IMG/VR virus record: IMGVR_UViG_3300028920_000146 | Span: 1-40,292 of that record | Strand: one strand, 5' to 3' | DNA length: 40,292 bases | From: a virus | Part shown: positions 1 to 40,292 of the stretch, piece after piece | Numbering within the stretch: the first letter of the stretch is position 1 | How the letters are laid out: every line of letters begins with the position of its first letter | Position numbers and translations under genes: made by a program | The notes under the pieces: model-generated | Databases searched by the model: none | Told to the model about the DNA's origin: nothing | What the model saw: only the letters and a program-made list of their open reading frames with translations

Positions 1-603
1 ATGCAAGTAGGGCTTACGGCAAAGCAGTTCAAACGTGCGCAGACAACCGCCCTCCGTATGCGTCAGTCACAGCAACAGTTCGCAGCGTCCATGAGGGACA
101 TTGGCAATGAACTGATGCCAGTGTTTGCCGATACTGCTGAACGTCTAGCGAAATTTGCTAGAGAAGAAAAGGAGTCACTCACAGAGTTTGGTCAGTTTGC
201 TGCTGACGCTGGCCTCGCTTTTGCTAATGGTCTGGTTGCAATAAAGAACTTCTTCCAGTTCGTTGATGAGAAAACTAAAATATTCAGCGGACCAGCGGAG
301 ATGGTACAGAAGGGGATTGCTGCTGCTGCTGAAGTTACTGGGCTTGGCCCAAAAGGTTTCGTCGATACATTAACAAGGCAAATGGAGGGTGGGCTACGGA
401 ACGACCCAGAGTTCATTAGGTTAAGCGACAACTTGGCGCGGATGAGTGAAGCGATGGTTATGATACAGCAATCAAATATGCAACTCAACGAAAGGCAAGT
501 TAAGCTTCAGGCAGTGCAGGCAAGACACGCCGAAGACAGCACGTCATTGCAGAGGGTGATTGCCAAATACAACAAAAAGACTAGCGATGCGGTAGGTAAC
601 TAA
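1..603 (+). CDS. Tape measure protein, C-terminal part (5' end outside window)
   Basis: This is the distal 200 residues of a tail tape measure protein, which sets tail length and is carried inside the tail tube. The frame is open from base 1, so the ATG at base 1 need not be a start. It reads like the part after the TP901 core: the segment with GNELMPVF (about residues 36-43) matches the usual 'G..LLPV' element of that family, followed by a hydrophobic stretch near residues 68-87 and a Gln-rich coiled-coil tail (residues 140-195). The N-terminal half is very probably the gene at 39424..40292. If the terminal AT of the window overlaps the first AT, the two halves join in frame to give about 489 residues. 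It ends TAATG, overlapping the next gene. Confidence 0.8.
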   Translation: MQVGLTAKQFKRAQTTALRMRQSQQQFAASMRDIGNELMPVFADTAERLAKFAREEKESLTEFGQFAADAGLAFANGLVAIKNFFQFVDEKTKIFSGPAEMVQKGIAAAAEVTGLGPKGFVDTLTRQMEGGLRNDPEFIRLSDNLARMSEAMVMIQQSNMQLNERQVKLQAVQARHAEDSTSLQRVIAKYNKKTSDAVGN

Positions 604-983
604 TGGCAGATACGATAACAGATGGGACTACTACTATCACGTTGGCTAACGGGTTCAAGCTTTCTGTCGGCTGGACACCGAACCAATTTCAGGAAGTGAA
701 GATTCCATTTTCTGATGTCAACTTTGTAAGGGATTTCGGCGCTTCAGCTCAACCGATCGAAGTCAGTGGGCTTGAGACGTTTGCTACAGCAGCCGAAGCA
801 ACTACCTTTGTCGGGAAGTTCGCTTTAATAAAAGGCAACACCTGTACTATCACGCATAATAGCCTCGACGGGGCTTCTGATGCTGTCCTTATGGAATTTC
901 AAGGTGCTCCAGAATCTAATGCTTACCCTGGCTTTCATGTCGAATGGTCAGCTCGTTTCGTTGTTCCGAGTGTAACGCCATGA
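603..983 (+). CDS. Small tail protein downstream of tape measure (distal-tail-like)
   Basis: A 126-residue protein, likely a structural tail protein by position between the tape measure and a large baseplate-like gene. The sequence is rich in Thr, Val and aromatic residues with regular beta-strand spacing and has no signal peptide or membrane segment. The start ATG overlaps the tape measure stop as TAATG, so translation is probably coupled. No family was recognised with confidence. In siphoviruses this slot often holds a distal tail (Dit-like) or tail-tip protein, but it is shorter than typical Dit proteins. Confidence 0.7.
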   Translation: MADTITDGTTTITLANGFKLSVGWTPNQFQEVKIPFSDVNFVRDFGASAQPIEVSGLETFATAAEATTFVGKFALIKGNTCTITHNSLDGASDAVLMEFQGAPESNAYPGFHVEWSARFVVPSVTP

Positions 984-2932
984 CAGAAGGAGCGTTTTCA
1001 GTAGAGTATGAGTTCTCGGTTGAGTTTTATATAACCGCCGATGAAGCCTTCGACTCTCCGTATATACTGGACTCATTGACGATAACTCCCGAATCAAGCA
1101 CACTATCATTTCATGCAGAGCGGCAAAGTCCAGCGAGCTACTTAGCAGACTTCAATAAGGCTCTGGTATCGTTGACCCTAAACGATGAGCTGATATTTGG
1201 TGGTCAAGTAACTATGTCAACAATCTCTCATGATAGGGTAAATATAACTGCGGAAGGAATCGGCAATATCATAGACCGTATGCCTATCCACGGAGCAAGA
1301 CGGAAGGCTGCTGATGCTTTCGTGAAGAATACCCATACTATATTCAATGAGTTTGGTAAGAAGGATAAGCAGCCATCTGCGGCAACTAATACATGCACGG
1401 TTAGCGACACCAATTTAGACAGCGCAGACGACGAGGACAATGAAGCTAAATGGACCAGGGGGGAAGTTGCTAGTTATTGCGCTAGCATATGCCGGGAAGT
1501 ACAGAACCCTATGATGTCAGATTTGATACAATGGGATAATGTGATAGCTGGTGGTGGGATAAATCCGTTGCGGAACCTAGGTAAAAGCTTTATTGATGAC
1601 GACCAGCAGATTGTGAAAGGGCTCGCTTCCTACATAGCTGAAATTGCTAAAAGCGACAACTATATAGCGTATTTTTATGCAACGCAATCAGCGTATGATG
1701 GGCTTATGGGAACTCTTAGGCTGGTGCAGTATTACCTCCCGGCAAACAAGAAGACCGTCACATACAACCCTACGACAACATCGTCACTCGAAAGCGTACC
1801 GTATACATTCTCCTATGGTAGGGATTATAGCGCACCAAATGAGGTCTACCTGTTTACAGGAAAGCGGTATATGTCTACCATCCTGGAGATAGACCTTGGG
1901 AAAATTCCTGAGATACTTGATACAGAAGATGAATATGGGGAGATTATAGAGGAAGATGATAAGAAGCTTACTGTGAGATACTCGTATGACTTTAGCGACC
2001 CAGGATCATCGAGTAATACGCTATTCGAAGGCCCGATCCTCAAGGAGGTAATACTCAATTCAAAATGCGGGACGTTATCAAATGTGTTCCCAAGGATAAA
2101 AGACTATGCAGAAGTGCAGGCTGGGCAACCAGCAGAGTTTCTTGATGAGTTCGAGGTCTATGTGAAATTCGATCCATCAGCATTTAGTGATGAGACTTCA
2201 GTTGCTTCAGAGATATTGATAGGCGGGAAGATATGGAACGGATTGAAGAATAATACCGAATCGTCCTTGCATAGTGCTTTGAAGGAATTGGGCATAGTCC
2301 AAATGTTCGAAGATCATCTGTACTTCACGGTCAACGCTAACAAGCTTATCGTAGAGATGTCTGGAATACCAAATGCAAAAGACGATGACGGCAAATACAA
2401 GACGTTAGTTAAACTGAATGACTTGGTTGAATATATTCGGATACCAGTTGTCGTTGAGCTTGACGACAGGGATATATACAAGGCTACGATAACAGAAGAC
2501 CCGAGCTTTTCTATTGATGCCCAAGCGGTAGATCCTACCAGTCTGTTTTACAATTTAAAAACAGACAACGTGGAAGTGCTTACCTACGACGACCTACATC
2601 CGCTAGAGCGCAGATATGGGTTCGACAGTTACTCGTCTGGATCAGGCATAGATATAGCCAACGATGAAGACACCTTCGAGGATCAGATGAAGAAGGAGGT
2701 CAAAGACCGTGCAAGAAATCTATATAATAATGCCAACAATAGTATGACTATAACGATACCAATAGAGCTGTTTGTCGAGCTATCAGCCAGCTTTCCAAAG
2801 GAGATCGGTGATTGGATTGATAAGATCGATACCTCGGACAGCAGCCTATTCACTGCAGTAGATCTCAAACGAGGGTATACTTTGACTAGTATATCATATT
2901 CGCTCGATTCAGTGACATTGAACTTCACATGA
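980..2932 (+). CDS. Large baseplate / tail-tip hub-like protein
   Basis: A 650-residue protein. The ATG at 980 overlaps the upstream stop as ATGA, which I prefer to an in-frame ATG at 944 that would overlap the previous gene by 40 nt. The N-terminal 120 residues (FSVEFYITAD, then LNDELIFGGQV and RVNITAEGIGNIIDR) resemble the opening beta-rich domain of phage tail hub or Tal-type proteins, in which a small domain describes an interface to the tail tube. The rest is acidic and has no recognised peptidase or lysozyme motif. It ends ATGA into the next gene. Position and size support a tail-tip hub role, which is inference. Confidence 0.7.
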   Translation: MTEGAFSVEYEFSVEFYITADEAFDSPYILDSLTITPESSTLSFHAERQSPASYLADFNKALVSLTLNDELIFGGQVTMSTISHDRVNITAEGIGNIIDRMPIHGARRKAADAFVKNTHTIFNEFGKKDKQPSAATNTCTVSDTNLDSADDEDNEAKWTRGEVASYCASICREVQNPMMSDLIQWDNVIAGGGINPLRNLGKSFIDDDQQIVKGLASYIAEIAKSDNYIAYFYATQSAYDGLMGTLRLVQYYLPANKKTVTYNPTTTSSLESVPYTFSYGRDYSAPNEVYLFTGKRYMSTILEIDLGKIPEILDTEDEYGEIIEEDDKKLTVRYSYDFSDPGSSSNTLFEGPILKEVILNSKCGTLSNVFPRIKDYAEVQAGQPAEFLDEFEVYVKFDPSAFSDETSVASEILIGGKIWNGLKNNTESSLHSALKELGIVQMFEDHLYFTVNANKLIVEMSGIPNAKDDDGKYKTLVKLNDLVEYIRIPVVVELDDRDIYKATITEDPSFSIDAQAVDPTSLFYNLKTDNVEVLTYDDLHPLERRYGFDSYSSGSGIDIANDEDTFEDQMKKEVKDRARNLYNNANNSMTITIPIELFVELSASFPKEIGDWIDKIDTSDSSLFTAVDLKRGYTLTSISYSLDSVTLNFT

Positions 2933-3387
2933 CAAGCTACAGGACAATAAGACGAGAGACGCGCCAATCACTTGATGAGCGCAGATCTTACAAGCTTAAC
3001 CGTAAAGCTGCGGCTGGTCCGGATAGGTTCCTGAGAATTGCATGGCGTCAAGAAGATGGCGGGATGCCTGGAGATGAAGAGTTCTGGCCACCGAAAGTCC
3101 TCCCCTTTCAGACCTACCGTTTGGTCAGCATCTACGTTGTAACAAAGAATACCGAGACTCCACCTACCTATTCATTCCGAGTAGATTTTGGTGGATACCA
3201 AGCGCCAAATCCTGGTGTACCGGATATATACACAGAGGGGACTGACATCATAACAGACACAACAGATTTCCCTTTTTATTTTACGCAGAATATTATCATT
3301 GAAGACAATAAGAAGTTCACTATATACATGATTGCAAGCAGTGATGTAGAAGAGTTCGAGGCAACAATGGAATTGCAGGAGTTATAA
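2929..3387 (+). CDS. Hypothetical tail-module protein
   Basis: A 152-residue protein of unrecognised family. It starts at an ATG that overlaps the previous stop (ATGA) and is followed directly by another gene. The N-terminal 35 residues are strongly basic (many Arg and Lys). The remainder is acidic with a beta-rich pattern (YSFRVDFGGYQAP and an acidic C-terminus). Such a basic head and beta body suggest a virion component. Position between the hub-like gene and the fibre genes supports a tail-tip or baseplate role. No enzymatic motif is visible. Confidence 0.65.
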   Translation: MTSYRTIRRETRQSLDERRSYKLNRKAAAGPDRFLRIAWRQEDGGMPGDEEFWPPKVLPFQTYRLVSIYVVTKNTETPPTYSFRVDFGGYQAPNPGVPDIYTEGTDIITDTTDFPFYFTQNIIIEDNKKFTIYMIASSDVEEFEATMELQEL

Positions 3388-3388
3388 A

Positions 3389-4240
3389 ATGGCAGTTGAA
3401 TGGGACGATTTCTTTGACATAGTAAAGCTATATGCCGCTATGTATAAAAAGACTATTGACTTCAATTATTCGGTAGATCAGGGCACCCTCAACGCAATGG
3501 ATACGCTTAGGTCTGATGTTGATACAAGTGATGAACTGCGTCAGCTGATTGTTGAAGGTGATGGCTATAAAAGCATGAACGACACTAAGAAGGCAAACTA
3601 TGTTGCACTGCTGAACCAGTACTTGGTTGGCGATGGGGCTATTGCAATCCAGTCATCTGATACAACGGCAACCAATGTGGCTGGTGACGTTGTTACGTTT
3701 ATGACTAGGGACTCTGAGACTGTATTGTCAAATAACATTTCTGAAGCTATCACCTACTCAAGGTCTGGGGATGGGACTGCTGCGGTTGTAACTAACCAAC
3801 AAGCTAGAACTGATACGATCACCTGTACATGCACAACTGCCCAAGTTGCCGGGAATGATATGGTGTTTTCTGTTCGATCCAAGAGGGTAGGCAGCCTAGG
3901 AACGATAACTGGCAATACTCCTTTTAGCGATACTAATACAGGATTGACTTCGATAACAGTTTCAGACGGGAGCTTAGGAAATGAGTGGGCGGTTTCAGAT
4001 GTTATCACTATCGAGATTACTAGCAATGATGTTTCGGTATTGCTGTCTATGTTCCGTGATTCTTATAATGTCCTCCTGCCAAACACGGCATCAAGCCCGA
4101 CTATTTCTAATGACGACATCGAGGTCGTTTCGACATTCCCAACAACTGGACTTTATGACGGGAGGCAAGTAATCCTTGGTAGCGTTAGCTATGTGTATGA
4201 TCTTGCGACAACTTCATGGGTGCAATTCTGCCCTAGCTAA
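3389..4240 (+). CDS. Hypothetical tail-tip / fibre-region protein
   Basis: A 283-residue protein with a good ribosome binding site (AGGAG 7 nt before ATG). Residues 1-85 look helical. From about residue 90 on it is Thr/Ser-rich and beta-like (repeats of short strands such as TITCTC and VVTFMTRD), ending in a motif typical of phage structural proteins that carry a data-label-like tail (VSYVYDLATTSWVQF). This mix fits an elongated virion protein. No family was recognised. The stop overlaps the next start as TAATG. Confidence 0.65.
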   Translation: MAVEWDDFFDIVKLYAAMYKKTIDFNYSVDQGTLNAMDTLRSDVDTSDELRQLIVEGDGYKSMNDTKKANYVALLNQYLVGDGAIAIQSSDTTATNVAGDVVTFMTRDSETVLSNNISEAITYSRSGDGTAAVVTNQQARTDTITCTCTTAQVAGNDMVFSVRSKRVGSLGTITGNTPFSDTNTGLTSITVSDGSLGNEWAVSDVITIEITSNDVSVLLSMFRDSYNVLLPNTASSPTISNDDIEVVSTFPTTGLYDGRQVILGSVSYVYDLATTSWVQFCPS

Positions 4241-5535
4241 TGAGAGTAGTAGTATCAAGTCCGTATCATCAATCGGTACATCTGAGAACGCTTCCGACCG
4301 ATTTCAACTATCGGATCAAGTTGGTAAATGTGGGTGCGCAGCTTCATGATGTCGGTTTGTTGTCGACGAACACAACAGCATCGATGGATCAGGATGACTT
4401 GACTATACAGCAATCGAATATGTGTTACGTCTATAATGGCGCTTCGTTTAACGCAGATCCAGGGTCACCTACCCTGACCTTCGGAGAATACCGAAAGATT
4501 TTCGGTAGTGTTGTAAACTGCTTTCTTGGAAATAATAGGAGGACACGCCTATACCCTACTGGCTTTAGGGATACTGGTAATGGTGCCACAAGATGGGATA
4601 GCTCATTGAAACTTGTGTTGACCAATTTATCGCAAGATCAAATAGATGAAGCTGGTCCTGATGATTACGTATATAATGGTCACAAGTATATGTCGTTTGA
4701 ATGTGCAGATCATATATATTATTCAGTCATCCAGAAAGTAGAGCCGATAGAGATAGAAGAGGGTGAGATTCTATTTCCGAACCCTTGGCCATCTGAAGCG
4801 TATTATTTAAATCCAGGTCATGGCGCAGCATTGCCAATGCCAGAGTTGCCATCTAATGGAAATATGTGGCCCGATTTCGTTGTCTCATTTCCATTTAACC
4901 ACTGGACCAAAACAGAATATGATGACGAAGAGCAGACGACCAGAATGTTTGGTTCGCATAGCGCTAGTATTGAACAGGCCGGACCTACTGGTACTATTGG
5001 TACACTGAATCTAGACTGGGATGTGAAGCAGAGCCATAAGACGTATCTGATAAAAAACCCTATTAACGGGGAAGCCCTTAGTGAGATCCTTAACGATGCT
5101 GAATTATCTATGTACGAAAAGGCTGAAGCTATGCAGTCAATTCTTTCTAGGCTAGAGAAATCTGGATCGCAGATATTGACACCGTACACTGTGCCGGAAG
5201 GTGGAATAACCACCCATGGCTTCCTTCATGTTTTCAAGAATATCGACATGTCATTGGATGTAAGCTTATCATACAACGTTGATACAGGCGTCCCTGAGGA
5301 GCAGCAAGATTGGTCGCTGCTTTATCAGGAGTTGGCTAAATGGTCAGACTTTGACGAGCCAACGCCTCCTGGATGGCAGGACTGGGAGACTAGTGGCCCG
5401 TCTGAATATGTTCTTGAAACAGAGGAAGATTGGGTTACTGATCCTAACTATAGGTTTAGGTCTTACTACTTACCTAGAAATAAAAATCAGACGCACACCA
5501 ATTCAGAATATTACATGAGCTACTACGCGAGTTAA
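4240..5535 (+). CDS. Hypothetical structural protein of the tail-fibre region
   Basis: A 431-residue protein, rich in Trp, Tyr and acidic residues, with no membrane segment or signal peptide. It is translationally coupled to its upstream neighbour (TAATG). The C-terminal 80 residues contain many Trp and Glu residues (for example GWQDWETSGPSEYV). No enzymatic motif, including lysozyme or amidase signatures, was seen, so I do not propose it as the missing endolysin, although I cannot exclude a divergent enzyme. Its position just before two fibre genes suggests a baseplate or fibre-attachment role. Confidence 0.6.
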   Translation: MRVVVSSPYHQSVHLRTLPTDFNYRIKLVNVGAQLHDVGLLSTNTTASMDQDDLTIQQSNMCYVYNGASFNADPGSPTLTFGEYRKIFGSVVNCFLGNNRRTRLYPTGFRDTGNGATRWDSSLKLVLTNLSQDQIDEAGPDDYVYNGHKYMSFECADHIYYSVIQKVEPIEIEEGEILFPNPWPSEAYYLNPGHGAALPMPELPSNGNMWPDFVVSFPFNHWTKTEYDDEEQTTRMFGSHSASIEQAGPTGTIGTLNLDWDVKQSHKTYLIKNPINGEALSEILNDAELSMYEKAEAMQSILSRLEKSGSQILTPYTVPEGGITTHGFLHVFKNIDMSLDVSLSYNVDTGVPEEQQDWSLLYQELAKWSDFDEPTPPGWQDWETSGPSEYVLETEEDWVTDPNYRFRSYYLPRNKNQTHTNSEYYMSYYAS

Positions 5536-5537
5536 CA

Positions 5538-6146
5538 ATGGGACAATTCAACGGAGCCTTCCACGACGATAATAATGCTAATCTTGCTGCGATAGAAGAT
5601 TATGCGGGTAGCAATGCGTACATTACCCAAGACAATAAGATATATCTTGCAGACGGTGGAACCTTAGAGCGTGTTGCTTTCGAGGACTCGACCGATACCG
5701 ACACCCTGGTAAAAGCCCAGAACGCTAGTGCTTTTGATGGGGATTTCACGAGCGCAACCATTGAAACTATGGTGAGTGATACGTCTACTAATGCTTCTAC
5801 TATGTCGGCTCAGACGCAAGCAGAGCTTACCGATACTGCCTCAAAGGGGCATGAACAGAATACAGATACCGGAACAACGTCCTCGACATTCGCTATCAAT
5901 AGGTCGTCCGGTACAAAACGGTGCACGATTGACACAGATGCACAATCAGCCAACGTAACTATAGATACTGAAATAATGCGTCAGGTGTTTGCGAGTGAAC
6001 TGCCAAGCAAAACAAAGGCACAGGTAGAATCGGCTTCCCCTACGAAATCAACGGTTGTATATTTGAGCGATGAGGAAAAATACGCTCAATGGGATACGAC
6101 ATCTGACAAGCTTTTCGATTTAATAACAGGTGAGGAGATAACATAA
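5538..6146 (+). CDS. Short tail-fibre-like protein with HTQNTDTGT-type module
   Basis: A 202-residue protein. Residues 105-145 carry the HEQNTDTGTTSSTF element followed by a 'GTKR..ID......NVTIDTE' strand pair, a module widespread in phage fibre proteins. The same module recurs in the next gene. The C-terminus (TVVYLSDEEKYAQWD) resembles short domains found at the ends of fibre or phage-associated display proteins. There is no clear ribosome binding site before the ATG, which follows the upstream stop by 2 nt, so coupled translation is likely. It is probably one of two fibre subunits for host recognition. Confidence 0.65.
   Translation: MGQFNGAFHDDNNANLAAIEDYAGSNAYITQDNKIYLADGGTLERVAFEDSTDTDTLVKAQNASAFDGDFTSATIETMVSDTSTNASTMSAQTQAELTDTASKGHEQNTDTGTTSSTFAINRSSGTKRCTIDTDAQSANVTIDTEIMRQVFASELPSKTKAQVESASPTKSTVVYLSDEEKYAQWDTTSDKLFDLITGEEIT
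5850..5972 (+). repeat. Fibre module copy A (41 codons)
   Basis: This segment codes for the HEQNTDTGT module. It is alignable residue by residue with copy B at 6611..6733. Both run 41 residues from the His to the acidic residue after NVTIDT. The protein similarity is clear while the DNA has diverged, so the duplication is old or the module was acquired twice. Confidence 0.75.
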
Positions 6147-7372
6147 TGCCAGCAGTAGGAGACAAAATTACTCGTGGTAATCGCGTTTACCGTTATGAAG
6201 ATGACGGTTCTGGCATCGATGCATATCGGCCACATAGCGGATGGGGCAAACGCTACGAGGACACGAGCCTTGCTGCGGCAAAAGCTCAAGTCCCGTTAGA
6301 TGAATCGATAGAAGAGAATGCAGTCATTTTGGTTGACACAACAGCGGAGATAGTTTATATCTACACGCTAAAGTCCACAGGGTATGATAGCACGTTTGAC
6401 CTATCGTATGATCTGCTCTTTGCTTCAAACGTAACCTATATAAATGACTCGACCATAAGCACCGTCCTTGCATCGATTGACATCAGTTCCCTTTCAGGCA
6501 TGACGTCAACAAGCGCACAGGTGGAGACGGCCATAACGAATGAAGCAGACAATACGACCAAGCTGTCTGGGGTTACAGGATCTACGTTGAGCAATGCCGT
6601 GTCAAATAGGCATACCCAGAACACCGATACCGGAACCAGTGGGACTACGTTTGCTGTAAATTCTGGAAGCGGAACAAAGAAAGCAACTTTCGATACGACG
6701 AATCAAACCGCTAATGTCACTATCGATACCGATGATCTCAACGATCGGGTAGATGCCAATGAGTTTGGGCTGAAGCTTGAGAGTTTCACTATAGCCCAGG
6801 TAACGTCTGGCCATGGTGGCTGGAGCAGCCCGAAAGCCATACATGTAAGCGACATCGAATCTGGCCAAGGTTGGCTAATGATCTGGGACGGGACTGATTG
6901 TATCTCTGATAAATACCTGCTTCAGATATCTGGCTCGACCTGGGCAAGTTCCCCTAGCGTAGGGGATGTTATCCGCTATAATGGTGCGAGCTATGAATGT
7001 ATCGATGCAACAGCAAACGAGGAAGTCTTCAGGAGAACAGACATGTATAACGTAGTTGTAAAAACGAGCGACGATACGCTCACAGCAGATCAAGTATCTG
7101 GCAATTCTTTGGTGACCAACGAGGGCGCTGGTGCTTCAGTGACGCTCACACTCCCGGCAGGAGTTGATGGATATCATGTGATATTCAGCAAGATCACCGA
7201 CCAGGATTTCCTCATTGAAGCCAACGGGGCCGATTCGATCAATGACGGAACGGCTGGCAAAAAGTATAAAGATGTAACATCGGAGACGAACGTCATGACC
7301 GAGCTTATCTACTGCAACGGCAACTGGCAGATAGGGACCGAGAGCGGAACCTGGGCCAATGACAACAGCTAA
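6146..7372 (+). CDS. Tail fibre protein
   Basis: A 408-residue fibre-like protein. The start ATG overlaps the upstream stop (TAATG) behind a GAGGAG ribosome binding site. Residues 156-196 hold the HTQNTDTGTSGTTF module shared with the previous gene. A middle region (WGYS-poor, rich in Gly/Ser/Asp) follows. The last 90 residues (SVTLTLPAGVDGYHVIF ... GNWQIGTESGTW) match the common end domain of phage fibres that also occurs at the C-terminus of the gene at 33697. The role is probably receptor binding at the tail tip. It ends directly against the holin-like gene. Confidence 0.7.
   Translation: MPAVGDKITRGNRVYRYEDDGSGIDAYRPHSGWGKRYEDTSLAAAKAQVPLDESIEENAVILVDTTAEIVYIYTLKSTGYDSTFDLSYDLLFASNVTYINDSTISTVLASIDISSLSGMTSTSAQVETAITNEADNTTKLSGVTGSTLSNAVSNRHTQNTDTGTSGTTFAVNSGSGTKKATFDTTNQTANVTIDTDDLNDRVDANEFGLKLESFTIAQVTSGHGGWSSPKAIHVSDIESGQGWLMIWDGTDCISDKYLLQISGSTWASSPSVGDVIRYNGASYECIDATANEEVFRRTDMYNVVVKTSDDTLTADQVSGNSLVTNEGAGASVTLTLPAGVDGYHVIFSKITDQDFLIEANGADSINDGTAGKKYKDVTSETNVMTELIYCNGNWQIGTESGTWANDNS
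6611..6733 (+). repeat. Fibre module copy B (41 codons)
   Basis: This is the second copy of the 41-residue HTQNTDTGT module, paired with 5850..5972 in the gene before. Shared anchors are QNTDTGT, TF, SGTK and ANVTIDT. Confidence 0.75.
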
Positions 7373-7636
7373 ATGGCCACAGCTCCAGAGCCTAACGGTC
7401 AGCTCCAGGCTGGCCAAAAGTATTACGTTGAGCAAATTTTCCGCGCAATGCGGAGCGATCAACCTTTCTCAGAATCTCAAAGGACAATCATGAGTGCAAT
7501 GATCGAGGCGGCGATTGACCGAAGACTTGCCCATATTGAAGCCGGAATTGGCTTCATCAAGTGGGGGATGCCAGTCTTTTTTGTCATCTTACAGATAGCA
7601 ACTCAGATCGTTCTAGGAATGATGAAAAGCGGATAG
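7373..7636 (+). CDS. Small membrane protein, holin- or XhlA-like
   Basis: An 87-residue protein with a soluble, partly helical N-terminal 60 residues and a single hydrophobic segment near residues 63-82 (WGMPVFFVILQIATQIVLGM) close to the C-terminus. An amphipathic N-terminal helix plus one C-terminal membrane anchor is the layout of XhlA-type lysis accessory proteins and some holins. It starts directly after the fibre stop codon and is followed 6 nt later by a lipoprotein-like gene, which fits a small lysis cassette. Assignment rests on topology and position only. Confidence 0.5.
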   Translation: MATAPEPNGQLQAGQKYYVEQIFRAMRSDQPFSESQRTIMSAMIEAAIDRRLAHIEAGIGFIKWGMPVFFVILQIATQIVLGMMKSG

Positions 7637-7642
7637 GAGCGG

Positions 7643-8128
7643 ATGAAAATCAGGATACCGCTAGCGGTGGGGTGGCTCCTGCTCCTTGGAGCTGCCCCTT
7701 TTTTTCATGGGTGCGTGAAGATGCCTGCATCGAAGGAGTACGCTCTCGCACAGACAAAAGCACTCCAGGCGGCTACTGATGCTGTCTACGGGGCTGCTAT
7801 TGTCTTTAGACGTAACCAGACACCGGGAGGAGATCATGCGTACAGACTCGCAACACAAGCAAGGCAGAAGGCCTATGGCCTCAACGATCGTGACGCAGCT
7901 TTTATGGATAGTAGCCTTTCAGCTTTTGCTGGCACTGCTGGCTCTTTACTGTCGGGCCTTATACCGCTCATAGGTGGAGGCGGGACAGCGTTTGGTCTGG
8001 CTGGTATAGGTGTGGCTATGTTGCAACAAAAGAAAAAAGCGTTCTACGCAAAACTAGCAGCAGATCTAAGGGAGATGGACCGCGAGGAATCTGAAAACCA
8101 CTACAAGCGAAACTGCAAATCTGGCTAA
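7643..8128 (+). CDS. Probable lipoprotein with second hydrophobic Gly-rich segment
   Basis: A 161-residue protein with an N-terminal signal-like segment (basic MKIR, hydrophobic WLLLLGAAPFF) ending in a Cys at position 24 after FHG, a poor but possible lipobox. A second Gly-rich hydrophobic stretch lies near residues 91-127 (SLLSGLIPLIGGGG then AFGLAGIGVAML). The C-terminus is highly charged. It could be an outer-membrane spanin-like component, a superinfection-exclusion lipoprotein or an unusual holin. The ribosome binding site GGAGCGG precedes the ATG. It is the last gene before the non-coding early control region. Confidence 0.5.
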   Translation: MKIRIPLAVGWLLLLGAAPFFHGCVKMPASKEYALAQTKALQAATDAVYGAAIVFRRNQTPGGDHAYRLATQARQKAYGLNDRDAAFMDSSLSAFAGTAGSLLSGLIPLIGGGGTAFGLAGIGVAMLQQKKKAFYAKLAADLREMDREESENHYKRNCKSG

Positions 8129-8188
8129 AAATCCCTTATAAAATCCCTTATAAAATCCCTTGTAAAATCCCTTATAAAATCCCTTGTA
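8129..8188 (+). repeat. Five tandem 12-bp repeats
   Basis: Five head-to-tail copies of AAATCCCTTATA. Copies 3 and 5 have G at position 10 (AAATCCCTTGTA) and the others A. The array begins inside the end of the lipoprotein gene stop region and lies about 180 bp before the early promoter. It could be an iteron-like protein binding array or part of an origin. The reverse strand reads open only because the 12-bp unit has no stop codons. Confidence 0.9.
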
Positions 8189-8370
8189 AAAATGGGCCTT
8201 CTGCGGTTGGCCTTCTGGGCCTTTAAAATCCATAGGTAAACTATCCTGCTGGATCGCGCCAGCGCCCAAAACGGGCCTTTGTATTGGGCCTATCTGACAG
8301 CATAAACCATTATATTTCAGCGGGTTATGATGTAGTGTTTGCTAAGGCCTAGATAATCTTGGAAAATATC
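8189..8370. other. Non-coding stretch with scattered GGGCCT motifs
   Basis: No gene was found between the 12-bp repeats and the early promoter. GGGCCT occurs at 8194, 8217, 8273 and 8286, with a related TGGCCTT at 8208 and the palindrome AGGCCT at 8345. The spacing is irregular. A short GCCC-AAAAC-GGGC hairpin lies near 8264-8276. Together with the tandem repeats this looks like a control or origin region, which is inference. Confidence 0.5.
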
Positions 8371-8398
8371 TTTACAAGCATAATGACGGTGATATAAT
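8371..8398 (+). promoter_or_regulatory. Sigma70-like early promoter
   Basis: The -35 box TTTACA (8371-8376) and a perfect -10 box TATAAT (8393-8398) are separated by 16 nt. Transcription would start near 8405 and run into the early gene at 8452. This is the best promoter in the window by match and opens the whole early gene block. Confidence 0.75.
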
Positions 8399-8411
8399 AA
8401 TGTTTTTCCGG

Positions 8412-8439
8412 CTCGGCGGTTTCCGAGAATACTTTTTTT
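8412..8439 (+). promoter_or_regulatory. Leader hairpin followed by T-run before early gene
   Basis: CTCGG (8412-8416) pairs with CCGAG (8423-8427) around a 6-nt loop, followed 5 nt later by seven T (8433-8439) and at once by the AGGAGA ribosome binding site. It sits about 10 nt into the predicted transcript. It may stabilise the 5' end of a highly expressed mRNA or act as a weak attenuator. The gap between stem and T-run argues against an efficient terminator. Confidence 0.45.
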
Positions 8440-8451
8440 AGGAGAATTACG

Positions 8452-8955
8452 ATGATTACTTTGGGCAAAAATATTTCGATTGGCAAGGTTATCGACCTCT
8501 ACAATAAGGAGCGCGCTCGCGCTTGCCGTCAAAGCCGCAAGCATGAATCTCTCATTAATAAGCAGGCCCGTCTCGACGCTTTGAAGGACGAGCTTTCCTT
8601 CTTCGAGGGCCTTATTGAAGAGTTCACTGATGACGTTCATGTTGTGGGCGTGAAGGAACGAGACCTTTCGACGGTTGTGCCGTTTGATCCAAAAATGGAC
8701 TCCACTGGCTACACCTTCTGGTCGCATGGTCGCGTGATCGACAAGCTGCACACTGTTACTGGGCGCGTCGATAAGGCTCGTGCGTCTCTCGATAAAGCAA
8801 ACCGTGGGAATGCTACTTCTGGCATGGACTCGGCCTTGCGCGTAAAGCTTGCCGCAGCCGTCGAGCGTTACTTCGAAATTGCCAATATGGACGGTTTCAT
8901 GAACGCTCCCGAGACGGTTCGGATCGAAGAAGACGGTGAAGTTGTCTTCGGCTGA
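8452..8955 (+). CDS. First early gene, hypothetical, highly expressed
   Basis: A 167-residue protein with no recognised family. The N-terminal half is strongly basic and helical (KVIDLYNKERARACRQSRKHE), the middle has a long helix (residues 35-60), and the C-terminus is mixed. It lies directly behind the best promoter and a strong AGGAGA ribosome binding site. Its codon choice (CGT/CGC for Arg, GAC, AAG, CTC) resembles that of the capsid gene and differs from the neighbouring accessory genes, so it is probably made in large amounts early. A host take-over or DNA-binding role is possible but unproven. Confidence 0.75.
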   Translation: MITLGKNISIGKVIDLYNKERARACRQSRKHESLINKQARLDALKDELSFFEGLIEEFTDDVHVVGVKERDLSTVVPFDPKMDSTGYTFWSHGRVIDKLHTVTGRVDKARASLDKANRGNATSGMDSALRVKLAAAVERYFEIANMDGFMNAPETVRIEEDGEVVFG

Positions 8956-8964
8956 ATAAACCTG

Positions 8965-8993
8965 TCCCTCTCGGTTTGGTCGACCGGGAGGGA
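8965..8993 (+). promoter_or_regulatory. 10-bp hairpin in early intergenic region
   Basis: TCCCTCTCGG (8965-8974) pairs with CCGGGAGGGA (8984-8993), with one G-T pair and a 9-nt loop. No T-run follows, so it is not a classical terminator. The GGGAGGGA side is also the only ribosome binding site for the 26-codon frame at 9002, so the stem could hide it. A processing or stabilising role at the 3' end of the first early gene is the alternative. Confidence 0.6.
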
Positions 8994-9001
8994 TATTACC
9001 T

Positions 9002-9082
9002 ATGGTGGACCTTAAAGCCAATTTCAAAGATAATGCGGGCCTTTTACCGAGGCACGTTTTTTTTATAGGAGGATTACTATGA
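9002..9082 (+). CDS. Possible 26-residue leader peptide
   Basis: The frame starts at ATG 9002, 8 nt after GGGAGGGA, and ends at a TGA that overlaps the next ATG (ATGA at 9079). The product has no recognised motif. The coupling overlap and the ribosome binding site support translation, but the frame is short and could be chance. Its downstream neighbour has its own excellent TAGGAGGA site. Confidence 0.3.
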   Translation: MVDLKANFKDNAGLLPRHVFFIGGLL

Positions 9083-9366
9083 GCGACTGGAATGCAGTCA
9101 CACCGCGCGAATTGACCTACGGCAACTTTGAGGGGATGTCAGTCATGGCAGACGGCCTTACCGTCCACGTCACTGACCCAAACCTTTATGTTGAATTGGG
9201 AGGAAACTCAGACCACGAGAAGCTCGTTATTTACCACGGCCCATCCGAAGATGAGCCTGATAAACTGGTCGTCCCTGTTGATTCGATTTTTTCAATTACT
9301 GAGCATGAAGATGAAAAGCGTTTTGCTATCCATCGTGCCAACTCCACCATCTACCTGGAGTGGTGA
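9079..9366 (+). CDS. Small early hypothetical protein
   Basis: A 95-residue acidic protein with a very strong ribosome binding site (AGGAGGA) after a T-run. It is beta-rich by eye (VMADGLTVHV, KLVIYHG, KLVVPVDSIFSI), ending RANSTIYLEW. No family was recognised. It is the second gene of the early block. Codon use is close to that of the first early gene, suggesting high expression. Confidence 0.7.
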   Translation: MSDWNAVTPRELTYGNFEGMSVMADGLTVHVTDPNLYVELGGNSDHEKLVIYHGPSEDEPDKLVVPVDSIFSITEHEDEKRFAIHRANSTIYLEW

Positions 9367-9367
9367 C

Positions 9368-9472
9368 ATGAGCGGCAAAGCAATCAATGTAGTAGACCGT
9401 TACTTTTATGTTATTTTTGCGGTCTTCGTTGCGATTGGCGCAGCTGGGGCTTTTGTTATTTCTATTTTTTAG
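9368..9472 (+). CDS. Tiny membrane protein (34 residues)
   Basis: ATG at 9368 lies 1 nt after the previous stop codon. The product is a short charged head (MSGKAINVVDRY) and one long hydrophobic segment (residues 13-34) that runs to the C-terminus, so it is a single-pass membrane peptide. Small early phage membrane peptides often serve in superinfection exclusion or host membrane control; which applies here cannot be told. The stop is followed by an AGGAGG site for the HTH gene. Confidence 0.6.
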   Translation: MSGKAINVVDRYFYVIFAVFVAIGAAGAFVISIF

Positions 9473-9480
9473 GAGGAATT

Positions 9481-9690
9481 ATGGCAAGGATCAAATCATT
9501 GGCTTACGACGAGACGGTCAACCTTATCATGGAGATCAAGGTTTTGATGGTAAAGAACAATCTGTCTCAAAGAGCATTAGCCAAAAAGCTCAAGATAAGT
9601 GAGGCTGCTTGCAGCAAGCTTTTCCATTTACCGGACAACATCAAGCTTCTTCAGCGCATCCATAAAATGCTAGGTGGCAATAATGGATGA
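9481..9690 (+). CDS. Cro/XRE-like helix-turn-helix regulator
   Basis: A 69-residue DNA-binding protein. Residues 26-48 (KNNLSQRALAKKLKISEAAC then SKLF) match the helix-turn-helix of the XRE/Cro family: 'LSQ..LA..L.IS...SKL'. It has a strong AGGAGG ribosome binding site. It stands alone without a cI-type partner or an integrase, so it more likely regulates early transcription than lysogeny. Candidate targets are the control region near 8371 or the promoters at 14018 and 20379. Confidence 0.75.
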   Translation: MARIKSLAYDETVNLIMEIKVLMVKNNLSQRALAKKLKISEAACSKLFHLPDNIKLLQRIHKMLGGNNG

Positions 9691-9817
9691 GGTTGAGAAG
9701 AAACTAGAGGAGGCTCGCAGATTGGTAGCCCAATTCGAGGAGACCTTCGATAAAATCGAAGACGCAATATTTGATATTATTACTATTTTTAAGGAGAGCA
9801 GTAATGAGCAAAGCTGA
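9683..9817 (+). CDS. Small coiled-coil protein (44 residues)
   Basis: The start ATG overlaps the end of the HTH gene by 8 nt, and the stop lies inside the start of the exonuclease gene. The product is acidic and heptad-rich (VEKKLEEARRLVAQFEETF). This 8-nt style of overlap is the same as in the small-gene array at 16437-18477. No function can be assigned. Confidence 0.5.
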   Translation: MDEVEKKLEEARRLVAQFEETFDKIEDAIFDIITIFKESSNEQS

Positions 9818-10523
9818 TTACTACGACATCGACCTTCCAAGCGCATCGCTTCTTAGGTCAATACATAAGAACGGAATCAAGAAAGCCATGTGGATGAAAG
9901 ATCATCCAACGCCATCCAAGGCTCTAGCTTTTGGTTCCGCATACCACAAGTTCATACTTGAAGAGACAACCTTCGAGTGTGATTATTTTGTACTGCCTAA
10001 GTTCGGCAGATCCAAAGATGACCAAGCTGCAAAGAAAGCCATCATCGAAACTAATAGCGATAAGACTGCTATCACCCAAGATGATATGAACAAGCTTCTC
10101 GCAATGAGAGAGGCAATGATGGATAACGCACTTGCCCGTCATTACCTACGGAACATCGAGACTGAAACAGAATACTTTTTTGAGTTGAACGATATTGAGT
10201 TCAAGGCAAAGGTCGATGCGATAACCGTGGAGAACGTATTACTAGAGTTAAAGTCCACTAGCGATCTTGCCCATTTTCAACTGGCTTTCTTCAAGTATGC
10301 CTACCACATCCAGGCGTGGCTTTACAAGAAGGTAGTGGCCCCGAACGACCTTGTCTTTATAGCGCAAGACAAGGAGCCTCCTCATGAAGTGAGATTCTTC
10401 AATATCTCAGATGAGGTTATAGCGCAAGGTGAAGCGGATGGACTTGCCGCTCTTGAAGAATATGTCAAGTTCAAGGAGACGGGTATCTGTCAAGCTTACC
10501 CTGAAGAATTGGAGGTTATCTGA
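9804..10523 (+). CDS. RecE-like PD-(D/E)XK exonuclease
   Basis: A 239-residue nuclease of the RecE / DUF3799 type, expected to resect double-stranded DNA ends for phage recombination. Visible motifs in order: His48 in ALAFGSAYHKF, acidic residues 119-123, Asp138 in FKAKVDAI, the ExK pair Glu148-x-Lys150 in LLELKST, and Gln170-x3-Tyr174 in YHIQAWLY. The start ATG at 9804 sits 7 nt after AAGGAG and is preferred to an upstream in-frame ATG at 9771 that would add a hydrophobic stretch. It forms a recombination module with the DUF932 and Rad52-like genes that follow. Confidence 0.8.
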   Translation: MSKADYYDIDLPSASLLRSIHKNGIKKAMWMKDHPTPSKALAFGSAYHKFILEETTFECDYFVLPKFGRSKDDQAAKKAIIETNSDKTAITQDDMNKLLAMREAMMDNALARHYLRNIETETEYFFELNDIEFKAKVDAITVENVLLELKSTSDLAHFQLAFFKYAYHIQAWLYKKVVAPNDLVFIAQDKEPPHEVRFFNISDEVIAQGEADGLAALEEYVKFKETGICQAYPEELEVI

Positions 10524-11500
10524 TGGCTCACGAATTATCATTCCACAATGGCAAGGCCGAAATGGCCTATAACGCAAAGAACGGCAAACCTTGGCATGAG
10601 CTAGGGACTGCTGTTCCTGGAGCAATGACGGTGAAGGAGGCACTTGTAGCTGCTCACCTTAATTGGACAGTCGAGAAGGGTCCAGCCTTCACTCATGTAA
10701 ACGGGGAGTTCATCCCTGCTCCGGAACATTTTTGCGTTTTCCGCACCGATACCAATGCGGTATTGGGTGTTGTTAAAGGACAATACAACTGCATCAATAA
10801 TCGCGAGGCGTTCAGCTTCATCGATTACGTTCTCGGTGAAGGCTCTGGTCAGATTGATACGGCTGGCGCTTTGAAAGGCGGTGAGACTGTATGGATGCTT
10901 GCCGAAATGCCCGAGACGATGGATGTCGTCAAAGGAGATGAAGTCAAGAAGTATCTGCTCGTTTCGACTGGTCATGGCGGCAACGCTACGCTAAAGATCA
11001 TGTTCACCAATGTACGGGTGGTCTGCCAGAACACGATGAGCTTTGCTCTTGGTTCAGCATCCAACATGGTATCGATCAAGCATACTCCCAATTGGGAAGA
11101 GGAGTTCGATTTCGCAAAGGAAGTCCTCTGTCATTCGAATCAATATTGGGACGAGTGCAAGGCAATCTGCAAAAAGATGGCCGATACGTCTATCACTAGA
11201 GCGGAAGTCGGCCTTTTCATGGAAGCGATGTTCCCGAAAGAGATGGATAAGGAGCGCAAACGTGAAAATAGAATCAAGGAGAACGAGATGGTTCTTCAGT
11301 TGATGGAGACTGGCCGGGGAACTGACATTCCTGGCGTCAAGGGAACATGGTGGGGGCTTTACAACGCTTACGTCGAGTACCTTGAGCACATGAAGCCTAT
11401 GAGAAAGGGCAAGAACAATTGGGAATTTTCCCAGTTCGGTGCTGGCTCGAAGCTTCGGCAGAATGCTTTCAACTACATCTGTGAAAAGGTTGCGGCATGA
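10523..11500 (+). CDS. DUF932 phage/plasmid protein
   Basis: A 325-residue protein of the DUF932 (TIGR03299) family, found in many phages and plasmids and of unknown biochemical role. Family features seen: N-terminal PWHELGTAV, LGVVKGQYNCINNREAF, then STGHGGNATLKIMFTNVRVVCQNT at about 150-173. It is coupled to the exonuclease gene (TGATG). Neighbourhood with an exonuclease and a likely annealing protein suggests a role in DNA recombination or replication, in line with its usual context. Confidence 0.85.
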   Translation: MAHELSFHNGKAEMAYNAKNGKPWHELGTAVPGAMTVKEALVAAHLNWTVEKGPAFTHVNGEFIPAPEHFCVFRTDTNAVLGVVKGQYNCINNREAFSFIDYVLGEGSGQIDTAGALKGGETVWMLAEMPETMDVVKGDEVKKYLLVSTGHGGNATLKIMFTNVRVVCQNTMSFALGSASNMVSIKHTPNWEEEFDFAKEVLCHSNQYWDECKAICKKMADTSITRAEVGLFMEAMFPKEMDKERKRENRIKENEMVLQLMETGRGTDIPGVKGTWWGLYNAYVEYLEHMKPMRKGKNNWEFSQFGAGSKLRQNAFNYICEKVAA

Positions 11501-11577
11501 GCCGTCTACTTTTCTATGTGGTTGTCCTGTCGATAGTTGCGTATTTTGCATTTACTGTTATTGGAGGTATACGATGA
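11497..11577 (+). CDS. Tiny membrane protein (26 residues)
   Basis: A short frame with ATGA overlaps at both ends: the start overlaps the DUF932 stop and the stop overlaps the next start. The product is almost entirely one hydrophobic helix (LLFYVVVLSIVAYFAF) between short basic ends. The double coupling makes it more likely real than most frames this short. Its end carries the GGAGG site of the next gene. Confidence 0.55.
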   Translation: MSRLLFYVVVLSIVAYFAFTVIGGIR

Positions 11578-11867
11578 CCAAGAAGGAAGCGATAAAGCAA
11601 GCGTCCGAGTCTGTAAATATGTACAGATTCGGCAACGACTGGAGCGTGAACTTCTACCGGAGCGGGATCAACATGACTCAGCAAGGCCCAGTCGGCAACT
11701 ACTGGTATTGCCGGAGTTATGCCAGCTCGTGTAAGATCGAGAAGGCGTTAGAGCTTCTCGGTTACGACGAAGAGGAGATATATTCAAGGCTTCATGATTT
11801 CGATTATGGAGCTTTTGGGAAACAGTGGAGAACCTATATTTATTTGAAAGGAGATTGTTGTGAATAA
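11574..11867 (+). CDS. Hypothetical protein with Cys-rich C-terminus
   Basis: A 97-residue protein starting at ATG 11574 behind TTGGAGG. An earlier in-frame ATG at 11439 would lie inside the DUF932 gene and is rejected. It contains many Tyr, Ser and Cys residues (YWYCRSYASSC, and GDCCE at the end). The family is not recognised. It sits inside the recombination module and overlaps the next gene by 8 nt. Confidence 0.65.
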   Translation: MTKKEAIKQASESVNMYRFGNDWSVNFYRSGINMTQQGPVGNYWYCRSYASSCKIEKALELLGYDEEEIYSRLHDFDYGAFGKQWRTYIYLKGDCCE

Positions 11868-12483
11868 TAAATTTCATCCAGATGAACTGGTAAACATGAA
11901 GGGCAAGGTGTATCCTGTCGTAGGCGGGAGGTTGCGGCTTGCACATGAAGACGGAATAGACGGGATAACGACTCAGCTGATCCGGTTTGAACCTGACGAA
12001 TTGGCAGTAGTTAGCGCTAGGGTAACTCTGGCAACAGAGAAGGAATCAAGGCCTTTTACTGGTCACGGCGTGGCATCTGCCAAGAAGGATGCCCGTCTCC
12101 GTGATAGCCTGCTCGAGCTGGCTGAAACCAGGGCAATTGCCAGAGCTTTACGCTTTGCCGGATACGGAGTAGAGTACACCGGAGCCGAAGAGATTGGGCA
12201 GGAAGGCCCGATGGTTAGCCCTAACGCTCAGAAGAAAACTGCATCAAAGATGACCAATGCTCAAATTGCGGAGATCAAGCAAGAGTTCGCAACCGTGGAT
12301 GATATGCAAGACGCCTGCACCAAGATGGGCCTTGAATACAACAGGCTGATGAAGTTCTTGAAGTGCATCAACATTCCTAGCGACAAGTTCCCGAAAGACC
12401 GTTGCAGGAAGATGGCCGCAAATCCTGAAGAGTCAAAGAAGGCAATCCTTGAAGGCCTTGAAAGATATGCAAAGCAAGACTGA
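11860..12483 (+). CDS. Candidate Rad52-like single-strand annealing or ssDNA protein
   Basis: A 207-residue protein starting at GTG 11860, 6 nt after AAAGGAG. Residues 45-105 (ARVTLATEKESRPFTGHGVA, then LLELAETRAIARALRFAGYG) resemble the conserved 'R.V..F.GYG.AS ... AETRAIARALR' block seen in phage proteins of the Rad52/ERF kind and in some ssDNA-binding annotations. The similarity to Rad52's 'ARKRALR.FG' helix is suggestive only. A helical C-terminal domain follows (residues 128-205). Paired with the RecE-like exonuclease, it would complete an exonuclease/annealase pair. It ends just before a strong terminator. Confidence 0.5.
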   Translation: MNNKFHPDELVNMKGKVYPVVGGRLRLAHEDGIDGITTQLIRFEPDELAVVSARVTLATEKESRPFTGHGVASAKKDARLRDSLLELAETRAIARALRFAGYGVEYTGAEEIGQEGPMVSPNAQKKTASKMTNAQIAEIKQEFATVDDMQDACTKMGLEYNRLMKFLKCINIPSDKFPKDRCRKMAANPEESKKAILEGLERYAKQD

Positions 12484-12519
12484 AAAGCCTTACATGATTT
12501 CACCTATCACGAGAATACT

Positions 12520-12555
12520 GGAGAGGGGACGAAAGTCCCCGTCTCCTTCTTTTTA
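12520..12555 (+). terminator. Strong intrinsic terminator
   Basis: GGAGAGGGGAC (12520-12530) pairs with GTCCCC-TCTCC (12535-12546, one bulged G), closed by a GAAA tetraloop, and is followed by TTCTTTTTATT. It ends the early/recombination transcript. A 49-codon frame (12494..12643) crosses it but lacks a ribosome binding site. Confidence 0.9.
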
Positions 12556-12652
12556 TTGTGCGTTGGTTGAGGCGATGAGGCGCGAAAAACGGCGTCAAAC
12601 CAACCAGCGTAATTACCGTTTAATTAAACAACTAAAACCGTAAGGGCAAAAA

Positions 12653-13423
12653 ATGGAGAATTCACAGAGCGAAAAACACGCATTATATATATTATGTAAT
12701 AATATATATAATCTACTTAAGAATATAAATGATATTATTATTAATAATAACAGTATTAATAATAATAGTAATATTAATAATAATAGTAAAAGTGCAAAAC
12801 CAGCAGATTTGCTTGAGTCAATTTCGAAGAAGCTTGATTTACTGATTAATCAAGAAACAAAGAATGCTGCTTTGACTAACAAGCTTTTGGTGCTTTATGA
12901 CTATTTCAAGGCCAAGGACAAATCTCTGTTCAAGAAGGTTGAGGATGCTACCGATCCAGATAAAATTGCTGCTAGGTTGAATCGGCAAAAGAAGTTCCTC
13001 CAGAAGAAGGATGGTGTATCGGAAGGCTTCAATGATTTCTGGAAGAACACGTCATATCCTAAAAGGCCAGGAGATCAGAAGTTCCGTTGCAAATCGTTGT
13101 ATGAACGGCTGATTAATGCTGGCTTCACTCACCAAAATATCTTCGACTGCTGCGAGCGGTACGCTAAGGCCAATGTCGGCAACAAGTATACCTACGCTCT
13201 CCGCAACTTTCTAGGCAAAGAAGCTTTTCAGGACCATTCCTCAAAGTCTGCTGCAGAATTGAGCGGAGTTGACGATCAGGAGATTAGCGGAATAAAAGAT
13301 GAGATAGCTGAGTTGAATACTTTAGCTGAAGAGATGGACAAGATTGGATCTACGGAATCTGCCGATAAGCTGCGCAAGCAAGCCGAGGAACTCAAAAGCA
13401 AAATATCCCTGGAGGTAATATGA
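12653..13423 (+). CDS. Replication-protein-like (initiator or helicase-loader-like)
   Basis: A 256-residue protein. Residues 24-47 are an Asn/Ile tract coded by AAT/ATT repeats. Residues 118-200 contain FNDFWKNTSYPKRPGDQKFR, LYERLINAGFTHQNIF and YTYALRNFLGKEAFQ, the pattern 'FW..YP.K.g...a...y..l......i......Y......yi..l..FL....w' typical of phage replisome organisers (O-like or DnaD-like C-termini). The C-terminal 50 residues form a coiled coil. No helicase or polymerase gene was found, so it would recruit host machinery. It stands alone after a terminator, with its own unclear promoter, and overlaps the next start (ATGA). Confidence 0.5.
   Translation: MENSQSEKHALYILCNNIYNLLKNINDIIINNNSINNNSNINNNSKSAKPADLLESISKKLDLLINQETKNAALTNKLLVLYDYFKAKDKSLFKKVEDATDPDKIAARLNRQKKFLQKKDGVSEGFNDFWKNTSYPKRPGDQKFRCKSLYERLINAGFTHQNIFDCCERYAKANVGNKYTYALRNFLGKEAFQDHSSKSAAELSGVDDQEISGIKDEIAELNTLAEEMDKIGSTESADKLRKQAEELKSKISLEVI
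12683..12790 (+). other. Very AT-rich tract inside the replication-like gene (origin candidate)
   Basis: About 100 bp almost free of G and C, made of TATATA runs and AAT/ATT trinucleotide repeats (AATAATAACAGTATTAATAATAAT and similar). In many phages the replication origin lies inside the initiator gene next to an easily melted AT block. That makes this a natural candidate for a DNA unwinding element, which is inference. The encoded Asn tract looks like a flexible linker. Confidence 0.5.
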
Positions 13424-13875
13424 GCTGGCAAGACAAAGCACTTGAAGAAGAGACGTTCAAGAAAAACCAGGACAAACGTGAAAGGGCAAGAGAGATGGCC
13501 CGTTCATGGTATCGATTTCTTACACGTGATCCACGGTATGCCAAGATCCATAATACCTGGATCTTTGCCGGGGGTGATGGTATAGTCGTAAAGTATCTTG
13601 ATACGGAGGGAAATAATGATGGTATGTTCTACCATCGGAATATCCCGTACAAAGAAGGGAAAATCCCTGAGAAGATTCAGGAGTACTACGAGAAGCTCAT
13701 GGCTGAAGATTGGCCAGGGCAAGCACTGAAGATGGTGGCGGCAACAGTTGATCGAAACCGTCTAGGCTGGATAACTGTTCCTATGAAAAATAGCCCTCTG
13801 GAGGATAGGGCGGCAGCAGAAACCCTAGCAAGGCAAATAAGCCCACCAGGGGCTCCTGTGAGGCTTCCATTCTAA
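13420..13875 (+). CDS. Hypothetical protein
   Basis: A 151-residue protein, coupled to the replication-like gene by ATGA behind a GGAGG site. The N-terminal 40 residues are a charged helix (KALEEETFKKNQDKRERARE). The rest is mixed with the segment NTWIFAGGDGIVVKYLDTEG and a Pro-rich end (ISPPGAPVRLPF). No family was recognised. Its coupling suggests it acts with the replication-like protein. Confidence 0.65.
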   Translation: MSWQDKALEEETFKKNQDKRERAREMARSWYRFLTRDPRYAKIHNTWIFAGGDGIVVKYLDTEGNNDGMFYHRNIPYKEGKIPEKIQEYYEKLMAEDWPGQALKMVAATVDRNRLGWITVPMKNSPLEDRAAAETLARQISPPGAPVRLPF

Positions 13876-13890
13876 AAATACGGGGGACGG

Positions 13891-13937
13891 GCCGTCTCAG
13901 GGCTAGAGGTCGTCAGAACGGCTCTGAGAGCGGACCT
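13891..13937 (+). ncRNA. Candidate structured RNA (pseudoknot-like)
   Basis: In the 185-nt gap before the next promoter, AGGTC (13907-13911) pairs with GACCT (13933-13937) and, inside it, TCAGA (13913-13917) pairs with TCTGA (13923-13927). The 5-nt loop ACGGC (13918-13922) is complementary to GCCGT (13891-13895) just upstream. That arrangement is a hairpin whose loop can pair upstream, an H-type pseudoknot. A competing helix TCTCAG/CTGAGA (13895-13900 with 13924-13929) is also possible. There is no T-run, so it is not a plain terminator. Confidence 0.4.
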
Positions 13938-14017
13938 GTAAACTGTACTAATATTATGGCACGGGATTTGGAATTTACTATTTTTACCTTTAAAAAGGGG
14001 TGCGGCAATATTTCCGC

Positions 14018-14045
14018 TTGACGTAGATATGACTACATGTATACT
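14018..14045 (+). promoter_or_regulatory. Sigma70-like promoter for the middle block
   Basis: The -35 TTGACG (14018-14023) and -10 TATACT (14040-14045) are separated by 16 nt, with TG directly before the -10. Transcription would start about 14052, only some 9 nt before the ATG at 14061. A short GCGG/CCGC inverted repeat (14002-14005 with 14014-14017) abuts the -35 and could be an operator. Confidence 0.7.
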
Positions 14046-14060
14046 AGATAGGAACTAGAT

Positions 14061-14407
14061 ATGGAAATCAAACTGGTATTCCCTTTCCCATGTCCTTCTT
14101 GGAACAGACTATTAGCAATGAACAAGTGGCAGCGTATGAAGTTACGTCATACGATACACGCCATGGTGTCCGATTGCATATCACTCACTTCAGACGAAGA
14201 GACGGAGACATCGACAATTTCAGTGTTAAGGCCATCGTGGACGGAATTGTACAAACAGGAATACTTTCAGATGATTCGACCAAGCAGATCAAGGAAATCC
14301 ACCATTACTTCGTTAAGATCAAAAATCACGAAGAGGAAAAAACGGAGGTAGTCGTTGAGTATCTCAAGGAGCAAATGCCACGGGATAGGAGCGTCTCGTG
14401 TTACTGA
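14061..14407 (+). pseudogene. RusA-like Holliday junction resolvase, frame disrupted
   Basis: RusA-type resolvases cut four-way junctions, often before packaging. The frame from 14061 gives a good RusA N-terminus (VFPFPCPSWNRLLAMNKW, QRMKLRHTIHAMV), but the catalytic Asp part, RRRDGDIDNFSVKAIVDGIV followed by TGILSDDS, is read one base back in the frame that ends at 14407. Combined length is about 115 residues, usual for this family. A -1 change is needed somewhere near 14150-14185. The causes could be a real mutation, a sequencing error or recoding. A formal slippery heptamer TTTCCCA is at 14084-14090, but shifting there would discard the RusA-like N-terminus. A promoter lies directly upstream. 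Confidence 0.6.
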
Positions 14408-14564
14408 GACTAGAAGGTTTGGTGATTCAATAATCAGGGGTCGCACCTGCAAAGAATGCGGCAGGAAATTTGAAACCATAGAAATAGAAGGTGATCCAAT
14501 GTGGATCATTAGTGAATTATATTTTTTAGAGGAGAAGCAAAATGGGTTACACACAGAAGGATAA
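14355..14564 (+). CDS. Small NrdR-like zinc-ribbon protein
   Basis: A 69-residue protein starting at TTG 14355, 5 nt after a perfect GGAGGT. It contains KCHGIGASRVTETRRFGDS and IIRGRTCKECGRKFETIEI, the pattern of the NrdR-type zinc ribbon ('V.dSR....iRRRR.C..CG.RFtT.E'). The second CxxC is intact, but the first knuckle has only one Cys (C-H-G-I-G), so metal binding may be altered. It is far shorter than NrdR and lacks the ATP-cone, as in other small phage zinc-ribbon proteins. It overlaps the resolvase reading frame by 53 nt. Confidence 0.65.
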   Translation: MSISRSKCHGIGASRVTETRRFGDSIIRGRTCKECGRKFETIEIEGDPMWIISELYFLEEKQNGLHTEG

Positions 14565-14805
14565 TTCGGGAGTTGCGTTCAACAACGAACGTAAGGAGCG
14601 AGATTCCCAGCCGGACATTACTGGCAAGGGGATGATTTTTGGCAAAGAGGTATCTATTGCCATGTGGAAGAATACGTCTAAAAACGGGAAGCCGTATCTA
14701 GCATGGAAGGTTGGTGAGCCGTACAGGAAAACGGAAGATCAGCCTGCTCCCAGTAGCCAGCAGGATAAACAAGAGCAATCGAATGAAATCTATGAGCCAT
14801 TCTAG
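14542..14805 (+). CDS. Small conserved phage protein with NSGVxFxN/PDxxG motifs
   Basis: An 87-residue protein with GAGGAG upstream of its ATG. It opens with KDNSGVAFNNERKERDSQPD, then G.GMIFGKEVSIAMWKNTSK, like a widespread short phage and proteobacterial protein type ('NSG.LFkN..K....PDy.G.....g....sgW.k') whose biochemical role is not established. The C-terminus is Gln/Pro-rich and acidic, the sort of tail seen on ssDNA-binding proteins, but no OB fold can be claimed. It lies between the zinc-ribbon and Lar-like genes. Confidence 0.6.
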   Translation: MGYTQKDNSGVAFNNERKERDSQPDITGKGMIFGKEVSIAMWKNTSKNGKPYLAWKVGEPYRKTEDQPAPSSQQDKQEQSNEIYEPF

Positions 14806-14863
14806 ATTCGTTTCAATGAAACAGCGTAAACGATATATTACCAGTATGTTTAATGAGGATAAA

Positions 14864-15163
14864 ATGAGTGAGGTCTCTAATATGTACGCGACCAGTAAAG
14901 CACCTTGCACTATGAACAGTGAGTACAAGCCAAAGTATTATACCTGTCCATTCTGTAATTCAGATCGCATATTCCTTGCGGAGGAGTCATTGCCTAAATC
15001 GAGAGGGGATGGCAAGGTGACTGTATTTTCCGTGGTATGTGGCTTTTGCGGTGCTTCTGGTCCAAATAGGAAATCCAAGTCAACAGCAACAGCAGCTTGG
15101 AACGTGCTATTCGATAAGCGAGACTATGCCGATCCAAGGATGGCTGAATATGACGTTGGCTAG
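14864..15163 (+). CDS. Lar-like restriction alleviation protein
   Basis: A 99-residue protein with the Lar family zinc-ribbon layout: TCPFCNSDRIFLAEE near residue 27, FSVVCGFCGASGP near residue 62, and the end motif ATAAWN. Lar of the Rac prophage lessens type I restriction of unmodified DNA. I chose ATG 14864 (GAGG 5 nt upstream). ATG codons at 14786 and 14819 are in frame but would overlap or lie against the previous gene and have weak ribosome binding sites. A protective role during infection fits its early/middle position. Confidence 0.75.
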   Translation: MSEVSNMYATSKAPCTMNSEYKPKYYTCPFCNSDRIFLAEESLPKSRGDGKVTVFSVVCGFCGASGPNRKSKSTATAAWNVLFDKRDYADPRMAEYDVG

Positions 15164-15200
15164 AGAAACTATACAAAGGTGAATTAGACCTGAGGTGGTG

Positions 15201-15296
15201 ATGCGGCTTAATCCTTACTCCAAGTCACTGGGGTGCTGTCGTTGCCGTATCACGCTCGTAGACGACAGTAATAGGTATGCGCTTGGCCCGAGCTAA
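15201..15296 (+). CDS. Very small protein with NPYSKSLGCCRC motif
   Basis: A 31-residue frame with a strong GAGGTGG ribosome binding site. It starts MRLNPYSKSLGCCRC, which resembles the opening of a small phage zinc-knuckle protein type ('NPY..S.GCC.C'), but stops early without a second Cys pair. It may be a truncated relative or a minimal version. The whole 172-nt gap holding it also shows inverted repeats (CTGTCGT/ACGACAG at about 15235-15267), so a structured RNA is an alternative reading. Confidence 0.45.
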   Translation: MRLNPYSKSLGCCRCRITLVDDSNRYALGPS

Positions 15297-15335
15297 GGTA
15301 AGTGACAGGGCAATTTACTTTCAAGAGGAATAATT

Positions 15336-15782
15336 ATGACGAATGATGAGATTATTGATAAGGCGTTGCCGAACTCCCCGAGTGGGGTGCTAACGGTTCC
15401 AGACGGAAATAATAGAGTGAACCAATACCTCGAATGGAGAGCAAGTCTTGGCTTGCGGTACAATCAAGATCTAGATTCGATGGAATATGTTATTGAGGAC
15501 GGCAAGGTTGTGCCGCTTGCGCTTATGGAAGTGTCCAAGGTTGAAAACCGCATAGTCAATGTCGAGGCTTACCTGAATAAGGTAAACGAGAATAGGCAAT
15601 GCCAAATGCTAGTCGTTGCGTATGTAGCGAGGATATTAAAGATCCCTGCTTGGTATCTGTTGCATGAAGACAACTTTGAGCGGTGTTGGATTAGGCAGTT
15701 GCATGACGGCGGTGGCCCGTTTAGGGAAACCAATATGGGCAAGGTAGAGCGTTATCTTAGAAAATTACGAGAGGGTAGATGA
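15336..15782 (+). CDS. Hypothetical protein
   Basis: A 148-residue protein with AGAGGAA upstream of ATG. It is mixed helical with the segments WRASLGLRYNQDLDSM, LMVVAYVARILKIPAWYLLH (approximate) and a basic C-terminus (VERYLRKLREGR). A helical stretch around residues 90-105 is moderately hydrophobic but too short and mixed for a confident membrane segment. No family was recognised. It begins the long block of small accessory genes. Confidence 0.6.
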   Translation: MTNDEIIDKALPNSPSGVLTVPDGNNRVNQYLEWRASLGLRYNQDLDSMEYVIEDGKVVPLALMEVSKVENRIVNVEAYLNKVNENRQCQMLVVAYVARILKIPAWYLLHEDNFERCWIRQLHDGGGPFRETNMGKVERYLRKLREGR

Positions 15783-15783
15783 A

Positions 15784-15945
15784 ATGGAAACTCCACAAAT
15801 TACTTTCGATCCTCCAGGCATTGTGCCGATGGCTATCAACGCCAAGATCATCAACGTTGCCCAGGAGGTGCAGCAGCAGACCACGGCTGAACTTCTCGAC
15901 CTCACCTTGGAGCACCTCGGGCGTGTGTTTTCGGAGTACGCATGA
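15784..15945 (+). CDS. Small acidic helical protein (53 residues)
   Basis: ATG 15784 follows the previous stop after 1 nt. The product (METPQITFDPPGIVPMAINA, then a helical Gln/Leu-rich half) is neither membrane nor metal-binding by eye. Codon periodicity is good and it fills the gap exactly between its neighbours. The sequence GGGTAGATGAA before the start gives a weak ribosome binding site. Confidence 0.5.
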   Translation: METPQITFDPPGIVPMAINAKIINVAQEVQQQTTAELLDLTLEHLGRVFSEYA

Positions 15946-15963
15946 TTTTTAAGGAGAATAACA

Positions 15964-16436
<473 letters not shown>

Positions 16437-16440
<4 letters not shown>

Positions 16441-16844
16441 CTAACGACCCCCACCGCCGGATAATAAACTTGCAGGCTGAGGTGGATTTGCTCCGCGCCG
16501 AGAACGAGCACTTGAAAAAGAAACTGGAGTCTCAGTGTGATATTACGCATGGGCTGGATACTCTGTACCAACGCATAATTACCGAAGTGTTGGAGTGCGC
16601 CCCTATCTCAGCAAGCGAAAGGGAAGATGGTACGCTTGAGCCACCTTGGGAGGTAGTTGCCAGGGTGCGTGAGGATCGCGACAAGCTCCGCGCCGAGAAC
16701 GAGAGGTTGAAAATTATCAATATAAAATCGATAGTCAAGAGCGTGATGAGGAAAATGACCGATTGCGATGATCTTAAGTCCGGTGAATTGGTGCTATCTG
16801 AAGAAATCCATAAAAGATATTTAGAGGAGGTGGGCGATGCCTGA
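16437..16844 (+). CDS. Coiled-coil accessory protein, LRAENE type
   Basis: A 135-residue protein with two copies of the zipper motif: LRAENEHLKK (residues 20-29) and DKLRAENERLK (residues 82-92). Between them is a short non-coil segment with EPPWEVVARVREDRD. The zipper motif recurs in several following genes and its DNA (CTCCGCGCCGAGAACGAG) is almost unchanged. The C-terminus EEVGDA overlaps the next start by 8 nt. It is probably an accessory protein acting through coiled-coil pairing. Confidence 0.6.
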
Positions 16845-17274
16845 GCAATACACAAAACGAGGCGGCTTGCTGTGGGTAGACAACGAGTACTGGCAAGCGG
16901 ATCGTGCAGAGATAGAGCATCTCAAACGGATACTGGGCCTGAAAGACATCTGCCCTCATTGCGGTAGGCGTTTGAGCGACCATGGCTGTGCATGTGGAGA
17001 AGATGAGCGACTAGGACAAGGAGGAGCGCCATATAACTACGAGAGCCTTGAAGAGTGGTGCTCAGAGTTGGAAGAGATGAATGACAAGCTGATCGCTGCG
17101 AATCGTGAATTGCAGGATGAGAACGAGAGGCTGACTGGTAAAGTGCAACATCTTGAAGAGCTAATTAACCGAATTGCCAATCCACCAAAACATTATGGCT
17201 ATTATGATTATCGTGATGCTGTAGATATGATTTATGAAAGCAGCTATTTTGATAAAGAGGCTGGCGATGAGTGA
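16837..17274 (+). CDS. Coiled-coil protein with zinc knuckle
   Basis: A 145-residue protein. Residues 7-30 (KRGGLLWVDNEYWQADRAEI) closely match the start of the gene at 18268. A zinc-binding-like CPHCGRRLSDHGCAC follows (residues 39-53), then a coiled coil ending DENERLTGKVQHLEELI, and a Tyr-rich tail. It ends EAGDE at the first exact copy of the boundary repeat. This looks like a mosaic of modules found elsewhere in the array. Confidence 0.6.
   Translation: MPEQYTKRGGLLWVDNEYWQADRAEIEHLKRILGLKDICPHCGRRLSDHGCACGEDERLGQGGAPYNYESLEEWCSELEEMNDKLIAANRELQDENERLTGKVQHLEELINRIANPPKHYGYYDYRDAVDMIYESSYFDKEAGDE
17257..17274 (+). repeat. Gene-boundary repeat, copy 1
   Basis: GAGGCTGGCGATGAGTGA, 18 nt. 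It holds the end codons of one gene (EAGDE-stop) and the ATG of the next in another frame. Exact copies are at 17528 and 17739, with a close variant at 18043. Confidence 0.9.
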
Positions 17275-17545
17275 AATAGATGTCAAATGGATTTTATTTG
17301 AACTACAAAAGCAGCGTGATTTGATTTATCAATTAGCGAAAAAGGTTGTTACAGGCAGAATGGTGAAAATCTTAAGTAACTATAACGGTCAGCCTTATGG
17401 TTCTTCACGGCCATCTATGAAAGGGGAGGTCGTGGCTGTTACTGGAGTTTGTCCTGGCAGTGATCTTCAGTTGTGGTTACTTGGATATAATTGCTCAATA
17501 AGTCTAGATGAGGTGGAGTTTATTGATGAGGCTGGCGATGAGTGA
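17267..17545 (+). CDS. Small accessory protein (92 residues)
   Basis: Starts MSEIDVKWILFELQKQ at ATG 17267, overlapping the upstream stop by 8 nt. The C-terminal half (MVKILSNYNGQPYGSSRP, GEVVAVTGVCPG, CSISLDEVEFI) looks like a small SH3-like beta barrel domain. It ends FIDEAGDE at the second boundary repeat. No specific family was recognised. Confidence 0.55.
   Translation: MSEIDVKWILFELQKQRDLIYQLAKKVVTGRMVKILSNYNGQPYGSSRPSMKGEVVAVTGVCPGSDLQLWLLGYNCSISLDEVEFIDEAGDE
17528..17545 (+). repeat. Gene-boundary repeat, copy 2
   Basis: This is the exact 18-nt boundary sequence. Together with the following AAATA it is identical to copy 1 over about 22 nt, so both downstream proteins begin MSEI. Confidence 0.9.
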
Positions 17546-17756
17546 AATATGTTTTAATTGCAACAAACCATTCGTTGGCACAGATCATTGCCTATGCCAC
17601 GCTGCTGTCCAAGTTCAGGCTGAGTTTCGGAAGCTTCGCGCCGAGAACGAGCGTCTGAAATCTAAGCTTGGCAGAGTGATGGCTGAAGTTGAACATGATC
17701 ATGGGATGGAATATCTGCTCGAGATTATGGCACAGGTGGAGGCTGGCGATGAGTGA
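17538..17756 (+). CDS. Small zinc-knuckle plus zipper protein (72 residues)
   Basis: Starts MSEICFNCNKPFVGTDHCLC: CxxC and CxC pairs that could bind zinc, then FRKLRAENERLKSKLGRVMA, the shared zipper. It ends VEAGDE at boundary repeat copy 3. The layout of a metal knuckle followed by a coil mirrors the gene at 16837 in shorter form. Confidence 0.55.
   Translation: MSEICFNCNKPFVGTDHCLCHAAVQVQAEFRKLRAENERLKSKLGRVMAEVEHDHGMEYLLEIMAQVEAGDE
17739..17756 (+). repeat. Gene-boundary repeat, copy 3
   Basis: This is the third exact copy of the 18-nt boundary sequence, again placing a stop codon and a start codon 8 nt apart. Confidence 0.9.
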
Positions 17757-18060
17757 GTGTAAAATAGTCGAAGGCGAGAGCGGTTTGGCGGCATGTGCAG
17801 ATGAGCGTGACAAACTCCGCGCCGAGAACGAGAGGCTGAAAGAGCAACTCCGTTTATGTAATATAGATCAGTGCAATGCCGAAGCTGAGAACGAGAAACT
17901 TAAGACAATCATCAAAAAGCTGGATAAGCTGTGTGAAGAAATCCGATACAGCCACACCGATCCAGGCGATGCAATATATTACAACCATTGCGATAATGGT
18001 GAAGAGTGTCTTTGGTGCGTAGAAACAAAACAGCTTGCGGAGGAGGCTTGCGATGAATGA
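17749..18060 (+). CDS. Zipper protein with Cys-rich tail (103 residues)
   Basis: Starts MSECKIVEGESG, then DERDKLRAENERLKEQLRLC and AEAENEKLKTIIKKLDKL give a long coiled coil (residues 20-65). A second half has YNHCDNGEECLWCVETK, a possible metal site. It ends EEACDE at a variant boundary sequence (GAGGCTTGCGATGAATGA). It is probably the most complete zipper member of the array. Confidence 0.55.
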   Translation: MSECKIVEGESGLAACADERDKLRAENERLKEQLRLCNIDQCNAEAENEKLKTIIKKLDKLCEEIRYSHTDPGDAIYYNHCDNGEECLWCVETKQLAEEACDE

Positions 18061-18277
18061 CCTACTAAAAAAGCTACAGATTGCTGCGTCTGAAGCAGAG
18101 CAACACGCAGGTGGATATGTATGCGTCTCGTCAGGCAAGCCTACTGCAACAAGAGCGGTGTGCAGTGTAGCAGAGCTTATTGAGTATATAAATAGGTTGC
18201 GTCAGATGGCCTGCATTGGCCAGTCAGTGCACGAGTGTAAGGTGGTTGATCCGTTGGAGGCTGTAGAATGCGAGTAG
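18053..18277 (+). CDS. Small accessory protein (74 residues)
   Basis: ATG 18053 overlaps the upstream stop by 8 nt. The product (MNDLLKKLQIAASEAEQHAG, then VSSGKPTATRAVCSVAELIE, YINRLRQMA) is helical without the LRAENE motif. The end (LEAVECE) echoes the boundary-coded C-termini of its neighbours. It overlaps the next gene by 10 nt. The family is unknown. Confidence 0.5.
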   Translation: MNDLLKKLQIAASEAEQHAGGYVCVSSGKPTATRAVCSVAELIEYINRLRQMACIGQSVHECKVVDPLEAVECE

Positions 18278-18477
18278 GTGAAGGCCAAATAATCAAGCGC
18301 AACGGACTACTCTGGTATGATAACGAGGCCTGGCAAGATGATCGTGCAGAGTTGGAGAGGCTCCGCGCAGAGATCGAAGCGCTGAAGGAGATGTGGTATA
18401 TCAAGGGCTTCAATGCCGGAGCACACGCAATTAGTAAAGGCTACAAAATAGCAAGCTTAGAGGAGGTGCAGGGATGA
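18268..18477 (+). CDS. Short paralogue of the 16837 gene N-terminus (69 residues)
   Basis: Residues 9-32 (KRNGLLWYDNEAWQDDRAEL) match KRGGLLWVDNEYWQADRAEI of the gene at 16837, then ERLRAEIEALKEMWYI is a zipper variant. It looks like a reshuffled or truncated duplicate. The AGAGGAGGTGCAGGG segment at the end supplies the ribosome binding site for the next gene, which overlaps by ATGA. Confidence 0.55.
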   Translation: MRVGEGQIIKRNGLLWYDNEAWQDDRAELERLRAEIEALKEMWYIKGFNAGAHAISKGYKIASLEEVQG

Positions 18478-18683
18478 GCAAAATTGATCCGGCAATACTG
18501 ATTCTCAAAGGAAAGTGGGAGAAAGCAGAGCATGATAATGGGCAACTCCGTGCTGAGGTTGCAGAGCTGTCAGAGGCACTCCATTCAATCCTTGCTTATG
18601 ACAATCCGCTCAATACTATGGCACCTGAAACAATACTCTCACAAATATACGAACTTGCTGAAGAAGCTCTAGGAGGTAGATGA
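18474..18683 (+). CDS. Small coiled-coil accessory protein (69 residues)
   Basis: Starts MSKIDPAILILKGKWEKAEH with a coil DNGQLRAEVAELSEALHSIL, a diverged form of the LRAENE zipper. The rest is helical and acidic. It ends EEALGGR within an AGGAGGT ribosome binding site for the next gene (TGATG overlap). This is the last zipper member of the array. Confidence 0.5.
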   Translation: MSKIDPAILILKGKWEKAEHDNGQLRAEVAELSEALHSILAYDNPLNTMAPETILSQIYELAEEALGGR

Positions 18684-18838
18684 TGCCATGGAGAGTTAGG
18701 AAAAGACCCATTAAAGGCCCGAAGGACTGGGCTATTGAACAGAATATCGGTGGCAAATGGAAGGTCGTCGGTAGGTCTATAAGTAAAAACAAAGCTGATG
18801 CGTCAGTACGCGCTCGGCGTATGGGGAGTCATAAATGA
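18683..18838 (+). CDS. Small basic protein (51 residues)
   Basis: Starts at ATG 18683 directly after AGGAGGTAGATG, coupled to the upstream stop. The product is basic (MPWRVRKRPIKGPKDWAIEQ ... VVGRSISKNKADASVRARRM) and resembles short phage proteins of the form 'W.V....GGKW.VVg.S.sK.kA..SVRAR', for which no function is established. Nucleic acid binding is plausible from its charge. Confidence 0.5.
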   Translation: MPWRVRKRPIKGPKDWAIEQNIGGKWKVVGRSISKNKADASVRARRMGSHK

Positions 18839-18951
18839 AAAAACATGGAGTTCCAAAAAGAGACGGTTCTGGTCGTGGCGTCCGTGTTAATAGAGGGCGC
18901 GGAGGATGCGTAAAAACAAATCCTAAAGGTAAAGGACGCAATCGCAAATGA
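18835..18951 (+). CDS. Tiny Gly/Arg/Lys-rich protein (38 residues)
   Basis: ATG 18835 overlaps the previous stop (ATGA). The product is MKKHGVPKRDGSGRGVRVNR followed by GRGGCVKTNPKGKGRNRK, highly basic and glycine-rich with one Cys. It resembles short phage RG-rich peptides; RNA or DNA binding is possible. It is coupled by ATGA to the next gene. Confidence 0.45.
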   Translation: MKKHGVPKRDGSGRGVRVNRGRGGCVKTNPKGKGRNRK

Positions 18952-19076
18952 GCAAGATGAAAAGACAACATTGCCCAGAATGTGGAAAAAAGATGATTTT
19001 ACTTTCAGGTAATATTAAGCGGTGGATTTGCGATAGCTGTGGGCTGATGTTTCCAGTAAAGAAAACTGATGGCTAG
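18948..19076 (+). CDS. Tiny zinc-ribbon protein (42 residues)
   Basis: The product is MSKMKRQHCPECGKKMILLS, then RWICDSCGLMFPVKKTDG: two CxxC pairs 16 residues apart, a complete four-Cys zinc ribbon. Start and stop both overlap neighbours (ATGA upstream, 8 nt downstream). Such small ribbons in phages often bind nucleic acid or host polymerase, which is inference here. Confidence 0.65.
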   Translation: MSKMKRQHCPECGKKMILLSGNIKRWICDSCGLMFPVKKTDG

Positions 19077-19629
19077 ACTCATCATCCTCTCAACAGGTAG
19101 ATCGGGGACGACATATATCCACCGCTGCCTATCCCATCTCGGGGTTAAGTTTGGCCATGAGAAGTTAGACTATCAAGGAGGCATCGGCTGGAACTTCGCT
19201 ATCGACTTCAAAAGATCATGCGATATCGTCCTCCATCAAGTCCGAGAGCCGTTTGCCTGCATCTCAAGCCTCACTGCTTTCACTCCATACCATTGGGAAC
19301 GTGTCCGTAAAATCTACGGTAAAGAGATGCCGGAAGACCATCCAGCGAAAGCCGTCTGGTTTTATATCACCTGGAATAACAGATGCGAGAAGCTTGCAGA
19401 CAAGACCTACCGACTAGAGGATATCTACTACGGGAGCGAGAAGGCTAACAGCCTCCTAGATATCCTGGGAGTGAACAAGCCCTGGCCACCAATCTCATCA
19501 GTGGGGACAACAATCAACGCAAGACCTCATGCGGTCTACTCGATAAACGATGTGCCGGGAGAATACCGGAAGGAGCTATTGAAAATGTCTAAACGCTATG
19601 GATATAAGGAGCAAGAAGAAGATGATTGA
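19069..19629 (+). CDS. Sulfotransferase-like P-loop protein
   Basis: A 186-residue protein. Residues 5-18 (IILSTGRSGTTYIH) match the 5'-phosphosulfate-binding loop of PAPS-dependent sulfotransferases ('GR.GTt'), and VREPFACISSL at about residues 59-69 matches the second ('R.P......S') motif. C-terminal motifs are weaker, and the protein is shorter than bacterial sulfotransferases (about 250-300). It could transfer sulfate to a host surface sugar, a phage glycan or a modified base. It begins a run of genes sharing AAGGAGCAAGAAG boundaries and lies 1.4 kb upstream of the radical SAM/glycosyltransferase block. Confidence 0.6.
   Translation: MARLIILSTGRSGTTYIHRCLSHLGVKFGHEKLDYQGGIGWNFAIDFKRSCDIVLHQVREPFACISSLTAFTPYHWERVRKIYGKEMPEDHPAKAVWFYITWNNRCEKLADKTYRLEDIYYGSEKANSLLDILGVNKPWPPISSVGTTINARPHAVYSINDVPGEYRKELLKMSKRYGYKEQEEDD
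19606..19624 (+). repeat. AAGGAGCAAGAAG boundary repeat, copy 1
   Basis: This copy carries 3 extra nt (GAAGAAGATG). It codes for KEQEEDD at the end of the sulfotransferase-like gene and contains the ribosome binding site and ATG of the next gene. Copies 2 and 3 are at 19862 and 20151. Confidence 0.85.
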
Positions 19630-19882
19630 AGAGATGACGTTCACAATAAATGGCAGAGGGATGTGGATCCCAGGTTACGTGATGGCAATAAAACACATTG
19701 GTGGTAGCACTGTCAGTTTTGGTGATAATGGCAATATGAGTTTTCACGATGGCATCCATATACATCCCGACCAGACGTTTACATTCTCACCAGCGATCAG
19801 ACGTATGAGGGTCCGGACGTTGTGTAAGTGCAAGGCTATAATCAATTGCGTTTTTATGAGCAAGGAGCAAGAAGATGGCTGA
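19622..19882 (+). CDS. Hypothetical protein (86 residues)
   Basis: Starts MIEEMTFTINGRGMWIPGYV at ATG 19622 behind AAGGAG. It is beta-rich with many His residues in the middle (MSFHDGIHIHPDQTFTF), and ends with a basic, Cys-containing helix and SKEQEDG. Clustered His could bind metal. The family is unknown. It overlaps the sulfotransferase-like stop and the next start by 8 nt each. Confidence 0.5.
   Translation: MIEEMTFTINGRGMWIPGYVMAIKHIGGSTVSFGDNGNMSFHDGIHIHPDQTFTFSPAIRRMRVRTLCKCKAIINCVFMSKEQEDG
19862..19877 (+). repeat. AAGGAGCAAGAAGATG boundary repeat, copy 2
   Basis: A 16-nt sequence identical to copy 3 at 20151..20166. It codes for KEQED at the end of one gene and carries the ribosome binding site and ATG of the next. 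Confidence 0.9.
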
Positions 19883-20174
19883 TATGGAAGATGAGTTGAA
19901 GGCGCTTGCCCCGTGCGAAAAGGGCACGTTAGTATATGATCTTGAGCAGTATATTGATGGCAAATGGGTGAAGCTGATTACTAACGAGGAAGAGCTAGAC
20001 GTCTTGTCTAAATGTAATATTTACGAACTCACTAAGCTGGCAACAGAAAGCGATGCATTTGCTATCAACAGTGCGCATATTGGAATCGCTACAACAGTAT
20101 CTAATGGCCCTATCAGAGTTGTTGTGACTAAATATATTCCAGAAAAGAAGAAGGAGCAAGAAGATGCCTTATAA
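19875..20174 (+). CDS. Hypothetical acidic protein (99 residues)
   Basis: ATG 19875 lies inside the boundary repeat, AAGGAG being 7 nt upstream. The product is MADMEDELKALAPCEKGTLV ... EELDVLSKCNIYELTKLATE ... PIRVVVTKYIPEKKKEQEDA. Mixed alpha/beta, no motif recognised. The end is again coded by the boundary repeat. Confidence 0.5.
   Translation: MADMEDELKALAPCEKGTLVYDLEQYIDGKWVKLITNEEELDVLSKCNIYELTKLATESDAFAINSAHIGIATTVSNGPIRVVVTKYIPEKKKEQEDAL
20151..20166 (+). repeat. AAGGAGCAAGAAGATG boundary repeat, copy 3
   Basis: Identical to copy 2 over 16 nt. It supplies the ribosome binding site and start of the gene at 20164. Confidence 0.9.
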
Positions 20175-20376
20175 ACCAGCTCAGCTTGAAAGGCATGTAG
20201 ATGATCTTGAAAAGGAGGTCGTACGGCTTAATGTACGTAATGAGATGCTGGAGCGTTGGCATCAGAAGGTTCTCGATATTGTGGTTCTAGGCCATCCACA
20301 AACATGGATCAAGAACTTCAGGGAATGGGCTGCTAAATGCATGAAAGAGGATTTGGAGTACGAGAGGAATAATTGA
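20164..20376 (+). CDS. Small helical protein (70 residues)
   Basis: The product is MPYKPAQLERHVDDLEKEVV, RLNVRNEMLERWHQKVL, then WIKNFREWAAKCMKEDLEYE: a coiled coil followed by a charged helix. It is the last gene of the accessory block, and its end carries the tandem TTGACA of the next promoter. The overlap with the previous gene is 11 nt. Confidence 0.5.
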   Translation: MPYKPAQLERHVDDLEKEVVRLNVRNEMLERWHQKVLDIVVLGHPQTWIKNFREWAAKCMKEDLEYERNN

Positions 20377-20406
20377 CATTGACATGGCATGCCTGTTTTG
20401 TAAACT
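20373..20406 (+). promoter_or_regulatory. Promoter for the ParB / radical SAM block
   Basis: TTGACA occurs twice in tandem (20373-20378 and 20379-20384). Sixteen nt after the second lies TAAACT (20401-20406), a moderate -10 directly preceded by TG. It sits in the 57-nt gap before the ParB-like gene and would give a transcript starting near 20413. Confidence 0.6.
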
Positions 20407-20433
20407 GTAGTTGTTGAATTAAGGAGCTGAAAT

Positions 20434-21027
20434 ATGAAGATTGAAAAGAGGAGCATCTCAAAGATTAAACCTTACGAGAAAAATCCTCGTAAGAATGACG
20501 GGAAGCCAGTCCAGGCGTTGATAGAATCAATAAAGCGCCATAAGCAGGTAAAGCCCATAGTCATATCTGCTAAAGGCAAGCCGTTCGAAGATGAGGTTAT
20601 CTGTTGCGGGCATACTACCGTTAAGGCTCTTAGGAAAATGGGCAATAAAGAGGTTGCCGTTGTCGTAAGGGAGTTTGAAAGCGAAGCCGATTTCGTTGAC
20701 TACATGATACGCGACAATCGTACTAATGAGTTTGCTGAGTGGGACTACCCTATGTTATCAGATATCGGTGTCTCTCATGGTGTGGACCTTGCCGGGATGG
20801 AGTTTGAGATTGACTACGGTTCTGATGATGAGGAGCTGCCAGACCAAGAAACCGACTCTGTACCTGATGTGGATATGGAGGGTGAGATCGTAAATGAATG
20901 TGATTACGTTATCATCTATTTCGAAGAAGATAATAAAGCAAAAGCTTTCAGGGAAAAGATTGGTATCGGTGAAAATAGTAGATCTATCAATTGGGATGTT
21001 CTAGCCGAAAGCTACGGCATCGAATGA
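20434..21027 (+). CDS. ParB/Srx-domain protein
   Basis: A 197-residue protein with AAGGAG upstream. Residues 1-85 are a ParB-like nuclease domain: ISKIKPYEKNPRKNDGKPVQ, ALIESIKRHKQVKPIVIS, then EVICCGHTTVKALRKMG, where GH(R/T)T...A replaces the usual GERR box. In phages this domain is often joined to or beside DNA-modification enzymes. Residues 105-130 look like the bridging part seen in such proteins (DNRTNEFAEWDYPML), while the C-terminus is acidic. There is no methylase domain. The stop overlaps the radical SAM start (ATGA), so the two are co-translated. Confidence 0.75.
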   Translation: MKIEKRSISKIKPYEKNPRKNDGKPVQALIESIKRHKQVKPIVISAKGKPFEDEVICCGHTTVKALRKMGNKEVAVVVREFESEADFVDYMIRDNRTNEFAEWDYPMLSDIGVSHGVDLAGMEFEIDYGSDDEELPDQETDSVPDVDMEGEIVNECDYVIIYFEEDNKAKAFREKIGIGENSRSINWDVLAESYGIE

Positions 21028-22292
21028 TAAACTTCTACATTCTGCCAAGGGGTTACCTAGTAGGTCCGAAGAAACAGATACCGTTAGGTGTGCTTTACCT
21101 GTGCGCTGCGCTCAAGGAGCGCTATGGTGATAAGGTTGCACTTGTAGACCTCTCTGTAAGTGATATTGAAAGCGTGCTGGACAATGACGCTACTGTCCAC
21201 ATGTTCTCTATAACATCGCTAGAGATAGGGCTTTTAAACAAAGCTGCAAAACTCCTGAAGGGAAAATGCTGCGATAACAGTGTTATCGTTGGTGGCCCAG
21301 GTGTCCTAGCCAAAGAAATGATAGACATGGCTAACATTGATTGTGTTTGTTATGGTCATGCAGATGAAGAGATATGCGACATCGTTGAGGGGGTAATCAA
21401 TGGTGAGCTTGAAAAGCTGCATGTGTGTAATCCAATCTCAGACATCGACAGGTTGCCAATCCCTGCCAGAGATATGGTTGATGGCGCTCTCGGTGGTGGC
21501 ATATTCTCATATGACCACGAATACAAGGATGGTGGCAGTACAAATATAATAAGCTCTAGGGGCTGCCCTTACACTTGTGCTTTCTGTAGCTCCCCATCAT
21601 GGACAAGGAAAGTCATGATGCGAGATCCTAAACTGATCCGTAAGGAGATGGAGCATGTCATAGAAACATATGGTGTCAGGCAGTTTCGCTTCTCCGACGA
21701 CATGTTTACGCTGAGCGACAGCAGAATAAAAGCCGTTTGCGACGAAATATCCGGACTTGACGCTGTTTATAGGATCTCATGTAGGGTTAAGCCAATGACA
21801 GAGTATATGCTACAACGTTTGCGTGAGTCAGGTTGTGTCGAGCTTTCTTTCGGTGTGGAGTCGTTCGATGATAACGTACTCAGCACCCTTAATAAGAAAA
21901 CCACTGCGGAGGATAATGTTAACGCTATACGGCTTGCAAAAGAATATGGGTTCACTGTGCGTGTTCTGTTCATGGTCAATACTCCTGGGCAGACCGAAGA
22001 CACAATCAAAATGAACATGGAGGCTCTCGAAGGCCTGGAATACGATATACTTGCTTGCAGTATATTCGCACCGCTCCCCGGCACTGATGTTTGGGCAAGA
22101 CCTGAGAAGTATGGGATACGGATAGTGAACAGGAACATGGACGACTACAACATATATTCGTTCGATGGGAATGGCCTTCGTGAACACATAAGGCTTTTCG
22201 AGTACATAGACCAGGACACAGATAAAATGGAAGAGGTTTCATATGGGTTCAGACGATGGCTATCAGAGTGCGGAAGAATAAACAAAGGCTAG
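21024..22292 (+). CDS. B12-binding-type radical SAM enzyme
   Basis: A 422-residue enzyme. The start ATG 21024 overlaps the ParB-like stop; an earlier frame start at 20991 is rejected. Residues 1-125 resemble a cobalamin-binding Rossmann domain (LPRGYLVGPKKQIPLGVLYL, VIVGGPGVLA). The radical SAM cluster motif CPYTCAFC is at residues 181-188 after SSRG. The remaining TIM-barrel features include FRFSDDMFTLS and ELSFGVESFDDNVL, and MVNTPGQTEDT. Members often methylate unreactive carbons or make C-C/C-S changes. The substrate is unknown. The C-terminus overlaps the glycosyltransferase gene by 37 nt. Confidence 0.85.
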   Translation: MINFYILPRGYLVGPKKQIPLGVLYLCAALKERYGDKVALVDLSVSDIESVLDNDATVHMFSITSLEIGLLNKAAKLLKGKCCDNSVIVGGPGVLAKEMIDMANIDCVCYGHADEEICDIVEGVINGELEKLHVCNPISDIDRLPIPARDMVDGALGGGIFSYDHEYKDGGSTNIISSRGCPYTCAFCSSPSWTRKVMMRDPKLIRKEMEHVIETYGVRQFRFSDDMFTLSDSRIKAVCDEISGLDAVYRISCRVKPMTEYMLQRLRESGCVELSFGVESFDDNVLSTLNKKTTAEDNVNAIRLAKEYGFTVRVLFMVNTPGQTEDTIKMNMEALEGLEYDILACSIFAPLPGTDVWARPEKYGIRIVNRNMDDYNIYSFDGNGLREHIRLFEYIDQDTDKMEEVSYGFRRWLSECGRINKG

Positions 22293-22999
22293 CCCCTATT
22301 GCTATCCCGACGAGGGGAAGGCACAAGAACGGGTTGACATGGAAACACTTCCATTCAGCGACACTTTTCGTCCTAGAGGAGGAGGAAAGGTTATACCGTG
22401 AAGCAGGAATAAAGAATAAGATAGTAACTCACAATGGCAGATGTACTGCAACAGCGCGCAACGCTATACTTGACCATTATGGAAAGGGTGAGCGTGTAAT
22501 AATCCTTGACGATGACATAAAAGCTTTCGGGAGTTTTATGTATGCAGACGGGAAAAACCGCAACGTCAAGATGCGACCGGAAGAGTTCCATGCGGAGCTT
22601 AACTCATGGTTCGACAAGTCGAAGGGCAGGAAGCTTTTCGGTGTAGCACCTACAGACAACTGCCTCAATTATAACCATAAGAAAAAGGTTGCTGTCGATA
22701 TGTTCCTCCTTGGTGCATGCCACTGTATTGTGGTTTCGGATATACGGTTCGATGTAAACGCTATAGGTAAGTGTGATTATGATTTTACTATATCGCACAT
22801 AGTGAAGGGTGAGGGCACTTTCAGGCTCAACTACATGTATATAGATGTTGACTATGGAAAGATGGATGGAGGAACAAAGATAACAAGACTTGGAGATTGG
22901 AAGAAGACTGGATACTTTTACACACTAGCAAAATGGCCAAACTACCTAACACCAAACCCGAAAAGAAGATACGAGTTTGTATTAAAAAGCCCAAGCTGA
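22256..22999 (+). CDS. GT-A glycosyltransferase, TAGT-like
   Basis: A 247-residue protein with the GT-A pattern: IAIPTRGRHKNGLTWKHF at about 16-33, then TATARNAILDHYGKGERVII and LDDDIKAFGSFMY (DDD near 80-82, the metal/nucleotide-sugar site), then KMRPEEFHAEL. The order 'PTRGR ... ARN.i ... DDDi..f' is that of phage TET-associated glycosyltransferases (TAGT), which in relatives act on modified bases, though no TET/JBP enzyme is seen here. The start ATG 22256 has only a distant GAGG. It overlaps the next gene by 67 nt. An acceptor other than DNA (protein, surface sugar) cannot be excluded. Confidence 0.65.
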   Translation: MAIRVRKNKQRLAPIAIPTRGRHKNGLTWKHFHSATLFVLEEEERLYREAGIKNKIVTHNGRCTATARNAILDHYGKGERVIILDDDIKAFGSFMYADGKNRNVKMRPEEFHAELNSWFDKSKGRKLFGVAPTDNCLNYNHKKKVAVDMFLLGACHCIVVSDIRFDVNAIGKCDYDFTISHIVKGEGTFRLNYMYIDVDYGKMDGGTKITRLGDWKKTGYFYTLAKWPNYLTPNPKRRYEFVLKSPS

Positions 23000-24318
23000 A
23001 GGTGAAGGCCGAGCCAGTCAATAAACCGGCTAGACACTACGCTTCACCTCGTTGGTCTGGTGAACTCCTTGATTGCTCAATGCCGCTTACGTTTGACACT
23101 TACGATAGATGCTCGTACAACTGCCTTTACTGTTTCTCGTATTTCCAAAAATCCCATTCCTTAAAGGGTGGGTGTAACTATGTACATAATGGTAAAGGGT
23201 CTGAAAGCATAAGTCACGTTAACGTTAAAAATGTAAAAAGGCTTTTCAATCTCGATCCAAGTTTACCGAAGAGTTACCGTCAATTCTTTAATTACATTAG
23301 ATCAAGTACAACTTTTCAGTGGGGAGGGCTGGCAGATCAATTTGATAATAACGAGAGGGAGCATGGCATAACTAGGCTTTTGCTGCATGAGTTTAAAAAG
23401 CTGAAGTACCCAATATGCTTTTCTACCAAAGCGACTTGGTGGCTTAGTGATGATAGGTATACCAAAATATTTGAAGGTACTGATAATTGGAACTGCAAAT
23501 TCTCCATAATCAATTTGGATAAGTCAAGGTCTGCTAAGATGGAGCTAGGTTGTCCGTCACCTGAGGCAAGGCTTAAAGCTATTGGGCGCTACTCGAAACT
23601 ATGCAAAGGTGGGGCTACGCTACGTTTGCGGCCATTCATAATTGGCTTTTCTGATAAAGACAACGAGCATCTTGAACTGATAAAATTAGCAAAGGAATAT
23701 GGCGCTACAGCAGTATCCACTGAGTTCTTTTGTCTTGAAGCCAGGGCCAATGCAAACCTTAAAGCTAGATACTACAAGATGAGTGAGATCGTTGGGTTTG
23801 ATATTTTTGAGTTCTACCGTAGGAACAGTAAGGGCTCAGGGTATCGCAGGCTAACAAGGGTGGCAAAGAAGAAGTATATAGATGAGATGGATGCGCTTTG
23901 TTCAAAGCTTGGGTTGCGCTTTTATGTAAGCGATGCGCATTTTAAGGAGCGTTCGTGTAACGGCTCATGTTGTGGGTTGAGCGACGATTGGAACTATTAC
24001 CGTGGACAGTTCACAGAGGCTTTAGTTATCGCAAAGGAAAGGGGTTCAGTCAGGTATTCAGATATATCTGGTAGCGTAAGACACGTGTTCCAGGGTGTTC
24101 CGTTTGTTAATGCTGAGGGCTTTAACACTAATAGTTCTATAGTTCGCGCAATGCGATACAAACAGACTATGGCAGATTATGTCCGTAGCATATGGAATAA
24201 GCCGAACTCTTTGAAGAGTCCGTATAAATATTTCGGTGGAGTATTGAAACCATCAGGCACTGACGATAATAACGATATCATTTATGTGTACGACGACAAA
24301 TGGGATATGAAACGGTAA
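22933..24318 (+). CDS. Second radical SAM enzyme (SPL-like cluster motif)
   Basis: A 461-residue protein from ATG 22933; a TTG at 22897 is a possible longer start. The cluster motif CSYNCLYC is at residues 60-67 within TFDTYDRCSYNCLYCFSYFQ, a context like spore photoproduct lyase and other SplB-type radical SAM proteins. Extra Cys residues near 337-345 (RSCNGSCCGLSDDW) may bind a second cluster. SplB relatives act on thymine in DNA, which makes DNA a plausible substrate. The start overlaps the glycosyltransferase gene and the end overlaps the small terminase gene, so the block runs straight into packaging. Confidence 0.75.
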   Translation: MAKLPNTKPEKKIRVCIKKPKLKVKAEPVNKPARHYASPRWSGELLDCSMPLTFDTYDRCSYNCLYCFSYFQKSHSLKGGCNYVHNGKGSESISHVNVKNVKRLFNLDPSLPKSYRQFFNYIRSSTTFQWGGLADQFDNNEREHGITRLLLHEFKKLKYPICFSTKATWWLSDDRYTKIFEGTDNWNCKFSIINLDKSRSAKMELGCPSPEARLKAIGRYSKLCKGGATLRLRPFIIGFSDKDNEHLELIKLAKEYGATAVSTEFFCLEARANANLKARYYKMSEIVGFDIFEFYRRNSKGSGYRRLTRVAKKKYIDEMDALCSKLGLRFYVSDAHFKERSCNGSCCGLSDDWNYYRGQFTEALVIAKERGSVRYSDISGSVRHVFQGVPFVNAEGFNTNSSIVRAMRYKQTMADYVRSIWNKPNSLKSPYKYFGGVLKPSGTDDNNDIIYVYDDKWDMKR

Positions 24319-24674
24319 AGAAAGAGACGATTATTGAGCTTGCCAGTAAAAAGGCAGGCGTTGTCTCAGCGGTGGCTCAGGCTTGCGGTGTTTCAAGGCA
24401 AGCGATAAACTATCGCAAGCTTAACGATCCCGAGATAGCGCAGGCTTTTGAGGATGCGCGTGAATCCGTCCTCGATATGGCCGAAACTGAGTTATTTAGA
24501 CGTATCAACGGCGGTGATATAACTGCTATTATCTTTACTCTGAAAACGATAGGGAAGCAACGTGGCTATATCGAAAAGACTGAGTTTAAGCATTCAGGCT
24601 CGATGAACCAAGATATAAAGATAATCAAGAAACAAGCCAAGCAGCTTCTGGAAGAAGTTGAATCAGAATTATAG
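24300..24674 (+). CDS. terS: Terminase small subunit-like HTH protein
   Basis: A 124-residue DNA-binding protein. The helix-turn-helix VVSAVAQACGVSRQAINYRK is followed by DPEIAQAFEDARESVLDMAE and a tail with KTIGKQRGYIEKTEF, the pattern of terminase small subunits of the phBC6A51 type ('A...GVS......yR....D..F......a.e...D.ae..l.......'). It recognises phage DNA and activates the large subunit. It lies directly before the large subunit and overlaps it by 17 nt. Confidence 0.8.
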   Translation: MGYETVKKETIIELASKKAGVVSAVAQACGVSRQAINYRKLNDPEIAQAFEDARESVLDMAETELFRRINGGDITAIIFTLKTIGKQRGYIEKTEFKHSGSMNQDIKIIKKQAKQLLEEVESEL

Positions 24675-25989
24675 CTTTTGCCGAAATAGTCTAGGGGCAT
24701 ATATTCTTGAGTTCTTTCCCCAGTTTATTATTTCCTGGCACCATAATGTCATAATCAAGAAGATACGCAAGGTTCTTGATGGTGAGATAAAACGGCTGAT
24801 AATAACAGCACCACCCAGGCATTCCAAGTCGATAATCGTAAGTGAGTTTTTGCCCGCATGGTCGTTGGGACGAAGGCCTGACATGCAAGTGATATGCGCG
24901 TCTTACGGGCAAGACCTATCTGTAAATTTTGGACGAAGAGTAAAGTGGCAGATGACATCACCATCTTTTGAGTCTATCTTTCCTGAATGCGAAGTTATGC
25001 AAGATTCTCAAGCTGCCAATCGTATAAATACATCATCTCGTGGTGTGTATACGGCTACATCTGTTGGTGGTTCAATAACTGGTAAAGGTGCTGATCTTCT
25101 AATAATCGATGACCCTATAAAGGATAGGGCAACAGCGGAAAGTGAAAATTACCGAAATGGCCTTTGGGAATGGTACATTTCGACTGCTAGAACTAGAATG
25201 CAACCTAACGGTGCGATCATAGTAATGGCTACACGTTGGCATGAAGACGATTTATCTGGACGGCTGCTTGGGGATGGCGGTGAAGAATGGGAGCATTTAC
25301 ACCTGAAGGCTATAAGCGATGATGGCGCTGCTTTATGGCCAGAGTGGTTTAATATTGATGATCTTCAAAAAACCAAATCAGTTATCGGTTCCTATGAGTT
25401 TAATTCGTTATACCAGGGTGAGCCTGCTCCAAGGGAAGGCAATATGCTGAAGGTTGAAAATATCCATATCAACAGAAACGGCAACTGGCCAAAAGAATTT
25501 GAGCGGATAATCCAGTCGATTGATTCAGCCTCAAAGACAGGGACTATGAATGACTATTCCGTTATTCAGACATGGGGGTTGAGCTGTGGTAAGTTGTATC
25601 TGATAGATTGCGTCCGCAGACGGCTTGAGTTTTTGGATCTTGTGCAACTCGCACAATCCAAGTACAATCAGTTTAAACCTGAACTTATACTTATCGAAGA
25701 TGCCAGTTCAGGAAGTCAACTAATCCAGGTTTTTAATAGGGAGCTGATACCGTTAAGGGAGATAAGGCCGTCAAAAGATAAGGTTACTCGTGCAATGCCA
25801 TTGGCTGCTGGGATTTCAGCCGGGAAAATTGTTTTCCCTTGCGCTGAATTTGTAGATGATATATTACATGAATGGCGCAACTTTCCAAACGCAAAGCACG
25901 ATGATACCGTTGATGCTGCAACAATGGCTTATGACTATCTTGTCAGGACGAACGAGCCGAGAGTTATGCGCCACCTTTTACTGAGGTAA
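24658..25989 (+). CDS. terL: Terminase large subunit
   Basis: A 443-residue packaging motor. ATPase: Walker A variant ITAPPRHSKS (residues 49-58), Walker B DLLIIDDP (146-153), coupling segment VMATRWHEDDLSGRL (195-209). Nuclease: SIDSASKTGTMNDYSVIQTW, LILIEDASSGSQ and HDDTVDAATMAYDYL. All hallmarks are intact. The likely start is TTG 24658, 17 nt inside the small subunit gene, as no ATG lies close by. It is followed 2 nt after its stop by the portal gene. Confidence 0.95.
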   Translation: MNQNYSFCRNSLGAYILEFFPQFIISWHHNVIIKKIRKVLDGEIKRLIITAPPRHSKSIIVSEFLPAWSLGRRPDMQVICASYGQDLSVNFGRRVKWQMTSPSFESIFPECEVMQDSQAANRINTSSRGVYTATSVGGSITGKGADLLIIDDPIKDRATAESENYRNGLWEWYISTARTRMQPNGAIIVMATRWHEDDLSGRLLGDGGEEWEHLHLKAISDDGAALWPEWFNIDDLQKTKSVIGSYEFNSLYQGEPAPREGNMLKVENIHINRNGNWPKEFERIIQSIDSASKTGTMNDYSVIQTWGLSCGKLYLIDCVRRRLEFLDLVQLAQSKYNQFKPELILIEDASSGSQLIQVFNRELIPLREIRPSKDKVTRAMPLAAGISAGKIVFPCAEFVDDILHEWRNFPNAKHDDTVDAATMAYDYLVRTNEPRVMRHLLLR

Positions 25990-25991
25990 TT

Positions 25992-27488
25992 ATGGCTAAG
26001 ACTCTACAAGAACTGTTCACTGGGAACGTACAGCTGTGTTCCGAATATAGTGAGCTTAATGATGCAAAGCTTATCTATGAAGGTGGAAAACCGTTAGCTG
26101 ATAAATTAGTAACTATCTCTGATGATGAAACGCAGAGTGGTGGATCAACTGCTACTATCAATGAAATGCGGCAGGAGAGCGTTACAGAGACAAGCCAATC
26201 TGTCGACGATAGCTATGCTCGTAGGAAAGAGCTTTATGTCGATAGGGTGAATATCTCTCAAATGCTTGAGGATCAAAGGGCTTACCTGTCGATGCCCAAG
26301 TGGAATATTGCGGTAGAGGGGAATGAAGAACTGCAGGAGATAGTTGACGAAAATACAGACGGTGACGGCAAGTCTATGCTGGACTTTGTGCTAGACATGT
26401 CGGTAAAGGCAATGGCATACCGTCATTGCTTTGCCATCGTTGACAGGGAAGCGTTGATGGCTCAAGAGATCTCGGTTGCTGAAGCGGAGGATTTCGAGAA
26501 ACCATATGCATACATTATCGATCCAACCAATATAGCAGTAACCTACAAGACGAGACGGAATGCCGAGATCGAGACTGCGATCATACGGTCATATGAGGTC
26601 GTTGAGTGGGAAGATCAAGATGGTGTGAAATTCCCTAAAGATGCCGAGGAAGTGTATACCTTATGGACGTCTAACATCATCAGGAAAGAGAATGCGAAAG
26701 GTGAGCCTATCGGTGAGCCTATCGTAAATCCTATCGGGTCGGTGCCTATTATTGAGATGGAGATGCCGAATAACAGTCTCATCTATGGGATGAAGAGTGA
26801 AGTCCAGGCCTGCAATTTTCTCTTTTCCCTGTCGGTATCCTCAATGAGGACAGCAGTTTATGGTCTGCTGGTGTTGTTTACCGATAGCGCCATAAAGGAT
26901 ATTGGGACTGGCAACGGGCTAGGCATACGGCTTAGTCCAGGTGATAAAGCGGAAGCTATCAATACACCTACTGACGCTACAAATGAAGCCAAGATAAGAA
27001 GCAACGATGTCCTTGAGGGCATTCGTGAGAAGTTCAGGAACAGGCAACGGACTAACAGTCGTGAGGTAATAACTCAATCCGGTGAAAGCAAAAAGCAGGA
27101 TATGGTTGCCGAAGAAGCTTTCTTGAGGCAGATGAGCAAGATTATCGAGAAAGCGATAATTGAACTGGTCGACACATTCCAGCTTTATTACGGCGGTGGA
27201 GAAGTCGAGACAACCGTATCTGTGCCTGATGCTTTTATGCGGACGAACCTTAGCGATGAATTGGCCAAGGCCAAACACCTTGAGGAAAGTTATAGCCCAG
27301 TCGATAAATATGCTTGGGCTGCTCAGAAGAGGGAAGCGAGAAGGCTATCGGTTGAGCGTTCCATGAGTCCCGAAGAAATAAACCTATCAGACGCAGAAAT
27401 AGAAAGCATTGCCGAGGAACGGTTTGGTGATATTATCGTATCCGAGGGGCAACCTGAAATACCTGAACTGCCAGGGATTTCAGAATAA
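25992..27488 (+). CDS. Portal protein
   Basis: A 498-residue protein placed between terminase and scaffold, fitting the dodecameric portal through which DNA is packaged. Family features: YARRKELYVDRVNISQMLED near 75-94, SMPKWNIAV, KAMAYRHCFAIVD, PIGSVPIIEMEMPNNSLIYG, and a long C-terminal helix (VLEGIREKFRNRQRTNSREV) followed by QSGESKKQD. The C-terminus is acidic. SPP1-type gp6 or DUF4055-like portals look like this; the exact group is uncertain. Confidence 0.8.
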   Translation: MAKTLQELFTGNVQLCSEYSELNDAKLIYEGGKPLADKLVTISDDETQSGGSTATINEMRQESVTETSQSVDDSYARRKELYVDRVNISQMLEDQRAYLSMPKWNIAVEGNEELQEIVDENTDGDGKSMLDFVLDMSVKAMAYRHCFAIVDREALMAQEISVAEAEDFEKPYAYIIDPTNIAVTYKTRRNAEIETAIIRSYEVVEWEDQDGVKFPKDAEEVYTLWTSNIIRKENAKGEPIGEPIVNPIGSVPIIEMEMPNNSLIYGMKSEVQACNFLFSLSVSSMRTAVYGLLVLFTDSAIKDIGTGNGLGIRLSPGDKAEAINTPTDATNEAKIRSNDVLEGIREKFRNRQRTNSREVITQSGESKKQDMVAEEAFLRQMSKIIEKAIIELVDTFQLYYGGGEVETTVSVPDAFMRTNLSDELAKAKHLEESYSPVDKYAWAAQKREARRLSVERSMSPEEINLSDAEIESIAEERFGDIIVSEGQPEIPELPGISE

Positions 27489-27491
27489 GTA

Positions 27492-27538
27492 TTGACATAA
27501 TCTATATAAGCAGCAAAATTGGGAAAGCCGGGAGGCTT
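27492..27538 (+). promoter_or_regulatory. Possible late promoter element and hairpin
   Basis: The 91-nt gap before the scaffold gene has a perfect TTGACA (27492-27497) but no good -10 at 16-18 nt; TATATAAG at 27503-27510 is too close. A hairpin AAGCC-GGGA-GGCTT (27525-27538) lies downstream. These may form a promoter or processing site that sets capsid gene expression. Support is weak. Confidence 0.3.
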
Positions 27539-27579
27539 AAAATCAGACAGTTGGGGAACTAAAAACCGTAGGAGGTAAA

Positions 27580-28275
27580 ATGGAAATTGAAGTAGAAGTA
27601 GAAGGTAAACCAACAAAAATCGAAATCGATCCCGATTCCTTGGGATTAGTTTCGTCGGATAAGGTAGACCAAATCCGAAGTCAATCTTTCGCTCAGGGTG
27701 CTAAAAGCAAAGAAAAAGAATTTGAGCCAGTGAAAAGCGATCTGGAAACCAGGACAAAAGCTCTCGAGGATGCACAGAAGGCTCTTGAAGCTGCGAAAAA
27801 CGGTAGCGGCAAGACTAGCATTGAACTCGAAGAGACTCGGCAGAAGGTAGCTACTCTCGAATCTCAAATCAAAACTCTTGCTGAAGCCAAGGAAGCGGAA
27901 GCTAAGGCTCGGAAAGATGCAACTATTTCAGCCCAGATTGCACAGCAAGCTAGTAAAATGCCATTCAAAGAAGGCACAACACCTGTTTTTGAAGATCAAG
28001 CCAAAAAGGCTTTGCAGGAAATTGACGGAGTCGTCATGTATTGCCTGCCGGATGGCACTCCAACTACGCTCGAAAGCTGGGCCACAGAATGGATGCAAAC
28101 ACCTATCGGTAAAAGTCTATTGCTATCTGATCAGAAAGGTGGTATCGGATCTTCTCCAGCAATCCCATCCTCCATATCGGCCGACTCTCCTATGGAGCAG
28201 AAGGCACAATTTATTCGTGAGCACGGTCTTCAAGCATTTCGCGATAAGATTGCTGCTCGTAAAAAAACTGGCTAA
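27580..28275 (+). CDS. Capsid scaffolding protein
   Basis: A 231-residue acidic protein with an AGGAGG site, a long central coiled coil (residues 48-115, KSDLETRTKALEDAQKALEA and following), and a helical, basic C-terminus (RDKIAARKKTG) that would dock to the capsid protein. Length, coil and position directly before the major capsid protein are typical of phage scaffolds (gp20/DUF4355-like). Confidence 0.8.
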   Translation: MEIEVEVEGKPTKIEIDPDSLGLVSSDKVDQIRSQSFAQGAKSKEKEFEPVKSDLETRTKALEDAQKALEAAKNGSGKTSIELEETRQKVATLESQIKTLAEAKEAEAKARKDATISAQIAQQASKMPFKEGTTPVFEDQAKKALQEIDGVVMYCLPDGTPTTLESWATEWMQTPIGKSLLLSDQKGGIGSSPAIPSSISADSPMEQKAQFIREHGLQAFRDKIAARKKTG

Positions 28276-28291
28276 TATGGAGGTTTAACCA

Positions 28292-29296
28292 ATGGCCCAG
28301 ACGCTACATGCGAATCTTTCGCAATTCCAAGAGACCGTTCAGGTCGCTTTCTATGAAAAGCAGTATGAGCTTTTCGATTATTTCAATGCTAATTCAGGCG
28401 GGGCTTTCAGCCTTTCTGCTGGTGAAGTCATCGGCAAGACTCCTGAGTTTGGTTTCTTTCAGGACAAGGATACTGGCGGTCAGCGTGATCTGACTTCTGC
28501 CAGCCTCCGCTCGCTCTCTGGTCATGTCCAGAGTTCGATGAAGGGTATCGTGATCTCGGGCAACGAGTATGATGACGCCTCGATCTCAGCTCTCAAACAG
28601 CAGGGTATCGATCCTATGAGTTATGCTGCTCAGGTTGGTCAGAATATGGCCGAGCACAAACTCCAGAGATCTTTCACTCGTGCGATTTCCACTGCCCTCG
28701 GTACTATCGAAAAGCAGTCGACTACTTACAACGACATTTCAGCTCTCAGCTCTGGCTATGCTATGAGCGTGGCTGAATTGGAAGACACTAAAGACCTCAT
28801 GGGTGATCATGCTGGTGGTCTTGTTGTTGCCCTTATGCATTCTAAGATGTACAAGGAAATCAAGAAAGAGGTCGGTGGCTTTTCTGCTCCGAGTACGATT
28901 ACCAACATCGCTCAGGGCATCCTCATGTCTGATATCCTTTCTGATATTCTTGGCATGATGATCCTTGTCACTGATAACAGCGCTTTGAAGATTGCTGCTG
29001 ACTCTGTCACGGTTTATGACCGTTACAAGACCTTGCTGCTTTTCCCGAATGCTGTCACGATCACTGAAGATGAGACCATCCCGATGAAGACTTGGGAAGA
29101 TGACGCCTACGACAATGCCCTTATTCGGTCGTTGACTGAATATAACCAGACTGTCGTTGCGCGAGGCTTCAGCTACACTGGCGGCACCATGAACCCGACA
29201 AACGCCCAGCTTGCCACCACGTCCAACTGGACTGCGGCTGCTGCAAGCGTCAAGGGTTATCCTGGCGTCAAACTGCAAACTCGCGTTACTGTCTAG
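28292..29296 (+). CDS. Major capsid protein
   Basis: A 334-residue protein behind GGAGG. Codon use is strongly biased (CTC, CGT, GGT, AAG) compared with the accessory genes, consistent with very high expression. The sequence has the usual mixed beta/helix of HK97-fold capsids lacking a processed N-terminal arm (VALMHSKMYKEIKKEVGG, ILGMMILVTDNSALKIAA, VYDRYKTLLLFPNAV). The scaffold is a separate gene. It is followed at once by the strong terminator at 29317. Confidence 0.85.
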   Translation: MAQTLHANLSQFQETVQVAFYEKQYELFDYFNANSGGAFSLSAGEVIGKTPEFGFFQDKDTGGQRDLTSASLRSLSGHVQSSMKGIVISGNEYDDASISALKQQGIDPMSYAAQVGQNMAEHKLQRSFTRAISTALGTIEKQSTTYNDISALSSGYAMSVAELEDTKDLMGDHAGGLVVALMHSKMYKEIKKEVGGFSAPSTITNIAQGILMSDILSDILGMMILVTDNSALKIAADSVTVYDRYKTLLLFPNAVTITEDETIPMKTWEDDAYDNALIRSLTEYNQTVVARGFSYTGGTMNPTNAQLATTSNWTAAAASVKGYPGVKLQTRVTV

Positions 29297-29316
29297 TAGG
29301 GGGTCGGTAACGTAGG

Positions 29317-29347
29317 AAAGGGGGGGGCTTCGGTCCTCCCCTTTTTT
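29317..29347 (+). terminator. Strong intrinsic terminator after capsid gene
   Basis: AAAGGGGGGGGC (29317-29328) pairs with GTCCTCCCCTTT (29333-29344, two G-T pairs), capped by the stable tetraloop TTCG and followed by T through 29347. The next gene's ATG begins 3 nt later, so read-through or a start codon in the terminator tail is needed for its expression. This is a likely level-setting step between capsid and downstream genes. Confidence 0.9.
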
Positions 29348-29349
29348 GC

Positions 29350-30234
29350 ATGATGAAAATCGAAATCATATTCAAAAACCAGCCTGAAGAGCAGGATTAC
29401 ATGGAAGCTCTGATGGAAAGCATCAAGGCTGATGGCCATTCTTGTGAGCCTTCGAACGGCACGATCTTCAGGGCTGGCGATATGAGAGATGATACTGATA
29501 TGCTTATAGCTTGGTCGCTCAATGGTCCAGGCAAGTATTGCAAAGAGGCTTGTAGGTGGCAGCGCAAGCCCCTCTTCGTTATCGAGCTTGGATATTTTGA
29601 TCCATACCAGAGACGGAGAGATTACAAGAGTATATCATTACTGCCCAACGGAGAAGGCATCCACAATAATAGCTGTGGATTTGTTGAACAGATGGAGATG
29701 ACTGCGGAGCGCTTAAAAGATGTCTTTGGAGTCAAGGTCCATATGCGGAAAGCAAAGCCCATTAAGGGCAAGGTGGTTATCCTTGGGCAAGTTCCAGGTG
29801 ATACTCAGCTTGATGGGCTTGATATAGAAAAATGGTGCGATGAACGTAAGGAGCAACTGGAGTCACTAGGCATGGACGTTACCTATCGACCTCATCCTCA
29901 GACCCTCAATGAAAGGCCTGCAGATTGGAAGCCTTTAAGCGAGGAGATCGAGGATGCTGAGTTGGTGGTTGGCTGGAACTCAACCTCGCTTGTGGAGTGC
30001 ATTATTAAGGGTATTCCTTTCTACTGCGGGGATAAGAATAGTCAATATCGGTCTATGAGTTGTGCTCTGGATAATCCGGTCGCGAGACTGGTGAAGGTAA
30101 GAAAACAATTCCTAGCCAATCTGGCATGGTGTAATTATTCCACGGAAGAGATCCGTAAGGGTATGATGTGGGAGCATATGCTAAGGTTGCTCAACTTACA
30201 ACAGGAGAAAGAAAATGGCAAGAGGTCTGCCTAG
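29350..30234 (+). CDS. Glycosyltransferase-like protein (GT-B / capsule-synthesis type)
   Basis: A 294-residue protein. The C-terminal half has VVILGQVPGDTQLDG (about 142-156), TYRPHPQTLNERPADW (about 178-193), then ELVVGWNSTSLVECIIKGIPFYCG, which follow the pattern of sugar-nucleotide transferases of the capsule (KpsS/KpsC-like) type: 'RPHP...' and 'N.S....eai..g.Pv'. The N-terminal half is a Rossmann-like domain (LIAWSLNGPGKYCKEACRWQ). The acceptor is unknown. There is no normal ribosome binding site, since a terminator fills the upstream space. Its place among capsid genes suggests it may modify the virion or the host surface. Confidence 0.55.
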   Translation: MMKIEIIFKNQPEEQDYMEALMESIKADGHSCEPSNGTIFRAGDMRDDTDMLIAWSLNGPGKYCKEACRWQRKPLFVIELGYFDPYQRRRDYKSISLLPNGEGIHNNSCGFVEQMEMTAERLKDVFGVKVHMRKAKPIKGKVVILGQVPGDTQLDGLDIEKWCDERKEQLESLGMDVTYRPHPQTLNERPADWKPLSEEIEDAELVVGWNSTSLVECIIKGIPFYCGDKNSQYRSMSCALDNPVARLVKVRKQFLANLAWCNYSTEEIRKGMMWEHMLRLLNLQQEKENGKRSA

Positions 30235-30535
30235 AGATGTTAATGGTAAACTTTCGCAAGTGTCGGCAACGCAGCTTACCAAGTGTAAGTCGCTTACTGT
30301 CGGCACGGCCGCAGTGGAAATTACCTTTGGCGCCGATTCTGAAAGATTATTCGTAACCTTTCAGCATTTAAACGCCTCAGGTGACATCTACATAGGCGGG
30401 TCTGACGTGACCAGCGCGAAAGGTATCAAACTAGCCCCGAACGTAATCAACTCCATTACTCTTACTAAAGGCGCGACTCTGTACGCAATCGCCACGGTTG
30501 CTGGCCAGGATCTGCGCGTGATGGAGAATATCTAA
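30215..30535 (+). CDS. Small head-decoration-like protein
   Basis: A 106-residue protein behind AGGAG, overlapping the glycosyltransferase-like gene by 20 nt. It is beta-rich: CKSLTVGTAAVEITFGADS, RLFVTFQHLNASGDIYIG, GIKLAPNVINSITLT, typical of small phage beta-sandwich proteins described near capsid genes and often annotated as decoration or head-to-tail accessory proteins. It ends TAATG into the fibre-like gene. Confidence 0.6.
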   Translation: MARGLPRDVNGKLSQVSATQLTKCKSLTVGTAAVEITFGADSERLFVTFQHLNASGDIYIGGSDVTSAKGIKLAPNVINSITLTKGATLYAIATVAGQDLRVMENI

Positions 30536-33500
30536 TGGCGTTCTCACAGATAGGAGCCGGGGAAGCTGCAGTCCTCGGTATCAAATATAAAGGCACTTAT
30601 GTTGTCCGCGCAGCAAGCAATATCACCCTTTCAGGTGAGCAGACAGTAGACGGGGAGGCTCTTGTTGATGGGGATCTCTGCGCTGTTACTGATCAGACCA
30701 ATGGTGTTGAGAATGGGCTTTATATCGTCCGTACAGGTGCCTGGGATCGTACAGCCAATCTGGCTGTTGGTTCTTCTGCTGCTGGTTCGATTTTTCAGAT
30801 TGAAAAGGGAACATATGCGGAGAAAGGTTATCTGGTAACAAATGATACTGGCAATGATATCGTCGGCACAGATGCGCTGACGTTTGATTCTTGGGGTGCT
30901 GCTGTCGGTTCTCCTGTATCGCTTATCAGTAATGCTGTTGATGAGACACCTTTGACGATCAAAGCTTTCACTGGTCAGACGGCTAACCTCCTCGACATTC
31001 TCGATGATGGCGGGTCAAACCTATGTGCGGTTACAGCCCTCGGCAATATCGATAGCGACATGTCATTGACGGCTGCTACAGGTGATGAGGTTGGTGTTGA
31101 TATTGCGTTGACAGTCAACAAGCTGACCAGTGGTAACTATACCGGCATCAATCTCAACGTAACTGAGACGAGCGCACCGGGATCATCTAATTATCTGATG
31201 GATCTACAGGTAGGCAGCAGCACTAAGTTTAGTGTTGATAATGCTGGTGCGGTAGCGGTTACTGCTGCTGCCGAAACGGCGCTGACGGCTTCGACGGAAA
31301 AGACAACGGTCAGTTTTGACCTAAGCCACACGCAACAATGGGCTACTGGTGCATTGGTCACTCAACGTGAGATGAGAATACAAGCTCCGACTTATGCCTT
31401 TGTAGGTGCCAGCACGATCACGACAGCCTCCACGGTATCAATCTCCGGTGCTCCGATAGCAGGAACGAATGCCACAATCACGAATAGCTATGCATTACAG
31501 GTTGAGAGTGGAATAACGAAGTTTCCTGGCACTTCATTAGTAAATGCTGCTGGCGATTTCACCAATCCAGGAGGCCAAACAAGCGCAGAGGTATTTGGTG
31601 CTGGTGCGTCTGTTACTGCTGCTAACGCAAACGCCTTTGGTAACTCGGCAATCGCTGGCCAATGGGGCAACGCTTTCGGCTATAACGCCCATGCGACAGG
31701 AAACGGTGCAGTTTCAATAGGCTACGGCAACGCTACTGGTTCGTCCGGTGCTTATGCAATCGGGATCGGCCATCTGACTACGGCTAACGGTGACTATAGC
31801 ATTATTTTGGGTGAGCAGGGAATTGCTGGCGGAAATAATCATGTTTTTGTTGTCGGCAGGCAGGCAAATGCAACCGCAGCAAACCAGATAGTTTTTGGTG
31901 ACGTACAAGGTCCATTTACGGCTATGTATATCGGTGAAGGCGTTACGTCTACTACGCCACAAGCGATCCTGATAAGCGCAACAGGTGGCTCAGGCGCTGG
32001 CGTTGCTGGCTCGACTATGACAATCGCAGGCGGTGCCGCTGGCTCAGGTGATGCAGATGGCGGTGGCATTACGCTATCCCCTGCTGCTGCTTCTGGCGCC
32101 GGGACCAAAGGTGTCCTGACGCTTGATTATGCAGCTTTCCCGGCTGCTGATGCTGCTGGCTTTCTTAAGTCTGATGGTGCTGGCAATTTGTCTTGGGATA
32201 GTTCTTCTGTTGACATCGGGGATGCGATCAGTGGAAGTTCTGCAAATCGCATATTGTATATGAACGGAAGTAATGTTCTGGCCAATTCATCGGCTTTCAC
32301 TTTTGATGGAACCGATGTTGTTCTTACTGGTGCCAGTAGAAACTTCAGTGCTCCAGGTGCGCAAACCGATTCAGAGAAGTTCGGCGTGGGTGCAGTTACT
32401 GGTGGGGCTAAAGCAACTGCTTTCGGTAAAAACACATCGGCGTATAAAGACAGCGCAGCTTTTGGGTATGGTGCAGGTGGATCGTCTAACAACATAACAG
32501 CCATTGGCGTATTGGCAACCTGTTCAGGCGCTGGCGGCGGTATTGCTCTTGGCTATAGTGCCTCAGCAGGAAACAAGGCGTTGGCTCTCGGCTATGATAT
32601 ATCTGCGGGAACCGATTCTATGAAAATGGCTTGGGGTTCGGCAACATGGGTTAATGGCGACAGTGCGGGGAAGGTTACTTTTGGAGGAGCGGTTACTGCA
32701 ACAGGTGCTTTTATAGCAAGCTCAACAGTTCAGTTTGCAGACGTAGCGTACACCTTCCCGAATGATGCCGCTGGTTACCTCAAGTCTGACGGTGCTGGAA
32801 CTCTATCTTGGGACAGCTCGGCTGTTGACATTGGAGACACTATAACAAGCGCGACAAATTACTCGGTGCTTCATATCAATGACTCCGGTGCGCTTGCCCA
32901 GACAGCGAATTACACGATGACTTCTGGTGTACTTAATCTGCCTGGAGCATTGACCACAACGGTCGGCGGCTTGGCGATGGATGCCAGCGGTAACACAACG
33001 CTCGGCCTTGGCCAACTTGCTGATGCTGCAACGGACGGCTTCTCTTACATGTCGACGACAACCAGCGGAGTTCCATCCGGTACACCTACAACAAAGACAG
33101 GTTATTCGGCTGTTGTTGTTGATGATACTAATCACAACCTAATGTATTATAGCGGCGGGTCATGGCGTAGTGCTGGCGATGGAATTAGCAATGTTGTCGA
33201 GGACACTTCTCCGCAGCTTGGCGGGAGTCTTGACGTTAACGGCAATGCTATCGTATCAGTTTCTGATGGCGATATCCAGATAACGCCAGATGGGTCAGGC
33301 AGAGTTATTTTGGATGTCCACAACTGGCCGACTGCTGATGCTGCCACTAACGCGCCGCTTGTCACTGATGGTGCTGCAAGTATCGTTTTCGGTGATACGC
33401 TTTTGATACGCGAGATCACAACGAACACCGGATATGATTTCCGGTTAGGCGTTGATAGCGGATACAAGGTTTTGATGGCAGTCAACTCCGTCGACATCTT

Positions 33501-33684
33501 TGAGCTTAATGGGGACAGCTTGATCCTTGATGCAAATTGCGAGATCGGCAGCGCTGATGCTTTCTATATCGGAGATCAGTCAACAGATGGAAGTTGGCGC
33601 ATAATCAGAAGCGGAAACGATATAGAGTTCGAGCGCCGTGAGTCGGCGGCTTGGGTTTCCAAGGGTTCTTTTACTGCTGCTTGA
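30535..33684 (+). CDS. Large fibre protein with duplicated YadA-head-like modules
   Basis: A 1049-residue protein. Residues 15-120 carry a common phage fibre N-domain (GTYVVRAASNITLSGEQTVD, DQTNGVENGLYIVRTGAW). Residues 341-565 and 603-772 are two related modules, each opening FTNPGGQ/FSAPGAQ, then short repeats like those of YadA/Hia head domains (AFGYNAHATGNGAVSIGYG, AIGIGHLTTANGDYSIILG), and closing with SDGAGNLSWDSSSVDIGD. Residues 860-960 include VVEDTSPQLGGSLDVNG and GDIQITPDGSGRVIL, known from aquatic phage fibres. It is probably a trimeric adhesin. Sitting after the capsid gene, it may be head-borne or a misplaced tail fibre. Confidence 0.7.
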   Translation: MAFSQIGAGEAAVLGIKYKGTYVVRAASNITLSGEQTVDGEALVDGDLCAVTDQTNGVENGLYIVRTGAWDRTANLAVGSSAAGSIFQIEKGTYAEKGYLVTNDTGNDIVGTDALTFDSWGAAVGSPVSLISNAVDETPLTIKAFTGQTANLLDILDDGGSNLCAVTALGNIDSDMSLTAATGDEVGVDIALTVNKLTSGNYTGINLNVTETSAPGSSNYLMDLQVGSSTKFSVDNAGAVAVTAAAETALTASTEKTTVSFDLSHTQQWATGALVTQREMRIQAPTYAFVGASTITTASTVSISGAPIAGTNATITNSYALQVESGITKFPGTSLVNAAGDFTNPGGQTSAEVFGAGASVTAANANAFGNSAIAGQWGNAFGYNAHATGNGAVSIGYGNATGSSGAYAIGIGHLTTANGDYSIILGEQGIAGGNNHVFVVGRQANATAANQIVFGDVQGPFTAMYIGEGVTSTTPQAILISATGGSGAGVAGSTMTIAGGAAGSGDADGGGITLSPAAASGAGTKGVLTLDYAAFPAADAAGFLKSDGAGNLSWDSSSVDIGDAISGSSANRILYMNGSNVLANSSAFTFDGTDVVLTGASRNFSAPGAQTDSEKFGVGAVTGGAKATAFGKNTSAYKDSAAFGYGAGGSSNNITAIGVLATCSGAGGGIALGYSASAGNKALALGYDISAGTDSMKMAWGSATWVNGDSAGKVTFGGAVTATGAFIASSTVQFADVAYTFPNDAAGYLKSDGAGTLSWDSSAVDIGDTITSATNYSVLHINDSGALAQTANYTMTSGVLNLPGALTTTVGGLAMDASGNTTLGLGQLADAATDGFSYMSTTTSGVPSGTPTTKTGYSAVVVDDTNHNLMYYSGGSWRSAGDGISNVVEDTSPQLGGSLDVNGNAIVSVSDGDIQITPDGSGRVILDVHNWPTADAATNAPLVTDGAASIVFGDTLLIREITTNTGYDFRLGVDSGYKVLMAVNSVDIFELNGDSLILDANCEIGSADAFYIGDQSTDGSWRIIRSGNDIEFERRESAAWVSKGSFTAA
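32142..32240 (+). repeat. Module-closing repeat, copy 1
   Basis: Codes for DAAGFLKSDGAGNLSWDSSS and VDIGD. It aligns closely with 32755..32855 and marks the end of the first YadA-like module. Confidence 0.75.
32755..32855 (+). repeat. Module-closing repeat, copy 2
   Basis: Codes for NDAAGYLKSDGAGTLSWDSS and AVDIGD, the end of the second module. The pair shows internal duplication of a unit of roughly 600 bp. Confidence 0.75.
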
Positions 33685-33696
33685 TAGGATAGCAAA

Positions 33697-35055
33697 ATGG
33701 GAATTTCAACAGATAGTTTATCAGTATCAGGTTTTGACGCATCTGCAACCGCAGCCATCCAGGCAATTATAGCACCGCTTGATGAGCTTGAGGTTGTGGA
33801 TGATGTCATTCGTCCGAAGGCTTCGATGGCGGCATACAATTTCGCAATCGGCACGGAGGCAGAAGCTTCTACAGCAACCGGAGATGATGATACAGGTGAT
33901 TTTGAAAACACCGGAGCTAACCTATCACATGATGGCACGGCCTGGAGTAATGACCTTTTAGAGGGATCGGACTTAACAAGTGCTGGTTATACCAACACTG
34001 ACTTTACTGCTGGCACTGGAAATCCAGAGGACCAAGCTGTCAATGATGTTCTTGGCACATGGATAGGGGCACACTCTGTTTATACGACAACAAACGGGGC
34101 CAGCCTTGAGATTGATCTTGGATCTGATCAAAGTTGGCAACGGGTAAAACTGTATCTTCCGTCAGGTGGATGGGAGTTGGATAACGGTCAAATTTCAATT
34201 TATTATGCTGTCGATGATGGTGGCTCTCCTGACACATACCAGTTAGCTAAGACTTTTTCTAGTCATTCATATAGTGCTGGTGGATGGAGCAATTTTACGC
34301 TTGATTCTGAAGTCACTGGCCGTTTCATGAAATTTGTGGTTGATGATGTCGGGGGCAACGGTGGAGCTGGATTGACAGAATTAGAAGTCGTTGCTTTAAC
34401 CTTGGCATCATCCTCCAACACTGTGGACGCCTCCATGTCGTTTACTGGAACTAAAAGCTTTGCTCCGGCAACTCTCGTTGTCAAAGACGAGAGCGATGTG
34501 AATATCACTGAGGCTGATAACTGCAACATTGACTATAACAAAAACGGCGCTGGGTTCATCGACGAGCTTATTGATATAACGGCTTTTCGTGAGCTGCCCG
34601 TATCTACGTTTGCAGACTGCACTAGTCTAAAACTTCGTATTCAGCCAGTTGGTGATCAGACTGTGAAGGAGGTCAAGATAACTCCGATCAATTCGGCGCT
34701 TACCCTCACGCCTAGTGGCGATGTACAGAAAAGCGTTAACGGTATCACCGCAGCTTCACTTGTTGAGTCAACCAGGACGATAACAGAATCTGACGACATC
34801 GAGATTGGTGATGACACAGTCATCGGAGACGCAACAAGCGACTCAATCGTGGCAACGCTTCCAGCCGCAGAGGACGCTGATGGGAACAAATACACTGTCC
34901 TGAAGTCTGACTCGTCTGAGAATACCGTCACTGTTGACGGTGATGGAGCTGAAACAATAAACGGATCAGCAACGCAAGTCTTGTCAAGCCAGTACGACTT
35001 CATTGTTGTGCAGTCTGACGGGACTGAGTGGTTTGTCATCGGAGGAAATATTTGA
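33697..35055 (+). CDS. Virion protein with discoidin-like carbohydrate-binding domain
   Basis: A 452-residue protein. Residues 95-235 resemble an F5/8 type C (discoidin, CBM32-like) domain: ASLEIDLGSDQSWQRVKLYL, PSGGWELDNGQISIYYAVDD, SAGGWSNFTLDSEVTGRFMK. Such domains bind sugars. The C-terminal 95 residues (IVATLPAAEDADGNKYTVLK, SSQYDFIVVQSDGTEWFVIG) form the common fibre end domain also found in the gene at 6146. The role is likely adhesion to host or environmental glycans from the head or neck. A ribosome binding site AGGATAG lies upstream. Confidence 0.65.
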   Translation: MGISTDSLSVSGFDASATAAIQAIIAPLDELEVVDDVIRPKASMAAYNFAIGTEAEASTATGDDDTGDFENTGANLSHDGTAWSNDLLEGSDLTSAGYTNTDFTAGTGNPEDQAVNDVLGTWIGAHSVYTTTNGASLEIDLGSDQSWQRVKLYLPSGGWELDNGQISIYYAVDDGGSPDTYQLAKTFSSHSYSAGGWSNFTLDSEVTGRFMKFVVDDVGGNGGAGLTELEVVALTLASSSNTVDASMSFTGTKSFAPATLVVKDESDVNITEADNCNIDYNKNGAGFIDELIDITAFRELPVSTFADCTSLKLRIQPVGDQTVKEVKITPINSALTLTPSGDVQKSVNGITAASLVESTRTITESDDIEIGDDTVIGDATSDSIVATLPAAEDADGNKYTVLKSDSSENTVTVDGDGAETINGSATQVLSSQYDFIVVQSDGTEWFVIGGNI

Positions 35056-35077
35056 CGGACAGCTATAGCCGTATAAT
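35052..35077 (+). promoter_or_regulatory. Promoter-like pair with short spacer
   Basis: TTGACG (35052-35057) and a perfect TATAAT (35072-35077) lie in the 48-nt gap before the connector genes, but only 14 nt apart, below the usual 16-18. The -35 overlaps the stop codon of the previous gene. It may be a weak promoter that boosts tail genes. Confidence 0.4.
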
Positions 35078-35103
35078 TAGACGAGTCTATTTAAGGAGCA
35101 GAC

Positions 35104-35592
35104 ATGCCTAAATACAAAAATGAGATTTTCGCTAGTAATAGCCAATTTTTACAGTCGATTGAATGGGTGACAACTCAACCGATAAGCCACGAGATAGCTT
35201 ACAAGCTACACAACTTCTATGATGCCCTCCAGGCCGGCAAGGAGCGATATCTCGCTGCAAGGAAGGTCATCATCAAGAAGTATGGCAATGAGGAAGGGAC
35301 TCAGATTCCGGCAGAGAATATCGAAGAGTTTACCAAGGAAGTCGAAGCCCTCAATGAGAAGGAGGAGTTCTATCGCTTCCGTAAAAACCCGCTCGAAGTC
35401 GATCTCCGCAAAGAGAACGCCGACCTTGAGCGATACAATCAACGGATCATGCCAACAACGAAGATTATCTCCGAGTTGAAAGGCATCGTGAATTTCACCG
35501 GAGTCCCTGAAGACAAGGAGGAAGACCTTGAAGAGATTCCGGAAGAGTTCCAGGAAAACGAGGTAACCGATGGCACAGATAACGACCCATGA
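35104..35592 (+). CDS. Hypothetical head/connector-module protein
   Basis: A 162-residue acidic protein with an AAGGAG site. The middle helix (YDALQAGKERYLAARKVIIK) and the 'NIEEFTKEVEALNEKEEFYR' segment resemble DUF1617-like phage proteins of unknown role. The C-terminal 25 residues are very acidic (EEDLEEIPEEFQENEVTDG). It overlaps the next gene by 23 nt. Confidence 0.6.
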   Translation: MPKYKNEIFASNSQFLQSIEWVTTQPISHEIAYKLHNFYDALQAGKERYLAARKVIIKKYGNEEGTQIPAENIEEFTKEVEALNEKEEFYRFRKNPLEVDLRKENADLERYNQRIMPTTKIISELKGIVNFTGVPEDKEEDLEEIPEEFQENEVTDGTDNDP

Positions 35593-36283
35593 GGGGATAA
35601 CCTTCAGGATCAAAAAGGGTGAGTCTTTCGAGTACGACTTCACCGTAAAAGATGAGGATGGTACTGCCATCGATGTCCACTCCGATTATAACGAAAGCGT
35701 CCTGCAGTATTATGAAGGATCGGCTGTAACGCTTTTCAGTGTTGCATCTATCTCTGGCACTCCTGAGCAATTGCGTCTGCGCATGACCTCGACCGATTCG
35801 GCTAGTGCTGAAACGGGTTGGTATCAAGGGACGGTCTTTATCACTGCCAAGGTTGCAACGGATAAATTTGCGGTGCTGAATTTCTCAATGGAGATGATAG
35901 CCCAGGCAACGGCTGAAATCCCAATATCTACTGATACGATTATTGAAGACCTGGAGATTGCCACAACCTTCTCCAGGTCTCGTATCAATAGGGCTATAGC
36001 TCGATCGCAAGATCGCGCACTCTACCTGATCCCTGAATCTGTTCGGTCTTGGTGTATCGAAAACTCCTGGCCAAGGAATATCTGCAGTTGGGCAACTCAG
36101 CTTGCAGAGCTTTACCTTCAGCAGAAAATCTACCGAGGCCGTGAAGATGAGTTTGAGAACGAGATCAAGGTTGTAGAAAATATGCTTGAAAATGTTGTAG
36201 TTGATATTGACCAGGATGGGAAAATCGACCCAGGTGAAGGTTTCGGTGGTCAATCTTTCAGGCTAAGAAGGTTAGGGGTCTAA
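35570..36283 (+). CDS. Head-tail connector-like protein with EF-hand-like loop
   Basis: A 237-residue protein. The N-terminal 110 residues are Ig-like beta (FRIKKGESFEYDFTVKDEDG, SGTPEQLRLRMTSTDSASAE), as in BppU or similar virion domains. Residues 130-205 are helical (SRINRAIARSQDRALYLIPE), as in head-tail connectors. Residues 212-223, DIDQDGKIDPGE, fit a canonical EF-hand calcium loop (D-x-D-x-D-G-x-I-x-x-x-E). Position before the tail genes supports a neck role. The stop is followed by a GTG start. Confidence 0.6.
   Translation: MAQITTHEGITFRIKKGESFEYDFTVKDEDGTAIDVHSDYNESVLQYYEGSAVTLFSVASISGTPEQLRLRMTSTDSASAETGWYQGTVFITAKVATDKFAVLNFSMEMIAQATAEIPISTDTIIEDLEIATTFSRSRINRAIARSQDRALYLIPESVRSWCIENSWPRNICSWATQLAELYLQQKIYRGREDEFENEIKVVENMLENVVVDIDQDGKIDPGEGFGGQSFRLRRLGV
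36203..36238 (+). other. EF-hand-like calcium loop coding segment
   Basis: Codes for DIDQDGKIDPGE near the end of the connector-like protein. All six liganding positions of the EF-hand consensus (1, 3, 5, 7, 9, 12) are compatible. Confidence 0.6.
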
Positions 36284-36284
36284 G

Positions 36285-36659
36285 GTGAGGCTCAACGATA
36301 TTATCCCGCATCTGGTAGCGGTCACCGGGATAAGCAAGGTAATCAACGATGGCAGATTTGTTCCGGTGCTTATGGAGGATCGCACCTTCAATGAGATGCC
36401 GTTCATTGAGATTGTTGAAACGAACGTAGACCGCACCGAACACAATTCCACAGACTGGATACGTTGGGGAGAATCTGTTGCGAGGCTATTCGTGAAACGT
36501 GAAATAGACGACCATCAGGCACTACTTCAGCTTATAGAGGATGCGTTCGATGGTGAGGATCAGGTCACTATGGTGATAGGCCAGCCAGAGGCTTATAATG
36601 ATTTCGTTTACAATATAGACATCGCTTTCAGGTACTACGAATCAGTTTCGAAGTCCTGA
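36285..36659 (+). CDS. Tail terminator-like / neck protein
   Basis: A 124-residue protein starting at GTG 36285, with weak ribosome binding support (TCTAAGG). The sequence (FVPVLMEDRTFNEMPFIEIV, then SVARLFVKREIDDHQALLQL, YNIDIAFRYYESV at the end) has the alpha/beta layout of small tail-terminator proteins that close the tail tube ('..ID..f.Y.E'). Recognition is by layout and position rather than a firm motif. Confidence 0.5.
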   Translation: MRLNDIIPHLVAVTGISKVINDGRFVPVLMEDRTFNEMPFIEIVETNVDRTEHNSTDWIRWGESVARLFVKREIDDHQALLQLIEDAFDGEDQVTMVIGQPEAYNDFVYNIDIAFRYYESVSKS

Positions 36660-36661
36660 TT

Positions 36662-37294
36662 ATGGGCTGGTCTAAGATACTTGAGGGGCAAAAGCGTTAC
36701 TCCTTCAAGGCCCACCTGGATTTCGGTAAGGAAGTATTCAATAAGACGTTTAGCAGCCTGGACAAATTGCAGTCAAAAGTCATCTCCCGTGTAAACGAAC
36801 AACGCCCAAAGGAAGAGTTGACTGAAGCGCAATTCCTCAAGAAAGCCTTAAACCTTGCAGATGTTGACTATCAACTCAAAAGGATAGCGAAGGCTTACTA
36901 TAAAGGCCTTTTAAAGGCCCGTGACAGCTATTATAAAGACACCAGAGCCGTCCTATTGGAAGGCTTTAACCAATCTGCTCCGTCATTTATAAGGCTCTCA
37001 GGGGGGCCGTCAGAGGCTGAGATGGGGCGTCTCACAACGTACACTTTCGGGCGTCCTATTTCTCAATCAATTAACAGGGGGGTGCTGAAGATGGGGTGGC
37101 GTTTGGACGACATCGTTGCCAATTCCATTAGGCCCATTTCTACGAATAAGCTTGATTATAAATCGCGGTTCAGGCAATCCGTAAATGGCGCTTTCAATAA
37201 TTACAAGCGATTCTATACTAACCTCATGAGGGATTTATTTGTAGAGGTTTACGTCGATCTGCAGGATGGGTTTTTCAGGAGATTAAATGGCTGA
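36662..37294 (+). CDS. Putative N-terminal half of a Mu F / SPP1 gp7-like head protein
   Basis: A 210-residue, basic, helical protein (YSFKAHLDFGKEVFNKTFSS, YYKGLLKARDSYYKDTRAVL, NYKRFYTNLMRDLFVEVYVD). No motif settles it alone. The following gene carries the C-terminal Mu-F signature, and the helical-plus-signature order is that of the minor head protein of Mu, SPP1 and relatives. I therefore propose the two are the split parts of one ancestral protein. They overlap by 8 nt. Confidence 0.4.
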   Translation: MGWSKILEGQKRYSFKAHLDFGKEVFNKTFSSLDKLQSKVISRVNEQRPKEELTEAQFLKKALNLADVDYQLKRIAKAYYKGLLKARDSYYKDTRAVLLEGFNQSAPSFIRLSGGPSEAEMGRLTTYTFGRPISQSINRGVLKMGWRLDDIVANSIRPISTNKLDYKSRFRQSVNGAFNNYKRFYTNLMRDLFVEVYVDLQDGFFRRLNG

Positions 37295-37682
37295 AGCTAT
37301 ATCCGCTGCGATTGAGGTGGAGATTGTTGAGGCTACTGCCGATGAAATAGCCAAGACGATAAAGTCTATTGACGCTACAGGTAAAGCCGTAAAGCTTGGT
37401 AAGTCCAAGAGTTATAGCCTACGAGTTATCAGGGATTGGGTTGTAGATAACGGCTTGGCATCTTCGCTAGAGGAGTATGTTGATCAGATGTTCGAAACGA
37501 AGGAGGTGGTATGGGTGAGCGTGATAGATCAAAATACAGCACCGTTCGATGCCAGCCTCAATGGTCAGGTGTTTAAATATGATGACGTTGCTAGACCATA
37601 TCCACCGCTTCATCCAAACTGTAGGTGCAGAGTGGATCCAATCCCAGACGCAAAATTCAATCGTCATGCGTGGGATATATGA
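37287..37682 (+). CDS. Mu F-like minor head protein domain (C-terminal part)
   Basis: A 131-residue protein. The end of the sequence has VWVSVIDQNTAPFDASLNGQ then PPLHPNCRCRVDPIPD, matching the phage Mu gpF / SPP1 gp7 C-terminal signature ('D..C..l.G......P..HPnCRC'). The N-terminal half is helical. The signature is normally the end of a protein of about 300 residues or more, so this is a stand-alone form. It is coupled by ATGA to the tail completion gene. Confidence 0.7.
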   Translation: MAEAISAAIEVEIVEATADEIAKTIKSIDATGKAVKLGKSKSYSLRVIRDWVVDNGLASSLEEYVDQMFETKEVVWVSVIDQNTAPFDASLNGQVFKYDDVARPYPPLHPNCRCRVDPIPDAKFNRHAWDI

Positions 37683-38242
37683 GCTTTCAATTAAAAGTAA
37701 CAGTGAAAATAGGTGAAGACGTCAAGCGTCTCAGGAACACCAACATATTCAGGACATACATGCAGAGGATACTGCGTGAGGTCGGCGCTTTCATTCTAGG
37801 TAAGCGAGGTGATATTGGTGGGTCAACTCCTGTGGAATCAGTTGGCAATTTGGCCAAGTCACCTTTCCGTAGATCGTTTGCAAAATTGAGCAGCAGAAAC
37901 AAGAAGGTCGCGCTTTACAAAGACTACACGGAAACCTATTTTCAGCGTAAGCAGGAAGAGTACGGATCACCTATGTTCTGGCTTATAAATTCAGGCAAAC
38001 TCTTCAAGGATACCGTTGAAAATGCAACAATTAACGCAACGCCAACGACCTTGACGATAACGGCATCTGATGGAGACTCGTCGGACTACCAAGCTACCCA
38101 TCAGTTTGGTGATACAAAGCGCAATATACCAGCTAGACCACCGTATGCATTGGACAAGACTGACAAAAATTCTATTGAATCGTTTATTCAAAATCGGTTC
38201 CTGGCTTTGTTCAAAAGCAAAGCAACGGTGGCAACATCATGA
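37679..38242 (+). CDS. Tail completion protein (gpG/virion morphogenesis type)
   Basis: A 187-residue protein from ATG 37679; the longer frame from 37625 is rejected because of an ATGA overlap at 37679. It shows the 'GF...' helical N-terminal, SPMFWLINSGKLFKDTVENA, and the diagnostic HQFGDTKRNIPARPPYAL motif of Mu gpG-like tail completion proteins (PF05069 type: 'HQ.G......iPaRp.lg'). It acts at the head-tail joint. Confidence 0.75.
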   Translation: MSFQLKVTVKIGEDVKRLRNTNIFRTYMQRILREVGAFILGKRGDIGGSTPVESVGNLAKSPFRRSFAKLSSRNKKVALYKDYTETYFQRKQEEYGSPMFWLINSGKLFKDTVENATINATPTTLTITASDGDSSDYQATHQFGDTKRNIPARPPYALDKTDKNSIESFIQNRFLALFKSKATVATS

Positions 38243-38254
38243 AACAAAGAATAC

Positions 38255-38281
38255 TTGCGGTGGAAATAATCGGTTTATAAT
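38255..38281 (+). promoter_or_regulatory. Possible promoter before the tail tube gene
   Basis: A perfect TATAAT (38276-38281) sits in the 64-nt gap before a likely highly expressed gene. The only -35 candidate, TTGCGG (38255-38260), is a poor match with a 15-nt spacer. It might be a weak late promoter. Confidence 0.35.
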
Positions 38282-38306
38282 TTTAATCAGTTAAATGGAG
38301 AAATAG

Positions 38307-38702
38307 ATGGCTACTTATACGAACGTCCAAGACGTGACACACGATGCTAATTCGTTGTCTGGAGTAAAGTCGGTCACTGTCAATGAGAATCAAGAATGGT
38401 TGCTTTCGCAGGCTGATGGCGCGAGGCAGCAGGCTATTGTTGGTGAGCTTGGCAAGGTCGCTGAAGTATCTCTGGAATTTGAAGATGAGGGTTCAGCTTT
38501 GAATGCTCGTCTCGGTGTTGCAAACGAAGGGGATCTTGTTTTCAAAGCTCAGTTGGATAGCGACAAGTCTTCCCTTAAAACGTGGACCGTTACAGATGTT
38601 GTCTTCAATACTTGGGGCTACAGCTCTGACCAGGGAGCACCGAACTCCCAGAGCCTTGGTGGTAGAACCAAAGATGAAGACGACACAATTACGGTTGCGT
38701 GA
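38307..38702 (+). CDS. Major tail (tube) protein
   Basis: A 131-residue beta-rich protein (MATYTNVQDVTHDANSLSGV, KSVTVNENQEWLLSQADGAR, KVAEVSLEFEDEGSALNARL, KTWTVTDVVFNTWGYSSDQG). Codon use resembles the capsid gene, consistent with many copies. Position after tail completion and before the chaperones and tape measure is standard for the tail tube. It is shorter than most. It has a GGAGA ribosome binding site and a GTGA overlap with the next gene. Confidence 0.7.
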   Translation: MATYTNVQDVTHDANSLSGVKSVTVNENQEWLLSQADGARQQAIVGELGKVAEVSLEFEDEGSALNARLGVANEGDLVFKAQLDSDKSSLKTWTVTDVVFNTWGYSSDQGAPNSQSLGGRTKDEDDTITVA

Positions 38703-38944
38703 GCATCAAATTTGATTGCATCATAACAAACGACCCAAAGGCACCCTGGAAATATCTCAAAGTCCTTCCTGAAGAGGAGCGCGATTTAGGAGGACCGTTC
38801 AGAGAGTGCAGGACAAGCATGGGTCCGTTGTTATTGTCTAACTATAAGGGGTCTGCCCATTGGAACGACCACTATACGGTGGATTGGTACGATATAGATG
38901 GGCATAAATGTGGACTTTTCCAGCCAAAAAATAAGGAGCAATAA
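38699..38944 (+). CDS. Small hypothetical tail-region protein
   Basis: An 81-residue protein starting at GTG 38699, overlapping the tube gene stop (GTGA). The product (MSIKFDCIITNDPKAPWKYL, then GPFRECRTSMGPLLLSNYKG, NDHYTVDWYDIDGHKCGLF) has several Trp, His and Cys residues and looks like a small folded domain. No family was recognised. It ends with an AGGAGC site and TAATG coupling to the chaperone gene. Confidence 0.6.
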   Translation: MSIKFDCIITNDPKAPWKYLKVLPEEERDLGGPFRECRTSMGPLLLSNYKGSAHWNDHYTVDWYDIDGHKCGLFQPKNKEQ

Positions 38945-39228
38945 TGGCTAAGTCAGGTGTACCGTTACTTTTTCCAAATGGTAAGATTTACCATATTCAA
39001 GGTTTGCCTCTCGGTGATACTGAAAAGCAATACCCAGAGTTGGCAAAGGCAATGGCGTTGGATGGTGAAGAGCATATGTATGAGCAGGCTCTTGCTATTG
39101 TCAGGCTACAAAACCCAGAGGTCACAGAGGACGAGTTCAGAGTGGACTTGTTGACCTATGTGAAGATGCAAAAGATTTGGCACGGTCAAGCGGAAGAAAT
39201 TGAAGACGAGTTAAAAAAAAAGACATAG
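38944..39228 (+). CDS. Tail assembly chaperone (G-like, zero-frame product)
   Basis: A 94-residue acidic protein between the tail tube and tape measure, the position of gpG in lambda-like tails (QGLPLGDTEKQYPELAKAMA, VTEDEFRVDLLTYVKMQKIW). It ends with DELKKKT read through a run of nine A (39213-39221). A -1 shift there would fuse it to the next frame. G/GT-type recoding is known for many siphoviruses, and this layout fits it. Confidence 0.7.
   Translation: MAKSGVPLLFPNGKIYHIQGLPLGDTEKQYPELAKAMALDGEEHMYEQALAIVRLQNPEVTEDEFRVDLLTYVKMQKIWHGQAEEIEDELKKKT
39213..39222 (+). promoter_or_regulatory. Slippery A-run for -1 frameshift
   Basis: Nine A then G, read TTA-AAA-AAA-AAG in the zero frame. It contains A-AAA-AAG, among the most efficient bacterial -1 slippery heptamers (dnaX type). 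The zero-frame stop TAG comes at 39226, and the -1 frame stays open to 39434. Confidence 0.7.
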
Positions 39229-39434
39229 GAGCGTTGATCCGTTATGCTAGAGCAGTATGCAGGACAAGGTGGCACATTGACCCAGAGAGGCTTGATCTCC
39301 ATGATGTCATCGACATGCTTGCTGTCGAGCGTGAGAACGGAACAGCATCTTTCGAGGAGTTCACTGGCCATAAGAGGTCTGGAGTTGCCAGAAGCTTTCT
39401 TGATATGGTTTATGAGGTAGAGCATGGGAATTAG
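39222..39434 (+). CDS. GT-like chaperone extension (-1 frame)
   Basis: After a -1 shift in the A-run the frame reads ...KKKDIGALIRYARAVCRTRW, HIDPERLDLHDVIDMLAVER and ends before the tape measure start. The fused product would be about 163 residues, like GT proteins. A TTG at 39234 might start it alone, but there is no ribosome binding site there. The stop overlaps the tape measure ATG region by 11 nt. Confidence 0.7.
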   Translation, partial: DIGALIRYARAVCRTRWHIDPERLDLHDVIDMLAVERENGTASFEEFTGHKRSGVARSFLDMVYEVEHGN

Positions 39435-40292
39435 TTTCACTTTAGGCTTAAACTCAAGACCAGCTATCCGTGGAATCAAGAAATTCGGGACGGCTATTGA
39501 TAAGTCCATTACCCGTGTCGGTAGATTGGGTGGTGCACTAAGGAAGATTCCTGCTATCGGTAGAATCCTTGGTGCTGCCGGGATTGTAGCTGGCTTCACA
39601 AAAGCCACTATGTCTGCGGCAAAGTTCGAGGACCAAGTCGGCAGAATAAATACCATCTTGCGGTTGAACAGGACTGGCGTTGAAAAGCTTACCGATGACA
39701 TCTCAAAGATGTCTGTCGAGTTCGGTATCTCCACTGAGCGCCTTACTGAAGCTGGTTTCCAGATAGCATCTGCTGGTGTTTCTGGTGAAAAGGCAATGGA
39801 GGTTCTGCGTACAGCATCGATTGGTGCAGTCGCAGGCTTCAGTGATGTTGCTGAAGTCACCAAAGGCTTGCTTACTGCGATGGAGGTCTTTGGTGAAGAT
39901 GCCATGTCAGCTATGGACAAGATGACGCTGGCTAATGAAAAGGGCAGGATAACGACAGACGCTTTTGCAAGATCGGTTGGCTTGGCTGGTCCTATTGCCG
40001 CACAGTTAAACCTTTCCCTTGAAGACGTATCCTTAGCGATGGCAAAGATAACTCAGGGCGGTGTTGAGGCGGCAAACGCTACGACAGCTTTGAGGGGTGC
40101 TTTCAGAATATTCAGCACGAAAGAGGTCAGGGAGCTGGTCGGAGATGTGAGGGAGCTTGGCTTAGTTGAGATGTTGGAACGTGTGAAGACGCTGCGAGAA
40201 GGTAATGCGGCTGTTTTTGAAAAGCTATTCATGACGGAGGAGCGAGGCAAGATCGGTATCCTACAGTTGATTCGCGAAGGTGGAGTTGAGAT
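39424..40292 (+). CDS. Tape measure protein, N-terminal part (runs off the window)
   Basis: 289 codons and 2 bases, starting at ATG 39424. Residues 60-285 show the TP901 core: FEDQVGRINTILRLN, LTDDISKMSVEFGISTERLT, AGVSGEKAMEVLRTASIGAV, AGFSDVAEVTKGLLTAMEVF, LAGPIAAQLNLSLEDVSLAM, AKITQGGVEAANATTALRGA. A hydrophobic Gly-rich segment lies at about residues 38-57. It continues in the C-terminal part at 1..603. A joined protein of about 489 residues is short for this family and, by the rough 0.15 nm per residue rule, would fit a tail near 70 nm. Confidence 0.9.
   Translation, partial: MGISFTLGLNSRPAIRGIKKFGTAIDKSITRVGRLGGALRKIPAIGRILGAAGIVAGFTKATMSAAKFEDQVGRINTILRLNRTGVEKLTDDISKMSVEFGISTERLTEAGFQIASAGVSGEKAMEVLRTASIGAVAGFSDVAEVTKGLLTAMEVFGEDAMSAMDKMTLANEKGRITTDAFARSVGLAGPIAAQLNLSLEDVSLAMAKITQGGVEAANATTALRGAFRIFSTKEVRELVGDVRELGLVEMLERVKTLREGNAAVFEKLFMTEERGKIGILQLIREGGVE

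Follow-up and report, generated by a model that had tools for sequence, protein, structure and literature searches.

A run of small phage genes linked by repeated copies of a short stop/start joint

The phage genome and the surroundings of the array

The window analysed here is an entire IMG/VR virus record (IMGVR_UViG_3300028920_000146; 40,292 bases), in which terminase, portal and major capsid genes were identified by family matches. The large terminase is no more than about 41% identical to known ones, among the matches listed. No DNA relatives were found among 50,697 phage records with the 10 kb around the array as query, and a single-protein terminase scan of IMG/VR found no close relative; nor did a scan with a terminase alignment, in which the best of the matches listed was about 40% identical. 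The array sits in a block of small genes, with the early region on one side and packaging genes on the other. The following genes lie around it.

9771-10523, + strand: RecE/exonuclease VIII-like gene (phrog_412, E=1.2e-48; PF12684, E=1.9e-20)
14542-14805: probable single-strand DNA-binding protein (phrog_18154, E=1e-07), located after the exonuclease region and before the array
15964-16440: g0, the gene preceding the array, with a coiled start, an EPEPEPEP linker and then apparently two copies of a tryptophan-rich domain; relatives of its C-terminal part occur in many phages
19069-19629: small protein beginning MARLIILSTGRSGTTYIH, with a sulfotransferase-like P-loop (Pfam match sub-threshold only)
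20434-22999: adjoining genes of ParB-like, radical SAM (with B12-binding domain) and TAGT/HMC-glucosyltransferase-like type, which may form a cluster for DNA base modification

The RecE/exonuclease VIII-like gene is possibly part of a phage recombination system; no annealing-protein partner for it was identified in the window.

Genes of the array

Eight small genes, here called g1 to g8, follow one another head to tail.

16437-16844, + strand: g1, 135 aa, two LRAENE[H/R]LK zippers (16476-16517 and 16671-16712); 4-nt ATGA overlap with the upstream gene
16837-17274, + strand: g2, 145 aa, N-terminal GLLWxDNExWQxDRAE module, CPHC..CAC cysteines, long coiled coil, EAGDE end
17267-17545, + strand: g3, 92 aa, without zipper; GC 0.40, GC3 0.35; bounded exactly by two 18-mers
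17538-17756, + strand: g4, 72 aa, CFNC..HCLC cysteines and LRAENERLK zipper; bounded exactly by two 18-mers
17749-18060, + strand: g5, 103 aa, LRAENERLK zipper and AENEKLK
18053-18277, + strand: g6, 74 aa, without zipper
18268-18477, + strand: g7, 69 aa, second copy of the GLLWxDNExWQxDRAE module, LRAEIEALK
18474-18683, + strand: g8, 69 aa, LRAEVAEL only; 4-nt overlap at each end

None of the array proteins matches a curated family (Pfam, PHROGs, NCBIfam), weak coiled-coil resemblances falling below the cut-off, and the ead/Ea22-like coiled-coil family gave no match in these collections. When the array proteins were searched against phages, matches were solely to the upstream gene g0. An AlphaFold2 prediction of g2, made without an alignment, has a mean pLDDT of 66 and is confident for the coil alone (helix 71-114, mean pLDDT 91-97 across residues 71-110).

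The N-terminal modules of g2 and g7 are paralogous (z=16.8 with zippers masked; 75% at the DNA level over 55 nt). The GLLW module pattern had no matches in the viral or genome contigs searched, and the five matches to a looser pattern were all to unrelated proteins. Sequence comparison of g3, g4, g5 and g6 with the zippers masked revealed no clear kinship, and thus the source of each gene is not traceable. The lower GC of g3 fits arrival, which is weak evidence from a single gene of 279 nt. An origin of g1 by fusion of g4 and g5 was suggestive, but not significant once the zippers were masked.

The earlier note on this DNA attributed the phrase LRAENERLK to all eight genes. However, LRAENE[R/H]LK is found only in three, with four occurrences (twice in g1, once each in g4 and g5). 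The other genes carry LRAEIEALK (g7), LRAEVAEL (g8), LQDENERL (g2) or no such phrase (g3, g6). Recurrence of the zipper phrase as DNA, which the note had also described, is confirmed: the codons CGC-GCC-GAG-AAC-GAG are common to all four strong copies, and CTC is in addition common to three. Genome use of the zipper codons is low (CTC 12%, CGC 12%, GCC 18%), and the probability of four zippers with the same five R-A-E-N-E codons is about 1e-6 under either genome or array codon usage. Third-position GC is 0.67-0.89 in the zipper phrase, versus 0.33-0.59 in the genes examined. The common rare codons and the high third-position GC thus point to a common DNA ancestry of the zipper segments. The 26-nt zipper phrase family also extends to nine further viral stretches, where the coiled-coil genes that carry it are otherwise different. 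A search with the tandem zipper pattern returned no matches.

The joint between consecutive genes

The genes are connected by copies of one sequence, the 18-mer GAGGCTGGCGATGAGTGA, or by more divergent relatives of it.

16827-16844, + strand: g1/g2 joint, divergent copy GAGGTGGGCGATGCCTGA, 14/18 (missed in the earlier note)
17257-17274, + strand: g2/g3 joint, exact 18-mer; 22 nt common to it and the next copy
17528-17545, + strand: g3/g4 joint, exact 18-mer
17739-17756, + strand: g4/g5 joint, exact 18-mer
18043-18060, + strand: g5/g6 joint, variant GAGGCTTGCGATGAATGA, 16/18 (2 mismatches)
18258-18277, + strand: g6/g7 joint, weak trace with GAGGCT and then a shifted ATG, 10-nt overlap; read from sequence, not above background (missed in the earlier note)

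The three exact copies and the variant at 18043 had been reported previously, and all four are present in the sequence; dinucleotide shuffles of the window are expected to give 0.01 matches at up to 3 mismatches. The reading of the 18-mer as EAGDE-stop in one frame (EACDE-stop in the 18043 variant) and as the ATG of the next gene in another is likewise correct. Five consecutive joints (starts 16837, 17267, 17538, 17749 and 18053) follow the pattern GAGG-N3-GCG-ATG-NN-TGA; the overlap is 8 nt, and at the 18-mer copies it is ATGNNTGA. The Shine-Dalgarno (SD) sequence is GAGG, 6 nt before the start. As EAGDE-stop is the joint read in the upstream frame, the end of the upstream gene doubles as the ribosome-binding site of the next. 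The g7/g8 joint (g8 start 18474) and the g1/g2 joint have TTAGAGGAGGTG in common.

Outside the exact copies, the 40-nt flanks match at 4-15/40 positions on either side, approximately the background level. The earlier note saw a modular array rather than simple duplication, and the flanks, with likeness ending at the joint, bear out that this is not a simple tandem duplication of whole genes. Deletion in silico of 17257-17527 (g3, 271 nt), of 17528-17738 (g4, 211 nt) or of both (482 nt) leaves all remaining tested proteins unchanged, and deletion using the variant joints alters one or two C-terminal residues. Because deletion between exact copies is clean, g3 and g4 each count, at the sequence level, as a unit that can be excised exactly. 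The joint holds ribosome-binding site, overlap, stop and start, and g3 or g4 can be removed in silico with both neighbours intact, as had been proposed. The same note saw in this a gene-shuffling cassette; the modular layout stands, but a selected function does not follow, since a by-product of recombination fits the data equally well.

A second run with its own joint

A further run of small genes in the window, not mentioned in the earlier note, has starts at 19622, 19875 and 20164 and its own joint, AAGGAGCAAGAAG(AAG)ATG.

19606-19629, + strand: copy 1, AAGGAGCAAGAAG-AAG-ATG with an extra AAG; upstream gene ends KEQEEDD
19862-19882, + strand: copy 2, exact AAGGAGCAAGAAGATG; upstream gene ends KEQEDG
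20151-20174, + strand: copy 3, exact AAGGAGCAAGAAGATG; upstream gene ends KEQEDAL

This purine-rich joint is less significant, with 0.78 matches at 3 mismatches expected from shuffles. As the two runs have different joints, joints are common within a run and not genome-wide.

Joints in other viral records

The exact 18-mer is found in 15 other viral records (16 with that of the 45.9-kb contig described below), in about ten unrelated sets. In each it is a stop/start joint, EAGDE and stop followed by MS[E/D], and in all but that contig it stands alone. It was therefore rejected as a mark of kinship: a single copy, recurring in unrelated phages, is not diagnostic and is easily reached by convergence.

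The exception is the L011/L119 contig (G001, 45.9 kb), where a series of small genes contains three in-line joints (GAGGCTGGTGATGAGTGA, GAGGCTGGCGATGAGTGA and AGGGCTGACGATGAGTGA). None of the genes in this stretch could be recognised as a relative of an array gene, and thus the design seems to recur in different phages. Another start repeat in this contig, AAGGAGCAAAATGCAAGA, differs from these joints and has identical copies at two start-like sites (L119:1233 and L119:1808), 575 nt from each other.

A search with the paired-joint pattern gave three matches, two of which are the same sequence (8.2 kb identical). In L123/L125/L126, GGAGGGGCGATGAGTGAC is found at two successive starts, once as a 4-nt and once as an 8-nt overlap; the two joints of L126 are near-identical with different overlaps. 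Homologues (53%) of an L126 gene lie in other neighbourhoods without the joint, where the surroundings are mosaic and do not amount to a gain/loss comparison. The paired-joint match L124 was discarded as not being a gene run. Shorter runs of like design are thus present in two unrelated phage lineages.

Origin of the array

The array is best explained, with a probability of roughly 0.6, as a translationally coupled accessory operon that grew as small orphan genes were duplicated or inserted at short joints, each event adding a copy of the joint. The small, mostly orphan genes lie head to tail and would be translationally coupled through the repeated joint. Growth would most likely have proceeded by copying genes or by bringing unrelated ones to an existing joint, and each insertion would leave a copy of the joint on both sides of the new gene. 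With a copy on each side, ribosome binding and overlap would be kept, and exact loss would also be allowed. Zipper and GLLW segments would also have been copied between array genes, so that the array would be a mosaic of short common islands in otherwise unrelated sequence. The recombination route may have been illegitimate or of a phage annealing/RecE type. Copying of the joint within the run is well supported, and movement of genes through the joints is the best inference. This origin is supported by the five joints in succession that bear copies, three of them exact and two related, and by the RecE-like exonuclease encoded by the phage. Against it, the collections searched yielded no relative that has or lacks a given array gene, g3 to g6 show no clear kinship outside the zippers, the exonuclease has no identified annealing partner, 18-22 bp is short for homologous recombination, and the joint is mostly under functional constraint, so that selection will to some degree have kept or narrowed it.

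If the genes instead stayed put, short patches (joint and zipper) could have been copied between fixed neighbours by gene conversion. Likeness is limited to short, local islands with flanks at background, as conversion would predict, and the zipper islands appear to have been copied likewise. However, repeated conversion of tiny patches would be required, and the run of 8-nt overlaps would go unexplained unless it was already present. This alternative is considered unlikely.

Convergence, in which selection for a good ribosome-binding site and a stop/start overlap fixes near-identical joints without common ancestry, has in its favour that GAGG, ATG and TGA are functionally fixed and that the 18-mer occurs singly in unrelated viral sets, always as a stop/start joint. 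However, seven pairs of start regions at least 16/18 alike are found among the approximately 59 gene starts of the window, and all are close neighbours. In 121 comparison loci (1.2 Mb, 10,783 start pairs), likeness of this degree outside the window is confined to isolated pairs, and no group of four is formed. With SD, ATG and TGA held fixed, three joints with SD and 8-nt overlap are identical at 8 free positions with a probability of about 1e-8. Two neighbouring runs in the same genome have two different private joints, which would not result if the whole phage had one optimal ribosome-binding site. The confinement of similar pairs to neighbours, the identity at free positions and the zipper codons (P about 1e-6) together argue that codon convergence alone, the outcome that the earlier note had named as contrary to its reading, does not produce the repeats. 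Judging from these comparisons, ordinary convergence would account for single joints and not for the run, and as an explanation of the array it is quite improbable.

An old tandem duplication of whole genes, with the genes diverged past recognition and the joint and zipper kept alike by selection, could draw on the collinearity of g1 with g4 and g5 through its two zippers (spacing 195 vs 181 nt), the match of g2 to g7 at the N-terminus and an alignment score of 948 for block [g1-g2] versus [g4-g7] (shuffled maximum 793), but only g2-g7 stays significant with zippers masked, and exact identity over 18-22 nt, synonymous sites included, amid fully diverged flanks is hard to achieve via selection alone, making this, too, a poor candidate.

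Comparison with known gene joints

Gene joints of a similar sort are already known from a few other phages. The boundary sequences of lambdoid phages, also short conserved DNA at the joints of a run of small accessory genes, have been proposed as recombination sites at which modules are exchanged (Susskind and Botstein 1978; Clark et al. 2001 (HK620), as cited in PMC3029335, refs 21 and 22). The nin joints of lambda and P22, used as positive controls, hold ribosome-binding site, stop and start as well, but their best within-genome pairs are 12/18 (lambda) and 15/18 (P22), whereas the array has three copies identical at 18/18. Lambdoid exchange is supported in the literature by comparison between phages, whereas the present array is known from one phage. 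A ninR location in a lambda-like phage is not indicated: no such gene is among the family matches, and the terminase is at most about 41% identical among the matches listed. By analogy, the array joints would work like boundary sequences, but outside the lambdoid set; they differ in their exactness, in their repetition at consecutive overlapping joints and in being private to each run.

Start-associated sequences (SAS) of cluster K mycobacteriophages (PMC3203893) and cluster EF Microbacterium phages (PMC7302621) are similar: several non-structural genes carry a highly conserved repeat at their ribosome-binding sites, conserved beyond what 16S rRNA pairing needs, as is also seen here. However, SAS are 13 bp long, spread over half the genome and mostly placed after intergenic gaps >50 bp, whereas the array joints overlap the end of the upstream gene and are consecutive in one run, with a second run using another sequence. 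The SAS consensus GGGATAGGAGCCC (or its EF variant) was not matched by the array copies, which differ in sequence and lie inside the upstream gene.

Neighbouring genes with common 3'-end DNA are also seen in Island3, where gp67 and gp68 share a C-terminal repeat of about 50 bp and one whole gene is inserted or deleted between copies relative to Brujita (PMC3029335). That repeat is longer and involves one gene, in contrast to 18-22 bp at several consecutive joints in the array. ATGA-type overlapping gene pairs, in the accounts of termination-reinitiation coupling in PMC6728339 and PMC10666635, also have a stop/start overlap with coupled translation expected; compared with the pairs in these accounts, the array joints differ in that the overlap is 8 nt long, an SD lies upstream, and the joint sequence recurs. 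Phage Rad52-like recombinases work on short homologies (PMC3945230).

Significance

The exactly repeated joint, together with a second run that uses another sequence, offers a place for a direct test of the boundary model. A simple rule could be used to search for such runs elsewhere: neighbouring genes whose start regions agree at 16/18 positions or more while the flanks are unrelated. It is a tentative and somewhat doubtful generalisation that accessory operons in several unrelated phage lineages are assembled through one insertion of an orphan gene after another, each at a self-renewing docking joint of about 18-22 bp that is private to the run, so that genes can change in order and number while the translation signals are preserved. 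With a joint of this layout, whole genes could be gained or dropped without harm to their neighbours, which bears on the old question of how phages take up small orphan genes without breaking compressed operons.

What the first reader, a model, noticed from the sequence alone, without database searches (positions are those of the whole stretch)
20434..24318. ParB + B12 radical SAM + TAGT-like glycosyltransferase + SPL-like radical SAM block: candidate DNA hypermodification system
Four overlapping genes lie behind one promoter and run straight into terminase. Each type is known near phage base-modification loci: ParB-like domains beside modifying enzymes, TAGT-type glycosyltransferases acting on oxidised bases, radical SAM enzymes altering bases, SplB relatives acting on thymine. 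The usual partners (TET/JBP oxidase, C5-methyltransferase, thymidylate-synthase-like enzyme) are missing, so either two radical SAM enzymes functionalise the base first, or the substrate is not DNA. This gene combination is not one I recognise as described.
Basis: partly seen in the sequence, partly recalled or inferred. Interest (0 to 1): 0.85.

Follow-up and report, generated by a model that had tools for sequence, protein, structure and literature searches.

The report
Radical-SAM DNA hypermodification cassette in anaerobe phages
This phage carries a cassette that probably chemically armours its own DNA: an oxygen-independent radical enzyme seems to open up the base (most likely thymine) so that a sugar can be attached, and it stands where phages of oxygen-breathing bacteria use a TET/JBP oxygenase or a nucleotide hydroxymethylase.

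Summary
The four genes are real, overlap, and run into terminase. Profiles confirm ParB, a B12-binding radical SAM, TAGT (PF20691) and an SPL-fold radical SAM (here 'rSAM4'). rSAM4 belongs to a large family that I did not find described: at least 166 stretches in IMG/VR and 11 bacterial genomes, all anaerobes. In 87 non-redundant loci it sits beside ParB (80 loci) and terminase, with interchangeable DNA-decorating enzymes: TAGT (about 48), or amino acid:DNA transferase plus kinases related to 5-hmdU DNA kinase (about 22), and once a TAGT-rSAM4 fusion. The decorator type switches at least 30 times on the rSAM4 tree. Two loci carry phage M6's 5-NedU enzymes, including M6's own, different SPL-like radical SAM. 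The enzyme that usually makes the hydroxymethyl handle is missing: no TS-like hydroxymethylase and no TET/JBP in 36 virus records. Cultured phages with homologous transferases all have TET/JBP (7) or TS (3), and none has rSAM4. Best reading: rSAM4 is a first-step, oxygen-independent functionaliser of thymine in DNA (product probably 5-hmU-like), and TAGT then glycosylates the product. The cassette's role is well supported by context; the rSAM4 chemistry is inferred and no assay was done. The B12 enzyme's role is open.

The parts
20434..21027 (+). ParB-like protein (ParB/Srx fold, 197 aa), part of the conserved core
   Evidence: PF02195, phrog_620 E 5e-26; ParB beside rSAM4 in 80 of 87 loci
21024..22292 (+). 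B12-binding radical SAM enzyme (422 aa), locus-specific accessory; C-methyltransferase or sugar/base remodelling enzyme (inferred)
   Evidence: PF04055 + PF02310; nearest subfamily models PhpK, BchE, HpnJ, AprD4, none near its cut-off; PDB 6fd2 AprD4 E 1.7e-15
22256..22999 (+). TAGT glycosyltransferase (247 aa), GT-A fold, RN...DDD...D motifs kept
   Evidence: PF20691; alignment with D86 invariant, D87 and D174 nearly so; AF2 pLDDT 91.3, GT-A matches
22933..24318 (+). rSAM4: SPL-fold radical SAM enzyme (461 aa), universal component; predicted first-step functionaliser of thymine in DNA
   Evidence: CxxxCxxC invariant in 84 sequences; AF2 pLDDT 92.9; SPL Z 19.4, next family 15.9; context
24300..24674 (+). 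terminase small subunit, overlaps rSAM4
   Evidence: phrog_4044 E 7e-11
24658..25989 (+). terminase large subunit
   Evidence: PF17289/PF03237, phrog_38 E 2e-107
20379..20406 (+). promoter-like match TTGACA-16-TAAACT before ParB (not evidence of function)

Best explanation
The block is a post-replicative DNA hypermodification cassette. SHOWN by sequence and comparison: a ParB + SPL-fold radical SAM (rSAM4) core joined to terminase and to interchangeable DNA-decorating enzymes. INFERRED: (1) ParB helps bind or select phage DNA. (2) rSAM4 cleaves SAM and its 5'-deoxyadenosyl radical attacks the C5-methyl of thymine in DNA, giving a nucleophilic handle without O2, most likely 5-hydroxymethyluracil or an equivalent. 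It does the job that TET/JBP or a TS-like dUMP hydroxymethylase does in other phages. (3) In this phage TAGT transfers a sugar to that handle. (4) The B12 radical SAM enzyme methylates or remodels the sugar or base. (5) DNA is packaged modified, which would protect it from restriction and similar defences. My probabilities: DNA-modification cassette 0.9; rSAM4 makes the handle 0.6; handle is 5-hmU 0.45; step 4 as stated 0.35.
For: Constant core with swapped decorators: 87 non-redundant loci, ParB in 80, TAGT in 48, ADDT in 22; 43 of 44 scanned TAGTs hit PF20691; ADDT PF18724, 5-hmdU kinase PF18748 and P-loop kinase PF18751 hits. Decorator label changes at least 30 times on the rSAM4 tree, close to random, as expected if one product feeds both. 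TAGT-rSAM4 fusion, 698 aa, in two metagenomes. L079 and L032 hold M6 gp52 and gp53 homologues (42-52% identity), ADDT and kinase plus rSAM4, with no TS. TS 0 of 36 virus records (M6 control rings) and TET/JBP 0 of 36. In 10 cultured phages with ADDT, TET/JBP in 7, TS in the other 3, rSAM4 in none; Fisher p 2e-5, or 1e-4 for records of 36 kb or more, relatedness ignored. Actinophage operon ParB-TET/JBP-ADDT-kinase-terminase has the same layout. C5-methyltransferase in only 2 of 28 records, so 5mC is not the general substrate. SPL is the top fold match. All 11 cellular hosts are anaerobes. SAM synthetase homologue in 11 loci.
Against: No biochemistry and no nucleoside analysis. Virus records may be incomplete, so absence of TS/TET is statistical. 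Three of 29 records have ThyX hits, two of them weak. About 10 loci have rSAM4 without a recognised decorator; several of these are contig ends. Hydroxylation by a radical SAM enzyme needs oxidation of the substrate radical and water capture; I know of no established DNA precedent. rSAM4 is not an SPL by sequence (hhalign probability 25%). The ADDT and kinase profile scores are partly under the curated cut-offs.
Confidence: 0.6

Rival explanations
1. rSAM4 acts late: it rearranges or adds to the installed decoration, like the M6 radical SAM isomerase, and the hydroxymethyl handle comes from an unrecognised phage or host enzyme.
For: M6 gp053, a different SPL-like protein next to terminase, is the probable known isomerase (role from memory of Lee et al. 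2022, not readable here). Two loci carry both enzymes.
Against: rSAM4 is constant across chemically unrelated decorators (glycosyl, aminoacyl) that switch freely around it; where the M6-type isomerase is present rSAM4 is still there; no other handle-maker was found.
Confidence: 0.2
2. rSAM4 is a DNA-repair enzyme (thymine-lesion lyase) kept next to terminase; the modification genes are neighbours by chance.
For: SPL is the top fold match.
Against: Neighbour enrichment, TAGT fusion and free swapping of decorators; the SPL H-donor cysteine position aligns to a conserved glycine in a weak alignment; every locus fetched with it lies beside phage genes.
Confidence: 0.07
3. The substrate is not DNA but RNA, a peptide or a surface polysaccharide.
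For: GT-A and B12 radical SAM enzymes are common in polysaccharide and RiPP pathways; the TAGT fold matches are generic.
Against: PF20691 is a DNA glycosyltransferase family (PMC13216743); the alternative decorators are ADDT and 5-hmdU DNA kinase relatives; ParB and terminase adjoin in most loci.
Confidence: 0.06
4. rSAM4 does activate the base first, but by making a bond other than C-OH (for example C-N, C-C or C-S at the thymine methyl, or chemistry on another base), and TAGT/kinases use another nucleophile.
For: Radical SAM enzymes form many bond types; invariant extra cysteines C15, C234, C313 and C314 could carry another role.
Against: The decorators' known relatives act on hydroxymethyl pyrimidines (Lee et al. 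2018, cited in PMC6449724).
Confidence: 0.15

Closest known systems
Actinophage thymidine-hypermodification operon (Gordonia Wooper, Rhodococcus Tonitrus): ParB, TET/JBP, aGPT-PPlase2/ADDT, 5-hmU DNA kinase, terminase
   Same: ParB first, terminase downstream, homologous ADDT and kinase, similar order
   Different: O2-dependent TET/JBP where anaerobe phages have rSAM4; the window has TAGT instead of ADDT and kinase
Pseudomonas phage M6 5-NedU pathway (TS-like hydroxymethylase, 5-hmdU kinase, ADDT, radical SAM isomerase, PLP decarboxylase)
   Same: SPL-like radical SAM next to terminase; L079 and L032 share gp52/gp53 homologues
   Different: M6 gp053 is a separate family from rSAM4 (2.6 bits); M6 makes 5-hmdU at nucleotide level with a TS-like enzyme, missing here
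Spore photoproduct lyase (SPL, PF20903)
   Same: Closest fold, Z 19.4 over 259 residues; CxxxCxxC cluster; SPL acts on thymine in DNA
   Different: 13-14% identity, extra C-terminal third, no SPL family hit, phage location
TAGT family (PF20691; T6 beta-glucosyl-HMC-alpha-glucosyltransferase, phrog_842)
   Same: Window protein is a scoring member with the acidic motif
   Different: No TET/JBP or TS-like hydroxymethylase partner in the phage

Membership tests
TAGT (PF20691) | Score above curated cut-off | tested here: met
   48.6 bits against 27.5
TAGT (PF20691) | GT-A fold with DxD-type acidic motif | tested here: met
   AF2 model and GT-A matches; D86 invariant, D87 and D174 nearly so
TAGT (PF20691) | Sugar transfer to a modified base in DNA | not testable with these tools
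   needs an assay
Radical SAM superfamily (rSAM4) | CxxxCxxC cluster motif | tested here: met
   C27, C31, C34 invariant in 84 sequences
Spore photoproduct lyase | SPL fold | tested here: met
   Z 19.4, rmsd 3.0, 259 aligned, next family Z 15.9
Spore photoproduct lyase | Membership by sequence profile | tested here: not met
   No Pfam hit up to E 1, so none to PF20903; hhalign probability 25%
M6-type SPL-like radical SAM isomerase (gp053) | Homology to M6 gp053 | tested here: not met
   rSAM4 profile gives 2.6 bits; true gp053 homologues lie beside rSAM4 in L079 and L032
TET/JBP- or TS-initiated hypermodification | TET/JBP or TS-like hydroxymethylase in the phage | tested here: not met
   0 of 36 virus records for each; controls ring; record may be incomplete
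DNA hypermodification cassette | Modified bases in virion DNA | not testable with these tools
   needs LC-MS
B12-dependent radical SAM methyltransferase | B12-binding plus radical SAM domains | tested here: met
   PF04055 over cut-off; PF02310 30.4 bits, just under its cut-off of 32.1
B12-dependent radical SAM methyltransferase | Match to a characterised subfamily above cut-off | tested here: not met
   best 99 bits against 600 for PhpK

The most novel reading that the evidence does not exclude
rSAM4 is a third, oxygen-independent way to put a hydroxymethyl-type handle on pyrimidines in DNA: an SPL-derived radical SAM enzyme that functionalises thymine in the polymer, used by phages of anaerobic bacteria as the common first step for sugar and amino-acid DNA armour.
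Probability: 0.5. Interest if true: 0.92.

Novelty: new variant of a known kind. Interest (0 to 1): 0.84.

Why it matters
All phage routes to hydroxymethyl-pyrimidine DNA known to me start with a TS-like enzyme on nucleotides or with an O2-dependent TET/JBP enzyme on DNA. Anaerobes cannot use the second. A radical SAM enzyme doing this on DNA would be new enzymology, would explain how phages of anaerobes build complex DNA modifications, and would give a usable enzyme for marking thymine without oxygen. It also assigns a testable job to a family with at least 166 viral stretches that Pfam did not annotate in the one member tested.

Tried and rejected
tblastn of the TAGT and rSAM4 of the window against 50,697 annotated phages: nothing; a relative's rSAM4 gave one 24% hit, MT835521. 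Single-protein IMG/VR scans with TAGT and the B12 enzyme found nothing, so neither could be traced by its own close relatives. M6 gp053 considered as rSAM4's orthologue and rejected. ADDT in 299 genomes of the phylum of Selenomonas: none over cut-off, useful only as background. The TET/JBP search over the rSAM4 records had a silent control at first; repaired by the actinophages, where it rings in 7 of 7. The SPL H-donor cysteine was given little weight, since several SPL homologues fetched also lack it. Streptomyces phage SF3 B12 enzyme: unrelated neighbourhood. Iyer 2013 and Lee 2022 are not in the paper library, so whether they mention this family could not be checked. Ten paper searches found no description of the combination.

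Full report
WHAT IS THERE. The window is a 40,292-base IMG/VR virus record. The four genes exist as described and overlap: ParB 20434-21027, B12-binding radical SAM 21024-22292, TAGT 22256-22999, radical SAM 'rSAM4' 22933-24318, then terminase small and large subunits. Head genes follow and a tape-measure gene ends the record. The 'one promoter' is a single consensus match and not significant.

THE FAMILY. rSAM4 has 16 IMG/VR relatives from a single-sequence scan. With a family alignment there are 166 matching stretches (80 loci kept) and 11 GTDB genomes. All 11 genomes belong to lineages known as anaerobic: Selenomonas ruminantium, Selenomonadaceae, Clostridia, Clostridiaceae, Lachnospiraceae, Oscillospiraceae, Prevotellaceae, and one MAG named only as Firmicutes. 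The CxxxCxxC motif and further cysteines (C15, C234, C313, C314 in alignment numbering) are invariant in 84 sequences. The AlphaFold2 model (pLDDT 92.9) matches spore photoproduct lyase best (Z 19.4, rmsd 3.0, 259 residues), well above the next family at Z 15.9. By sequence it is not an SPL.

THE CASSETTE. After removal of near-copies, 87 loci remain. Within about 7 kb on the same strand: ParB in 80, TAGT in 48, ADDT in 22, two P-loop kinase groups in 16 and 12, HAD-like 16, cytidylyltransferase 15, GNAT 12, a second SPL-like radical SAM in 12, SPASM radical SAM in 7, SAM synthetase-like in 11. These counts come from my own profiles at E 1e-4. Pfam confirms PF20691 in 43 of 44 TAGTs, ADDT PF18724 in 18, and 5-hmdU DNA kinase PF18748 in 8 and Ploopntkinase3 PF18751 in 8 of 51 scanned. 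One protein, seen in two metagenomes, is a TAGT-rSAM4 fusion of 698 aa.

WHY rSAM4 IS PROBABLY THE FIRST STEP. First, decorators are swapped: on the rSAM4 tree the decorator label needs at least 30 changes (11 to 18 forced by starred branches for the two main labels), close to shuffled labels. One enzyme with two unrelated kinds of follow-up chemistry suggests one common product. Second, the L079 and L032 loci carry homologues of M6 gp052 (47-52% identity) and gp053 (42-43%), ADDT and kinase, which is the M6 pathway downstream of 5-hmdU, plus rSAM4, but no TS-like gene in either record (the L032 record is only 26 kb). The M6 gp053 family is separate from rSAM4. Third, exclusion: TS-like 0 of 36 virus records, TET/JBP 0 of 36. 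In 10 cultured phages with ADDT, TET/JBP is found in seven and TS in the other three, with rSAM4 in none. In Gordonia and Rhodococcus phages the operon reads ParB, TET/JBP, ADDT, 5-hmU kinase, then terminase (PMC11955845). rSAM4 thus stands in place of the TET/JBP gene, though not at the same position in the gene order. Fisher tests give 2e-5 (8 against 10 records) or 1e-4 (6 against 10, records of 36 kb or more) but ignore relatedness. C5-cytosine methyltransferase is in 2 of 28 records, so thymine is likelier than 5-methylcytosine as the general substrate. ThyX hits in 3 of 29 records are a caveat.

MECHANISM PROPOSED. Shown: the parts, their conservation, the predicted fold. Inferred: ParB contacts DNA; the 5'-deoxyadenosyl radical attacks the thymine methyl in DNA; the product is an OH-bearing handle (5-hmU most likely); TAGT adds a sugar; the B12 enzyme, found in this locus only, methylates or remodels sugar or base. 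SPL is known to handle a thymine-methylene radical (established knowledge), which makes the first step chemically reasonable. The oxidation and water capture needed for hydroxylation have no precedent on DNA that I know of.

COMPARISON AND NOVELTY. It works like the TET/JBP-initiated actinophage operon and like the later part of the M6 pathway, but it fails the defining test of both (no TET/JBP, no TS). PMC13216743 reports 288 of 753 phage genomes with solitary TAGTs of unresolved function; this kind of cassette may explain some of them. PMC12783734 reports ParB beside another cytosine-modifying system. No paper found describes this family, but two key papers (Iyer 2013, Lee 2022) were not readable, so priority is unchecked.

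VERDICT. Context makes a DNA-hypermodification cassette very likely (0.9). That rSAM4 makes the handle without oxygen is the best single reading (0.6) and is directly testable.

Noticed in passing
window 19069-19629: ORF with a sulfotransferase-like PAPS-loop motif (GRSGTTYIH), weak Sulfotransfer_3 hit E 0.046, about 0.8 kb upstream of ParB; could decorate the same modification or be unrelated.
   Followed up: partly
L041 8254-10350 and L036 6135-8231: Natural fusion of a TAGT and rSAM4 in one 698-aa protein.
   Followed up: yes
L079 4003-7753 and L032 10298-13954: M6-type gp052/gp053 homologues with ADDT and kinase next to rSAM4; predicted 5-NedU-like pathway without a TS-like enzyme.
   Followed up: yes
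L059 4812-5654 and other loci: A second, about 280-aa SPL-like radical SAM family (CNYPTRLDTYGCGC...CYAKSLL) near the cassette, role unknown.
   Followed up: partly
L056 1737-2585 and ten other loci: Phage S-adenosylmethionine synthetase homologue, mostly just downstream of rSAM4, perhaps feeding SAM to the radical enzymes.
   Followed up: partly
L015, L021, L063 and others: TAGT loci with a cytidylyltransferase-like gene and a HAD-like gene, suggesting the transferred group comes from a dedicated CDP-activated donor.
   Followed up: no
L080 10775-11965: Protein with a weak radical SAM hit beside rSAM4, a possible parallel to the B12 enzyme of the window.
   Followed up: no
L067 (record G021): ThyX homologue (E 1.6e-41) in an rSAM4 record that has no recognised decorator.
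   Followed up: no
L018 7335-8834 (Streptomyces phage SF3): B12-binding radical SAM gene of a cultured phage followed by thymidylate kinase and MutT/NUDIX genes; possibly another nucleotide-modifying cassette.
   Followed up: no
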